From positions 1 through 45,510 of IMG/VR virus record IMGVR_UViG_3300033552_000017: DNA of 45,510 nt; one strand, written 5' to 3'. Source of the DNA: a virus. This document shows positions 1 through 45,510 of this stretch, piece by piece. A program made the position numbers and the translations under genes. How positions within the stretch are numbered: the first letter of the stretch is position 1; every line of letters starts with the position of its first letter. Below the pieces are notes generated by a model that was given only the letters and a program-made list of their open reading frames with translations, did not search any database and had not been told where the DNA came from.

Positions 1-107
1 ATGCTTTCAAAATATTCACGTCTTTCTTTCTCGTGCTGCCATTGAGAAAAAACCAAGGCAAATGCACCAACGAAAAGGGCTACTAAGATATAGGGTACAA
101 ATCGCAT
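1..107 (-). CDS. 5' part of the spanin-like gene (duplicate of 44993..45487)
   Basis: The start codon at 105-107 and the first 35 or so codons of the membrane-anchored protein at 44993..45487 appear here because the contig overlaps itself. It is the same gene. Its value is positional: on the circle the gene lies directly downstream of the holin-like gene at 157..417, completing a lysis cassette. Confidence 0.85.
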   Translation of the reverse strand, partial: MRFVPYILVALFVGAFALVFSQWQHEKERREYFES

Positions 108-130
108 AAAAGCTAACAGAAGGTGGTTAA
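1..130. repeat. Terminal direct repeat, left copy (circular join)
   Basis: Bases 1-130 match 45381-45510 at 129 of 130 positions; bases 4-130 are an exact 127-nt match and base 3 is g against a. A 127-nt identity is the length expected from a de Bruijn assembler closing a circle, so I read this as a circular (or circularly permuted) genome of about 45,380 bp rather than true terminal repeats. The single difference is synonymous (AGC/AGT, Ser) in the gene that covers it. Confidence 0.9.
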
Positions 131-156
131 TATGTATAGATTACTTAATTTTCTTA

Positions 157-417
157 TCATTTACCGCACTCGTTAGGTTTGTGCAAATCTTCGGTATTTT
201 CCACGGTGAATTGAGCGATGGCAATAGATACAACCCCTGCAACTATCCCGTATTCTACAATCTTTCCAAGCCATGCAGGAAGTTCCTCACCGTATGCCAG
301 GGTAACGGCTGTACATAAAGCCGCAAATGATGCAGCAATTCTTTTAACCCGTTTGAAAAATGAAGGCGATTCAAGACACAGCCTTTTCCATAAAATACGC
401 AAGCTTAATTTTTTCAT
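157..417 (-). CDS. Holin-like small membrane protein
   Basis: 86 aa. The basic N-terminus (residues 1-27) is followed by two hydrophobic segments, about 28-42 (ASFAALCTAVTLAYG) and 51-70 (GKIVEYGIVAGVVSIAIAQF), and a short polar tail. Two helices and this size are usual for holins, which open the inner membrane for the endolysin. The start overlaps the end of the endolysin gene by 4 nt (ATGA), and the downstream gene on the circle is spanin-like. No sequence family was recognised, so the holin role rests on topology and neighbours. It ends in TGA. Confidence 0.65.
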   Translation of the reverse strand: MKKLSLRILWKRLCLESPSFFKRVKRIAASFAALCTAVTLAYGEELPAWLGKIVEYGIVAGVVSIAIAQFTVENTEDLHKPNECGK

Positions 418-923
418 AATAATAAGTAATTTGAATTAGCAAGGAACCTTTTTTTAGCTTGCAAATCCTGCAATTGAACGACTGAATAACCAAGCGTTTT
501 TTGGAAGTGCGGAGCGTCAACAAATTTCCAGTCGATTCCTGCTTCCCATCCGTAACGTTTAAATATTGCTACAACTTCCATCCAATCGGATTTCCCGTCC
601 TTATCAAAATCTACTTTAGTTTCCCAAGATGCCGTTTCAAATGTGCCGTTTTTATCAGTATCTTTTAAAAGAACTATGTCAATAGCTAGTCCGTAATTGT
701 GGTATGATTGGCCGCCTTTTGCATTAGTTACCTTTGGCCCCGTCTTCGTTCTCCCTTGGGCGTATAAAGCATCTTGTTCTGCAAACGTTCTAAGAGTATA
801 AGAGAATCGACAAATGGCGGAACCTGTTAATGCGTTGTAAATTTCTTTGTAAATTGAATGTACTTCATCCCTTAATTTTGGATGAAGCAATTCAATGCGC
901 TGTAATGTTATTTTGTCAATCAT
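414..923 (-). CDS. Endolysin, M15-family metallopeptidase
   Basis: 169 aa. The zinc signature SYHNYGLAID (residues 73-82) gives H75 and D82, and DAPHF supplies the third ligand, H139. This is the VanY/M15C pattern of peptidoglycan L,D- or D,D-peptidases. Two acidic loops, DTDKNG (about 88-93) and DFDKDGKSD (about 105-113), look like EF-hand calcium loops; the related T5 endolysin is calcium-dependent, so calcium activation is possible. There is no signal peptide, so export needs a holin. The start overlaps the upstream membrane gene by 8 nt. The role is firm; the exact bond cleaved is not. Confidence 0.92.
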   Translation of the reverse strand: MIDKITLQRIELLHPKLRDEVHSIYKEIYNALTGSAICRFSYTLRTFAEQDALYAQGRTKTGPKVTNAKGGQSYHNYGLAIDIVLLKDTDKNGTFETASWETKVDFDKDGKSDWMEVVAIFKRYGWEAGIDWKFVDAPHFQKTLGYSVVQLQDLQAKKRFLANSNYLLL

Positions 924-1125
924 GATCCTTATTTTTATCGCTTGTGATTACACTGTCCACTCTATTTGTAATTATGTACAACAGACTCCCTTGTTGGTTA
1001 AATCGCTCGTTAATGTGATGAAAAACAAACGCAAGTATGACTATAAGAAAAACTAATATCGTGCATAGAAACGTATCCCTAATTTCAGACCGTTCTTCTT
1101 CACTTGTATTTTCCTTCTTCTTCAC
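916..1125 (-). CDS. Small single-pass membrane protein
   Basis: 69 aa with a GTG start; no better ATG lies upstream. The first 17 residues are charged, followed by one strong transmembrane stretch (about 19-38, LCTILVFLIVILAFVFHH) and a polar tail. It sits just before the endolysin, so a role in lysis or its timing is plausible, but no family is recognised. Confidence 0.6.
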   Translation of the reverse strand: MKKKENTSEEERSEIRDTFLCTILVFLIVILAFVFHHINERFNQQGSLLYIITNRVDSVITSDKNKDHD

Positions 1126-1142
1126 TTGTCTTTTCGTTTGTT

Positions 1143-1550
1143 TTATTCGGCATTACCAACTACATCAGTATTATCTTTTTTGCTTTTTTCAGCCCAATTT
1201 TTAATGCGTTGTCCAAGTTTTTTAAACTTTACCTTTTCTATTAAAATATCTACTATGATTCTAAATAAAGAATCTTTATCGGCCAACAAACCTCTTAAAA
1301 TAAAGCTCCCAACAACTCCTATTATAAGCGTGATTAAAGCTACTATTATAGTATTACTTATGTTAGAATCGGAATTGGTTACTGACTCTATAATAGGGTT
1401 TGCCTTTGCGTTTGCACTCGTTATAGATTCCCCACTGATAACCCAAACGTAAATAATCGGTTGTAGTGCATGATAGCATACCGATATCACGGAGGTTAAT
1501 ATCCCACTTTTTAAATCTTTAATATCAAAATTGTGGAAATGGTGGTGCAT
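1143..1550 (-). CDS. Membrane protein of the lysis region
   Basis: 135 aa. The N-terminus is His-rich (MHHHFH). Hydrophobic segments lie near 19-40 and 66-88 (IIVALITLIIGVVGSFILRG), and the C-terminus is lysine-rich and cytoplasmic-looking. Its ATG shares one base with the stop of the upstream gene, so the two are probably translationally coupled. It could be an accessory holin or antiholin; that is inference from place and topology only. Confidence 0.6.
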   Translation of the reverse strand: MHHHFHNFDIKDLKSGILTSVISVCYHALQPIIYVWVISGESITSANAKANPIIESVTNSDSNISNTIIVALITLIIGVVGSFILRGLLADKDSLFRIIVDILIEKVKFKKLGQRIKNWAEKSKKDNTDVVGNAE

Positions 1551-1807
1551 TATACCAATTCAGATTTTTTAACTAGCACTAATTCTTTTGTGTCAAATTT
1601 TATATCCTTAACGAAATATTCAGAGGGCTTGTAATTTGAAAATTCTAACGTATTGATTAAATTGTCATTAAATTCCTTTAATGATTTTTGAGCCTGTAAT
1701 TGAAAATAGTTATTAACTACAATCAATTCGTTAAGCACCGCAAATGTTCCTTCTGAAAGTTGAATAGATATGTCTGTGTTTACTTCCTGTACTTCTATGT
1801 TTTCCAT
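1550..1807 (-). CDS. Hypothetical protein, first gene after the tail fibre
   Basis: 85 aa, soluble, mostly predicted helical (FQLQAQKSLKEFNDNLINTLEF). It ends KKSELV and couples to the next gene by a 1-nt overlap. A TATATTTG box lies 14 nt upstream of its ATG, so it may be the first gene of a separate lysis transcript. No family is recognised; a short tail or fibre-associated protein is possible. Confidence 0.6.
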   Translation of the reverse strand: MENIEVQEVNTDISIQLSEGTFAVLNELIVVNNYFQLQAQKSLKEFNDNLINTLEFSNYKPSEYFVKDIKFDTKELVLVKKSELV

Positions 1808-1821
1808 GATATTTTTTTTTA

Positions 1822-1829
1822 CAAATATA
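1822..1829 (-). promoter_or_regulatory. -7-type box (TATATTTG) before the lysis genes
   Basis: On the minus strand the 38-nt gap between the tail fibre and gene 1550..1807 contains TAATTATATTTG, matching the Bacteroidetes -7 consensus TAnnTTTG. No convincing TTTG is seen at the -33 position. The same 8-mer occurs just before the genes at 10210 and 25612 and at 17089-17096, so it may be a late-promoter element. Confidence 0.45.
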
Positions 1830-1846
1830 ATTAAATTATTGAATAA

Positions 1847-4813
1847 TTAAGGAACTAAAGTCCATCCAAACGCAACTACTCCAGTTACTGCTGTCAGCGT
1901 ATTAATATCGTACGAAGTAGTCGTTTTGTTTGATACGTAGAAACTTGCGGCACTTAACATATTTTCAGGTACTGGATTTACAACATACGTATTATTTGCT
2001 TGTGTTGGAATCGTAACCGTGAATGTAGATGTTGCTGTACCTGTTGCAGTAAAGTTTCCTTTTATTGCTTGACCTGTTAACTTTCTTCTTACTCCTTGTG
2101 AAGTAAAGAACAAATCAGTGCTATCATATTCAATAGCTCCGTCAACCAGAGCCGTTGTTAGTGCTCCGATAAATCCAAGCGTTGCAGATGTTCCTGTTGC
2201 GCTACTTGTTAACGTCATTCCATTTGTAACACACGAAGCAACTGCAAAAGTGCCATTGTACAAAGGGTTTGAATTTCCTATTAACTTAACATTTTGTCCA
2301 ACAGTATATGGAGCTTGTGGTTGTACTGCAAAGTTTATATTTATAACGGTTCCATTCCCTACTATACTTATAATTGCCTGTAAGGACAAGCTGAACCCAG
2401 GGGTGTTATGATCTCCAGGTTTTATTGTTGCATAAGCATTAGGCGTTAAGGTTCCTAAGCCTACCCTGTCAGAAAATATATGTTTAGTTGCGTCCTCTGT
2501 GGTCAGTGTCATTCCAGCCTTACCTGCTGCGCCACCCCTATCTGTTGAGTAAGACACAAATCCGTCCGCCTGTACGCCTGTAGGTGCTATGCCTGTGCGG
2601 ATTAATAAGTAGTTTGTACCCGGTGAAATAGGATTTGACCCTAAGCAAAGCAAACCTCTTCCATTCGTGGTATTGTTTGCGGAATTAGAAACCCAGCTCC
2701 CGTTTGGTGAGATGTAACTTATTTGAACCCCATTTATACTTACTTCTGCAAACCCGAAAGTGGGCGTGTTTAGACTATTTAACCTTAATGTAGTATTACC
2801 AGCATTAGGATTGTAGAAATCGTAAGTATACCCAGCGTTTGCGGCTTGATTGAAACCAAAGTTATGATATCCAGCCGTGGCCGTTCCTTTAATTTCCATT
2901 GCAGTTGACTGCGATATAGTGCCAGCGGTTGCAGGCGCTCTAACAACCTTCCATGTATCTAATCCATGCGACTGATGCACCCACCAAGCAGGTTTTGCTA
3001 CATCTTGGCAAGTTTGTAAGCCATTAAGTATAGTCCTGTTTGCCCCCAATATTAAGCCTTCCTGACCCCCGATAGTTTCAGCGTGGATGTAGTTATTGTC
3101 TCCAACAAAAAAACCTCTATATGTCGGACTGTCGTGTCGTGTAGGTGTTGTGAAATTGGTTGTGCCTATACAAATATTCCTTCCGTCATCTCTAAACGAA
3201 AATGATAAACCTTGGAATTTAGAAAACAGCGCAGTTGTAACAATTGACCCGACCCCTGCATGTCCGTTAAATTTCCAATGAATGCCATCTGAAGAGTAGC
3301 TAGTCGCAAGCGCAGTTCCTCCTTGTTTTAAGAAAGTAGAAATATCTATTACTTGGAATCCCCATACTGCACCTACCGTATTTATTATCCATGTATTATA
3401 CGTATCCAACAACGTGTTTACACTTGTAGTGGTTACTGGGGCTGCGGTTATGAATATGGGGATTGTTCCTATTATTCTACAGTAGGCAATAATTGAATTT
3501 ATGTTTGATTGATATGTAGCTAGAGGAACGACTGCAACGGCATCATTTGCACCTATTAATATAAGAACATATTTTGGCTTAAGCAACCCAAGCTCAGGAA
3601 GGCCTAAAACAAGGTCAGAAGATTTATTTCCAGAAGTAGAAAGTTTTACAATCCTTGATTTAATCCCCTTTTCAACATGTCCTATATAATCTAGCCCAGA
3701 TGTTCCTGCGTTAAACCCATCTGTAAGCGAATCCCCCATTGCACCCATTTCGGGTCTTTCAATTATGTTGGTTCCGTAAGTCCAATTGTCAATTGTATTA
3801 TTGCCTCCCAATTGAACAAATCCAAACCTTGGAATAGGCGCCGCTGTTGCAAAACCTGCGCCTGTCAAGTCCATTGCTGCGGTAACTGCTAACTGCGCAC
3901 TATTTGTAGTTACATTCCAAACGGTAAAGGTAAACGAGTTTTTGCTTCGCGTGATACGTGCGTGCAATACATCTGTAATAGATGTAAATGAAAGTACATT
4001 TGCTCCTGAGTTAATAGCGTTTGTTAATGTTGGGAAATTGTAATCTATATAAATTTTACCTGTCTGATCAATTTTAAACAAGCCGTCAGAAGTTCCAACA
4101 CCTGAAGATTTAATGATAAATCCTATCCCAGTACCAGTTGAGTCTAATGTAAAATCAAAATCAACAACCCATTCTTTAAATTGAGAATACCAGTCGTTTC
4201 TTAATACATAGTTCGCATACGTCCCATCCCCACCAGACAGGGCTAATTTATTACTAGCAATTCCAACTGTTGCCGAACCTATATTTGTATAAGAAGCCCC
4301 TAGTGAGGCTCTATTAAAATCATCGGAAATGATAGCTCCTATTTCTTTTCCTACTAATGTTGCCGGCAAGTCAGTATTTACTAAAGCCCTAAACGAAGGT
4401 AGGCCAGCAGCACCCGAAACAGGCCCAGCATAAATTAGATTAGCTGCTTGATTACCAAACTTAGCTTGGTATGCTGTATCGGATTGTAGTTTTGTATAGT
4501 AGAAAGCGTCATAATCTCCTGAGGTTGGAACTGCTGATGCTACTGTACGACCATTGAAGGACGTTAAGCCTCCACCGCCACCTGTACTAATTGCAATTAA
4601 GTTAACATCTGCAATACCGCCAGACCACCAATATTCAGTTGGCACGTTGGCGACCACAATTTTAATCTTCTTTCCTGGAAACCTTTTAGCTGTAATTATA
4701 GCAGCGTTTGCCTCCGCAACGGTTGCGTAAGGGCCTAAATCTGTTTCTAATTCAAATGGATTTAGAACCTGTACGCCTGCTTGTAATTGTTGGGATGGGG
4801 GAGTTTGTGCCAT
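1847..4813 (-). CDS. Long tail fibre / receptor-binding protein with SGNH hydrolase domain
   Basis: 988 aa, Gly/Thr/Ser/Asn-rich. Residues about 355-530 form an SGNH/GDSL esterase domain: GDSLTDG (nucleophile Ser near residue 362), IGAND (oxyanion Asn near 421) and SDGIHW (Asp/His near 508). The first 150 residues look like a tail-attachment region; the part before the hydrolase resembles a lectin-like beta sandwich; the last 450 residues are repetitive beta-rich fibre ending in VAFGWTLVP. SGNH domains on phage tails usually deacetylate host surface glycans, so this is a likely receptor-binding and polysaccharide-modifying protein. It is 4 nt from the upstream tail gene. Confidence 0.8.
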   Translation of the reverse strand: MAQTPPSQQLQAGVQVLNPFELETDLGPYATVAEANAAIITAKRFPGKKIKIVVANVPTEYWWSGGIADVNLIAISTGGGGGLTSFNGRTVASAVPTSGDYDAFYYTKLQSDTAYQAKFGNQAANLIYAGPVSGAAGLPSFRALVNTDLPATLVGKEIGAIISDDFNRASLGASYTNIGSATVGIASNKLALSGGDGTYANYVLRNDWYSQFKEWVVDFDFTLDSTGTGIGFIIKSSGVGTSDGLFKIDQTGKIYIDYNFPTLTNAINSGANVLSFTSITDVLHARITRSKNSFTFTVWNVTTNSAQLAVTAAMDLTGAGFATAAPIPRFGFVQLGGNNTIDNWTYGTNIIERPEMGAMGDSLTDGFNAGTSGLDYIGHVEKGIKSRIVKLSTSGNKSSDLVLGLPELGLLKPKYVLILIGANDAVAVVPLATYQSNINSIIAYCRIIGTIPIFITAAPVTTTSVNTLLDTYNTWIINTVGAVWGFQVIDISTFLKQGGTALATSYSSDGIHWKFNGHAGVGSIVTTALFSKFQGLSFSFRDDGRNICIGTTNFTTPTRHDSPTYRGFFVGDNNYIHAETIGGQEGLILGANRTILNGLQTCQDVAKPAWWVHQSHGLDTWKVVRAPATAGTISQSTAMEIKGTATAGYHNFGFNQAANAGYTYDFYNPNAGNTTLRLNSLNTPTFGFAEVSINGVQISYISPNGSWVSNSANNTTNGRGLLCLGSNPISPGTNYLLIRTGIAPTGVQADGFVSYSTDRGGAAGKAGMTLTTEDATKHIFSDRVGLGTLTPNAYATIKPGDHNTPGFSLSLQAIISIVGNGTVININFAVQPQAPYTVGQNVKLIGNSNPLYNGTFAVASCVTNGMTLTSSATGTSATLGFIGALTTALVDGAIEYDSTDLFFTSQGVRRKLTGQAIKGNFTATGTATSTFTVTIPTQANNTYVVNPVPENMLSAASFYVSNKTTTSYDINTLTAVTGVVAFGWTLVP

Positions 4814-4816
4814 ATA

Positions 4817-5812
4817 TTAAGATATTGATATGTTATGTCTATGTGAAAATGCGTATGCAGCTGCAATATTCGCTTCGTAATAAGGGTATAGCCTAGCTGT
4901 ACCACCTGCATCGGTTACACTTATGTTTCCTACGAATGTGTAAGTAACATTAGCATTAGAAGCATCTAAGTCTATTGCAGAAACTACTGAAGAACCTGGG
5001 GGAACTGCGATACCAAATTTAATGCCTGTGCCTGTGTTTAATTGGATTACACCTGACCCTAAATAGAAACTAGTTTGGGGTAACGCCCTTACTTGTGCCG
5101 AATTTGTAGGGGTTGATATTGTTGTGCCAAAGAAAATAATAAACCTACCAACTACATCAAAGTTATTAGAATCAAATGTTGTTCCGTTTCCTGTATTATT
5201 GCCTCTTAGCTTCCAACTTTGTGTTGTGCCGTTTGCATTTAATTGAAATGTATTTACAGTTAATGCTTGGGATCCATCATTAGGCGTGCCAGAAAGCAAA
5301 GTTGTCCCTGTGGTATTATCTATAATATCTACCGTCGGAATCGTTCCAGAGCCTGCATTTATAGCCCATATGAAAGTTTTAGATCCACTCATTGTGGTAC
5401 CTACCTCTACCGTATTGGATTGTCCAGAAACTCCAAAAGAAGAAAATGTTGGGCTTATATATTGCACCATTGCCTTTTCTAACAACTGTAAAGACGTAAG
5501 CCCAGTTGGATTGAAGCCTACTGGAATACCTCCGACAGCCGTATTTGAAGGTGTTGCCCCTGCGTATACTGCCCCTGCTGAATCTTGTACTTGCTTTACA
5601 GTAGCAAAGGCGTACGGATCGGTTGGGGTAATGGGTGATGAATAGCCTGCTTCGGCATCAACAACAAGTCCGCCATCAATCAAGTTTAAAAATGAATCAT
5701 ACTCATTTTTACGTAATGCATTATCTTTAACGGCTGTTATTTCACCGTTATTATTAGTTTTAATTATTTGATCTGTGAGTGTTTTTAGTTGGTTTACTGT
5801 CCGCTTTGGCAT
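4817..5812 (-). CDS. Tail or head fibre structural protein
   Basis: 331 aa. The N-terminal 70 residues are helical and polar; the remainder is beta-rich with Ig-like strands (VEVGTTMSGSKTFIWAINAG). The C-terminus ends in a His-containing motif, FSHRHNISIS. It lies directly upstream of the 988-aa fibre and overlaps the preceding connector gene by 19 nt. Likely a baseplate, fibre-attachment or accessory fibre protein; no exact family assigned. Confidence 0.6.
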   Translation of the reverse strand: MPKRTVNQLKTLTDQIIKTNNNGEITAVKDNALRKNEYDSFLNLIDGGLVVDAEAGYSSPITPTDPYAFATVKQVQDSAGAVYAGATPSNTAVGGIPVGFNPTGLTSLQLLEKAMVQYISPTFSSFGVSGQSNTVEVGTTMSGSKTFIWAINAGSGTIPTVDIIDNTTGTTLLSGTPNDGSQALTVNTFQLNANGTTQSWKLRGNNTGNGTTFDSNNFDVVGRFIIFFGTTISTPTNSAQVRALPQTSFYLGSGVIQLNTGTGIKFGIAVPPGSSVVSAIDLDASNANVTYTFVGNISVTDAGGTARLYPYYEANIAAAYAFSHRHNISIS

Positions 5813-6354
5813 AATGTTTTAAAACAAGAGTTTGCACCTGTTATACTTATTGTGTAATCGACATAAATAAATATGTAATCGAGTGGTATTACATCTAATC
5901 CAAATTCCTCGTTAAAGGCAATTGGCGTGCTTTGTTCTATTTCGCTTGGCTGGATTTGAACGGTATCGGCCCCTAATGAAATAGTTAATACTCGATTATT
6001 TAATGTATGAATAGCGTTTGCCAAGTCTTCACCTACGCGTTGAGAATCGTAAATAGTGTTATCAAATTCAGTTCTTTTTTTGCAAAAGACCAAACGCATA
6101 GGATAATCTTTTTGGCTGAAAGGCTCGCATGATACTTGTTGTTCTTCATCTAGTTCTTCGGTTGAAATCGCTCCCGTGATTCTATGATATATAAACGAAT
6201 CTTCAATATTTAAAGCCTTCCATTCACCTAAACAATATGTACTAGGTATTTCTTTTCCATCAATAGTATACTTTTCAACCAAGCCCTTAGACGCCGGCAC
6301 GTATGGCAATAATGCAATCTTTGAATCTAAATATGTAATTACTTCACTTAACAT
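5794..6354 (-). CDS. Probable tail-completion / tail-terminator protein
   Basis: 186 aa, no membrane segments. It sits third after the major capsid gene and after the 181-aa HK97-gp10-like candidate, the place where siphoviruses encode tail-terminator proteins. The length and mixed alpha/beta character fit a gpU-like fold. Cysteines at the C-terminus (NSCFKTLCQSG) are unusual for the class. The assignment is by gene order only. Confidence 0.5.
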   Translation of the reverse strand: MLSEVITYLDSKIALLPYVPASKGLVEKYTIDGKEIPSTYCLGEWKALNIEDSFIYHRITGAISTEELDEEQQVSCEPFSQKDYPMRLVFCKKRTEFDNTIYDSQRVGEDLANAIHTLNNRVLTISLGADTVQIQPSEIEQSTPIAFNEEFGLDVIPLDYIFIYVDYTISITGANSCFKTLCQSGQ

Positions 6355-6889
6355 TTAGGTACTTTATGGTTTGTTCAACTACTAGTTGAGCGTATACTTG
6401 TCTTTCGCTTTCAGATAATTTGAATATTTTTGTATCATATTTTTCCTCTGCACCTAATCGCTTATTATTATTATTTTCAGTAAGCGTAATAACTGCACTC
6501 CCATTTATTATTCTAGGCCCCTTAACAAAATCACTTTCAAGTATTCCAAATAACGACAGAATAACTTTACCAACTTTTCGGCCTACATTCTTGCGGTATG
6601 AGGTGTAAGAATCAAAGTATCCTGTTTTATGATTCGATCCATCGGCAAATTTAGCATTGCCTGTTTTGCCTTTTGTCGGAAACTTTTTAGGTGCATTTTT
6701 AGGATTAACATAAAGAGGCGTGTCCGTATCGTATTTACCTATTTCTTTACCATTTGAATCTAACCCGTTTTGAAATATCCTTTCTCCAACCTCTGAATTC
6801 ACCGTAATAGCTGCACTTATCACGGCCTTGTTTAAAGCCTCCTGTGTAAGCTGTCTGTTTAGCCGATTAAAGTATTCAGAGCCTTTCAT
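6344..6889 (-). CDS. Probable head-tail connector (HK97 gp10-like)
   Basis: 181 aa. The N-terminal helix (FNRLNRQLTQEALNKAVISA) followed by a basic, flexible middle region resembles HK97 gp10/Mu tail-joining proteins. It overlaps both neighbours (ATGA upstream, 11 nt downstream). The middle is Lys/Gly-rich (NPKNAPKKFPTKGKTG). Role inferred from gene order between capsid and tail-terminator candidates. Confidence 0.5.
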   Translation of the reverse strand: MKGSEYFNRLNRQLTQEALNKAVISAAITVNSEVGERIFQNGLDSNGKEIGKYDTDTPLYVNPKNAPKKFPTKGKTGNAKFADGSNHKTGYFDSYTSYRKNVGRKVGKVILSLFGILESDFVKGPRIINGSAVITLTENNNNKRLGAEEKYDTKIFKLSESERQVYAQLVVEQTIKYLNVK

Positions 6890-7926
6890 GGTGCTATTGC
6901 AACGTGCCGAATAGATGAATTACAAGTAAAGCAAACATCTTTAGGTATAATCATATTGGATAGAATCGCGTTCATTGAAGATTGAAATTCCGCTTCGTAC
7001 ATATCCTTTAATTCGGCATGATTATCTTTATATACTGTCATTGCTGCGTTTTGTCGCTTTGTGTATACAAATTCATCCATTAAAAGAACGCCTGTTTTAT
7101 AAAGAATTGGCATCGCTAATGAAGGAGCAATGGAACAAATAAAAGGTTCTATATCGCACTCTAAGGAGTAATTAAAACTAATACCTCCAGTAGATTGACC
7201 ACCTGTTAAATTCGATTCTATAACCTCTAATCCTGTACCTATTTCTTTATAACTTAAGTATGAATAGTTGTGATTAAACGTATCAGTACAACCCCCACAA
7301 TGGCCTTTATACAAGTCGGCTTGGTTGTGTGAAATGGTTGAATCCGTAGCAATAAATAAATTCAATATCTTAGAACTTGACTTGTAAACTTTATTTACGA
7401 TAACGTTTACAACCTGTCCAGATGTAGCCGATACAGGAATAGTATCTAATAATTGACCTGTAACTAAATCATAAATGTAAATATTTATAATCTTAGTTTC
7501 GTTTGCAAAAAATGAAATTGCAGTTAAATTAAAAGAAAAGTACGGATATTGTTTTAGCTTAAATTGAATGCCTTTTAATTTGCCTACTTCTGATGCAATA
7601 GTATTTTTTTCTTTATAAATTCCAATCGTTACATTCTCAATTACAGAACGGGATAAAAATTTTGTAGCACTATTTTTTACATGCTGAATAAGTAGGCTTG
7701 TTGCAAATTCTATTTTGTCCTTAATCATTCGTACGCCAGAAGCATATTCTACTGAAATTGCAGCATCAGCATCTTTAACGGTAAGCCCTGTTAAGTCATT
7801 TACGTATAAATTAGAAATAGGGATAGTAGTATCACATGTTCTTTTTATACCGATAATATTTTGAAAGCAACTCATTAGCTGAATGGTTGTATGTTGGTAG
7901 TCGTTGTTATAATCTTGGCTATACAT
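6886..7926 (-). CDS. Structural protein downstream of the capsid
   Basis: 346 aa, soluble. It contains a CGGC pair (residues about 212-215) and CFTC near the C-terminus (about 335-338), possibly metal-binding or disulfide. It is the first gene after the capsid terminator hairpin, so it is probably a head-tail adaptor or minor virion protein. No family recognised. Confidence 0.55.
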   Translation of the reverse strand: MYSQDYNNDYQHTTIQLMSCFQNIIGIKRTCDTTIPISNLYVNDLTGLTVKDADAAISVEYASGVRMIKDKIEFATSLLIQHVKNSATKFLSRSVIENVTIGIYKEKNTIASEVGKLKGIQFKLKQYPYFSFNLTAISFFANETKIINIYIYDLVTGQLLDTIPVSATSGQVVNVIVNKVYKSSSKILNLFIATDSTISHNQADLYKGHCGGCTDTFNHNYSYLSYKEIGTGLEVIESNLTGGQSTGGISFNYSLECDIEPFICSIAPSLAMPILYKTGVLLMDEFVYTKRQNAAMTVYKDNHAELKDMYEAEFQSSMNAILSNMIIPKDVCFTCNSSIRHVAIAP

Positions 7927-7933
7927 AATAATA

Positions 7934-7963
7934 AATAAGCCCCCACAAATGCAGGGGCTTATT
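7934..7963 (-). terminator. Hairpin after the major capsid gene
   Basis: A 10-bp perfect stem (AATAAGCCCC / GGGGCTTATT) with a 10-nt loop lies 5 nt past the capsid TAG stop. On the minus strand it is followed by TATTATTATG, which includes the next start codon. It can act as a partial intrinsic terminator that lowers expression of downstream genes relative to capsid. Confidence 0.7.
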
Positions 7964-7967
7964 ATAT

Positions 7968-9032
7968 CTAAGCAGGATTAGTAATTTTGAATGCGTTAAC
8001 ACCAGTAACACCGTCGTAACGATCACCAGAGTAATACATATCAGTTGGAACACCAACCGCTTTGAATGCCAATGACATTCTAAAGTGCCAGTATCCACAA
8101 TCAAATTTAGCTTGGAAATCAAACGGAATGCCTGTTGCAGGGTCAGTAATTACCGTTTGGATAAATGTTGGTTGGTCAAATTCATTGCCATAACCTTCAA
8201 ATCCATTATAAGTAAGAACCTGTACCGCGCCTGGATCAAGTGTTATGAAATCAGCCGTTGCACCTAATGCCAAAGGAACGTTTGATTCTGGAATAAATGA
8301 ACCTGCAAGACCTACAGATTGAGCAAGCAAACCAACGTTTGTACCGTTATCGGCACAGCACTGAGCTTGTAACTTTTTGTAAGATTTGTAAATTTCAGTA
8401 TATCCAAAAACAAAAGGAGAAGCGCAATAACCTGCGTTCATTGTTGCAAAGTCAATTTCAGTAATGAAATCATCTGACAAGCCACCACCAATAGCAGAAG
8501 GTCTACGGGTTGCAACTGTTTTAACGTTTGCCGCAACACCTGTTTCACCTAATCCGAAAGCACCTTTTAAAAGTACTGTTTGGGCTGCTAATCTCACATC
8601 CATTTTACGAATTAACGCACCAATCATATTCAATTGCATATCCTGGATATACTCTTGATTGTTTTGACAGTGTGTGATTAAGTCGTTTTGGCGAATCTTT
8701 CTTTCAATCTCAACACCAACATTAGTATCAAGTGAATAAGACGTTGTGCGCTCACCGTGTGGTGTTGTAGATACGCAAGACTCACGATTGATAGACGTTG
8801 CTACGTCATCAGCTTTTATTCGTGGAGTGTAAACCAATCCAACCGTACGAATCTTACCATCGCCGGGAGCGATGACCCTATTTAATACGTTGTTTGTGTT
8901 GATTGGAGAAAAAAGAAACTGAGTTAAACCCGTTTCATGAACAGCCATTGTAGTCGCTTTATTGCAACCGAAATAACCGTTTAAGCGATCCTGTAAGTCA
9001 GGGCATGCGATTAAATTACCTAAATAAGACAT
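7968..9032 (-). CDS. Major capsid protein
   Basis: 354 aa. It follows a coiled-coil scaffold-type gene and is flanked by hairpins, as expected for the most expressed virion gene. The sequence has the alternating helix/strand make-up of an HK97-fold capsid, with a long central helix region (IQDMQLNMIGALIRKMDVRL, about 132-151) and a domain rich in Gly/Ala afterwards. It ends in TAG, then ATA TAA two codons on. Assigned by order (portal, MuF, scaffold, capsid) and composition, not by a diagnostic motif. Confidence 0.75.
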   Translation of the reverse strand: MSYLGNLIACPDLQDRLNGYFGCNKATTMAVHETGLTQFLFSPINTNNVLNRVIAPGDGKIRTVGLVYTPRIKADDVATSINRESCVSTTPHGERTTSYSLDTNVGVEIERKIRQNDLITHCQNNQEYIQDMQLNMIGALIRKMDVRLAAQTVLLKGAFGLGETGVAANVKTVATRRPSAIGGGLSDDFITEIDFATMNAGYCASPFVFGYTEIYKSYKKLQAQCCADNGTNVGLLAQSVGLAGSFIPESNVPLALGATADFITLDPGAVQVLTYNGFEGYGNEFDQPTFIQTVITDPATGIPFDFQAKFDCGYWHFRMSLAFKAVGVPTDMYYSGDRYDGVTGVNAFKITNPA

Positions 9033-9093
9033 AGTTGTCGTGTTTAATTTTGAAATTAAATTCCTCTTTTATTAAGCTGTGGATTTTGCTTTT

Positions 9094-9139
9094 GAAGGGT
9101 ACGCCTTCTTCGACTAAATCCTCTGTTAATGTCAGAGGA
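9094..9139 (-). promoter_or_regulatory. Two hairpins in the capsid 5' leader
   Basis: The 137-nt gap between scaffold and capsid holds two stem-loops: a 7-bp stem at 9119-9125/9133-9139 (TCCTCTG/CAGAGGA, 7-nt loop) and a 5-bp stem at 9094-9098/9104-9108. Neither is followed by a U-run, so they look more like mRNA-stabilising or processing structures for the capsid transcript than terminators. Confidence 0.5.
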
Positions 9140-9169
9140 GACAACTATTCTTACGTGGCTAACAGACTT

Positions 9170-9964
9170 TTAACCTTTTGCTTTTAAAGCGTTCGGGTGT
9201 ACTTGTCTTTCAGTATTTTGTTGCTGATTTAATCCAGCGTTATTATTTGTAAATATAGGCTTTCTATCGCCTGCATCATTCTTTTTAATAAAGTTTTTTT
9301 CTGCTGCAATACTTTCAATTACCGCGTCTGCTGTAAGGAACCCACCAGCTTTATTAGGGTCTATCCATCTTTTGCCTTCTTTATTTAAAACGATTGGTTG
9401 CTCGTTTTCATCAAAGTCAATGATTACGTTTTCTTTAACCAAATTGTTTAAATAAAATTGCTCTGCTTCGGATAAAGAAGAAAGTTTTGGCTGCACTTTT
9501 AGGAACGAATCCTTAAATACTGATTCCGATTTAAAGCTTTTAAACTTACCTGCAAACTCTTGTTCTCTGCTTTGTAAAGCATCTTGCGCCAATTGTGAAG
9601 CTGCTTTATAATCGTCTTTAGACTTGTTTAGCTTTTCAATTTTATCATTCAATTCTTTTATCGCTCCGTCATTTGTTTTTAATGACATCTCTTTTAAAGA
9701 ATCAATTTCTTCATTTTTCTTTTTTGCCCCAAGCTCAAGGACTTCCTCCCATCTAAGGCCTTTAGTTTCATCTGCCTCTAGACCAAATAGAGATTTGGCA
9801 CGAGTTTGTAATGCACCCGTTACTTTCCCTGTGATTGCAGAGCGTTCTTTTTCCAAGTCTGGCATTTCAGATTTAGAAACAAATGTTTCTGTAAACTTAG
9901 ACTTAAATTCGTCTAAAGTTGTTGCGTCGATTCCTGTAAATGCGATAACATCTTTTAATTCCAT
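9170..9964 (-). CDS. Capsid scaffold protein (GPO/phage scaffold type)
   Basis: 264 aa, strongly charged. A central coiled coil covers about residues 80-140 (KKKNEEIDSLKEM; IKELNDKIEKLNKSKDDYK). The C-terminus is Asn/Gln-rich and basic and ends HPNALKAKG. Scaffolds of tailed phages have this layout, with the C-terminus contacting capsid subunits. It lies immediately upstream of the capsid gene. Confidence 0.8.
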   Translation of the reverse strand: MELKDVIAFTGIDATTLDEFKSKFTETFVSKSEMPDLEKERSAITGKVTGALQTRAKSLFGLEADETKGLRWEEVLELGAKKKNEEIDSLKEMSLKTNDGAIKELNDKIEKLNKSKDDYKAASQLAQDALQSREQEFAGKFKSFKSESVFKDSFLKVQPKLSSLSEAEQFYLNNLVKENVIIDFDENEQPIVLNKEGKRWIDPNKAGGFLTADAVIESIAAEKNFIKKNDAGDRKPIFTNNNAGLNQQQNTERQVHPNALKAKG

Positions 9965-9973
9965 GTGAGAGAT

Positions 9974-10210
9974 TTATTTTGTTTTAATTTTAGACTTTTC
10001 AATAATTGGCTCTAATTCATCAATAGCAATTTGAACATGTTCAACAGTTACCGTCAAAACAGGTTCAATAATATCGGCTTCCGGCATTGGCTGCAACATG
10101 TATCCGTACTCTAGCAATAATTCTTTATCGTTAGCAATGTGATCTGAAACGTAATCAACCTTACCGCTTTCGATTTTTATTACTCTATGTACCTTGTCTT
10201 TATCAATCAT
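9974..10210 (-). CDS. Hypothetical small protein before the scaffold
   Basis: 78 aa from the ATG at 10210; a TTG six bases upstream is possible but less likely. Acidic, no membrane segment, and a Lys-rich end (EKSKIKTK). A -7-like box (TATATTTG) ends only 3 nt before the ATG. It lies between the MuF head protein and the scaffold and may be a head-assembly accessory factor; no family recognised. Confidence 0.6.
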   Translation of the reverse strand: MIDKDKVHRVIKIESGKVDYVSDHIANDKELLLEYGYMLQPMPEADIIEPVLTVTVEHVQIAIDELEPIIEKSKIKTK

Positions 10211-10213
10211 ATC

Positions 10214-10221
10214 CAAATATA
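10214..10221 (-). promoter_or_regulatory. TATATTTG box directly before the scaffold-capsid genes
   Basis: On the minus strand the sequence reads AATTATATTTGGATATG, the final ATG being the start of gene 9974..10210. If this is a true -7 element the transcript would begin at or inside the start codon, giving a leaderless message. The same arrangement occurs at 25616-25623. Confidence 0.4.
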
Positions 10222-10232
10222 ATTATTTTTTA

Positions 10233-11132
10233 TCAATTATTATAATATCCTAGTCTTTTTGCACGATCAACCCATTGTTTAGGAACTCGACTTGTAATAA
10301 TCGGGATTAAAGAATGCTTGCAGTTGTAACCACCTACAAATGAGAATATTGTATCTGAATTTGTATTTGCGTTCATTCCCTGAAAAGGAAATCCACACTT
10401 ACCAACACCTTTACCTATCCCCCAATCTTGTATTTCTTTTTTGTGATACCAATTCCCGTGCCGTTCTTCACAGAAACATCGAGTATCTGCAATTTCACCG
10501 CCTTGGTATTTATAAAACTCTAGCCCTAAATCTTCGCTTATAACCTTTGTATATTGCCTGTCTGCTACTGCGTATGAATCGTAAGCAACTCTTTTAACAT
10601 AACGCGTAAGTAATCCGTCTGACTTTTCCGTGTTCGTAGCAACCTCCCTAATAGCGTTCATCGTGTCGCTGAATGAACCGCCATTTGTTACAGCCGATAA
10701 TAATGTATCTTTAATCGGAGAAACTATTTGAGCCGTTACAGCATCTTGAGAAAGTAAATTGATAGCATTTTGTTGCGCTATTTTCAACGTTGATTGATAA
10801 ACGCTTTTAGGCTCAAAGTCCTGAATTATCTTATAGAAATAGTTATTATTGATAGTTGCTTGGGTGTTAAATTCCTTAGCAAATGAAGTAAGCGAACTAA
10901 CATAAGCATCGTCAATAATAGCACCTTCTAATTCTCGGCTTATAGAACTTATTAACTGAATATTTTTATCATTGAAAACAATTTTGCCATCAACAATATC
11001 CATTTTAGATATAAGTTCCTCAGCCTTTTTGAGCATATTCAATTGAGCACGATCAGCAGCCGTAACCATTTCATCCGGAACACTTGTAAGGCGTGCCATT
11101 TTCTCTTTAACTATTTCGTCAAGCGTTGGCAT
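10233..11132 (-). CDS. Phage head morphogenesis protein (MuF/SPP1 gp7 type)
   Basis: 299 aa. The C-terminal half carries the MuF signature: TRCFCEERHGNWYHKKEI (about 212-229), then GYNCKHSLIPI near residue 269. These Cys/His residues are the conserved core of the family, whose members are injected or minor head proteins bound to the portal. It overlaps the end of the portal gene by 14 nt. Confidence 0.85.
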   Translation of the reverse strand: MPTLDEIVKEKMARLTSVPDEMVTAADRAQLNMLKKAEELISKMDIVDGKIVFNDKNIQLISSISRELEGAIIDDAYVSSLTSFAKEFNTQATINNNYFYKIIQDFEPKSVYQSTLKIAQQNAINLLSQDAVTAQIVSPIKDTLLSAVTNGGSFSDTMNAIREVATNTEKSDGLLTRYVKRVAYDSYAVADRQYTKVISEDLGLEFYKYQGGEIADTRCFCEERHGNWYHKKEIQDWGIGKGVGKCGFPFQGMNANTNSDTIFSFVGGYNCKHSLIPIITSRVPKQWVDRAKRLGYYNN

Positions 11133-12933
11133 TTGCTAGTACGTTATCTACGTTTACTCGTGCAGGATTTATATCTGTATACCTATCTTTTGCCATTTGA
11201 TACAGCAAAGTTTTTTGATCCTTTAAAGACTTTTCTAGGAAGTTATTATCTTCATCAATTAGTTGATCTATGAACATTTCAGCAGACGTATGAAGTATAT
11301 CCTCCCATCCTGCAACTGTTCCAGACGCTAGTTTCTTTAGAATGTCGTCATTAGAAAGCCCCATTAATCGGTCAGTAGCAAACATTAAATCAATTATTTT
11401 CTGTTGGTCTACGTCTGTACCAAATCGAGTTTCGTAATAGTCCTTTGTTAACTTCTTTATTGTACCGTCTGGTAATCCTGCTAACTGAGCCTGTGCAATT
11501 TCAGTAGTTAAGTCTGCATCGTTACGAAGTGCAAATGTTCTAGGGTATGTTATTGAAGGAAGTTGAGAACCTTTACCAAATCTAACTTCAATCAGTACAT
11601 TTGTGAAGAACTCGAATAACTGAAATGTTTGATCTGAAATTCTTTTTATAAATGCAAATTGTTCTTCACGGTCAATCTGTTTACCTAAAGCGGTATCACT
11701 TCCTTTAACATTTGAATTGCTAATGTCAATATTTAAAATAGATGCAGCCTTACCTAAATTTTTATCAATTTGATCTGAAAGGAATATTAACGGATTTAAG
11801 TCAGGGCCGTAAAAGCCCCCTGGAGGAGTTGGTACATTTTGTTGTGTACCATACTCAGAAATTTTAATCTGTTTAATTCCTAAAATGCCTGGTCTTTGCT
11901 TTCCCGTTCCTGCACATGAAGGGCAATTTGAAGAACTACCTTCATGCAATATGACACCACCTACACACTTATTCCCTTCATCATTTGTGTAATCACATTC
12001 AGACGCATATTCCCATTCTTTAGGATAAGCGCACTTAGCCTTTGAGGCCATTAAATATGAATCGTCTAACACACACTTATCAAGCGAGTCAACAGCACTA
12101 ATAAATGAAGATTGGTAGAATACTTCGTCTTGCATTTGAACCGCCAAACCGTTTAGTTTCTTAAATGGTAGCCGGTTTAAATCGTGTTTAATGTATTCGA
12201 TTAACTCAAAAGTAAAGTCTTCCTGCTTGCCAAATTGAAAGGCCCGGTAAATAAAGTTTTTATCGTAAATATCAAATACTAACCCTTCGTCTAAGGTCTT
12301 GTTTCCTCTTTGAATAGGGCTATTTGAGTTAGTCAAAACAACACCATAAACATCTTCTTTAAACCCTATAATTTTATCACATGAATAATAATATGTAGTA
12401 GGGGTTAACATATCCCTATCCGATATTACTGGATATACATTTTCGCCACGTTCATTTTTAAATGGCAAATATGGAATATCTATTTTTAATACGGCGGCTC
12501 CGTTATTGTCCTTTTCCTTTGTTGTTGTAATTACATCCTTAAAAAAAACTTCATGCGATCCATAAACAGGGTAATCGTTTTCTAAATATTGCTTTGCGTC
12601 ATCATTTCCATTATATTCTATTTTCCAATTTTGATCGCCCCATATCCTTGACTGTGCCGATTGGAATTGTTGCCAAACAGGGAGCGTTACGGATTTGTAA
12701 TTTGCCTTAATATATTTAAACTCAACCTCTGTTTGATTTGGAGCGCGATTAATAAATAGGCTTTCTGGAAACAGGTCTATTTCAGAATGTATACGTATAC
12801 GCTCAAGCTGCTCAATCGACTTTACATAAACTTCTGTAAAGTCGACTTCATGGTACTTTTTTTTGTACTTGTACCTAGCTTTTAGCTGCGATACTTTTAG
12901 TTCAAAGAGAGATTGAAGTTCTTCTGTTGTCAT
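11119..12933 (-). CDS. Portal protein
   Basis: 604 aa, the size and position expected of a portal, followed directly by the MuF gene. The C-terminal third is helical and polar, as in the wing and crown domains. Unusually, residues about 320-355 carry a cysteine cluster (C..., NKCVGG, NCPSCAG), which looks like an inserted zinc ribbon. Portals package DNA through the vertex together with TerL. It ends in TGA. Confidence 0.75.
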   Translation of the reverse strand: MTTEELQSLFELKVSQLKARYKYKKKYHEVDFTEVYVKSIEQLERIRIHSEIDLFPESLFINRAPNQTEVEFKYIKANYKSVTLPVWQQFQSAQSRIWGDQNWKIEYNGNDDAKQYLENDYPVYGSHEVFFKDVITTTKEKDNNGAAVLKIDIPYLPFKNERGENVYPVISDRDMLTPTTYYYSCDKIIGFKEDVYGVVLTNSNSPIQRGNKTLDEGLVFDIYDKNFIYRAFQFGKQEDFTFELIEYIKHDLNRLPFKKLNGLAVQMQDEVFYQSSFISAVDSLDKCVLDDSYLMASKAKCAYPKEWEYASECDYTNDEGNKCVGGVILHEGSSSNCPSCAGTGKQRPGILGIKQIKISEYGTQQNVPTPPGGFYGPDLNPLIFLSDQIDKNLGKAASILNIDISNSNVKGSDTALGKQIDREEQFAFIKRISDQTFQLFEFFTNVLIEVRFGKGSQLPSITYPRTFALRNDADLTTEIAQAQLAGLPDGTIKKLTKDYYETRFGTDVDQQKIIDLMFATDRLMGLSNDDILKKLASGTVAGWEDILHTSAEMFIDQLIDEDNNFLEKSLKDQKTLLYQMAKDRYTDINPARVNVDNVLANANA

Positions 12934-12934
12934 A

Positions 12935-13006
12935 CTAATTATTACAAGAATTACAAGGCTTAGGTCTTGGTATCTGTCTGATTGGCTTTCTAATTACTTT
13001 TTGCAT
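12935..13006 (-). CDS. Tiny basic CxxC peptide
   Basis: 23 aa, Lys/Arg/Pro-rich, ending KPCNSCNN. It overlaps the end of the FkbM gene by 17 nt in another frame and stops (TAG) 2 nt before the portal ATG. The tight fit between two genes and the CxxC motif argue that it is real, but its shortness leaves doubt. Confidence 0.4.
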   Translation of the reverse strand: MQKVIRKPIRQIPRPKPCNSCNN

Positions 13007-13658
13007 AACAAATAATATCAAATTGTGTATGTAATTTTTCTAATGGCTCACCGTAAATATCTGAATAAATATAACCTATTTTATCAAGATATTCAAATAG
13101 TTCGGTTCGGCTTGTTCCGTGTGCAATCAATGCGGATTCGTTTACCTCAAGTATCAGAATAGGCTTGTGCTTTGCTAGGGTTTCGAATGCTCCGACTAAT
13201 ATTTTTAACTCATACCCTTCTGCATCAATTTTAATTACGTTAGGGATTATGCCGTAATCTTTACAATAATTGTCTAATGTTGTAGTAACCGTTTCGCCTT
13301 TATCTTCAATCGTAGCCATGCCAAAATTATCATTTGGTATTACTACGGAATAACCGTGAACGTAGTCTGACAAAGCTATATTGCGACATACAACGTCTTC
13401 CCCCTGCATATTGTATTTAAGGCACTCAAACGCTTCTGGGTTTGGTTCAAATGCATGCACAACACCTTTTTTACGAAGTGCTTCTGTTGTATCTCCAATG
13501 TATGCACCAACATCTATAATGACAGAGCCATCTTTAATGTGTGGTAAGATTCGAGGTAACATGTTATGGTCAAAATCCAGCCTTTCATGTTCTTCTACCC
13601 ACTTACTTATATGGGAATCGTTTTCTAGTACTGCGATTCCTTCTTTAGTTAACTTCAT
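12990..13658 (-). CDS. FkbM-family SAM-dependent methyltransferase
   Basis: 222 aa. SAM-binding motif I is VIIDVGAYIGDTTEAL (about residues 46-61), with the acidic motif II at HAFEPNPEAFECL and KIDAEGYELKIL (about 150) typical of FkbM enzymes, which methylate sugar hydroxyls. It is last in a run with three glycosyltransferase-like genes, so O-methylation of a glycan put on the virion or the host surface is likely. It ends in TAG. Confidence 0.85.
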   Translation of the reverse strand: MKLTKEGIAVLENDSHISKWVEEHERLDFDHNMLPRILPHIKDGSVIIDVGAYIGDTTEALRKKGVVHAFEPNPEAFECLKYNMQGEDVVCRNIALSDYVHGYSVVIPNDNFGMATIEDKGETVTTTLDNYCKDYGIIPNVIKIDAEGYELKILVGAFETLAKHKPILILEVNESALIAHGTSRTELFEYLDKIGYIYSDIYGEPLEKLHTQFDIICYAKSN

Positions 13659-13662
13659 GCTG

Positions 13663-14370
13663 TTATATTTGATTAAGTTTAATCATTACTTCTTCTGTAA
13701 ATCCGCCCCAGGACCACCCCTGGAATGTTTTATTTTTTGGTAAAGAATCCATTTCGTTATTATCCGATCCTGTTGTATAGTGAGCCTCAATAAATTTATA
13801 GGTTTCTTGTTCATATTTCCATGCAAAAAAACCAAGTGCATTAAATTCACTAAATTGTCTATGTGGCTGCGAAACAGCATAATTTTCAATGTCTGGGAAT
13901 TTGTCTGCAAATCTTTCTAACGTTGATTTATTAAATAGTTGAGGCGCGCGCCTCATAAACTCAAAATGTATATTTTCATCAAATAACTTTTCGGTTATTG
14001 CCTTCCAACAAATAGCCTCTCCAACATTTTCGTATTTATCATACAAAAGTACTGGTTTATTGTCAATAAAATAATCATTAACGTCAGCCCCTTCGTAGAA
14101 TGCTAGGTCTGAATCAACGAATAATATATATTCGCCTTTGCAGTGCTTGTATGCTTCTAATTTGCTTATCTGTTGGCCTATATAATCGTCATTATAAATA
14201 CTAGAAAGCACAACCCTTTCCGCTGTTAAGTGATTCAATAAATGCTCTTGTCCTGTTGGAATGCAGATAACAATTTCATCCCATCCCGTTAAGTTTTTAT
14301 GGATTGATTTTAAACAGTATTCAAGCCATTTAATGTCTGCCCTATATGTGCGTATGAATATTGAAATCAT
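13663..14370 (-). CDS. Glycosyltransferase-like protein (GT-A, DSD motif)
   Basis: 235 aa. It begins with the GT-A type opening MISIFIRTYRADIKWLEYCL, and EYILFVDSDLAF (about residues 88-99) supplies the metal-binding DxD motif. It resembles the DUF6492 group of Bacteroidetes glycosyltransferases. Its ATG overlaps the TGA of the amber-interrupted ORF upstream, and it is 4 nt from the FkbM gene. The sugar and acceptor are unknown. Confidence 0.7.
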   Translation of the reverse strand: MISIFIRTYRADIKWLEYCLKSIHKNLTGWDEIVICIPTGQEHLLNHLTAERVVLSSIYNDDYIGQQISKLEAYKHCKGEYILFVDSDLAFYEGADVNDYFIDNKPVLLYDKYENVGEAICWKAITEKLFDENIHFEFMRRAPQLFNKSTLERFADKFPDIENYAVSQPHRQFSEFNALGFFAWKYEQETYKFIEAHYTTGSDNNEMDSLPKNKTFQGWSWGGFTEEVMIKLNQI

Positions 14371-14594
14371 TTTGCTTCAAAGTTTACGCATCCGAAATTT
14401 TGCCCTACAATCATTTTTGCTGCATAGTAATCGCCAGCCTATACAACTACGCCATCATCTATATAATTAGGCAAATCACCATACTGTCTTGAAATAAGAT
14501 TGTCAACCTCTTCTGACCTCATATTGGGAGAGAAGCACATAGACTTATCTAAATTAAAGCTTTTACAATCCTTACAATTTCCTATAGTTATCAT
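14367..14594 (-). pseudogene. Small Cys-rich ORF interrupted by an in-frame TAG
   Basis: A 75-codon frame with ATG at 14594 and TGA at 14367, both in exact ATGA overlap with the neighbouring genes, but codon 52 is TAG. The first 51 residues contain CKDCKSF and an MCF motif; the 23 residues after TAG (from AGDYYAAK to FGCVNFEAK) complete a pattern (CxxC ... C ... FGCxxFE) common in small phage zinc-binding proteins. Because both ends fit the gene order, the full frame was evidently functional. The TAG may be a recent mutation, read through, or a sequence error; TAG serves as a normal stop elsewhere here. Confidence 0.6.
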
Positions 14595-15247
14595 ATATTT
14601 ATCAATCTAGATGTTATGTGAGAGAATGCTTTTTGACTTATTGATTGATTAGAGCCTTTTATACCCGTTTCCTGTGAAAATATCGTAGATGTTTTTTCCC
14701 AATTCAACATAGAATATTGTAATTCATGTTTTTTGTGAAATATGTGAGCGTCTACAGGTCTTTCAATACTTAATCCATTTTGCATTAACATTATTGGGAG
14801 CCAATAATCCCAATGGCATTGTCCTAGACATAGATTAGTTTCTGGCAAGTTGCAATGTTCTGATCTTAAATAAAACGCATCAAACCCAGACCTAAACAAA
14901 ATAGATTTGTCCATTGTATCTATGAAATCATGTCTATTAAATATTATAGGATTATTCCCAAATTTAGGTAAATCTTTTATAATAATATCTGAATTTATAA
15001 TTAATCCGGAGCCTTCTTTTCTAATTACCTTTAATAACTCCGAAGCCGGTACATAATGCCTTCCAAATATTCCCCATCCGGTACGGTCAGGCTCGATAAA
15101 TTCTACGTCGTATTCGTTTTTAAGTTCTTCAATCTCTGAAATATGATTGACCGAAACGATTTTTGTATCGTGCATTCTCCAACTTTGAATAGCTTTGTGT
15201 TGGTTCTCTTTATTCTTATGCGAAGGTGCTAGGCTCGTTATTATCAT
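14591..15247 (-). CDS. Glycosyltransferase-like protein
   Basis: 218 aa. The start MIITSLAPSHKNKENQHKAI and a SDIII segment at about residue 85 (GLIINSDIIIKDL) give a GT-A-like layout with a single Asp in place of a full DxD. It overlaps both neighbours by 4 nt within the glycan-modification cluster. An acceptor-specific sugar transferase is the likely role; less certain than for the other two. Confidence 0.6.
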   Translation of the reverse strand: MIITSLAPSHKNKENQHKAIQSWRMHDTKIVSVNHISEIEELKNEYDVEFIEPDRTGWGIFGRHYVPASELLKVIRKEGSGLIINSDIIIKDLPKFGNNPIIFNRHDFIDTMDKSILFRSGFDAFYLRSEHCNLPETNLCLGQCHWDYWLPIMLMQNGLSIERPVDAHIFHKKHELQYSMLNWEKTSTIFSQETGIKGSNQSISQKAFSHITSRLINI

Positions 15248-16002
15248 TTGCCTACAAATTTATGTTTATAAATCGACTCTATATTATAATAATTTTCGTT
15301 GCAAAACTTCATCACATCGTTATAAACCTTCTTTGCAATAGGCTTAGCAATACCGAACCCGTACATGGATAGAAATTCTGTGCTCATATCAAGCCCTTCG
15401 TTATCGCAGTAATGAACAGGATTGATTGATTCTATCGGAGCATTTAACGTACAAGAGTGAAGCACTTCGTCCGGTATAAGCCGCCTTTTGCCCCATGAAT
15501 TTTTTAAGTCCTTTTTGTTAAGTGATAAATAAAGGCTATGTAATCTATCAAAGTATAGTGTTGTTTTTTCTGACTTGTCAAATGCCATTATAGAGCTGTT
15601 AACGTCGTTGAATTGTTTTTGACAGCCGTATTTAGCCATACTTTCAGCGTTCATCCACCAATTTTCATTGGTTTGTCGAATACAATCTATCCAAAATGGC
15701 TTAGTTGAAATGTTGTTAAATAAAGTAGAAGGATTTTTTAAACAAATCATGTCTACGTCTAAAAAAATAGTATTCGCATAAGGGGTGATTTTTAAAAGGC
15801 TTATCTTAATTAAGCACGGATCGTTATTGAATTCATCCGGATTAAATGGTATGATAGTATCAACCTTGCCCATATCATACCCTTCATGACATCCATCGGA
15901 AGCCAGGGTAATATGAACATTTGAAAAACGTTTAATGGAATATGCTAAATTTGAAGCAAACTTCGCATAAGCACTATTACCATAAGCAATAAGTAGTATC
16001 AT
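15244..16002 (-). CDS. Glycosyltransferase, GT-A / GT8-like
   Basis: 252 aa. It opens with MILLIAYGNSAYAKFASNLA, and NTIFLDVDMICL (about residues 77-88) is the DxD motif that binds the nucleotide-sugar metal. This is the first gene of the glycan cluster and starts 14 nt past the strong hairpin at 16016-16040, so its transcription may come from read-through. It may decorate virion proteins or alter host surface glycans. Confidence 0.75.
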   Translation of the reverse strand: MILLIAYGNSAYAKFASNLAYSIKRFSNVHITLASDGCHEGYDMGKVDTIIPFNPDEFNNDPCLIKISLLKITPYANTIFLDVDMICLKNPSTLFNNISTKPFWIDCIRQTNENWWMNAESMAKYGCQKQFNDVNSSIMAFDKSEKTTLYFDRLHSLYLSLNKKDLKNSWGKRRLIPDEVLHSCTLNAPIESINPVHYCDNEGLDMSTEFLSMYGFGIAKPIAKKVYNDVMKFCNENYYNIESIYKHKFVGK

Positions 16003-16015
16003 AAATATATAAATA

Positions 16016-16040
16016 AGAGAGCGTACCTAGTACGCTCTCT
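16016..16040 (-). terminator. Intrinsic terminator after gene 16058..16597
   Basis: An 11-bp perfect stem (AGAGAGCGTAC / GTACGCTCTCT) with a 3-nt loop, followed on the minus strand by TATTTATATATTT. It lies 17 nt after a double TAG TAG stop. Together with the long gene-free region upstream it isolates the 179-aa gene as its own transcript. Confidence 0.85.
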
Positions 16041-16057
16041 GTTCTCTCACAGAACTA

Positions 16058-16597
16058 CTAAAAGATGCCTACAGGAGCATCGTAAAGTACCGGGAAAGGA
16101 TCAGCTACATCTTGAGACCACTTAGCAGTTACAAGATAATGTTGCTTTTCCTTATTTGATTCAGGGATAACTAAGCGAGCGTTAAATGAAACGCCTGTTT
16201 CAATTACACGTACCGCGTTTTGCTCACATAGGTACATGCCAAATCCAGAAAACTGGGATTGGTTTAACTTTCTGTAGAACTCGTCGTTACCCTCATTAAC
16301 ATTAAAGTCTTTAGATTCGAATGTGTAGTCGTAACCATCGACAATAGTTTCAGAGCCACACGCTATAGGGTTTTCACCTTCAACTACAGACGGCTCTGGT
16401 AAATTACCTTTAAGTCCACCCATAATACGTAGTCTGCCTGCTGTTTTATCAGCATTAACTTGCGTTGCGTTTGAGAAGTCGGTTGTTGTATATCCTTTTT
16501 TCAAAACAAACGTTTTGCTAATACCTCCTTTAGGATAGTAGCATAAATTTGCTTCGTATGGAGTCAAATCTTCTGGTAAACAGTTTATATATGACAT
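16058..16597 (-). CDS. Probable major tail tube protein
   Basis: 179 aa, beta-rich, soluble, ending in two consecutive TAG codons. It is isolated between a 504-bp leader region and a strong terminator, which suggests high, separate expression such as a tail tube or other major virion protein would need. The composition (many Asn/Gly, few long helices) fits a tail tube. No diagnostic motif is visible, so a decoration protein is the main alternative. Confidence 0.5.
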   Translation of the reverse strand: MSYINCLPEDLTPYEANLCYYPKGGISKTFVLKKGYTTTDFSNATQVNADKTAGRLRIMGGLKGNLPEPSVVEGENPIACGSETIVDGYDYTFESKDFNVNEGNDEFYRKLNQSQFSGFGMYLCEQNAVRVIETGVSFNARLVIPESNKEKQHYLVTAKWSQDVADPFPVLYDAPVGIF

Positions 16598-16737
16598 TTT
16601 GATTGCTTTTAAAATTACATCCTCATTTTGTGCTCAGAGAATATTTGCAACTGTCCATTTTTAGGGTTTGGAACCCACTGTAAACCACGTTATGCGAATA
16701 TAAATACTTTTTTTTTATTTTACTAATTATTAAAGAT

Positions 16738-16996
16738 GTTCCTAACCTTAGATTAATAGATTTTAGATTTGCAGGTTTGAAAAGAAGTTACTACCCCTAC
16801 CCCTAAGGAATAGTAACTATCCTAACCTTGAGTTAATGAGTTTCTTCATCGCTTTGGCTGAAAGAGGAAAAAGTTACATCCGTGCCTTTCATTTAATTGG
16901 AGTATCCGACACCCTTCGTTCAGGGGAGCGCATAAAAGACCTAGTGAATACATCCAGTCTATTTTATTTGAGGCATAAAATGCAAAAAGCCCGAAT
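16738..16996 (+). repeat. Inverted repeat copy A with conserved stem-loop
   Basis: It matches the reverse complement of 44382-44637. The last 106 bases (16891-16996) differ at one position from the other copy. The first part contains two related 22-nt units, at 16741-16762 (CCTAACCTTAGATTAATAG...) and 16821-16842 (CCTAACCTTGAGTTAATG...). They flank an 8-bp stem, AGTTACTA (16786) / TAGTAACT (16811), enclosing a C-rich loop. The stem bases differ from copy B yet still pair, pointing to a conserved RNA or cruciform structure. Confidence 0.8.
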
Positions 16997-17020
16997 ATGG
17001 TCGCAACATATCGGGCTTTT
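16985..17020. terminator. Bidirectional hairpin terminator at the end of copy A
   Basis: A 10-bp stem AAAAGCCCGA / TCGGGCTTTT with a 16-nt loop gives A- and U-runs in either direction. It would end minus-strand transcription coming from gene 17102..17980 and any plus-strand RNA across copy A. Confidence 0.7.
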
Positions 17021-17101
17021 AATGGACTAACAATGATGTCCATTGCATTAAGGCTTTCATCATGTTGCGACCATGATATTTATATATGCAAATATAATAA
17101 A

Positions 17102-17980
17102 TTATTTACAATTTCTATTTATTAATCCACTTGTTTTTTTACTTACCTTAATTACAACAGGAGCCGAAAGACTTGATTTTCTCCAGTTAGGCTGAATGTT
17201 CGGTTCTTCCGAATAATATTCATCACCATCAATATTGAATCTATCATGGTTGATCCCTATTCCTATGGCGCGCGCGGTATAATCAACTACGTCCTTAATA
17301 GTTAAATCCTGTACCATATCGGTTTCAGAATAGATTATCTTACGGGTGTTATTGGAGAACTTAAATACTTCTCTATCTGTGTTTGGTGCAACGTTCCAAA
17401 GCTTACCGACTACGCGTAATTTATTTACTAGCTTTAAGGTTTGGTAATCCAAATTATATCCGTTGTCATCGTTAGTCCATGAAAGGAGTAAAGAACACTC
17501 ATGATCGTTAACATCAAAACATTCTGAAACGTATTGAATTGGGACATCCTCTATTTGGATAGTATATTTCCCGTTAGGCAAATCCCAAGGTACTGTAATT
17601 TGAATAAAGCCCTTATAAGCATCTAATGTATTTGAAGGAACGGTATAAACTATGCCGCCCCCACAGTCAACTACGTTAATTATAGGAGGCTCTAAAACGT
17701 ATGCAAATGTTACGCACCCGTTAAACGGGAGTCCTGCGTAATCTAAAGCCGTAATCGAAACGTCTGGAATAGTAGCAATGCCTGACAATTGGTAGGCGCC
17801 GTTATCAATTATTTCATTTAGTTCACCGCCGAAAGAATCAAATGATAACTTTCCGTTAGTCATCCCTGACACTTCGATAGATACAATGTAACTCTTACCT
17901 ACTTCTAGTATCCCACTTTGACCTATCACCTGCCCACTCGCTCCGGAATAGCAGGCCCCTATTTCAGATATGTTCCACAT
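17102..17980 (-). CDS. Tail-associated structural protein
   Basis: 292 aa, beta-rich, with repeated Ig-like strands and cysteines in its middle (NVVDCGG, ECFDVNDHECSLL). It overlaps the upstream gene by 1 nt and is the last gene of the tail operon before the terminator region. Probably a minor tail, baseplate or fibre component; no family recognised. Confidence 0.55.
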   Translation of the reverse strand: MWNISEIGACYSGASGQVIGQSGILEVGKSYIVSIEVSGMTNGKLSFDSFGGELNEIIDNGAYQLSGIATIPDVSITALDYAGLPFNGCVTFAYVLEPPIINVVDCGGGIVYTVPSNTLDAYKGFIQITVPWDLPNGKYTIQIEDVPIQYVSECFDVNDHECSLLLSWTNDDNGYNLDYQTLKLVNKLRVVGKLWNVAPNTDREVFKFSNNTRKIIYSETDMVQDLTIKDVVDYTARAIGIGINHDRFNIDGDEYYSEEPNIQPNWRKSSLSAPVVIKVSKKTSGLINRNCK

Positions 17981-18474
17981 TAGTCTATGTATCCAATTGT
18001 AACAAATCCGCGATTCATTACAGCGTCATTAAATTGTGTTGCGTCAAATAACCCACCGCTCGAGCGTTGTAAAACCATATTTGTTGGCTGAATAAAGAAT
18101 GTTCCTGCTGGCCCCGAATCCGCAAAAGTGGACGGGTTCCTAATTTCTAATGAAGCATATTGTGCGCTATCATCCCTATTGATAAGTATTTGAACCATCC
18201 TAATTTTAGAAAAGTCTGCTATACCGTGCGCTACATTTACGGCTGACGTAGTGTCCATATCCCAAGGCCCAATATTTACAACCTTAAACTTAACAACAGG
18301 AGGGTTAGTAAAAACAAAGTTAAAGTCAGTGCCATCTACTTTAGAAGGGTATTGACCTGCTGTACCCCCACCTAAAATAGAATTTATGGTTTGTGTTAGC
18401 AAATCATATTTAGCGTATAAATTTGCGAATGAATCGCCTCCAGGTGCTTCGTTTAATTCTTGTAATAGTGCCAT
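17980..18474 (-). CDS. Small tail protein
   Basis: 164 aa. The N-terminus is helical (about 1-38) and the rest beta-rich (VKFKVVNIGPWDMDTTSAVN). It lies one base from each neighbour in the tail operon. The layout resembles small tail-tip or fibre-anchor proteins with an N-terminal helix and a C-terminal sandwich. Function not known. Confidence 0.5.
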   Translation of the reverse strand: MALLQELNEAPGGDSFANLYAKYDLLTQTINSILGGGTAGQYPSKVDGTDFNFVFTNPPVVKFKVVNIGPWDMDTTSAVNVAHGIADFSKIRMVQILINRDDSAQYASLEIRNPSTFADSGPAGTFFIQPTNMVLQRSSGGLFDATQFNDAVMNRGFVTIGYID

Positions 18475-18475
18475 A

Positions 18476-18991
18476 TTATAATGCGTTATTAAGTTTACAA
18501 TTTCTTACTTCATTTAAGCTATTAGATGCAACTTGGTTTAGTTTTTTACCTGCCAATGTTGAACACACAAAGCCTAATCCAATAGTTGCGTATTCACTTG
18601 CGTAATTACCGGCCGAATCTATTACAGTAATCAAGTATGTTCCTTCACATAGTCCCGTAAATGATCCTGACGCCTGGAATGCCCCTGAATCTTTTTTATA
18701 TTGAAAACCTCCCGAACCTGCCGAAGCAACGGCCGATATTGAACCATCGCACACACCAACAGATGAAACGCCAATGCTCGTAGTAGACAATAATACAGCG
18801 GTCCACGTCTCCCATCCTATATAAATATCGCTAAATCCTGGATCGGTGTTTAAGACATTGCCAAGTATTTGAAATTGTGTTTCGTCTGTAAATCTAACGG
18901 GTTGACAATAGTGCTTTCCAACACATCCACACGTATTGTATTCGCCTTCCTTTACAAATTTTACACTTTGATTATCTATAAATTTAATCAT
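18476..18991 (-). CDS. Tail protein with a SprB-like repeat
   Basis: 171 aa. The N-terminus has TCGCVGKHYC (about 20-29), a likely metal or disulfide site. Residues about 78-130 (VGVCDGSISAVASAGSGGFQ and FTGLCEGTYLITVIDSAGNY) follow the pattern of SprB repeats, which build the gliding adhesins of Bacteroidetes. A phage tail protein carrying a host adhesin repeat suggests surface binding or acquired host sequence. It overlaps the upstream tail gene by 8 nt. Confidence 0.6.
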   Translation of the reverse strand: MIKFIDNQSVKFVKEGEYNTCGCVGKHYCQPVRFTDETQFQILGNVLNTDPGFSDIYIGWETWTAVLLSTTSIGVSSVGVCDGSISAVASAGSGGFQYKKDSGAFQASGSFTGLCEGTYLITVIDSAGNYASEYATIGLGFVCSTLAGKKLNQVASNSLNEVRNCKLNNAL

Positions 18992-21212
18992 ACTTTCTAA
19001 TTAATTTAAACGTAGATAATCCCGTTTTTTGCTTGTATTTAAGATCAATTAAATAACCCTTAATTGTTTCTTTTTCATTTGACACTGTAATATACCCATT
19101 ATGAACTAAAGAAGTTGGGTTTTCGTGTGCATCTTTAATTAAAAGATATTGTTCCCTGGTTATAGGGTATTGGAACTCCAAATATTCAGCAATAAATAAA
19201 GGCTTTTCACCGGATGCAATCCATGTTATGTCTTGATTACCTGCTAATGGGTTCCCATTAAAATAAGAAGGACATTGAACCGTATCTTGCGTAACAATAA
19301 ATTTATTGCCCTCACCGTAAGTAAAATTAACGTTTCTACTTGAATATTTAGTTACGATAGGCGTAATACTTGGGATGTTTCTAAGTAAGTTTTTACTGAC
19401 AGTGTACCTTAAGTTGTAAGTTGTTTCTGGGCTTAACACGTTGCTAACTAACGTAAAGTTTTCATTCTTTTCAGCCGTAACTAGATTTGTTGGTGCTCCA
19501 TCATAACCTAGTGATCTATTAAGGGCAATAATAAAGTTATCATTGTCGTAATCCGTATCAGTTGTTACGTTTTCGTTATATGGCATCCTTCTTACTTGCT
19601 CCAGTATGTAGGCCGATCCAATGTAAGGGGAAGACTTGACTAATTGTTGGCTCACCGCCTTCATTCCGTTGGTGTATTGTGATCGTGAACAATACTCATC
19701 TAGTCCATTTGCGCTTGTAACCTGCCATTTAGCAAACCCTAGCAATATGTCGTTAAACGCGTATTCCTGCGCAACACTTCGCTTAATATTGGGCACATGC
19801 TCTAGTTTAATAATCTCTAAATTTTGATAGAAAAAACCTTTCCGTTCCCATCTTAATTTATAATCAGTGCCCCACTTTTCAAAGCCTATCCCTATGTCAT
19901 CAATAGCGTCTAAGGTTTCGAATGTTTCATTACAAGACATTTGTATACCGTTTGGTTTTTCTCCTACAGTTGGGTATTGCCTAATCATCACACCACTTGT
20001 AAACGCTCCAAATGAACCACATCCATTTTCTATTTCTTCGTAGGGGGTTGCATTTATACGGCCGTAATAAGAAGATCGCACACAATCGGCCTTGTCAAAC
20101 ATAGACTCACCAATTCGAGCCAATGACTCAAATATATATTGAGCCTTACTCACGCTTGGTAATGCTAATGATACGTATGTGGCCGTAACGCTCAATGAAG
20201 TGAATGCAGACGTTGCTTCCCATGCTTCGGATGCTGTGCCATAAACAACCATTGATATAAATACGAAGTTGCCAGCAGGAACAGTAATAGTTACTTCATC
20301 GGTAACTGTTAAGTCCACTTGCTTATACGTGCCATCATAATTGAACACTTGATCTGGTATAAACTTATGATTAAATCCTGGGCTAATTGGGTCTGTACCT
20401 ATTCTTATACCAAAAATTGTAGTTAAATTAACCGAATTGCTAGGAGACAATCTTTTTAGTTGAATCCCTCCAATAGATTTAATATTTACCTTTAATTGAA
20501 TGCTTGCGTTTGACTGATTGTAGAAAATTGCATCTATTGGATTTGATTCATTGTCTTCAAAATACAATCCATCTTTTTCAATAAATACAGGTATCAAATT
20601 AAGATATAATCCAAATCCTACAGTGGAATTTAAAACCTCTTCCATGTAATCTACAAACTGCCAATTACCCAAAGCCGTAACAGCCTTACTATGTAAATTC
20701 AAATTATACGGAGCCGTAATGTCGTTTATTATTTGCCCTCCGATAGTCTTATTTGAAAATAATTCTACCTTCGTTTCAATCCTAGATGTTAGTTTTTGGT
20801 TTAACCCTTGTTCAATCAATGGTACTTGCGTTTCCTGGTCAAGTATATTTATACTGAATAGGTCTAACATTCCCTCAAATAGCATTTGATAATTACAATC
20901 TAAAGAAGATCCGCCTTGTTCGTAATCGGGTGAATAATCTGGACTATATGAGTTGTTAGTTATCGTTTCAACACACTCGCAAGATTCCTCAACCGTTATT
21001 TTTATTTCTTCATCGACTCCTAAGGTGTTGTAAATGTTATCAATAAATTCTTTTCCGGAACCGCAAATAAAAGACAGTGCGAGTATTTGGTTATAGTTCA
21101 TCCCATGATACTTTGGAGAGCGTGTTATTCCTAGCTCCGCGGCATCCCACCCTTTAGGATCGGTTGATAGTATATACTTGTCGGTACTGTGATATAATGT
21201 GTATCTAAACAA
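18984..21212 (-). CDS. Large tail protein (Dit/Tal-type tail-tip candidate)
   Basis: 742 aa. It follows the tape measure directly, the usual place of distal tail and tail-associated (Tal) proteins. The start is TTG at 21212, overlapping the TAG stop of the tape measure; the first internal ATG is at residue 39 and would cut off conserved-looking sequence. Cysteines at about 90-95 (CECVE). No peptidase or lysozyme motif was seen. Likely forms the tail tip or hub. Confidence 0.65.
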   Translation of the reverse strand: MFRYTLYHSTDKYILSTDPKGWDAAELGITRSPKYHGMNYNQILALSFICGSGKEFIDNIYNTLGVDEEIKITVEESCECVETITNNSYSPDYSPDYEQGGSSLDCNYQMLFEGMLDLFSINILDQETQVPLIEQGLNQKLTSRIETKVELFSNKTIGGQIINDITAPYNLNLHSKAVTALGNWQFVDYMEEVLNSTVGFGLYLNLIPVFIEKDGLYFEDNESNPIDAIFYNQSNASIQLKVNIKSIGGIQLKRLSPSNSVNLTTIFGIRIGTDPISPGFNHKFIPDQVFNYDGTYKQVDLTVTDEVTITVPAGNFVFISMVVYGTASEAWEATSAFTSLSVTATYVSLALPSVSKAQYIFESLARIGESMFDKADCVRSSYYGRINATPYEEIENGCGSFGAFTSGVMIRQYPTVGEKPNGIQMSCNETFETLDAIDDIGIGFEKWGTDYKLRWERKGFFYQNLEIIKLEHVPNIKRSVAQEYAFNDILLGFAKWQVTSANGLDEYCSRSQYTNGMKAVSQQLVKSSPYIGSAYILEQVRRMPYNENVTTDTDYDNDNFIIALNRSLGYDGAPTNLVTAEKNENFTLVSNVLSPETTYNLRYTVSKNLLRNIPSITPIVTKYSSRNVNFTYGEGNKFIVTQDTVQCPSYFNGNPLAGNQDITWIASGEKPLFIAEYLEFQYPITREQYLLIKDAHENPTSLVHNGYITVSNEKETIKGYLIDLKYKQKTGLSTFKLIRKYD

Positions 21213-23721
21213 TGTTACGCCCCTTTCCTATTGGCATTTCATCCCAGTTAGTAATCTTAACAGATCCATTTTTGCGTATAGCCTTTTCAAGTTCAAAGGT
21301 ATCTAACTCTTGATTCTTACCTATAGCTTTTTTCATCATTCGGTTGTAACGTTGCTCTTTATTCTTTTTAATTTCATCCTGTTTGTCTAGTGCAGGCTTA
21401 ACCCATGCACGGTCTGCATATTCATCAAGTTTATTATTTCGGATAGCCCAAAGCAAGCCTAAATTATCGTTAGTTTCCTTCGCTGTCATAATAGATTCAC
21501 CTTTAGAAGTCCATGCTAAATTTGAATCACTTGTTCCCGTACCCTTACCGCCCATATCAATAACACCATCCTTATATTTAGGGATAGGCCTTGCGTTTAC
21601 AATAGCGTATTGTGCCGCCCCTGCTGCTGCTGCTATAAGTGATGCCGGAATACCTGCTGGCACTCCTAACGTTGCTAGGGTTTTAGCGATAGATGCAGCG
21701 GTATTTATTATGATGTTGAATAATGCCGCCTGCTTGTCTGCCTTTGCTTGTTTGGCTTTCAATGCCGCCTCTGTACGCGCTTGTTTCTCCTGAATAAGCC
21801 TAAGCGTTGCGCTATACTTTTCTTGTGATATTGTGCCGTTTTCTAATTGTTTTTGTAGGTCTTTTTCTTTTTTCTGAGTAGCCATTTGCGACTCTGAAAT
21901 TTCAACCTGTGTTCTCGCTGCCCTGTTTTGAGCAAGTCCATTATAAATAGACTCCGTTTGATCAAATATGAAGCCTAATGTGTTTATAGTCGCTTGCTTT
22001 TTCTTCGCTTGGGTTTCTTCGTAATCTTTTAGATCGGATGCGTTTATTTCCTTGTTCTTTTGTTGAAGTTCTAAGTTAATGTCGCCTATTTCCTTACCGT
22101 TCTTTATATTGGCTATCCTTTTAGCTTCCAAAATACCAATATCTAAGCGTAATTCATCCTTCTTAATTTCAAACTCCGTTTTGCTTTGGTTGCGTATTTG
22201 CAATAGCTGCATTTTGCCATTCGCGTCAATGTCTTGAATTTCCTTAGTGTAATTTTCTTCCATTAACTTACGCTCCGCATCTGACCTGGATTTATCGGAA
22301 GCTAAACGTTTTGCGTTGGCTTCATCTTGAGCTTTAGTCAAGTCGTCTAAGTACTTTTTATTAAGCGTTGCAATTTCTAAGTCAATAGCTGACGTATCCT
22401 TTGCGTATTGTTTCAATAAGGTCTTTTGAGATTGTAAGGACGCTATCTTAATAGCCAATACCGAACGGCTTAGCTCTTGCTCACCTTTAATAGTTGTTAT
22501 CGCTGATGCTTCGCGCGCGCGTTCAACTGCCTTTATTGCTTCGGTTCTGTCTGCTATTTCCTTTTCAATTAACTGAGATGTTATGGATGCATACTTCTCT
22601 TGTAGTACTTGAGAACGCCCATCAAGTTCAATAATCTTTTGAAGTCCGTCAACTTGAGCCTGTGCCTGAGCGTCTGAAATTGATCTTAACCCTTCCTGTG
22701 CATTTATTTGCTCTTTGTATAGATATAATAATTCGTCTGCATTTTTTGCTGTTTTAATTGCAATTGAAAACGATTTAACGTTTTCTACTTGGGCTTGCTT
22801 GTCTTGATTTATTGATTCTAACTTTAAAATATTAGTATCTGAAATGTTCGCATAATACATTCTTTGTAATTCAAAATTCTTTTGAAGGTTTGAATTTTCC
22901 AACTCCTGCGCTTGTGTAATTAAGCCTAAACGAGTCGTTACGTCTATGCCTCTGTTTTTAGCCTGCTTTAAAAGTGATAATATTTGCAATTCTGTAGCCT
23001 TCGATTCTACACCCAAAAGCCTCATTTCATCCTGGATGGCATCTAATTCTAAAGATAACCTAAATGCTTCGTCTGCTGCGGCTTTCATTAAATCGGTTGT
23101 CTCCTTTAATGCATCGGTCAATGGAGACCACACAAACGCGGCTGCTTTCGTAACAACTCCGTAATATTCTTTAATGTGCCCAATTAAACTACCCCAAAAC
23201 CCAGACCCTTCAGCCCCCGCCTTGTCATAAAAATCTAATAACTGATTCCCCCAAATAGCAAACCTACCAGTAAGTACATCGGTAGCAGCCCCTAGTGCAG
23301 CAAATGTAGCGTCTAATCTTGCAGCCCCCTCATCTGTTTGCTTAACAAATGCTACCAATGAAGCAATTGCAGCAACCGCCAAGGCAACCGCCCCAAGTAA
23401 TCCAACACCGATAAGCGAAGTTAAAGCCCTAACGCCTCCGCCTGCTTTACTTGCTCCCCCTCCTATTTCTGCAATACCTTGACCTAATCCTCTCGCTGAC
23501 TGTGAGGCTGTTTGTAGGTCGTTTATTAGCCCTCCAAATGGAAGGTTCTGCAAAACATTCTTTACCGAACTGCCTAGTTTAGAAAAGGATTGCTCTGTGT
23601 TCTTTGCGGCAACCTTACCCTTATTTTCTAACGTAGAAAAAGACGACTCCGCAGCCTTTAGGTCTTTCCTAAGTGCTGATAAGTCGCCTTCAAATTTTAT
23701 TACCTCTATTTCAGTTGCCAT
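21205..23721 (-). CDS. Tail tape measure protein
   Basis: 838 aa. Extended coiled coils occupy about 215-640, followed by an Ala-rich hydrophobic segment (about 690-730, SIAKTLATLGVPAGIPASLI) typical of tape measures, and another hydrophobic segment near 100-125. The length predicts a tail of roughly 120 nm by the common 1.5 A per residue rule. It follows the overlapping tail-assembly chaperone pair. It ends in TAG. Confidence 0.9.
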   Translation of the reverse strand: MATEIEVIKFEGDLSALRKDLKAAESSFSTLENKGKVAAKNTEQSFSKLGSSVKNVLQNLPFGGLINDLQTASQSARGLGQGIAEIGGGASKAGGGVRALTSLIGVGLLGAVALAVAAIASLVAFVKQTDEGAARLDATFAALGAATDVLTGRFAIWGNQLLDFYDKAGAEGSGFWGSLIGHIKEYYGVVTKAAAFVWSPLTDALKETTDLMKAAADEAFRLSLELDAIQDEMRLLGVESKATELQILSLLKQAKNRGIDVTTRLGLITQAQELENSNLQKNFELQRMYYANISDTNILKLESINQDKQAQVENVKSFSIAIKTAKNADELLYLYKEQINAQEGLRSISDAQAQAQVDGLQKIIELDGRSQVLQEKYASITSQLIEKEIADRTEAIKAVERAREASAITTIKGEQELSRSVLAIKIASLQSQKTLLKQYAKDTSAIDLEIATLNKKYLDDLTKAQDEANAKRLASDKSRSDAERKLMEENYTKEIQDIDANGKMQLLQIRNQSKTEFEIKKDELRLDIGILEAKRIANIKNGKEIGDINLELQQKNKEINASDLKDYEETQAKKKQATINTLGFIFDQTESIYNGLAQNRAARTQVEISESQMATQKKEKDLQKQLENGTISQEKYSATLRLIQEKQARTEAALKAKQAKADKQAALFNIIINTAASIAKTLATLGVPAGIPASLIAAAAGAAQYAIVNARPIPKYKDGVIDMGGKGTGTSDSNLAWTSKGESIMTAKETNDNLGLLWAIRNNKLDEYADRAWVKPALDKQDEIKKNKEQRYNRMMKKAIGKNQELDTFELEKAIRKNGSVKITNWDEMPIGKGRNIV

Positions 23722-23876
23722 TATGTAGGTGTTTTTTGCGTATCCCTGTTATTCTTATCTACTGTATATTTCAGCAAATCAAAATATTCAGATAACCGCA
23801 TTCGTTGTATCTTTTCTTTTTCACTTACTTTGCCCCCTGCAAGGCGCATAAGTTCGGATTGGTGATTCTCTTCCAT
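23721..23876 (-). CDS. Tail-assembly chaperone frameshift extension (T-like)
   Basis: A -1 frame that continues from the end of gene 23825..24499 to the tape measure start. Read from its own ATG it is 51 aa (MEENHQSELMRLAGGKVSEK onward), but it is more likely made as a fusion to the upstream protein, as in lambda gpG-gpGT. The open frame extends back to 23999, giving ample room for the shift. Confidence 0.65.
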   Translation of the reverse strand: MEENHQSELMRLAGGKVSEKEKIQRMRLSEYFDLLKYTVDKNNRDTQKTPT

Positions 23877-24499
23877 TTGGATAAGCTCGAATCTGTGAGA
23901 TATAGTTCGTTCATCTTGTTCATTGCTTTCATTGTCGCCTGACTCTCGTCCATATATGCGTCCCAATCGGGTTCCAACTTTTCCAAAAAGGGTATACAAC
24001 TCATTAATCCCATTTTGTAAAAAAAATCGTACAGTCCCCCCTGGCTGTCCTTTCTGAATTGCTTAATCTTTTCTTCGTGAATATTCCAATCGACAATATA
24101 AGGCTTTTCATCCTCACGTACATACTTTAAAGCTAAGATATCGAACCATAAATCTTCGTGTATCCAAATCTCTTTCCTTAACTCAAATTCAGCTATTGCA
24201 TACCCTATACGGCCAATGTCGGGATTCTTACCACCGTTAAGGGCTTTCTTCATTACGTCTAACAAACGTTGTAGTTCGGTATCTGAAAGGCCTGAATCAA
24301 CACGCTTTAATCTCTTGTGTATTTCCTTAACTCGTTCAATTGGATAGTCAAAATCATTCTTAGGAAGGTAATATATTTTACCTAAACTATCAACAAAAGC
24401 CTTATCCATGTTCTCAAAGCCTGACTTTTTAGATTGGGAATTGAAGTAAACCTTTAGGATAGCTTTAGAAAATAGCCAGTATAGTAATTTATTTAGCAT
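23825..24499 (-). CDS. Tail-assembly chaperone (G-like)
   Basis: 224 aa, helical, acidic/basic mixed, no membrane segment after the first 20 residues. It lies immediately before the tape measure and overlaps a second frame that reaches the tape measure start, the lambda G/GT arrangement. A run of five G at 23833-23837 just before the TAA stop is a candidate slippery site. The G-GT fusion would span 23721..24499. Confidence 0.65.
   Translation of the reverse strand: MLNKLLYWLFSKAILKVYFNSQSKKSGFENMDKAFVDSLGKIYYLPKNDFDYPIERVKEIHKRLKRVDSGLSDTELQRLLDVMKKALNGGKNPDIGRIGYAIAEFELRKEIWIHEDLWFDILALKYVREDEKPYIVDWNIHEEKIKQFRKDSQGGLYDFFYKMGLMSCIPFLEKLEPDWDAYMDESQATMKAMNKMNELYLTDSSLSKWKRITNPNLCALQGAK
23829..23839 (-). 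promoter_or_regulatory. Candidate -1 ribosomal frameshift site
   Basis: In the zero frame the minus strand reads CAG GGG GCA AAG TAA. A one-base backward slip on GGG (GGG re-pairs with GGG) enters the frame GGG GGC AAA GTA, which leads to the tape measure start. The slip lies three codons before the stop. It is not a textbook X XXY YYZ heptamer because the second codon re-pairs poorly. Confidence 0.5.
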
Positions 24500-24620
24500 A
24501 GTGAGAGGTTATAATAAATGAGCATATTATAGACATTATAAAGAATGATAGATACTCACCATTCACAATACATGAAATAGCAAATGCTAAGCATAAGATT
24601 AAAGCCCAACTAAGGAACAT
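24489..24620 (-). CDS. Small two-helix membrane protein
   Basis: 43 aa: MFLSWALILCLAFAISCIV is a first hydrophobic helix and FFIMSIICSFIITS a second. It ends 11 nt inside the start of the chaperone gene in another frame. Its ATG is close behind the preceding membrane gene. No family; possibly a membrane accessory protein. Confidence 0.5.
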   Translation of the reverse strand: MFLSWALILCLAFAISCIVNGEYLSFFIMSIICSFIITSHYAK

Positions 24621-24624
24621 TTTA

Positions 24625-24945
24625 CTACTCCACATATCCGTATATGATTTTATTTAGTATTGAAGAAATAAGTACACATACAATCCATTCTTTTATTCCA
24701 CCTGCAAATATTGACCAGTAAAATATAGTTCCCCAAATGGAAGCCATACACGGAGGGCATTCAAAGAAAGGTTTCATTAAGTATTTATGTGTCTTTGGAT
24801 TTTTTTCTCCTAAAATAAAGTAAAGCAGGTTGTGTACAATGTTTCTTAGCCATTCCAATAGCTGCCCATCTCTAGTTAAGTTATACACCGACAACGTACA
24901 TAAAGTAAGTACTAATGATATCCAAATGTAGTTTAGAGGGTTCAT
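24625..24945 (-). CDS. Membrane protein with CPPC motif (DUF1360-like)
   Basis: 106 aa with hydrophobic segments at about 4-20, 68-84 and 87-104, and the motif FFECPPCMASIWG at about 60-72. A Cys-pair followed by W between helices is characteristic of the DUF1360 small phage/bacterial membrane family. The start overlaps the upstream gene by 4 nt. Role in the infected cell unknown. Confidence 0.6.
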   Translation of the reverse strand: MNPLNYIWISLVLTLCTLSVYNLTRDGQLLEWLRNIVHNLLYFILGEKNPKTHKYLMKPFFECPPCMASIWGTIFYWSIFAGGIKEWIVCVLISSILNKIIYGYVE

Positions 24946-25310
24946 ATTGATAATGTTACGTTAGTTAATTTAACAGCCAAATCGTTCGTGTAAATTGGCT
25001 TAAATATAATAGTAAAGCACTGATACAATACAGCATTGATAGTGATAGGTACTATGTCGTTACCTGCTTCATCGTTTGCGGCCCACAATTTAAAGTAAAA
25101 GTTAGGCGAATAAAAGTCGCTGTACGGCTCACTTAATGGGATGCTTATAGTTGAATCGTAAATGCTTTTAGTTACATCATGCTTCACCATATAACCCGTT
25201 GCAATGTTCTGAACAAATACATATACTTGAGCAGGTGCAACCGTGCCAATTAGTAAAGTTCCCGAACATACGGGTATTGGTTTTGCTTCTATGCAGTTAG
25301 TACAGTTCAT
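24942..25310 (-). CDS. Hypothetical beta-rich protein
   Basis: 122 aa. The N-terminus has CTNCIEAKPIPVC (CxxC plus C), then beta strands (PAQVYVFVQNIATGYMVKHD) and a C-terminus ending VKLTNVTLSI. It overlaps both neighbours by 4 nt. A minor tail or assembly role is plausible from its place between TerL and the tail chaperones. Confidence 0.55.
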   Translation of the reverse strand: MNCTNCIEAKPIPVCSGTLLIGTVAPAQVYVFVQNIATGYMVKHDVTKSIYDSTISIPLSEPYSDFYSPNFYFKLWAANDEAGNDIVPITINAVLYQCFTIIFKPIYTNDLAVKLTNVTLSI

Positions 25311-25612
25311 TTGTTATACCTTAGCTCAAGGCCTTTAATAAATGGCATTATATCAGTATTGTATCTTGTATTGTATGACTCAATAGCTCCACTGTGAGGT
25401 ATAATTTCAATCACATCTACTTCACTTAGCAGAATTTGGTATTCAATATGAATCTTATCCTTAAATGAAAATTTCCAATACATTGTAGCATCACCACACC
25501 ATTCACAATAAATAGCATCATCTCCTTTGAAAAATGGACTATTTGAAAAGGACTCATATTTAGGGTTATCTTTCCTCCACTTAAACAAAACAAAACATGT
25601 TGAATCTCTCAT
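25307..25612 (-). CDS. Hypothetical protein downstream of TerL
   Basis: 101 aa from the ATG at 25612. It contains CEWCGDATMYWKF (CxxC) and a charged, aromatic-rich sequence. It begins 12 nt after the TerL stop and just after a TATATTTG box, so it may start a tail transcript. No family recognised. Confidence 0.55.
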   Translation of the reverse strand: MRDSTCFVLFKWRKDNPKYESFSNSPFFKGDDAIYCEWCGDATMYWKFSFKDKIHIEYQILLSEVDVIEIIPHSGAIESYNTRYNTDIMPFIKGLELRYNK

Positions 25613-25615
25613 ATT

Positions 25616-25623
25616 CAAATATA
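25616..25623 (-). promoter_or_regulatory. TATATTTG box before the tail gene cluster
   Basis: On the minus strand the TerL stop is followed by AATTATATTTGAATATG. The -7-like element ends 3 nt from the ATG at 25612, the same spacing as at 10214-10221. It is either a leaderless late promoter or a conserved translation-start context. Confidence 0.4.
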
Positions 25624-25624
25624 A

Positions 25625-26985
25625 TTATTTAATTCTAGTTTTCATTATCCATTCCTTTAAAAATGTATTTATTGCATATCTAAGGCAATCAAAGTGATCG
25701 GCTAACTGTGATAAATCCTTTCTATTCTTTTTAATAATAGCCCCAAACGCATCACATTGCACCACTCGCATATCCCTAGTCAAGTTAGGGCACGTTTCGG
25801 GATTAACTTTAAAATCATTGAAATTATGTAGAAAGAAGTTACAGTCTGCACGGCTGTTTTCATGTGTTGGATTCCCGGGTACTTTTATCTGTGCACTCGA
25901 CAATCCTAATCCACGCTGCAACTGCATGTAAAGGCTTGCGTTATCCCTTTGACTTATATCGCCACGATTACCCATTGCATCGCCTGTCATTATCATAGTG
26001 CGTGTATTGGCCCCGTACTTAGCCTTTATCCTATCAACCATTTCTCCTATATTACCGTGCATGATCGTAAATTCATCAAATACGTGTAGGTGTTGACCTT
26101 CTTTGTCCGACCATAAATGAAAGAATATACACCCGAACGGATTTAAGTTAAAATCTATCGACATATACAATTGTTTATTTGTATCGTAAATAGCCTGTTT
26201 GCCTAAATGATTTATCGGATTAAACGCGTATAAAAATGGATTTTCAACTTTAAATACATTCCAATCACCGTCCACAAACATACGATATTCGTCTGGTGGC
26301 ATGTTCTCTTTTAAAGATTGGAGGTACTGTGCAGGTACGTGAGGATTGTCTGTGATCTTGGCCGGGATATACGCCCATGATTCAGGCAATTCACCCTTCT
26401 CCCATCTATCATAGAACAATGTTTTTACCCAGCTATGAGAAGGATTGCATGTTGCTATAAACTTAATAGGTGGCATGTTTGGGATAAAATTGGTTCCGCA
26501 CCTCTCAATTATCTTGTAAAATGTTGATTCCTGCAATTCGTTTAATTCATCGGCTCCTGCACCGTTTATTTCAAGACCTCTAAATCTGTTGTGGTCTTTA
26601 TCGGTATCGAAAGATTCAGACATAAATATTAACTGACTTCCGTTATGGTATGTAATAGTCCATGTGTCCCGATTGAAGTCTTTAACGTATGCCGACAATC
26701 CTGCATCGTAAAGCTTCATAAAAGTAGGTATTAGGGTACGCTTTAACGTAGGGAGAGATTCCCGTATAAGAAGCCATTTCGATTTTGGGTATTGCATGCA
26801 TAAAGAATGCATTATAAGTATAAGCCAATAAGACTTACCGCCTCGTATCCCTTTGCCCCTCAATATTTCTATCGAGGGGCAAAGAATATAGCCCCGCCAT
26901 AAAGGATAACCATTTTATCCTTTTGCAGAACTATATTCTTTGCTTCTATTTGTTTTTTTGTGGGCTTTATTATATGTGTTTCCAT
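25625..26985 (-). CDS. terL: Terminase large subunit, frame split in Walker A by a 44-nt gap
   Basis: The ATG at 26985 opens a frame METHIIKPTKKQIEAKNIVL... that ends MVILYGG at codon 31, then meets TAG at codon 39. The correct frame resumes at ATA (26848) with IRGGKSYWL. Joining GGG (26895-26893) to ATA gives YGGIRGGKS, a perfect Walker A, and a 438-aa protein of normal terminase length. Other motifs, in joined numbering: Walker B GAGADE (D131, E132), coupling motif ATCNP (163-167), and RNase H-fold nuclease aspartates in SIDFN (263), TGDAMG (321) and LADHFD near the C-terminus. The frame from TTG 26863 alone lacks the first P-loop glycine. It packages DNA with the portal. Confidence 0.9.
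26849..26943 (-). other. Candidate translational-bypass element in terL
   Basis: The 44 nt from 26892 down to 26849 interrupt Walker A. Takeoff (26895-26893) and landing (26851-26849) codons are both GGG. The gap forms an 11-bp hairpin (26851-26861 with 26874-26884, 12-nt loop containing TAG 26871-26869). An alternative 13-bp stem pairs 26879-26891 with 26931-26943, enclosing a 9-bp stem 26901-26909/26915-26923; it shares bases with the first, so the two exclude each other. GAGGGG precedes the landing site by 4 nt. These are the features of T4 gene 60: matched Gly codons, stop in the gap, gap hairpin, upstream structure and SD-like signal before landing. Confidence 0.75.
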
Positions 26986-27500
26986 GATCTTAGTATTACA
27001 TCTTTAATCGTGGTTGGTTTAACATTATATTCTTTTGCCAGCATATATCTTGTATATACATATGGCTTAAACTTTGCCCTTATTTCTAATACTTGGCATT
27101 CTGTTAGTTTTGATTGTCCATTCTTAGACCCCCTTGCTTTTAATTCTTTAGAACATGTAGGAATTAAAATAAATCCATTTTTAATTGCATGAGCAACATT
27201 CTCTTTGCCTGTACACCATTCAAGGTTTTCAACCCTATTATCATTTTTTATACCGTTGATATGGTTTACCTGAGGCTTATTTTTGGGGTTTGGTATAAAT
27301 GCTTGGGCAACTAATCGGTGTAATTTAATAGTTGAAGCCTTTCCATTTATTATTATAGCGGTTCTTAAATAGCCTTTTTTATCCAATGCAGGCTTAAATT
27401 CCATCCTTTTGCCTGATCCTTTCCAGTTCAAAGTAACAAGTATGCCTGAATCGCTTATTAGATACCTATCGTTTGTATTTAGTATTGTCTTATATTCCAT
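26970..27500 (-). CDS. HNH homing-type endonuclease (NUMOD4-HNH)
   Basis: 176 aa. Residues 1-55 resemble NUMOD4 (DRYLISDSGILVTLNWKG; YLRTAIIINGK). The HNH core is LHRLVAQAFIPNP (H61), VNHINGIKNDNRVENLEW (H80) and the following Asn. The C-terminus (about 125-176, SKLTECQVLEIRAKF; YMLAKEYNVKPTTIKDV) is a DNA-binding helix-turn-helix. It sits alone between terS and terL; its last 16 nt overlap the terL start. Such genes spread by cutting copies of the neighbouring gene that lack them. Its cut site may be in terL near the bypass element. Confidence 0.88.
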   Translation of the reverse strand: MEYKTILNTNDRYLISDSGILVTLNWKGSGKRMEFKPALDKKGYLRTAIIINGKASTIKLHRLVAQAFIPNPKNKPQVNHINGIKNDNRVENLEWCTGKENVAHAIKNGFILIPTCSKELKARGSKNGQSKLTECQVLEIRAKFKPYVYTRYMLAKEYNVKPTTIKDVILRSWKHI

Positions 27501-27511
27501 ATTACTATTTA

Positions 27512-27823
27512 CTATTTGCCTTCTTCATCAGACCAATCAATTACGGCCGTTACCTGAGCATTTAAATCTATTGCCATGTTTTGCTTTGCCTTGCCATAAG
27601 CACGGTCTAAAAGTATTTCAGAGGCTCGTATATCTCCACCTTTTGCTAGTTGCATTAGCTTATTTAATATTATCTCAGCATGGGTAATGCCTTCTGTTTC
27701 TTTGCCTAGCACGTCTGCCAATAGCTTATCCAACTCAGGTAACTTCTTAGGCCTACCGTTTGGATTGCCTGTTTCGCCTTTCTTAAACCTTGTTGATTCG
27801 CCGTTTGGTACTGTTTTTTTCAC
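27512..27823 (-). CDS. terS: Terminase small subunit (DUF5681-type)
   Basis: 103 aa with a GTG start. The N-terminal FKKGETGNPNGRPKKLPEL (about 13-31) is the DUF5681 signature found in DNA-binding small terminases; the rest is helical. It lies upstream of terL with only the HNH gene between. It would recognise the packaging start on phage DNA. It ends in TAG followed at once by TAA. Confidence 0.75.
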   Translation of the reverse strand: MKKTVPNGESTRFKKGETGNPNGRPKKLPELDKLLADVLGKETEGITHAEIILNKLMQLAKGGDIRASEILLDRAYGKAKQNMAIDLNAQVTAVIDWSDEEGK

Positions 27824-27870
27824 CTGTTTGTCGCCTGTTTACCTCTAATTTACTATTGTTTAACGAAATA

Positions 27871-28062
27871 TCAAAATTTAGGTTTAGGTTTGCTTTTTAC
27901 AATCGCTTCCTGCATTGATTTAAGAGCATTTACCACCTCATTTGCACACAATGAAATGTTTCTAAATATTCTTTTATGTTCAGTAATCATCCCTAAGTTA
28001 CGCATGTCCTTATGAAATTGATTAAGCTTCACCGCTGCGTCGTTATAGTCCTTTATGTTCAT
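27871..28062 (-). CDS. Hypothetical small helical protein
   Basis: 63 aa, helical, basic C-terminus (KSKPKPKF). It is one base past the upstream gene's stop and belongs to the block of small genes before the terminase. No family recognised. Confidence 0.5.
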   Translation of the reverse strand: MNIKDYNDAAVKLNQFHKDMRNLGMITEHKRIFRNISLCANEVVNALKSMQEAIVKSKPKPKF

Positions 28063-28063
28063 G

Positions 28064-28294
28064 TTAACTATTTATAAGATTTCTTATTTGGAAAAGATTT
28101 TCTTTTAGCTCCTTCAATACAATATCGTTCTTTTTACGTTCTTCTTTAACATGGTATTCAGCTACTAGTTGAGCGTATTCTTCCATTAATCTTGATAAAT
28201 CAAACCCATCACCACCGGTATTTAGTATTATTTTTGGTTTAATATGGTGTTTTGATAGATATTCCGTAATACTTGGTAGTTCTTTATTTTCCAT
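28064..28294 (-). CDS. Hypothetical small protein
   Basis: 76 aa. A basic N-terminal half, then a charged coiled-coil-like end (YHVKEERKKNDIVLKELKEN). It overlaps the upstream gene by 11 nt. No family recognised. Confidence 0.5.
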   Translation of the reverse strand: MENKELPSITEYLSKHHIKPKIILNTGGDGFDLSRLMEEYAQLVAEYHVKEERKKNDIVLKELKENLFQIRNLINS

Positions 28295-28808
28295 GATTGA
28301 TAGTTTCTTTTAAAGCTCGGTTCAATAATTGATATGAATTTTCGCCCATATCTTCTGTAGATATAATTTCAGGCAATATAATAATAATATCTTGTTCGAT
28401 TTGCTTTTCTCTCTGCTCTACGCACGCATCCTTATATTCGTCCATGCACTCAATAATCCACTTTCTATCTAATTCGTGAAAATGGAACTCGTGGCTGTCT
28501 TCGTACTTTTTAAGTATTAAACCCGCTACGCTTTGTGAACTTGAATTACCTAGCATGTTTTCTAAATTCTCAGTAATTTTGTCTTTATCTAATTCGCCTA
28601 CTCTTTTTTTTAACGGCTTATCCCTCATGTTTTCAAAAACTGTTTCATGAAGAACTTTTTGAAAGTCGGGTTCAATTTGTATTTGTTTGCCATCTTTTTT
28701 ATATCCCTCCATTGCCTGTTTCAACCAATAAACGTTGTGAGACTCTTTTAAAGCAGGTATTCGGGCTTGTAACCATCCTATCCAGTTGTTAAGTGTTTCT
28801 GTGCTCAT
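28284..28808 (-). CDS. Hypothetical helical protein
   Basis: 174 aa, helical and charged, with a His-rich segment (DSHEFHFHELDRKW, about 108-121). Its ATG overlaps the TGA of the start-less frame at 28805..28906. No family recognised; an early accessory protein. Confidence 0.55.
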   Translation of the reverse strand: MSTETLNNWIGWLQARIPALKESHNVYWLKQAMEGYKKDGKQIQIEPDFQKVLHETVFENMRDKPLKKRVGELDKDKITENLENMLGNSSSQSVAGLILKKYEDSHEFHFHELDRKWIIECMDEYKDACVEQREKQIEQDIIIILPEIISTEDMGENSYQLLNRALKETINHGK

Positions 28809-28906
28809 TTCCTGTCTTTAAGTTCTGTACTCTTTTTAGCACTTGCCTTTATCGCTTTATGTAAAACCTTTAACGCTTCACCGGATAGTGGTTTTGGTGT
28901 TTTGTG
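28805..28906 (-). pseudogene. Start-less small frame
   Basis: A 33-codon frame (KTPKPLSGEALKVLHKAIKA onward) bounded upstream by TAA with no ATG/GTG/TTG. Its stop overlaps the next ATG (ATGA) exactly as real genes here do. It may be the 3' remnant of a gene whose beginning was lost or shifted; the segment shares ACACCAAA with the start of the upstream gene. Confidence 0.35.
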
Positions 28907-28915
28907 TTATCAATT

Positions 28916-29065
28916 TTATGATATTTTAGTAATGAATGTGTGCTTCCCAATTTCTTCATCAATTATAAAAAACCAGCCCTTGACTTCCATCCTGTATTTT
29001 TCATTCAATTCATCAGGAGTTAAGAATGACACCCTATACCGAGGCTTTGGTGTTTCCGTACTCAT
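28916..29065 (-). CDS. Hypothetical small protein
   Basis: 49 aa (MSTETPKPRYRVSFLTPDEL at its start), ending HTFITKIS with TAA. The start is in ATGA overlap with the upstream gene. Mixed strand/helix, no motif recognised. Confidence 0.55.
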   Translation of the reverse strand: MSTETPKPRYRVSFLTPDELNEKYRMEVKGWFFIIDEEIGKHTFITKIS

Positions 29066-29448
29066 GCTTTCTTATCATTTGGTTTTATATCTGTTAACTT
29101 ATACTTTTCAAACTCTTCAGGAACATGAATTAGATTCTTTTTACTCATTAACCATTGTAACACATTTCCGTTTGGAACATTTTTGCCGTTATTTTGACTT
29201 ATATCTCTATAATCAAAACCGTATTTAACTGCATCAATAATATTCTGTAAGGTATATATAATTTCAGACTCTTCTGTTATTGATACGGGTACGCAACGAA
29301 ACCCTACCCGTAAATATTCTTCCCATTTATTCATACCTAACGAAAATGAATGTTTTTTAATAAAGTTAGCTTGACACTCTTCTTCGTTCCACCACAGAGA
29401 AGTCATATGTATGTCTCCTAATTCGTCTTTTATTGCGTATGCTTTCAT
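29062..29448 (-). CDS. Hypothetical protein
   Basis: 128 aa, soluble, aromatic-rich at the start (MTSLWWNEEECQANF). No catalytic motif recognised. Overlaps the downstream gene by 4 nt. An upstream 8-codon frame (29473, MAKITVEL) ends over its start and may be a leader peptide or chance. Confidence 0.55.
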   Translation of the reverse strand: MKAYAIKDELGDIHMTSLWWNEEECQANFIKKHSFSLGMNKWEEYLRVGFRCVPVSITEESEIIYTLQNIIDAVKYGFDYRDISQNNGKNVPNGNVLQWLMSKKNLIHVPEEFEKYKLTDIKPNDKKA

Positions 29449-29490
29449 AGTTCTACTGTTATCTTAGCCATGTGTTATTCGTTTATGTGT

Positions 29491-29595
29491 TTACCTTTGG
29501 ATTATTACTATAAATAAAGCTATGAAGTAATGCAGAATAATAACACACCCTGCGAAGTGCCAAAATGACTGAAATGCAAATTCTAATAGCCCCAT
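29491..29595 (-). CDS. Small membrane peptide
   Basis: 34 aa, MGLLEFAFQSFWHFAGCVII and onward: one long hydrophobic helix with a short polar end (IIQR). Such peptides are common in phage early operons and often act on host membrane processes, but nothing here shows which. Confidence 0.55.
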   Translation of the reverse strand: MGLLEFAFQSFWHFAGCVIILHYFIALFIVIIQR

Positions 29596-29599
29596 ATTG

Positions 29600-29818
29600 T
29601 TAAACCGATTTTAAAATCATTTCAGTATTCAAAACCTTCATACCCTCAACACAATCGTTTTTAATATTTATTGATTCAACTAATTGCCTGTTTAAATCTT
29701 GAAGTCTTGACTGGTCGGCTGTAGCATATTTCAAACTGTTAATTTCTTTTTCTAACGAATCAATTTTTAATACTTGACTCATTACTTCTGCGTGTAATAC
29801 TTCAATTGCTTTTTCCAT
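29600..29818 (-). CDS. Small coiled-coil protein
   Basis: 72 aa with heptad-like leucines (VLKIDSLEKEINSLKYA; RLQDLNRQLVESI). It starts 3 nt after the upstream gene. Probably dimeric; role unknown. Confidence 0.55.
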   Translation of the reverse strand: MEKAIEVLHAEVMSQVLKIDSLEKEINSLKYATADQSRLQDLNRQLVESINIKNDCVEGMKVLNTEMILKSV

Positions 29819-29821
29819 AAT

Positions 29822-30112
29822 CTAAATTTTATAAATCCGTTTATATTTTTTTCTCGTAACCGTTACCGCAAAATGATTTGACCAAACACTTAACACGCCA
29901 CCCCTTCTTAATTCCTGCGCTTCACCTCCGTTGATTGAAAAGAACATCTTGTGAGGGTGTATGCTATGCAGCTGTGACATGTTGCGGATCGTATCGACAA
30001 GTACGTATAAGTGTGGGTAATCAAGCGTGTATCCTATTGGTGTGCGTGTTGTATCTTGTGCTTTCAAAGCTCCTACAAATAAGACAGAGGCAATAATTAA
30101 TAAATGTTTCAT
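29822..30112 (-). CDS. Small secreted protein with signal peptide
   Basis: 96 aa. MKHLLIIASVLFVGALKAQDT is a classical signal peptide with a cleavage site after KA, in the form typical of Bacteroidetes exported proteins. The mature part is basic at its end (TRKKYKRIYKI). A phage protein sent to the periplasm could act in exclusion of other phages or envelope change; inference only. Confidence 0.6.
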   Translation of the reverse strand: MKHLLIIASVLFVGALKAQDTTRTPIGYTLDYPHLYVLVDTIRNMSQLHSIHPHKMFFSINGGEAQELRRGGVLSVWSNHFAVTVTRKKYKRIYKI

Positions 30113-30336
30113 TGATTTGATTGCCTAGCCTTTAACATTGCATCAGCCATTTTATACGCGTTTTCAGCAAAGCCATCATAACATACTGCCAAACCCCCGA
30201 TATTCATTGTAGACAATACTTTTGCTGCGAAGTAATCTCTTAAAGTCATTCCTTCGGTGGTAAATACTGACGGAGTTCCTACTTTGTCAAAGCCGTGCTC
30301 AAGTGTAGGAAATGCAGGTTGGTTATAATTACTCAT
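30109..30336 (-). CDS. Conserved-type small phage protein (MTLRDYFAAK motif)
   Basis: 75 aa. PAFPTLEHGFDKVGTPSV, then GMTLRDYFAAKVL and NAYKMADAMLKAR match a small family widespread in phages (commonly annotated only as hypothetical), with the order Pro-rich start, MTLRDYFA, and Y..ADAML end. Function unknown. ATGA overlap with the downstream gene. Confidence 0.65.
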   Translation of the reverse strand: MSNYNQPAFPTLEHGFDKVGTPSVFTTEGMTLRDYFAAKVLSTMNIGGLAVCYDGFAENAYKMADAMLKARQSNQ

Positions 30337-30399
30337 ACTATTTTATTTCTTTAAACTTATTCATAATTTATGTTGTTTGTTCACGTTCGCCACCTAAAA

Positions 30400-30609
30400 T
30401 TATTTTAAAATATCACTGTTAAGCTTATTGACCATATTGCACAGTCTAACATTTTCTTTATTTAGATTAATTAACTCGACATCTTTTTCATCCAAACGCT
30501 CTAATAGTAATTGAATTTCCCTTGTGTGAAATTCTAGTTTCCCATCTCCAAATGAAGATATTTCGGATGTTAATTTTTCTCTTACAAATCTTTCTGCGGA
30601 TATTGCCAT
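30400..30609 (-). CDS. Small coiled-coil protein
   Basis: 69 aa with a C-terminal coiled coil (LLERLDEKDVELINLNKENV). Preceded by an A/T-rich leader and followed by a 63-nt gap. No family recognised. Confidence 0.5.
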   Translation of the reverse strand: MAISAERFVREKLTSEISSFGDGKLEFHTREIQLLLERLDEKDVELINLNKENVRLCNMVNKLNSDILK

Positions 30610-30672
30610 ACTATTTTATTTGATAGGTTAATACTTTTTAAATTGTGGAGGCTACACCTTTCGATAGTGCAT

Positions 30673-30831
30673 CTACCGGATCAACTCTGGCCATTCTACC
30701 TTTGAACTAAACCCCCATATATGCCGTCTTTCCGTGCTGTCAACTGAATAGGCATACTTAGCTTCTTTCATGCCCTCTCGGATTGCGTACACGACGCCTA
30801 TGGTTTCTCCTCGGGTCTTAACGAAATACAT
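30673..30831 (-). CDS. Hypothetical small protein
   Basis: 52 aa from ATG 30831 to TAG. Coherent sequence (MYFVKTRGETIGVVYAIREG; RRHIWGFSSKVEWPELIR). The open frame runs 12 codons further upstream (LDSRYGDVGNGH) to a TAA without a start codon, so the original start may have been lost. Part of it folds like a tRNA by chance. Confidence 0.5.
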   Translation of the reverse strand: MYFVKTRGETIGVVYAIREGMKEAKYAYSVDSTERRHIWGFSSKVEWPELIR

Positions 30832-31128
30832 ATGTCCATTTCCCACATCTCCATACCTGCTGTCTAGTTAATTATTACCTATTAATGTGAATGAGGTGTG
30901 AATCGAACACACATGCAATTATTTACGCTTAGCTAACACTCTTTACGAGGACAATAGTTTATTATTAATGCGTAATTTGTTTGGAGGATAGGTACGACCT
31001 GTTTACTTAGCTTCTTTTAACCCTATGTCACACGCCCCAATTGCTTTACTATATAACCATTTCCACTCTGGCACTCACTCATATATTCAGTTCGGGTACT
31101 TAGATACTGCCTTTCCCATAACTTCTAT
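30832..31128 (-). other. Decayed coding stretch without an intact gene
   Basis: One frame from ATG 31121 to the gene at 30831 contains protein-like blocks (MGKAVSKYPN, VPEWKWLYSKAIGACDIG, TGRTYPPNKLRINNK) separated by TGA, TGA and several TAA codons. A 14-nt direct repeat, AAAGAAGCTAAGTA, is shared between this stretch and gene 30673..30831, suggesting a decayed duplicate. I see no promoter or intact gene. Confidence 0.4.
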
Positions 31129-31326
31129 TTAATCTTCTTCAATTCTTTCTGTACCATCTATATACTCCCCAGAGCAATCCCAGTGTGGAGCTTTTGAGTC
31201 ATCCCAAAAACGAATTGTTTCTGAATCTATTAATTCTTCAAGGCACGTAACAAGAAGACTTTTAATTTTTTCTTCATTTAAAGATTCTACCCAAGCTTGC
31301 AACCTTTCATGTCTTGTATTTCCCAT
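31129..31326 (-). CDS. Hypothetical acidic protein
   Basis: 65 aa, acidic, with a helical start and DDSKAPHWDCSGEYIDGTE end. The PHWD..G pattern is seen in several small phage proteins of unknown role. It follows the 34-aa ORF by 1 nt. Confidence 0.55.
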   Translation of the reverse strand: MGNTRHERLQAWVESLNEEKIKSLLVTCLEELIDSETIRFWDDSKAPHWDCSGEYIDGTERIEED

Positions 31327-31327
31327 T

Positions 31328-31432
31328 TTACTTTTGCTTAAAATTATTATACTGTTTATTTTCCCACTTTTGATAATTGACTATCAATCGGTTAAACCAA
31401 AACGGGTTGCTCTCAAAGATTATGTTTTTCAT
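31328..31432 (-). CDS. Very small basic protein
   Basis: 34 aa (MKNIIFESNPFWFNRLIVNY start), Asn/Lys/Tyr-rich. It follows a terminator hairpin and ends 1 nt before the next ATG. Small size leaves some doubt. Confidence 0.45.
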   Translation of the reverse strand: MKNIIFESNPFWFNRLIVNYQKWENKQYNNFKQK

Positions 31433-31445
31433 GTGTAAAAATTTT

Positions 31446-31475
31446 AGTCGGGTACGTCTTGCGATTTCCCCGACT
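31446..31475 (-). terminator. Intrinsic terminator after gene 31487..31687
   Basis: A 7-bp stem AGTCGGG/CCCGACT with a 16-nt loop; on the minus strand it is followed by AAAATTTTT. It lies 11 nt past the stop of gene 31487..31687, which also has its own promoter, so that gene is a short separate transcript. Confidence 0.65.
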
Positions 31476-31486
31476 TCTAAATGATT

Positions 31487-31687
31487 TTAAATAAAATTTG
31501 CTCTTAGATTTCCCTTTTTGGTAAAGTAAACACCTGACAAAGAATTGTTTTCTAATGCAGAAATAATACGTTTAGCATAATTTGCATTTGTGTATTCTAA
31601 AAGCTGATCAAAAATTCCTTTTGGTTGTTCTGCATTTAGGAATTTTACTACCTTTTCGCTTTTTTTTGATTCGTGAATTGCTAACAT
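31487..31687 (-). CDS. Small basic protein with its own promoter
   Basis: 66 aa, Lys/Asn-rich, residues 20-50 helical (IFDQLLEYTNANYAKRII) and a short beta end (GVYFTKKGNLRANF), like a small winged-helix or DNA-binding fold. Preceded by a good Bacteroidetes promoter and followed by a terminator. A regulator or host-takeover factor is possible. Confidence 0.55.
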   Translation of the reverse strand: MLAIHESKKSEKVVKFLNAEQPKGIFDQLLEYTNANYAKRIISALENNSLSGVYFTKKGNLRANFI

Positions 31688-31729
31688 GATTTTTAGAAGT
31701 TTATCTTAGCGTTGTTGCTTTCGATATTA

Positions 31730-31760
31730 TAAAGGTAACATTTACTAATTAATATACAAA
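31730..31760 (-). promoter_or_regulatory. Bacteroidetes-type promoter
   Basis: Minus strand: TTTG (31760-31757), 19 nt, TACCTTTA (31737-31730). The upstream context GGTAATTTGTTTG repeats at three other promoters (35.16, 43.70, 44.01 kb). It would start the transcript of gene 31487..31687. Confidence 0.7.
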
Positions 31761-31820
31761 CAAATTACCGATATTTATTTTACAATAAACGTAACCTATT
31801 GATTGTCAGGTAGATTATTT

Positions 31821-32099
31821 TTACCATTCAAAAGTATTTTTAAGTTGCTTTCTATGTCTGTCGCTTATTATTCGATTAAAAGCCTCTGTTAGTATTGTTA
31901 ACTCATTCATTTTCTCGCACTTAGATTTATAGCTAATGGTATTATGGGATATTGACATAATTCGATATCTACTTAAGCTCGCTTCCTGTCCCAAAGCGAC
32001 AAATGTTATGTTGAAATAATCACAATCTGATTTTAATGTTTTCGGCCATCCGGATCGAACTAAATGTTTGCCTAAATTTATTTTTTTACTTATTGCCAT
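31821..32099 (-). CDS. Hypothetical protein
   Basis: 92 aa, basic. Residues 42-70 (RYRIMSISHNTISYKSKCEK) and a helical C-terminus ending KNTFEW. Likely the last gene of the replication/recombination operon, since the following 130 nt contain a new promoter. No family recognised. Confidence 0.5.
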   Translation of the reverse strand: MAISKKINLGKHLVRSGWPKTLKSDCDYFNITFVALGQEASLSRYRIMSISHNTISYKSKCEKMNELTILTEAFNRIISDRHRKQLKNTFEW

Positions 32100-32106
32100 T
32101 TGTCTA

Positions 32107-32421
32107 TTATTTTTTGTTGTGCCAACCTAGTTTTTCTATGTCTGCTTCTATTTGCATTACATTTAATGCCGTATAACGAAGAACTTTCCATCCTTCAATT
32201 TGTGCCAGATTGTACTTTTCGCAATCCATTGAATACCCCTTTATCGTTGTGTGCCTGCTTTCATCACTAACAATACCCTCATACTCAATAGCTACCATTA
32301 ATAATGGTATTGCATAGTCAAATTTAAAACGTCTTTGCTTTGAGAATCTAAACTCTTTTTCAAATTCCAGCCCTGCCGATTTAAGAAAATGCTCGATTGC
32401 TAATTTTTGAACTCCCTTCAT
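32107..32421 (-). CDS. PD-(D/E)XK endonuclease, Vsr/DUF559-like
   Basis: 104 aa, start MKGVQKLAIEHF at 32421, in ATGA overlap with the HNH gene. FKFDYAIPLLMVAIEYEG gives the D...ExE nuclease core, and KYNLAQIEGWKVLRYT matches the typical GW.VlR.t end of DUF559/VRR-type small nucleases. Probably a phage recombination or branch-resolving nuclease. A longer frame upstream (from 32499) is the antisense of nothing and is not used. Confidence 0.7.
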   Translation of the reverse strand: MKGVQKLAIEHFLKSAGLEFEKEFRFSKQRRFKFDYAIPLLMVAIEYEGIVSDESRHTTIKGYSMDCEKYNLAQIEGWKVLRYTALNVMQIEADIEKLGWHNKK

Positions 32422-32756
32422 AGTCTGCTTATTGAATAACCGTTTTCTTTTGCTTTTTCGGGGTTCCTCTCGATTTCGATATGATGTTCCATGCAGCACG
32501 CAAAAAAGTATTCAGGATCGTATAGCAAGGTTTCAGACCTCCCTTTTTTGTGGTGAATTGTTTCAGCCCATTTATTGCAATTTGGCATTTCGCAAAACGG
32601 GAACGCTTCAATATAATTTTTCTTCTCCTTTGCGTAAATTTTATTACCCTCCTTTAGTTTTGCAGAAACCTTGTTGATCGGCTTACGTTGCTTAACTGGC
32701 TTTTCCTCTTTCGGAGCGTGCCGGGTTGATTGTTCTTTACTGTAAGGTATAGCCAT
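32418..32756 (-). CDS. HNH nuclease
   Basis: 112 aa with a basic first third. CEMPNCNKWAETIHHKKGR (about 54-72) is the HNH core with HH, and the end FFACCMEHHIEIERN supplies further Cys/His ligands for a zinc site. It resembles the small HNH proteins of the NinG/recombination type in phage early regions. Overlaps the downstream nuclease by 4 nt. Confidence 0.75.
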   Translation of the reverse strand: MAIPYSKEQSTRHAPKEEKPVKQRKPINKVSAKLKEGNKIYAKEKKNYIEAFPFCEMPNCNKWAETIHHKKGRSETLLYDPEYFFACCMEHHIEIERNPEKAKENGYSISRL

Positions 32757-32995
32757 TAGTCCTTACTTATTATCTCTTCAATTACATCAATTGTGTCTTT
32801 ATCGGAATGCCCATCCTTTAAATACCTGTTTGAGTAAATTAAAGCTTGGTGTATATCAGAAACTTTATTTATAGCTCTTTCCGCAACTGCCATATTTTTA
32901 TTATGAACTCCTTGAACATAATTAATAAAATCCTTCACCTGTCTATTTTCAAGTAAGTCAGGCCTGTTTTTAAATATCCTTTCTAGTTCGCTCAT
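32756..32995 (-). CDS. Hypothetical helical protein
   Basis: 79 aa from ATG 32995 (ATGA overlap with the upstream stop). Helical, starts MSELERIFKNRPDLLENRQV. A GTG 21 nt upstream would add MCKHCKE but ignores the overlap rule. No family recognised. Confidence 0.55.
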   Translation of the reverse strand: MSELERIFKNRPDLLENRQVKDFINYVQGVHNKNMAVAERAINKVSDIHQALIYSNRYLKDGHSDKDTIDVIEEIISKD

Positions 32996-33300
32996 TTCCT
33001 TACAATGTTTACACACTCTCCTTCAAAATCCAAATCTATATCGTATTCCCCTTGATCTTCATGTTCTTCTATCAAGTTGGCAGGCATTGTAAGCCAATTA
33101 GATTTATTTATAACACTTACCCTTCCTTCCTGCACTTCGCCAAACCGTGATAGTTCGTAGTGCGTTGTATGCTTGCGTATGTGTATTTCACTTCCTAACA
33201 TTTCAGATACTTCCTTAGGTAGCTTTACACGATATTGATAATATCCACAAGTGCCGTTACTCGAATGAGAAAACTGAAACTTTATTATTTTAGCTATCAT
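32992..33300 (-). CDS. Hypothetical protein
   Basis: 102 aa, mixed strands (CGYYQYRVKLPKEVSEML), acidic C-terminal half. It overlaps both neighbours by 4 nt in the early operon. Its strand-rich start could be an AbrB/MazE-like small DNA-binding fold (KLPKEVSEMLG), but the match is weak. Confidence 0.5.
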   Translation of the reverse strand: MIAKIIKFQFSHSSNGTCGYYQYRVKLPKEVSEMLGSEIHIRKHTTHYELSRFGEVQEGRVSVINKSNWLTMPANLIEEHEDQGEYDIDLDFEGECVNIVRK

Positions 33301-33500
33301 TTTTTTTCCCTAATTAATATTTCAATTGCCAGTTGAAAAGATAAAATATCCGATTTGCACTTTTCGACAAATACACGTCTTTCTTCTTTTTCTTCTTCTG
33401 AAAGATATTTCCCAGATAGCGTTATGGTATTCATTGCATACAAAATCAAATTACGATTTCTTAGCATGCAGTCTTCTAGTTCTTTTATTGCTACGTCCAT
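33297..33500 (-). CDS. Small helical protein
   Basis: 67 aa, all-helical and charged (SEEEKEERRVFVEKCKSDIL). Overlaps the downstream gene by 4 nt. No family recognised. Confidence 0.55.
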   Translation of the reverse strand: MDVAIKELEDCMLRNRNLILYAMNTITLSGKYLSEEEKEERRVFVEKCKSDILSFQLAIEILIREKK

Positions 33501-33502
33501 AA

Positions 33503-34633
33503 TTAAATTGTTGAATCGTGTCTACTGTTTACCTTAAATTGAGTATCCGTAATTGTATCTAAATCTAAGTTGCCGCCATATTCTAAAACTAGATCATATA
33601 TAGAAACAAGCATATCTAGGTCTTTGCGAGTGAATTTAAATCCTGCAATGCTACCGGCTATTTCCATGTTGCATAGTTTTTCTTCGTGTTCTTCATTCAC
33701 GCTTGATACGTAATCGTACTCTGTTGTTTTCTGTACGACATGTTCGGGCGTATACCCTACTTTTGCAAAGAACTCTTCTACTGTGTGTAGTTCGGTGAAT
33801 CCTTCTATATTTGTTTTAGCGTGGGCTCTTTCTAAGTCAAAACACATAAAATCAAATGTTCCCCAAAACTGATCTTTTACTGAATTTTTTAATGAATTAG
33901 CCCACCTATTTAACACCTCTGCATTTTCTGGTGTACGCTTAATGCAGTAGTCTTTCGGTTCGAGTTGTGGTATTTCGTTAGGTAATGCTTTGCGGATATA
34001 GCGATAATCATTTCTAACAGCCGTTCCACCAATGCCGACTACACCATTTTGGAAATCAGATAAACAGTTAATATTGGAAGGTTTTTCTTCATACCATTCA
34101 ATCGGGTAAGGAACTCCAACTTTTAATATAACATCATAATCACATTTTTTATGGTCAGAATCGTAAACGCCAGATAGTAAAATTACACCCCATTCCCCAA
34201 ATTGCGGAGTCCACCCTTTCGGCTCTTCTTTCTTCAATTCCTTTTCCCATACGTGAGCAAAAAACTGATCTTGGGTTATTTCGGTGTAACCTATTGGAAT
34301 GTCTATACTGTATTTTTTATAATTATCATTCAATAAATATCTATATGACCCACTCAAATTAGCGTTAGAATCAAACTTTCCTCTGTGCCAATCGCATATT
34401 CTTTGATCTAAATTCTGTTTAATGCACCACTTTTCAGGTAATACAAATTCGTTTTCTTCCTGATCCGTGTCGTCTAAAATAACGGTACAGTCGGATTTAT
34501 TTATAAGATATTCCGTATCTCCAAATGAATACTTACCATCAAATCCAGTTTCCCTAACATGTAATTCTGATCCCACTTGGTCAGTATACCATGAAAGAAT
34601 ACTACTACATTTATCTATTCTTACTTTTATCAT
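33503..34633 (-). CDS. Large early hypothetical protein with repeated modules
   Basis: 376 aa. Two related blocks begin PEKWCIKQNLDQRICDWHRG (about 66) and PKDYCIKRTPENAEVLNRWA (about 232), each continuing to a segment ending in a YT.I/TEL..FFA.V pattern (GYTEITQDQFFAHV; FTELHTVEEFFAKV). So the protein contains an internal duplication of a CIK...W...F..F.HV module. No enzymatic motif. The role is unknown; multi-copy modules of this sort occur in Bacteroidetes phages. Confidence 0.6.
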   Translation of the reverse strand: MIKVRIDKCSSILSWYTDQVGSELHVRETGFDGKYSFGDTEYLINKSDCTVILDDTDQEENEFVLPEKWCIKQNLDQRICDWHRGKFDSNANLSGSYRYLLNDNYKKYSIDIPIGYTEITQDQFFAHVWEKELKKEEPKGWTPQFGEWGVILLSGVYDSDHKKCDYDVILKVGVPYPIEWYEEKPSNINCLSDFQNGVVGIGGTAVRNDYRYIRKALPNEIPQLEPKDYCIKRTPENAEVLNRWANSLKNSVKDQFWGTFDFMCFDLERAHAKTNIEGFTELHTVEEFFAKVGYTPEHVVQKTTEYDYVSSVNEEHEEKLCNMEIAGSIAGFKFTRKDLDMLVSIYDLVLEYGGNLDLDTITDTQFKVNSRHDSTI

Positions 34634-34664
34634 TGTTGTATTTGTTTATGTGTTAAAAATTATT

Positions 34665-34838
34665 TTAATCAGCTTGTTCTAACCACCAGTATGAAATTTC
34701 TTCATCCATTCCTTCTTCCCAAATATCATCAAATTCAATGGTCATTTTATTTTTACATGAAGGGCATTCGATTGTGTCTCCAATCATATCGTAATTTTCT
34801 AGACCTTCTATTTCAGTATTGCATTTAAGACACTTCAT
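34665..34838 (-). CDS. Small zinc-ribbon protein
   Basis: 57 aa: MKCLKCNTEI supplies CxxC and IECPSCKNKM a second CxxC 19 residues on, forming a zinc ribbon; the C-terminus is very acidic (WEEGMDEEISYWWLEQAD). Overlaps the upstream gene by 14 nt. Possibly binds nucleic acid or a host transcription or replication protein. Confidence 0.65.
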   Translation of the reverse strand: MKCLKCNTEIEGLENYDMIGDTIECPSCKNKMTIEFDDIWEEGMDEEISYWWLEQAD

Positions 34839-34995
34839 CTTTATGTATTTGTTTATGTGTTAAAAATATTTCATTGACTAATTTGCAATACTTTAAATCT
34901 TTACAAATGTGCGTTTGGGTTATGTCTACAATGTGATTAGCCATTTCATTTGAAGACATTGCAATCAACTCCGGTTTAGTTTTTTTCTGGGCCAT
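34825..34995 (-). CDS. Hypothetical small protein
   Basis: 56 aa from ATG 34995 (MAQKKTKPELIAMSSNEMAN), helical, basic, with cysteines in ICKDLKYCK. The earlier TTG-type start lies within the upstream gene and is less likely. No family recognised. Confidence 0.5.
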   Translation of the reverse strand: MAQKKTKPELIAMSSNEMANHIVDITQTHICKDLKYCKLVNEIFLTHKQIHKDEVS

Positions 34996-35110
34996 ATCCT
35001 TTTGGAGTAACATCTTCAATTATATAATTTTTATTAGAATTCATTTTTGCAATTATTTTAGCTAAGTGTGCTGCTTTTTCTTCTATTGTCATTGTTGCTA
35101 AAGTTTTCAT
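34976..35110 (-). CDS. Hypothetical small protein, first gene after promoter
   Basis: 44 aa, MKTLATMTIEEKAAHLAKII and onward, ending GYGPEKN. It begins 23 nt downstream of a consensus -7 box, so it is the first gene of that transcript. Small helical protein, no family recognised. Confidence 0.55.
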   Translation of the reverse strand: MKTLATMTIEEKAAHLAKIIAKMNSNKNYIIEDVTPKGYGPEKN

Positions 35111-35132
35111 ATTGCTTTCATTTATTGTAAGG

Positions 35133-35163
35133 CAAAGATAGTAATTACTATTTAATATCCAAA
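35133..35163 (-). promoter_or_regulatory. Consensus Bacteroidetes promoter with operator-like repeat
   Basis: Minus strand: TTTG (35163-35160), 19 nt, TATCTTTG (35140-35133). The spacer holds the palindrome TAGTAATTACTA and the promoter is preceded by TTAGTAATTTG. Nearly the same 30 nt occur at 43.68-43.71 kb, so one regulator probably controls both. Confidence 0.8.
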
Positions 35164-35180
35164 CAAATTACTAATATAAT

Positions 35181-35861
35181 TTATTCTTTACTTTTAATTT
35201 CTTCACCATTTTTATCTAAAAACTTATTACGCATTGAAAGTGCTTGTAACCTAACCGCTTGGTAATCCTTTTCTTTTTTAGCGTCTGCATCCAAATTGTT
35301 ATCCTGTGATATTTTTTTAATCATACCCTGCATAAACTCTTTACTTACTCCAGTGTACCCTTCCTGCAATTGCCTTGCTTCATGCCTTTTATTTTGATCC
35401 AGCTTTTCAAGCAAATAAAGCCTCTCCTTGCTATCGTATTCATGAAACCAATCTAACACCGTTTCAATGTCTAGCTTATTGTAGGGCTTCTTAAAATCGC
35501 CTGTAATGCCTTTCTTGAAAACGTATGCAACCTCGTCTAATGTGAAATACCAATACTTACTATAAATCGCATCGATTAAAAACGGTATTTCGCCTTCTGT
35601 GAACTTGTTTGCAACCTTAACCATATCAACCATTCCGCAAAGCAATATGTCGATTGAAGCACGATAAACGATTTGATTAGCCTTTTTAATAAGTGCCATA
35701 CTAACTGAATCAATTGCTTTCTCACAGGTTAAAGACAACTGAAATTCAGAAAGTGCCTTTGGGTTATTGATTACTTTTAGAATTGGCAAATGCAGCAGCT
35801 GCTCGTTGATACGCTCGATCTGTTGCTGTTTCCCCAATTGTAGTTTGTTTTCCTGTTCCAT
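35181..35861 (-). CDS. Replication-associated protein (DUF6633-like candidate)
   Basis: 226 aa, helical. KYWYFTLDEVAYVFKKGITG (about 103-122) is the most distinctive part and is reminiscent of a Bacteroidetes phage family placed beside replication initiators. It overlaps the upstream replication gene by 98 nt, unusually long. A helicase-loader or primosome role is inferred from the neighbour only. Confidence 0.5.
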   Translation of the reverse strand: MEQENKLQLGKQQQIERINEQLLHLPILKVINNPKALSEFQLSLTCEKAIDSVSMALIKKANQIVYRASIDILLCGMVDMVKVANKFTEGEIPFLIDAIYSKYWYFTLDEVAYVFKKGITGDFKKPYNKLDIETVLDWFHEYDSKERLYLLEKLDQNKRHEARQLQEGYTGVSKEFMQGMIKKISQDNNLDADAKKEKDYQAVRLQALSMRNKFLDKNGEEIKSKE

Positions 35862-36501
35862 TGTTTGAATTATTTATAATTTCATCATTCCAGTGTTTGC
35901 CATTAATGTAAGTCAAAGGGTTCAGCCTGTACTGTTTTTCTGGAGTGCTTCTAACGTATTTGGGTACATGATCCCAAATTAACTCCTTTTCCTTTTCTGT
36001 TAGTTTCTCAAACTTTTTTTTGCAGTCGTCGGGGCCTTTCTTTTTGTCGTAAGTATTCCAAAATATATCAAATGGATACCTTTCTAATATTTCAACTGTG
36101 CAACACTCTTCCTCTTTTTTAACTTTAACTTTAATTTCTTTTTTAATTTCATTTTCATTTTCATCTTCCATATGATTATCATATGATTTTGAAGTGTTAA
36201 ACAAGTCTTTAGTTTTGCCCTTCTTGTTGTTGCTTCTGGACTCAGAAAACGACTTTCTTTTTATAATTTCAGATTCTAGCCTTTCGTTATAGAAAAATCC
36301 TAAATCGTCTTTTTTAAATTTACACATGATTTCTGAATCAAAAGACTTACATATGAAAATCACTTGTTTTTCACTTAATCTTCCGTGTTGGTGTTGTGCC
36401 ATAAGCAATCTCATATATTTACCTACATGATCATCTGTCATAAACTGTGTACCTGTAGTAAAATCGCCTGTATAAAACAGGAAAGCTGGATCTTTTGCCA
36501 T
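35764..36501 (-). CDS. Replication initiation protein (DUF1376/DnaT-like)
   Basis: 245 aa from ATG 36501 (MAKDPAFLFYTGDFTTGTQF). The N-terminus is the winged-helix type seen in YdaU/DUF1376 replication proteins (MTDDHVGKYMRLLMAQHQHG). The middle is basic and disordered. The C-terminal DIFWNTYDKKKGPDDCKKKF and NPLTYINGKHWNDEI match the domain that pairs with helicase loaders. It would bind the phage origin and recruit host helicase. Confidence 0.7.
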   Translation of the reverse strand: MAKDPAFLFYTGDFTTGTQFMTDDHVGKYMRLLMAQHQHGRLSEKQVIFICKSFDSEIMCKFKKDDLGFFYNERLESEIIKRKSFSESRSNNKKGKTKDLFNTSKSYDNHMEDENENEIKKEIKVKVKKEEECCTVEILERYPFDIFWNTYDKKKGPDDCKKKFEKLTEKEKELIWDHVPKYVRSTPEKQYRLNPLTYINGKHWNDEIINNSNNGTGKQTTIGETATDRAYQRAAAAFANSKSNQ

Positions 36502-36502
36502 A

Positions 36503-36712
36503 TTACTTAACTTCAAAATAATAAGCCCCGTATTCTTTCCCCGTACTTGAGTCTGTTTCCATGACTGTTTTAATATTCATTCCTTCATCTCTTAGCCTTC
36601 GTATGTATTCTGAAAGTCTATACACGTTTAAATTTGTGAATGCAATGGCGCCCGTTATACGTCCGTTGCAGAGTAAGTATTCTTTGATTAGTTGTTTTTG
36701 AGGTTTTCCCAT
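36503..36712 (-). CDS. Small helix-turn-helix protein
   Basis: 69 aa from ATG 36712. KEYLLCNGRITGAIAFTNLN and YRLSEYIRRLRDEGMNIKTV form a winged-helix domain like those that read N-terminal residues of replication or restriction control proteins; the end (KEYGAYYFEVK) is the wing. Stop is 2 nt before the replication protein ATG. Probably a DNA-binding partner of that gene. Confidence 0.65.
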   Translation of the reverse strand: MGKPQKQLIKEYLLCNGRITGAIAFTNLNVYRLSEYIRRLRDEGMNIKTVMETDSSTGKEYGAYYFEVK

Positions 36713-36722
36713 AATAAAAGAC

Positions 36723-36771
36723 AAAGCCTCTATCGCTTGGAGCTGCTAGGCATCCGCACAATAAAGGCTTT
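36723..36771 (-). terminator. Hairpin between the methyltransferase and replication genes
   Basis: AAAGCCT (36723) pairs with AGGCTTT (36765), and GCCT/AGGC inside it can pair alternatively. On the minus strand it is followed by GTCTTTTATT just before the HTH gene. It may attenuate transcription into the replication genes. Confidence 0.5.
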
Positions 36772-36790
36772 TAGATTAATGTTTTAATTA

Positions 36791-36828
36791 CTGCTAGCAG
36801 ACAGTACGTATTCAACCCGATTGAATAC
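36791..36828. other. Palindromes in the 249-bp intergenic region
   Basis: CTGCTAGCAG (36791-36800) is a perfect 10-bp palindrome; GTATTCAA (36808) pairs with TTGAATAC (36821) around CCCGA. This gene-free gap lies next to the replication initiator gene, so it may be an operator or part of the origin. I see no iterons. Confidence 0.4.
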
Positions 36829-36961
36829 TATGTAATATAGTAAATTATTCTGTCAATTATAATAAATAAACCTGCTTTGTTTCAATTATTTTCGGCTTGC
36901 GAGTTTTGTCCGTACATCTCGTTAAGGTAACACACCCACGGCACCATTCGCAGGTTATGAT

Positions 36962-37984
36962 TTAAAATAATGTTGGAACTTTGTCAATTTTAATAAATCT
37001 TTTACCGACTTCCTTCATGTTCAAAATGGCTTGTTTATAGTACGAATCTTTCAATTCAATACCTATAGCTTTTCGGCCCATAGATACAGGCGAAAACACC
37101 TCGCTACCAACGCCCATAAATGGAGTCAAAACAACCTCTCCAGGATTTGAGTACAGTTCTATAATACGATCAATTACATCCAACTGCAAAGGGTGTACAT
37201 GTTTCTCGTCGTCTTCTTCTCTGCTATCTCTAAATGGCAAAACGTTTTCAATACGAACGTCATCCCAAACACTAGATGCGTAACGCTGCCAAATATAATG
37301 ACTCAATTTGTTGCTTTTAGGGTCATTATGACTTTCAAATTTTGTTTGAAGATAATCCCATAGTTGAACTTCATTAATATTGGTACCGTTGGCATTATTC
37401 CATGCTGTCAATATGTTTGGAAGTATTGGAACTTCTCCAGCGTAATGAGTTAAACCGTATTGGTGTGTAACTGGTACTGCATTTTCACCTTTTTTAGTAA
37501 ATACTAAAACGTAGTCAGGCATTGCAGTAAAGCACTTAGTGCTATCTTCAACGATAAATTTATGCATTAAAGATTGAACCATTGTTCGCATGCGAACTTT
37601 TAGAGGCTCTTTCCAAATTGTAATTCTGTTTCTGTATTCAAACCCATACTTTTCATGAAGTCTAATAATTTCATGTGGAAAATCCCAAAGCCTACACGTG
37701 TTATCAAATACGTCTGTGCAATGGACAGCCGTAATTCTACCTTGTTTTGTAACACGGGATATTTGAGCTATTAAGTACTCATATTGTTGCAAAAACTGTT
37801 CTTTGCTTTCGCAGTTTGAAAAGTCGCTTTCAGAACTTGAATAATTATATAGCCCTGCAAATGGGGGTGAGTAAACAGATAAATCAATGCTATTGTCTGC
37901 TATTGTTGGCATTACCAACATGCAGTCTCCGTTATATAACGAATAGTTATCTGTGTGAACTTGATCTTTAATTAAATTTTCCAT
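36962..37984 (-). CDS. DNA methyltransferase, beta class (SPPF)
   Basis: 340 aa. Catalytic motif IV is YSPPFAG (about 38-44); SPPF favours N4-cytosine methylation, though some adenine enzymes share it. SAM motif I lies at the C-terminus (VVLTPFMGVGSEVFSPVSMG, about 294-313), the beta-class order. Coupled to the helicase upstream by a 2-nt gap. Such pairs modify phage DNA against host restriction. Confidence 0.85.
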   Translation of the reverse strand: MENLIKDQVHTDNYSLYNGDCMLVMPTIADNSIDLSVYSPPFAGLYNYSSSESDFSNCESKEQFLQQYEYLIAQISRVTKQGRITAVHCTDVFDNTCRLWDFPHEIIRLHEKYGFEYRNRITIWKEPLKVRMRTMVQSLMHKFIVEDSTKCFTAMPDYVLVFTKKGENAVPVTHQYGLTHYAGEVPILPNILTAWNNANGTNINEVQLWDYLQTKFESHNDPKSNKLSHYIWQRYASSVWDDVRIENVLPFRDSREEDDEKHVHPLQLDVIDRIIELYSNPGEVVLTPFMGVGSEVFSPVSMGRKAIGIELKDSYYKQAILNMKEVGKRFIKIDKVPTLF

Positions 37985-37986
37985 GG

Positions 37987-39354
37987 TTAAATAAAATTAG
38001 GTTTGATAATGTTTTTATTGAAATCTTTTTGTTTGTGAGTGTAAACTGAATTTACATTTTTAGTTAACTGTGAATGCAATTCAATTGCCTTTTTAGTCTT
38101 TTGTTCCAAGGCTTCAACTACCCTAGTTTGTCCATCTGAAATTACACGATCAATTGTTACATCTTGCGTTTGTCCAAATCTCCAAAACCTTCGTATCGCT
38201 TGGTAATATTGTTCGTATGACCACGTAGGAAAAAATACAGAGTGGTTGCAATGCTGCCAATTCAATCCCATAGATGTCATTTTGGCCTTTGTTATGATTC
38301 TTTTAATTTCACCATTTGCAAACGCTAATAGTATTTCTTCTTTCCGGTCAATTGATTGGCTCCCTATAATTTCTACAGCGTTTTTATCCATTGATTTTAA
38401 AAGAGCACTTTCATTGTTTGTATTGCACCAATAAACAGATGTTTTCCCGTGCGCTAACTGAATAGCCTGCTCACACCTTTTTACTTCTGTTTGCTTTTGC
38501 TCAAATCTGACCTCTGTCATTGACTTGGCAATAGGAGTAAATATATTTACTTGACCGTTAACGTCTGTTAATGATTGGTTTTTTACAATGTGATCTACAA
38601 TACTTAATTTAGGCAAAATATATCTATCGTCTGAAAACCCTAAATCGCTAGGCATTTTACACATTATTGACCATTGATTAACCCATGCGAAGAAATCTTT
38701 TTCAGCGTGAGGCTTTAAATAAAACTTTTCACCGATATTTCTATTTGTTGAATCAACCGAATTTTGATTATTTTTAAAGAACTTAGTTAACATGTCCATA
38801 TAACCCATGTAACCCAATGCTTCGGAACTTGTGCCAAGCTCGATAAAATCGTTAGGGCTTGGGGTTGCAGTTGAAAGAAACCGATAAGGTATTTTTTTTA
38901 CGAATGTTGTTACTTGGTGTTTTATCTTTCCGTCAAAGTTTTTTAAAATAGAACTTTCATCTAAAATAATTCCTACAAAATCGGATGAATTAAACAGGTG
39001 CAAACGCTCGTAATTACATATTACAATTTTTTTAGTAAATGAACCATCTTTTGAATATTCAATGTCATCAATTCCTAGCTTGTTGGCTTCTAAGATGAAC
39101 TGAAAAGCAACCGCCAAAGGTGTAAGTATTAACACATGCTTATTCGTGTGTTTAATAACATTGTTTGCAATTGACAATTGAATCAATGTCTTGCCTAGTC
39201 CAGTGTCTAAGAAGCAAGCTATACGACCTTTTTGTATTGCCTTTTCAATAACATAATTTTGAAAATCAAAACCAATGTCAGGAAAGTAATTCGCTTTGAA
39301 TCCGTGGTCACCTATCGAATGTTTTTTGTTTTGTATAAAATCTAAATATTCCAT
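37987..39354 (-). CDS. SF2 helicase (SNF2/DEAD type)
   Basis: 455 aa. Walker A DTGLGKT (50-56), motif II LDESS (131-135), motif III STATPSPND (161-169) and helicase C-terminal motifs (MTSMGLNWQHCNHSVFF; YEQYYQAIRRFWRFGQT, motif VI). Compact SNF2-like helicase, encoded with a DNA methyltransferase. It may act in DNA modification, recombination or replication. Transcribed from the promoter at 39.46-39.49 kb through a structured leader. Confidence 0.9.
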   Translation of the reverse strand: MEYLDFIQNKKHSIGDHGFKANYFPDIGFDFQNYVIEKAIQKGRIACFLDTGLGKTLIQLSIANNVIKHTNKHVLILTPLAVAFQFILEANKLGIDDIEYSKDGSFTKKIVICNYERLHLFNSSDFVGIILDESSILKNFDGKIKHQVTTFVKKIPYRFLSTATPSPNDFIELGTSSEALGYMGYMDMLTKFFKNNQNSVDSTNRNIGEKFYLKPHAEKDFFAWVNQWSIMCKMPSDLGFSDDRYILPKLSIVDHIVKNQSLTDVNGQVNIFTPIAKSMTEVRFEQKQTEVKRCEQAIQLAHGKTSVYWCNTNNESALLKSMDKNAVEIIGSQSIDRKEEILLAFANGEIKRIITKAKMTSMGLNWQHCNHSVFFPTWSYEQYYQAIRRFWRFGQTQDVTIDRVISDGQTRVVEALEQKTKKAIELHSQLTKNVNSVYTHKQKDFNKNIIKPNFI

Positions 39355-39366
39355 ATAAAATAAATT

Positions 39367-39442
39367 AGCCTTGCTACTTTCACAGGTGGACGTCTGCTAC
39401 GGTAACAAGGCTTTTTTAATAAGTCTTTTGATTGGCGTCCAC
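39367..39442 (-). promoter_or_regulatory. Structured 5' leader of the helicase-methyltransferase operon
   Basis: The leader holds a stem 39367-39377/39402-39412 (AGCCTTG/CAAGGCT plus TAC/GTA with one mismatch) and a longer-range pairing 39386-39392/39436-39442 (GTGGACG/CGTCCAC) that overlaps its loop. The two could be alternative folds. On the minus strand the helicase ATG follows after AATTTATTTTAT. It may be an attenuator; I recognise no riboswitch class. Confidence 0.5.
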
Positions 39443-39458
39443 TCCAATGTTTATTATG

Positions 39459-39490
39459 CAATAATACTAATAAATAAATTACTAAGCAAA
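39459..39490 (-). promoter_or_regulatory. Promoter for the helicase-methyltransferase genes
   Basis: Minus strand: TTTG (39490-39487), 20 nt, TATTATTG (39466-39459), one mismatch from TAnnTTTG. The spacer contains TTAGTAATTT, the element shared with other early promoters here. Confidence 0.6.
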
Positions 39491-39709
39491 TTAAAACTTT
39501 TCGATTAGGTTATTTTTAGCTAAATACGCGAAGTGTTGAGGGTAGCACCATATTAAGAAGAAATCTATGCCCTCCGATTCTGCGAGTGATTTATAATGTT
39601 CGTGTTGGTCCGCTTGATCAAACAGGTTTAAATTCTGGTACTCTTTCCGCATCTCCTGAGTTCGTTTTGTTTTAGATTTAACCTCTACTACGTTTGCTCT
39701 TTGTATCAT
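39491..39709 (-). CDS. Hypothetical small protein
   Basis: 72 aa, basic start, then QADQHEHYKSLAESEGIDFF and an aromatic C-terminus (FLIWCYPQHFAYLAKNNL). ATGA overlap with the upstream gene. No family recognised. Confidence 0.55.
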   Translation of the reverse strand: MIQRANVVEVKSKTKRTQEMRKEYQNLNLFDQADQHEHYKSLAESEGIDFFLIWCYPQHFAYLAKNNLIEKF

Positions 39710-39849
39710 TTCCTCTTTTTTGTTGTTATTGAATTACGTTCAATTCTTTTTATGCACGAATTAAATAGTGCCTCGTATCCTCCTTTTTCCCATTCCCACA
39801 AATTCATTTCTTCCTTTGCTTTATTAAAGTCTTCAATGCACTTCTCCAT
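39706..39849 (-). CDS. Hypothetical small protein
   Basis: 47 aa from ATG 39849 (MEKCIEDFNKAKEEMNLWEW), after an A-rich leader. The frame is open to ATG 39927 but those codons overlap the end of the methyltransferase. Helical, basic end (TTKKRK). Confidence 0.5.
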   Translation of the reverse strand: MEKCIEDFNKAKEEMNLWEWEKGGYEALFNSCIKRIERNSITTKKRK

Positions 39850-39889
39850 ATTTGTTGTATTGAATCTGTTTGTTGTTTTGTAGTTCACC

Positions 39890-40513
39890 TTAAAACATTT
39901 CAAATTGCAACATTGAATCCCTTGCATATGATGCCGAATCCTTGTCTATTTCAAATATAATAATCTTCCTTTTCAGCTTTCTTGCCACCAAAGCAATTTT
40001 GCAACTGCCTCCAAATGGATCGAGTATTGTATCTCCTTCTTTCGTAAAATGCTTAATAAAAAAGGCATAGATAGCCCCTTCCTTGTCAAAATTTTTAGAG
40101 TAGTGCTTTTTATTTCTTATTTTTCTTGAGTCAATTAGGTTTGAAAAGCATTCGTTTTGATTAAAGAACCTTGTCTTTCCGAACCTAAACTCGGAAACAA
40201 AATCGGCTAGCTGCATTGGTGCCTTGCTGCTAATCATATTTGGTACAACAGTGTTTATTGCATACATGCGGACGAACCTATCTAAAAACTTATTAGAAAA
40301 AGGTATTAACACCCGTTCATTTGTCATTAAAAAAACATGCCCAGCACACTTAGTCATCAGTAAAGATTCAAATATAGTAAGGTCTAGACCAAAGGGTGGG
40401 TCGGCAAAAACCATATCAAAGATTTTTTCATTATCGTTGTATAAATTGCAGTCGCAATTATAAAGTTCAATAAATTCATCTTTGTATAAAAGGTGTTTTT
40501 TATAGTCCTCCAT
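39890..40513 (-). CDS. DNA methyltransferase, beta class (DPPF)
   Basis: 207 aa. Motif IV is FADPPFGLD (36-44), typical of N6-adenine enzymes; SAM motif I follows at the C-terminus (TILDPFGGSCKIALVARKLK). Small for the class, with a short target-recognition region between. A second methyltransferase in the same genome suggests modification of two sites or evasion of several host restriction systems. Confidence 0.85.
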   Translation of the reverse strand: MEDYKKHLLYKDEFIELYNCDCNLYNDNEKIFDMVFADPPFGLDLTIFESLLMTKCAGHVFLMTNERVLIPFSNKFLDRFVRMYAINTVVPNMISSKAPMQLADFVSEFRFGKTRFFNQNECFSNLIDSRKIRNKKHYSKNFDKEGAIYAFFIKHFTKEGDTILDPFGGSCKIALVARKLKRKIIIFEIDKDSASYARDSMLQFEMF

Positions 40514-40514
40514 A

Positions 40515-40634
40515 TCATATTAAATTATTGCTTACTAAAACGAATTTGACTGTAACGAAAATAAGTATTACTATAATGGCTATGACAATAAAGCCAAATA
40601 CATCGGTTGGAATGAATTTGTTTGTCTTTCTCAT
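40515..40634 (-). CDS. Small single-pass membrane protein
   Basis: 39 aa: basic MRKTNKFIPTDV then a long hydrophobic helix FGFIVIAIIVILIFVTVKFV. ATGA overlap upstream. Role unknown. Confidence 0.55.
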   Translation of the reverse strand: MRKTNKFIPTDVFGFIVIAIIVILIFVTVKFVLVSNNLI

Positions 40635-40834
40635 TTCTTTTTAGGTTTGTTTTTTATCATTTCTGCTTCTCGTAATTCCATTTGCTTTAACAGTCGGTTC
40701 TTACATGATACGTAAAGATAAATGTCGCAATTTAGCCAAGTCCAGCCGGCATCGTTTTCGTAGCTTTCGAGTTTGGCTTTTAAGAAGTCAGCCTCAAGTG
40801 TATCGAGTGTGCTTATGTCGAATCTTGCTTTCAT
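40631..40834 (-). CDS. Hypothetical small protein
   Basis: 67 aa, helical, with a Trp-rich centre (YENDAGWTWLNCDIYLYVS) and a basic end (KNKPKKK). ATGA overlap downstream. No family recognised. Confidence 0.55.
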   Translation of the reverse strand: MKARFDISTLDTLEADFLKAKLESYENDAGWTWLNCDIYLYVSCKNRLLKQMELREAEMIKNKPKKK

Positions 40835-40842
40835 AAAATAAG

Positions 40843-40962
40843 TTAATCAAGAGGCGGTAAATCTTCAACAACAGCAATGTCTTTAAAATCTACATACAGA
40901 CCATCTGTTTGTATTGCCTCTTGAATGTGGGTTAAATATTGTTTATTTGATCTTCTGACCAA
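40843..40962 (-). CDS. Small protein with uncertain start
   Basis: 39 aa if TTG 40962 is used (MVRRSNKQYLTHIQEAIQTD...). The frame continues upstream (VHEIYI) with no ATG. The upstream ORF has ATG AAA TTT at the point where ATG AAA ATT TAT would have put an ATG in this frame, so a one-base loss is possible. The acidic C-terminus ends EDLPPLD. Confidence 0.45.
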   Translation of the reverse strand: MVRRSNKQYLTHIQEAIQTDGLYVDFKDIAVVEDLPPLD

Positions 40963-41099
40963 GATATAAATTTCATGAACTTGGAATAAATTTCGTTTGC
41001 TTTTATTACAGATTCCTTAGATAAACTTTCTGTTTCAAAAGGCTTAACATCAAAGGTTTTTATCCATTCGAGCAGTATTTCCTTTTCAGAGTCGGTCAT
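40932..41099 (-). CDS. Hypothetical small protein
   Basis: 55 aa, MTDSEKEILLEWIKTFDVKP start, helical, in ATGA overlap with the exonuclease. Overlaps the following frame by 31 nt in another register. Confidence 0.55.
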   Translation of the reverse strand: MTDSEKEILLEWIKTFDVKPFETESLSKESVIKANEIYSKFMKFISWSEDQINNI

Positions 41100-41890
41100 A
41101 ATAAGTTCTCTTTAATGTACTCCCGTGATTGAATAATGCGATTTTTCAATCTTTCCAAATCCGAATCATTACGGTCAAATTCAAAGTTAAAATGTCTGTC
41201 TTTTAAAGGTATTTCAACGAAGCCCTTTATAATAGTACTTACATGTTCTTTTTCTTCTGATACACCTCTGAAATTAATGTATTCCATAAAGGTTTTTTTA
41301 TCGTAAACATGATTGGCAATTATTTGCGCTTCAATCCATGCAGGTGTATCATTCTCTAAGTGATTGTATGATTCTTTCCTTAACTCTGACTCTATAAGCC
41401 CCCAAGGTGTGTTGTTAAGCACGTAATCAATTGAACAATATTGAGCACCCGTCAACCACATGTAACCATGCCCCTGCCAGTAATAATTCTTTTCCAACTC
41501 TTTATTCTTTGCACGAAAGAACGAGTACGCATCCCAAGAGCTTTTTGTATCTCTGATGTGTGTTGCACTATAAATACTTTCGCCTTCAAACAAATCGGGA
41601 GTCCCTTTTATAAACTCGTTTGCTAAGCTCGTTTCGTTTTTCTTAAAGAACTTTTTAGTAATTCGGCTTAAAACTGTGATTGAGTCCTCTTCTGTTTCAT
41701 TGCCCTTGTCTAATTGCTTAGCGTGTATTTCACGGTGGCGGTTATACTTAGCGGAAACAACAACATCAACAAGATGCGTTTTAGTTGTTTCGCTTAATGT
41801 TTCAGTTTTACTTCTGCTATCTGTCATTAAATAACCTAATGAAGAACACCTAAACAAAATATCATTAACGTCTATATTACTTGGCTCCAT
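41096..41890 (-). CDS. PD-(D/E)XK exonuclease (YqaJ/lambda-exo type)
   Basis: 264 aa from ATG 41890. The nuclease core is GTPDLFEG (Asp), then IRDTKSSWDAYSF supplying D-x-K, with NETEEDSI earlier as the acidic helix and a YYWQGHGYMWLTGAQ end as in YqaJ-type enzymes. It works with RecT: resecting dsDNA so RecT can anneal single strands. Immediately downstream of recT with 14 nt overlap. The order RecT-exonuclease is the phage recombination pair. Confidence 0.82.
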   Translation of the reverse strand: MEPSNIDVNDILFRCSSLGYLMTDSRSKTETLSETTKTHLVDVVVSAKYNRHREIHAKQLDKGNETEEDSITVLSRITKKFFKKNETSLANEFIKGTPDLFEGESIYSATHIRDTKSSWDAYSFFRAKNKELEKNYYWQGHGYMWLTGAQYCSIDYVLNNTPWGLIESELRKESYNHLENDTPAWIEAQIIANHVYDKKTFMEYINFRGVSEEKEHVSTIIKGFVEIPLKDRHFNFEFDRNDSDLERLKNRIIQSREYIKENLL

Positions 41891-42779
41891 TCTCAATTTC
41901 CCCCTTTCTAGTTTCAAATAATTCTACAGGTATTTCTGCACCTATTGTTTCTTGAAGTAGCTCTAAATCTTCAATTGTTTTGCAGTCTGAAACCATTAAT
42001 GTAAAGCGTTCCAATTCTTTGTTTATTGGAATTTCTTCATGGTCATCATACGTGAATTTATCACCGTTTTCATCTTGCACAATTGCTTGATCTAAAACGA
42101 CTGCCTTTTGCATTTCAACCGATAACGGGGCAAACTTTGAAAGCAATAATTTAATAACCGTTTTAATTGCCATTCCTTCAAAATCGTCTTTCCACAAGCC
42201 ATAACCTTTTTTGAATGTTTGAGAAAATTTAGTCCCGTGTTTTGTAAGATTTTCAACACTCATATAAAGCGTTTTTTCAAACCCGTTAAGCAACTTAAAG
42301 TAAGAAGCGTAACCAACCACTTTACCGGATGAAGGTTTTGTAAAATCAAATTCAAACCCTGTTAATGGATTTTCAGAAACTAGTTGTCCTTCATAAATTG
42401 GACTTGCTGAAATTGTTTTAAATTGCCCAGACCTTTGAGCAAGCTGGATAAAGCCTTTGTAGCCCATTTGGAATTGAGCGACCTGCTTATACCCTCCGCC
42501 AGATTGTTTTTGATTGTATGGCACAATGTAAGCGAATCCAAGGTTACTGTTTAATGGCAGGTCTAGAGTTGCGGCAACAGCAGCGGCATGGTATACGCTT
42601 TGTGGATCGGCTTTAATTAATAGCTCATTTTGAGACACTATTTGTAAAACAGAGGTCATGAAAGCCGTTGACCTTTTGCCTAGCATCTCTTGAAACTTGG
42701 CCTTTACTTCATATCGTTCAAATAGCCTCTTAGTTGCAATTAACGGATTGTTTTGTGTTTGTTGTATTTCGTTACTCAT
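41877..42779 (-). CDS. recT: RecT-family single-strand annealing protein
   Basis: 300 aa from ATG 42779 (MSNEIQQTQNNPLIATKRLF). LNSNLGFAYIVPYNQKQSGG, FQMGYKGFIQLAQRSGQFKT and SPIYEGQLVSENPLTGFEFD are hallmark RecT motifs. Binds and anneals ssDNA in phage recombination and replication. Followed by its partner exonuclease. Confidence 0.93.
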   Translation of the reverse strand: MSNEIQQTQNNPLIATKRLFERYEVKAKFQEMLGKRSTAFMTSVLQIVSQNELLIKADPQSVYHAAAVAATLDLPLNSNLGFAYIVPYNQKQSGGGYKQVAQFQMGYKGFIQLAQRSGQFKTISASPIYEGQLVSENPLTGFEFDFTKPSSGKVVGYASYFKLLNGFEKTLYMSVENLTKHGTKFSQTFKKGYGLWKDDFEGMAIKTVIKLLLSKFAPLSVEMQKAVVLDQAIVQDENGDKFTYDDHEEIPINKELERFTLMVSDCKTIEDLELLQETIGAEIPVELFETRKGEIENGAK

Positions 42780-42927
42780 TTTCAAATTCTTTAGGTTCTG
42801 TATTTAAGTGTTTAATGTGAGTTAATTCATCAATTAGAAACCTGTCATCTGTTTCATCTATTTCAGAATAAAGCAGGTCTTCTAAGAATGCAGGGTCTTC
42901 AAATCCCTGAGGGGTGTTACTGCTCAT
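42772..42927 (-). CDS. Small acidic protein before recT
   Basis: 51 aa, strongly acidic (FEDPAFLEDLLYSEIDETDD). ATGA overlap with the upstream gene and 8-nt overlap with recT. It might bind a recombination protein or a host nuclease as a DNA mimic, but only the charge suggests this. Confidence 0.55.
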   Translation of the reverse strand: MSSNTPQGFEDPAFLEDLLYSEIDETDDRFLIDELTHIKHLNTEPKEFENE

Positions 42928-43127
42928 ACGCTGCCCTCCTTTACTCGATCCTGAAATGGACTGTCTGAAATGAATATTAATGTAGGGTTAATATTGTGCT
43001 CCATTGCATCCTGCGTAACCATAGCGAGCTGTTTTAAAGCCTCACCCATGTTTGGGTGGGTTATTGCTATTCGTGCAGTCTTGCGTAGAATTAAAGTGTA
43101 TCCTACTCGTTCGTTTTGTGTCATCAT
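42924..43127 (-). CDS. Hypothetical small protein
   Basis: 67 aa from MMTQNERVGYTLILRKTARI, basic, alpha/beta. The upstream TTG start would lie inside the previous gene. No family recognised. Confidence 0.55.
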   Translation of the reverse strand: MMTQNERVGYTLILRKTARIAITHPNMGEALKQLAMVTQDAMEHNINPTLIFISDSPFQDRVKEGSV

Positions 43128-43146
43128 AATTTTATTAGTTATTAGT

Positions 43147-43257
43147 TTAATAAGCTCCCCTGCCAAATATGGTAGTTCGGAAATCAGGGGTACAGTCGGG
43201 AATAGAACCCATCAAAGAGAAACCGACTATATTGTTTTTAATATATTTCACAATCAT
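43147..43257 (-). CDS. Very small protein
   Basis: 36 aa (MIVKYIKNNIVGFSLMGSIP...), overlapping the upstream gene by 20 nt. The region also forms a hairpin AGTCGG/CCGACT (43189-43227), so coding is uncertain. Confidence 0.35.
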   Translation of the reverse strand: MIVKYIKNNIVGFSLMGSIPDCTPDFRTTIFGRGAY

Positions 43258-43402
43258 CGGCTATCCGTTCAAATATCGGACAAAAGAAGCCTTTAATTTT
43301 TATATTTAAAAGGCGTAACCGAGCCTTAAATTTGCAGTCTTTCAATAACCAGTAAGCCATAAGGGTAAGAGATAATAGGTTAGTAAATGGTAAGTATTTC
43401 AT
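43238..43402 (-). CDS. Small membrane-associated basic protein
   Basis: 54 aa. One short hydrophobic helix (NLLSLTLMAYWLL) followed by a basic tail with cysteines (KDCKFKARLRLLNIKIKGFF). Starts 2 nt after the TAG of the upstream gene. Role unknown. Confidence 0.5.
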   Translation of the reverse strand: MKYLPFTNLLSLTLMAYWLLKDCKFKARLRLLNIKIKGFFCPIFERIADDCEIY

Positions 43403-43404
43403 AA

Positions 43405-43620
43405 CTATAATTTAACAGTTGAATTTTTCAATGTAAAAGAAAGGTTAACGCTATTGATGCTAGTCTTTTTTACCAATCCTGAACGATTTGCCCAAACTGA
43501 AACTAATGAATTATACATTTGATCGTATGTTGCATTTTCTACAGATGAAAAATCGTAATCAAATATAGAATTGGAAGTGTTTGATTTGATAATTGCTGTG
43601 TAATTAGTAGTTGCGTTCAT
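43405..43620 (-). CDS. Hypothetical early protein
   Basis: 71 aa, Ser/Asn/Thr-rich, beta-like (SGLVKKTSINSVNLSFTLKN). First gene after a shared early promoter (43667-43698). Ends in TAG. No family recognised. Confidence 0.6.
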   Translation of the reverse strand: MNATTNYTAIIKSNTSNSIFDYDFSSVENATYDQMYNSLVSVWANRSGLVKKTSINSVNLSFTLKNSTVKL

Positions 43621-43666
43621 AGTGGTAATTTTTAGAAGTTTGTTTTTGTTTTCGTTTCCTATGATG

Positions 43667-43698
43667 TAAAACTACATAATTACTATTTAATATCCAAA
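43667..43698 (-). promoter_or_regulatory. Early promoter with shared upstream element
   Basis: Minus strand: TTTG (43698-43695), 20 nt, TAGTTTTA (43674-43667). The block from TTAGTAATTTGTTTGG through TAGTAATTA is almost identical to that at 35.14-35.17 kb. Drives the early minus-strand genes from 43.62 kb. Confidence 0.75.
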
Positions 43699-43728
43699 CA
43701 AATTACTAAGATTAATTTAAACAAATAT

Positions 43729-43974
43729 CTAACTAATTGATTTAGTGGATAAAAGTTTTTCAATAGTCTTAATCTTTTCTTCCAATGCTTCCAAAAAATC
43801 AAAATTCAGGATCTTGCCGCCCATCACATTACGTAAATGGCTAGCGTGGTATTGCTTAAACTCATTTGCATACCTAGTCATACCTATAGTAGCCATACGT
43901 TTTTTTAGCTCTGCCAATTTTATAGCGTGCTCTATCTTATCTTCAATTTTATTCTGGCTGTACTTTCTCTTCAT
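43729..43974 (-). CDS. Small HTH transcriptional regulator candidate
   Basis: 81 aa. MTRYANEFKQYHASHLRNVM then GGKILNFDFLEALEEKI fits the Cro/C1 helix-turn-helix layout (recognition helix about 47-57, then the G-k...l..l helix). It is the first gene of the minus-strand early region, with its own promoter overlapping a divergent one. It is the natural candidate to bind the repeated AGTAATTTGTTTG element. Confidence 0.65.
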   Translation of the reverse strand: MKRKYSQNKIEDKIEHAIKLAELKKRMATIGMTRYANEFKQYHASHLRNVMGGKILNFDFLEALEEKIKTIEKLLSTKSIS

Positions 43975-43993
43975 GTTATTGTATTTTGTTTTG

Positions 43994-44025
43994 CAAATAT
44001 ATAGTAATTTGTTTGTAATTGCAAA
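43994..44025 (-). promoter_or_regulatory. Divergent promoter, minus-strand side
   Basis: Minus strand: TTTG (44025-44022), 20 nt, TATATTTG (44001-43994), a perfect -7 box. It overlaps the plus-strand promoter, so the two can be switched by one regulator. The HTH gene starts 20 nt downstream. Confidence 0.75.
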
Positions 44026-44042
44026 ATGTTTGTGTAGATTTG
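44012..44042 (+). promoter_or_regulatory. Divergent promoter, plus-strand side
   Basis: TTTG (44012-44015), 19 nt, TAGATTTG (44035-44042), a perfect match to TTTG-N19-TAnnTTTG. Preceded by ATAGTAATTTG, the shared element. Drives the only plus-strand unit. Confidence 0.8.
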
Positions 44043-44078
44043 CAAGGGAATTACAAGTATTCTAGAAAGATAAATAAG

Positions 44079-44180
44079 ATGAAGACAACTAAGAATACAG
44101 AGTACTGCCTGTATCTCTTGTTTATCGCACTTTTAATAACCAATAGCCCTGCGTATGTGGGGTTATTTATTTTCTCCTAA
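44079..44180 (+). CDS. Small membrane peptide, plus-strand unit
   Basis: 33 aa: MKTTKNTEYCLYLLFIALLI then a hydrophobic end GLFIFS; basically one transmembrane helix. It begins 37 nt after the -7 box of the plus promoter. Followed by the tRNA gene. Confidence 0.5.
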   Translation: MKTTKNTEYCLYLLFIALLITNSPAYVGLFIFS

Positions 44181-44215
44181 TCTTTGATTAATTAGTAAAT
44201 AGTGTTACATTTGGA

Positions 44216-44288
44216 TGCGAGTTGGATGTAACGGCAACACGAAAGTCTCATAAGCTTTTAATTGAGGGTTCGACTCCCTTGCACGCAA
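44216..44288 (+). tRNA. tRNA-Met (CAT)
   Basis: Acceptor TGCGAGT/GCACGCA (6 of 7 pairs, one G-T), short D stem TGT/ACA, anticodon stem AAAGT/GCTTT with loop CTCATAA (anticodon CAT), T stem GAGGG/CCCTT with loop TTCGACT. CCA is not encoded. It could read AUG or, if modified to lysidine, AUA; AUA is a frequent codon in this AT-rich genome. The weak D-arm and one acceptor mismatch keep the confidence moderate. Confidence 0.7.
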
Positions 44289-44356
44289 CTATATAAATTC
44301 GTTGGACTAGAACGAAAACAAGCCTTTAAAAACTTTCTTGCTCGAAAGACAAACCT

Positions 44357-44394
44357 AAAGCCTGTAATGTACTAGTCCTACATTCGGGCTTTTT
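44357..44394 (+). terminator. Intrinsic terminator after the tRNA
   Basis: AAAGCC...AATGTA pairs with TACATT...GGGCTTT around a 7-nt loop, then TTTTT. A longer pairing GGACTAG (44304) / CTAGTCC (44372) encloses the region behind the tRNA. It ends the first plus-strand transcript and lies at the edge of repeat copy B. Confidence 0.7.
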
Positions 44395-44637
44395 GCATTT
44401 TATGCCTCAAATAAAATAGACTGGATGTATTCACTAGGTCTTTTATGCGCTCCCCTGAACGAAGGGTGTCGAATACTCCAATTAAATTATGTGCAGGATG
44501 AAACATTATCCGGCATAAGCCAAAACGATGAAGAACTCATTAACTCAGGGTTAGGATATGTTTCTCTCTATTAGGGGGTAGGGGGAAACATTTCACCAAA
44601 CCTTCAATTCAGAATCTATTAATCTAGGGTTAGGAAC
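44382..44637 (-). repeat. Inverted repeat copy B with conserved stem-loop
   Basis: The reverse complement matches 16738-16996. Its stem is ATGTTTC (44558) / GAAACAT (44585); copy A uses AGTTACTA/TAGTAACT at the same place, with the C-rich loop and the flanking CCTAACC units kept. Located between the tRNA and the two small plus-strand ORFs. The other 106-bp block (44382-44487) is nearly identical to copy A. Confidence 0.8.
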
Positions 44638-44651
44638 TTAAAATAAACAAA

Positions 44652-44783
44652 ATGGACTTAAAAGAAGCAATAAAAATACTCGAACATTTTCAAAAATGGC
44701 GTACTGGATCGGATATTGAAATGATACACCCGAAAGTTTTAACTAAAGCGATTGATTTAATTTTAAAGGAGGTAAAGAAATGA
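44652..44783 (+). CDS. Hypothetical small protein
   Basis: 43 aa, MDLKEAIKILEHFQKWRTGS and onward, ending LILKEVKK. A helical pattern seen in many short phage ORFs. It starts 15 nt after repeat copy B and overlaps the next gene by 4 nt. Confidence 0.6.
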   Translation: MDLKEAIKILEHFQKWRTGSDIEMIHPKVLTKAIDLILKEVKK

Positions 44784-44917
44784 ATAAAGACCAGATTCAA
44801 ATTGAAATTAATTGGCTAAAAAATAAGTTGGTAAATGTATCCAAGCCAAAGCATAGAAAAGATATTGAAAGACAAATAAAAGAAAGAGAATACAATCTAC
44901 ATTTAGGCATTAAATAA
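44780..44917 (+). CDS. Hypothetical small basic protein
   Basis: 45 aa, MNKDQIQIEINWLKNKLVNV, highly charged helix, ending in TAA just before a hairpin. No family recognised. Confidence 0.55.
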   Translation: MNKDQIQIEINWLKNKLVNVSKPKHRKDIERQIKEREYNLHLGIK

Positions 44918-44919
44918 AA

Positions 44920-44953
44920 AACCCAATCAAATTAATGAAAGGGTTATTATTTT
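44920..44953. terminator. Hairpin between convergent units
   Basis: AACCC (44920) pairs with GGGTT (44941); A-rich before, ATTATTTT after. It lies between the plus-strand unit and the convergent lysis gene, so it may end both transcripts. The stem is short. Confidence 0.4.
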
Positions 44954-44992
44954 AACGTGCACACATAACGCAAATGGCTACATGGACACGGG

Positions 44993-45487
44993 TTATTTCT
45001 TTCTCCGGAAAGATCGAATATTATACTTACTGCTAGGGTCTTTATTGAATATTTCCAAAGTATCCTTCTTAGCATACTTAATGAATAGAAATTTCTTTGT
45101 AGGCTTACGGTGCAACACAACATCTAGAGTATCCTTGTGAGTCATTTTAACGCCCGTTTCAAAGCACCCTTTTAAAGATGAATAGTTGTTAGACCAATCT
45201 ATGCAACGTAGATTAGTAGTACCTGAAACGCTGTCTTTAATGGTTGTGATTACGTTGTTGGTTGTTGTGGTTACTATCCTGCTTACCTCTTGTACGTTTC
45301 TGTTTTTAATCGACAATCCGAAACTATCAATTGCGTTATTAAAATCCTTCTTTCCGGCGTACGAAACGTTTGATTCCTGAATACTTTCAAAATATTCACG
45401 TCTTTCTTTCTCGTGCTGCCATTGAGAAAAAACCAAGGCAAATGCACCAACGAAAAGGGCTACTAAGATATAGGGTACAAATCGCAT
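44993..45487 (-). CDS. Membrane-anchored lysis-cassette protein (spanin-like)
   Basis: 164 aa. One N-terminal transmembrane helix (FVPYILVALFVGAFALVF), then a charged periplasmic part with a helical section (WQHEKERREYFESIQESN), Thr-rich segment, two cysteines (RCIDWSN; KGCFETG) and a very basic end (RSFRRKK). On the circle it follows the holin-like gene. The inner-membrane anchor plus periplasmic domain fits an i-spanin or similar lysis protein of Bacteroidetes phages; no lipoprotein partner was found. Confidence 0.6.
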   Translation of the reverse strand: MRFVPYILVALFVGAFALVFSQWQHEKERREYFESIQESNVSYAGKKDFNNAIDSFGLSIKNRNVQEVSRIVTTTTNNVITTIKDSVSGTTNLRCIDWSNNYSSLKGCFETGVKMTHKDTLDVVLHRKPTKKFLFIKYAKKDTLEIFNKDPSSKYNIRSFRRKK

Positions 45488-45510
45488 AAAAGCTAACAGA
45501 AGGTGGTTAA
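45381..45510. repeat. Terminal direct repeat, right copy
   Basis: Same sequence as 1-130 apart from base 45383 (a, against g at base 3). Together they close the genome into a circle of about 45,380 bp. Confidence 0.9.

Follow-up and report, generated by a model that had tools for sequence, protein, structure and literature searches.

The terL gene in the window (the whole 45,510-nt stretch of viral DNA analysed here), which is essential for DNA packaging, carries a non-coding, frame-breaking and hairpin-forming insert inside its ATP-binding Walker A motif, and translational bypass is the mechanism best supported by our sequence comparisons for the expression of this gene. An HNH homing endonuclease gene lies beside it, and we consider it very likely that the two constitute a mobile cassette, which combines a homing endonuclease with a translational-bypass insert in terL. 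Such cassettes would probably be dispersed, self-spreading elements that the ribosome removes from gene expression, with one HNH clade using both inteins and bypass at Walker A. To our knowledge, efficient long-range bypassing is firmly established in only one gene of a bacterial virus, T4 gene 60. It has been studied for decades as a single case, and the general rules of bypassing are therefore not known. The terL inserts suggest a spreading family of ribosome jumps, of which there was one proven phage example before.

RESULTS

The window terL is interrupted by 41 nt inside Walker A

The terL gene is on the minus strand. Translation from the ATG at 26985 (METHIIKPTKKQIEAKNIVLQKDKMVILYGGA..) runs into a TAG at codon 39, and IRGGKSYWL.. 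is encoded in a different frame, as the initial annotation of this DNA had described. The two parts of the gene (exons 1 and 2; Table 1) belong to one terminase. Exon 1 aligns with the N-termini of the uninterrupted terL genes of L004 and L056, and exon 2 encodes a terminase large subunit, matching Pfam Terminase_6N at 3.7e-5 (better than the family cut-off) and PHROG terminase at 2e-24. L004 is an IMG/VR contig, the TerL of which is 94% identical to that of the window and has the Walker A motif YGGAIRGGKS. Relative to L004, the alignment shows exactly 41 additional nt in the window terL, located between Ala32 and Ile33; the exon 2 dN/dS of the pair is about 0.03. The L056 terL (64%) has the same Walker A as L004, and the motif length is unchanged in distant relatives having a recognisable Walker A of the YGGAIRGGKS type. 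A sequence search of the PDB gave no match.

Table 1. Features of the interrupted terL and its neighbour in the window
Feature	Position	Strand	Basis
HNH_3 homing endonuclease ORF, 176 aa, between terS and terL	26970..27500	-	Pfam HNH_3 2.3e-10; PHROG HNH 3e-42
terL exon 1, 33 codons from ATG to the inferred take-off ATA (METHIIKPTKKQIEAKNIVLQKDKMVILYGGAI)	26887..26985	-	translation
5' stem, 5' arm (GCAAAGAAUAUAGUUCUGC)	26925..26943	-	fold; exon-1 synonymous-recoding z -4.1
Nested 9-bp hairpin inside the 5' stem, AAAGGAUAA-AAUGG-UUAUCCUUU	26901..26923	-	fold
5' stem, 3' arm (GCGGGGCUAUAUUCUUUGC); includes the take-off codon, overlaps the foot of the gap hairpin	26879..26897	-	fold
Inferred take-off codon ATA (Ile33)	26887..26889	-	only matched pair restoring YGGAIRGGKS; at this Walker A position L166 and others have GCT
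38-nt non-coding gap, one perfect 17-bp hairpin with GAAA loop	26849..26886	-	fold, covariation, leave-out model
Gap hairpin: 5' arm; loop; 3' arm	26886-26870; 26869-26866; 26865-26849	-	
TAG closing the exon-1 frame	26869..26871	-	translation
Inferred landing codon ATA, re-pairing without a second decoding	26846..26848	-	L004 alignment, codon-pair comparison
terL exon 2, resuming at CGA (R34 GGKSYWL...)	25625..26845	-	Pfam/PHROG

The initial annotation had placed a 44-nt gap between two GGG codons, the joining of which was said to give an exact Walker A and a protein of normal length. The comparison with L004 gives 41 nt with ATA/ATA boundaries instead, and the product of the GGG join, YGGIRGGKS, is one residue short of YGGAIRGGKS. 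A search for homologues with an uninterrupted YGGIRGGKS had been proposed; uninterrupted homologues were found (L004, L056), but with the longer motif. When all the matched codon pairs that join the frames were compared, only ATA to ATA restored both the sequence and the length of Walker A. We conclude that the two ATA codons, rather than the GGG codons, are likely the boundaries of the insert, because a GGG/GGG hop would remove an alanine that the uninterrupted relatives possess and because the ATA geometry fits the take-off and landing spacing of the gap-bearing relatives described below, which GGG/GGG does not. Among the other pairs, CGA/CGA (T4-like, adjoining the TAG) adds four residues and destroys Walker A, and GGC/GGC changes the first Gly of the motif to Lys.

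Two side observations were made. A lone tRNA gene with the anticodon CAT, called as tRNA-Met, is present at 44216-44289 (+), on the strand opposite to most genes; if it is an Ile tRNA, it could in principle read ATA, which we did not use as evidence. In the TerLs of L005, L057, L062, L067, L070 and others, the C-terminal nuclease half is 53–66% identical to that of the window and the ATPase half is unrelated, and these proteins appear to represent a modular swap between terminases.

Ten further terL loci carry similar inserts

Insertions of 40–50 nt had been proposed as something to look for in TerL homologues, and this proved fruitful: ten further loci, from eight metagenome data sets, have inserts of 40–43 nt in the Walker A of terL, which disrupt the reading frame or introduce stops. 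L166, L235, L251, L252, L253 and L262 were identified first, and L296, L338, L358 and L360 came from a later terL scan, the remaining 69 informative loci of which have an uninterrupted [YF]GGAAGGGKS. Over the 11 loci, the inserts are 40, 41, 42 or 43 nt long, leaving a remainder of 1, 2 or 0 on division by three. The codon pairs at their boundaries are matched or synonymous, being GCT to GCT/GCA (Ala), GGA to GGA (Gly) or ATA to ATA (Ile). All the gap-bearing genomes are metagenomic.

No insert was found in cultured phages, which gave only uninterrupted homologues, those of Flavobacterium phage 11b ([YF]GGAAGGGKS) and Cellulophaga phi10:1. In host genomes, the A1 scan gave no match. The A5 scan turned up a single distant HNH, in a Bacteroidetes MAG, and the sequence read downstream of it contained no terminase. 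The RNA model did not match any of 396 Bacteroidetes-phylum genomes, a weak negative from a run without a positive control. An exact-pattern scan for the window hairpin yielded no further copy, and the alignment of very distant terminases was too poorly conserved for scanning. Our literature searches, which covered an open-access library, turned up no description of a gap-bearing terL family, only the unrelated proposal for the Hau3 terminase.

The insert is a conserved RNA hairpin preceded by an upstream stem

Folding reproduced all three elements noted initially, namely the 11-bp hairpin in the gap, a 13-bp upstream stem and a 9-bp stem nested in the latter, as well as the sharing of bases between the upstream stem and the foot of the gap hairpin (Table 1). 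When G-U pairs are counted, the 11-bp core of the gap stem extends to 17 bp and the upstream (5') stem to 19 bp. The MFE of the 151-nt stretch is -54.5 kcal/mol, compared to -26.7 +/- 3.3 for shuffled sequences (z -8.5, 0/200), and when 150-nt windows were compared along both strands of the 45.5 kb, the most stable ones fell at this stretch. None of 2000 synonymous recodings of exon 1 folded as well as the native stretch.

The gap stem is supported by covariation in the window and nine relatives (0.497 versus 0.247 in shuffled alignments, 0/500; at most 0.206 in slid controls), with 20 doubly changed cells and six pairs showing compensatory changes. Several of its pairs are G-U on the sense strand, which points to RNA. 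In every copy, the conserved core of the stem begins 5–6 nt after the take-off codon and stops 6–9 nt before the landing codon, and the window matches this spacing only when ATA is taken as the codon. A covariance model from which the window and L358 had been left out recovered both of them from 112 kb (20.8 bits with E 0.024 for the window, 22 bits for L358) and nothing else. On these data, the window insert is a divergent copy of the gap family. The initial annotation had also pointed to an SD-like GAGGGG shortly before the landing codon. This sequence is present and similar ones are conserved among the copies, but a separate SD role is unsupported because it is the 3' arm of the conserved gap stem.

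The gap-bearing genes also differ from uninterrupted ones in the folding of exon 1. Its MFE is -19 to -26 kcal/mol in all the gap-bearers and -11.3 +/- 2.6 kcal/mol in 52 uninterrupted relatives whose protein is almost the same (U=0, p=1e-6; this p value is nominal, as the rows are not all independent). The z-scores against synonymous recoding are -1.7 to -5.4 and -0.3 +/- 0.8, respectively. In gap-bearers, exon 1 forms a 5' stem with a 3' arm that reaches or includes the take-off codon, and the uninterrupted relatives are without such a stem. The position of the 5' arm differs between the copies, and the stem may for this reason have arisen more than once. The exon-1 peptides themselves scarcely differ from their counterparts in uninterrupted relatives, and a special nascent-peptide signal like that of T4 gene 60 is accordingly not visible.

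A discrete structured RNA such as this could also be excised, with rejoining of the flanking mRNA, either as a tiny intron or by a nuclease and ligase, and a precise excision would yield the same protein. We consider such removal unlikely. A search of Rfam for a catalytic intron core gave no match near any gathering score, and the insert is far too short for a self-splicing intron. The spacer adjoining the landing codon is not constant in length (6–9 nt). The 5' stem that reaches the take-off codon has no obvious role in excision, whereas it has one in bypass (PMC5009743, PMC11194080).

TerL is evidently made from the interrupted genes

The dN/dS of exon 2 is 0.009–0.044 in comparisons that include gap-bearers and 0.027–0.043 between uninterrupted pairs; from these low values, TerL is evidently being made from the gap-bearing genes. 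A dead gene, or a TerL made only as a split protein or from a downstream start, is therefore very unlikely. A TTG five bases past the TAG (26863) offers a possible start in the window, but initiation there would put K at the first Gly of Walker A. There is no standard start upstream of Walker A in L235 and L338, where a TAA directly 5' of the landing codon closes the downstream frame, nor in L166, L296, L360 and L358, where a TGA is followed by no ATG, GTG or TTG before the landing codon. The stop placed directly before landing in L235 and L338 excludes re-initiation.

The stop that closes the exon-1 frame is the sixth codon after take-off in the window and the second in most relatives, and it is directly adjacent only in L338. 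Stops and strong downstream hairpins do occur at sites of programmed frameshifting and of stop read-through, yet either of these seems scarcely credible here, because the inserts of 40, 41, 42 and 43 nt need three different frame classes and read-through of the in-frame copies would add 14 residues to Walker A. Given the varied frames and codon pairs and the stops before landing, no single frameshift, read-through or re-initiation event covers the set, whereas joining of the two parts does.

The insert moves between terL lineages

The distribution of the insert on the terL tree, in which nine rows are gap-bearing, requires nine changes; well-supported branches force at least six of these. This scattered distribution indicates that the insert moves horizontally. 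Exon 1 plus gap is 99–100% identical among L251, L252 and L253, and the first 1.3 kb of terL differs by 5–9%; between L251 and L252 exon 1 plus gap is identical, with the rest of terL ~5% different. Hairpins can cause sequencing errors, and odd 5-nt inserts occur at the same motif in L141 and L146 (see below), but the probability of a sequencing or assembly artefact is negligible in view of the L251/L252 identity and because 11 contigs, drawn from several independent data sets, have homologous inserts whose stems covary.

An HNH homing endonuclease accompanies the insert

The HNH gene adjoins most of the gap-bearing copies. In the window, the last 16 nt of its ORF overlap the start of terL, and in L004 it is absent, with a short spacer in its place. 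Only a 25-nt stub of its 3' end (L338:508-532) remains between terS and the gap-bearing terL of L338, and L296 and L358 have the gap with no HNH upstream. These three loci indicate that loss of the nuclease need not entail loss of the insert.

Among the first terminase relatives, the best match to the window HNH was an ORF of L068 (55%, 8e-58). This ORF is nested, out of frame, in an intein located in the Walker A of another TerL, and the same holds for L014. The inteins (L068:417-2630 and L014:930-3041; G^C...HN^SGKS) encode the HNH in their mid-part in a different frame.

A scan with the C-terminal domain of the window HNH revealed several dozen loci having this clade directly upstream of terL or within Walker A. 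The settings are inteins, positions beside an intact terL (e.g. YGGGVYGGKT, YGGAASGGKS) and positions beside hairpin inserts. In the HNH tree, the gap-associated nucleases cluster and that of the window is near them. In many phages, the HNH is retained next to an intact terL. HNH genes of this clade stand free immediately upstream of an uninterrupted terL in L122, L124-L127, L129-L137, L144, L145, L150, L151, L153, L157, L201, L204, L205 and L210-L221. The Walker A of these terL genes often has a Val (GGGVYGGKT, GGGVFSGKS), and such sites are possibly naturally resistant to cleavage.

Two further terL genes, beside HNH genes of the wider clade, have 5-nt inserts in Walker A (L141:1690-1694, TAACA, after FGGGA; L146:726-730, TAGCT, after GGGAAGS). 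The two genes form strong 5' stems (MFE -27.6 and -22.7, respectively) and lack the gap hairpin. These inserts resemble the 5' ends of gap elements minus the hairpin, and could be recoding sites, scars or artefacts.

DISCUSSION

In the model that we propose, ribosomes would translate 28–33 codons up to the take-off codon (ATA in the window, GCT or GGA in relatives), where the gap hairpin, placed right after this codon or 5–6 nt from it, would hinder decoding in the A site. The peptidyl-tRNA would then unpair, the 5' stem would zipper behind the ribosome and pull the mRNA, and the ribosome would slide 40–43 nt until the tRNA re-pairs with the matching landing codon. Translation would resume at the next codon and Walker A would be rebuilt. 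The HNH enzyme is presumed to cut the DNA of an intact terL at Walker A, judging from position only, as the same HNH clade is found in inteins of the same motif. The insert would destroy the HNH site and thus protect its own genome, and bypass would render the insert harmless to the phage.

The elements of T4 gene 60, namely a hairpin, a 5' stem, matched codons and a suitable gap length, have counterparts in the window terL, and here also one conserved protein is encoded by two ORFs with a short non-coding gap between them. The comparison with gene 60 in the initial annotation was apt, and the HNH gene adjoining the interrupted gene, which had gone unmentioned, adds to the likeness (mobA/gene 60). 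According to the T4 model, a take-off stem occupies the A site and another stem, on the 5' side, forms behind the ribosome, pulling the mRNA along; the tRNA re-pairs at a matched codon, and sliding is processive for gaps of <56 nt (PMC5009743, PMC3014915, PMC11194080). There are differences. The T4 insert is in a topoisomerase gene and not in terL, the codons of which are ATA, GCT and GGA; its stop directly follows take-off, which is not so in most terL copies; and it has a special nascent-peptide signal, whereas none is visible in the terL gap-bearers. The terL inserts, moreover, have been found many times in different lineages. The RNA models built on the terL gap family did not match the T4 gap; we therefore suggest by analogy that the terL insert would work like gene 60 and make no claim of common descent. 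A 9-mer shared by the T4 and window gaps (ATAGAAATA) was judged to be due to chance. The initial proposal of a second natural case of bypass is thus retained as the best-supported reading, but the case would be one member of a mobile family rather than an isolated one.

A natural family that varies in its codons, gap lengths, hairpins and 5' stems, and for which dozens of uninterrupted genes serve as controls, would make the rules of bypassing comparative and testable. Such a family also lends support to the view that inserts of this type are mobile and shield the genome of a homing endonuclease as introns and inteins do. If this is true, bypass-silenced homing-endonuclease cassettes rank beside introns, which are removed from RNA, and inteins, which are removed from protein. 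Essential genes with such inserts will escape annotation pipelines or be reported in pieces.

Other systems share part of these features. Mitochondria of Magnusiomyces capitatus have many dispersed short inserts that are skipped in translation (PMC5009743). These number 81 per genome, are apparently independent of mRNA context and are not always matched, whereas a single insert was seen here, in a single motif of terL, accompanied by structure upstream and by an HNH gene. Bypass has also been proposed in the Hau3 terminase gene, which is set apart by its description: a much shorter gap, a rare UUA codon and a proposed regulatory function (PMC5009743). The TerL Walker A inteins with a nested HNH ORF (L068, L014, L123 and others) share the terL motif and the HNH clade with the window, but they are hundreds of codons long and spliced as protein; the window insert is a 41-nt hairpin, frame-breaking and containing a stop, in which splicing blocks and an in-frame coding insert are absent. 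For the tape-measure gene of mycobacteriophage Corndog, which is beside an HNH gene, an ACG start or ribosome bypassing has been suggested and splicing was not found (PMC4351075); it is possibly a further HNH-linked case.
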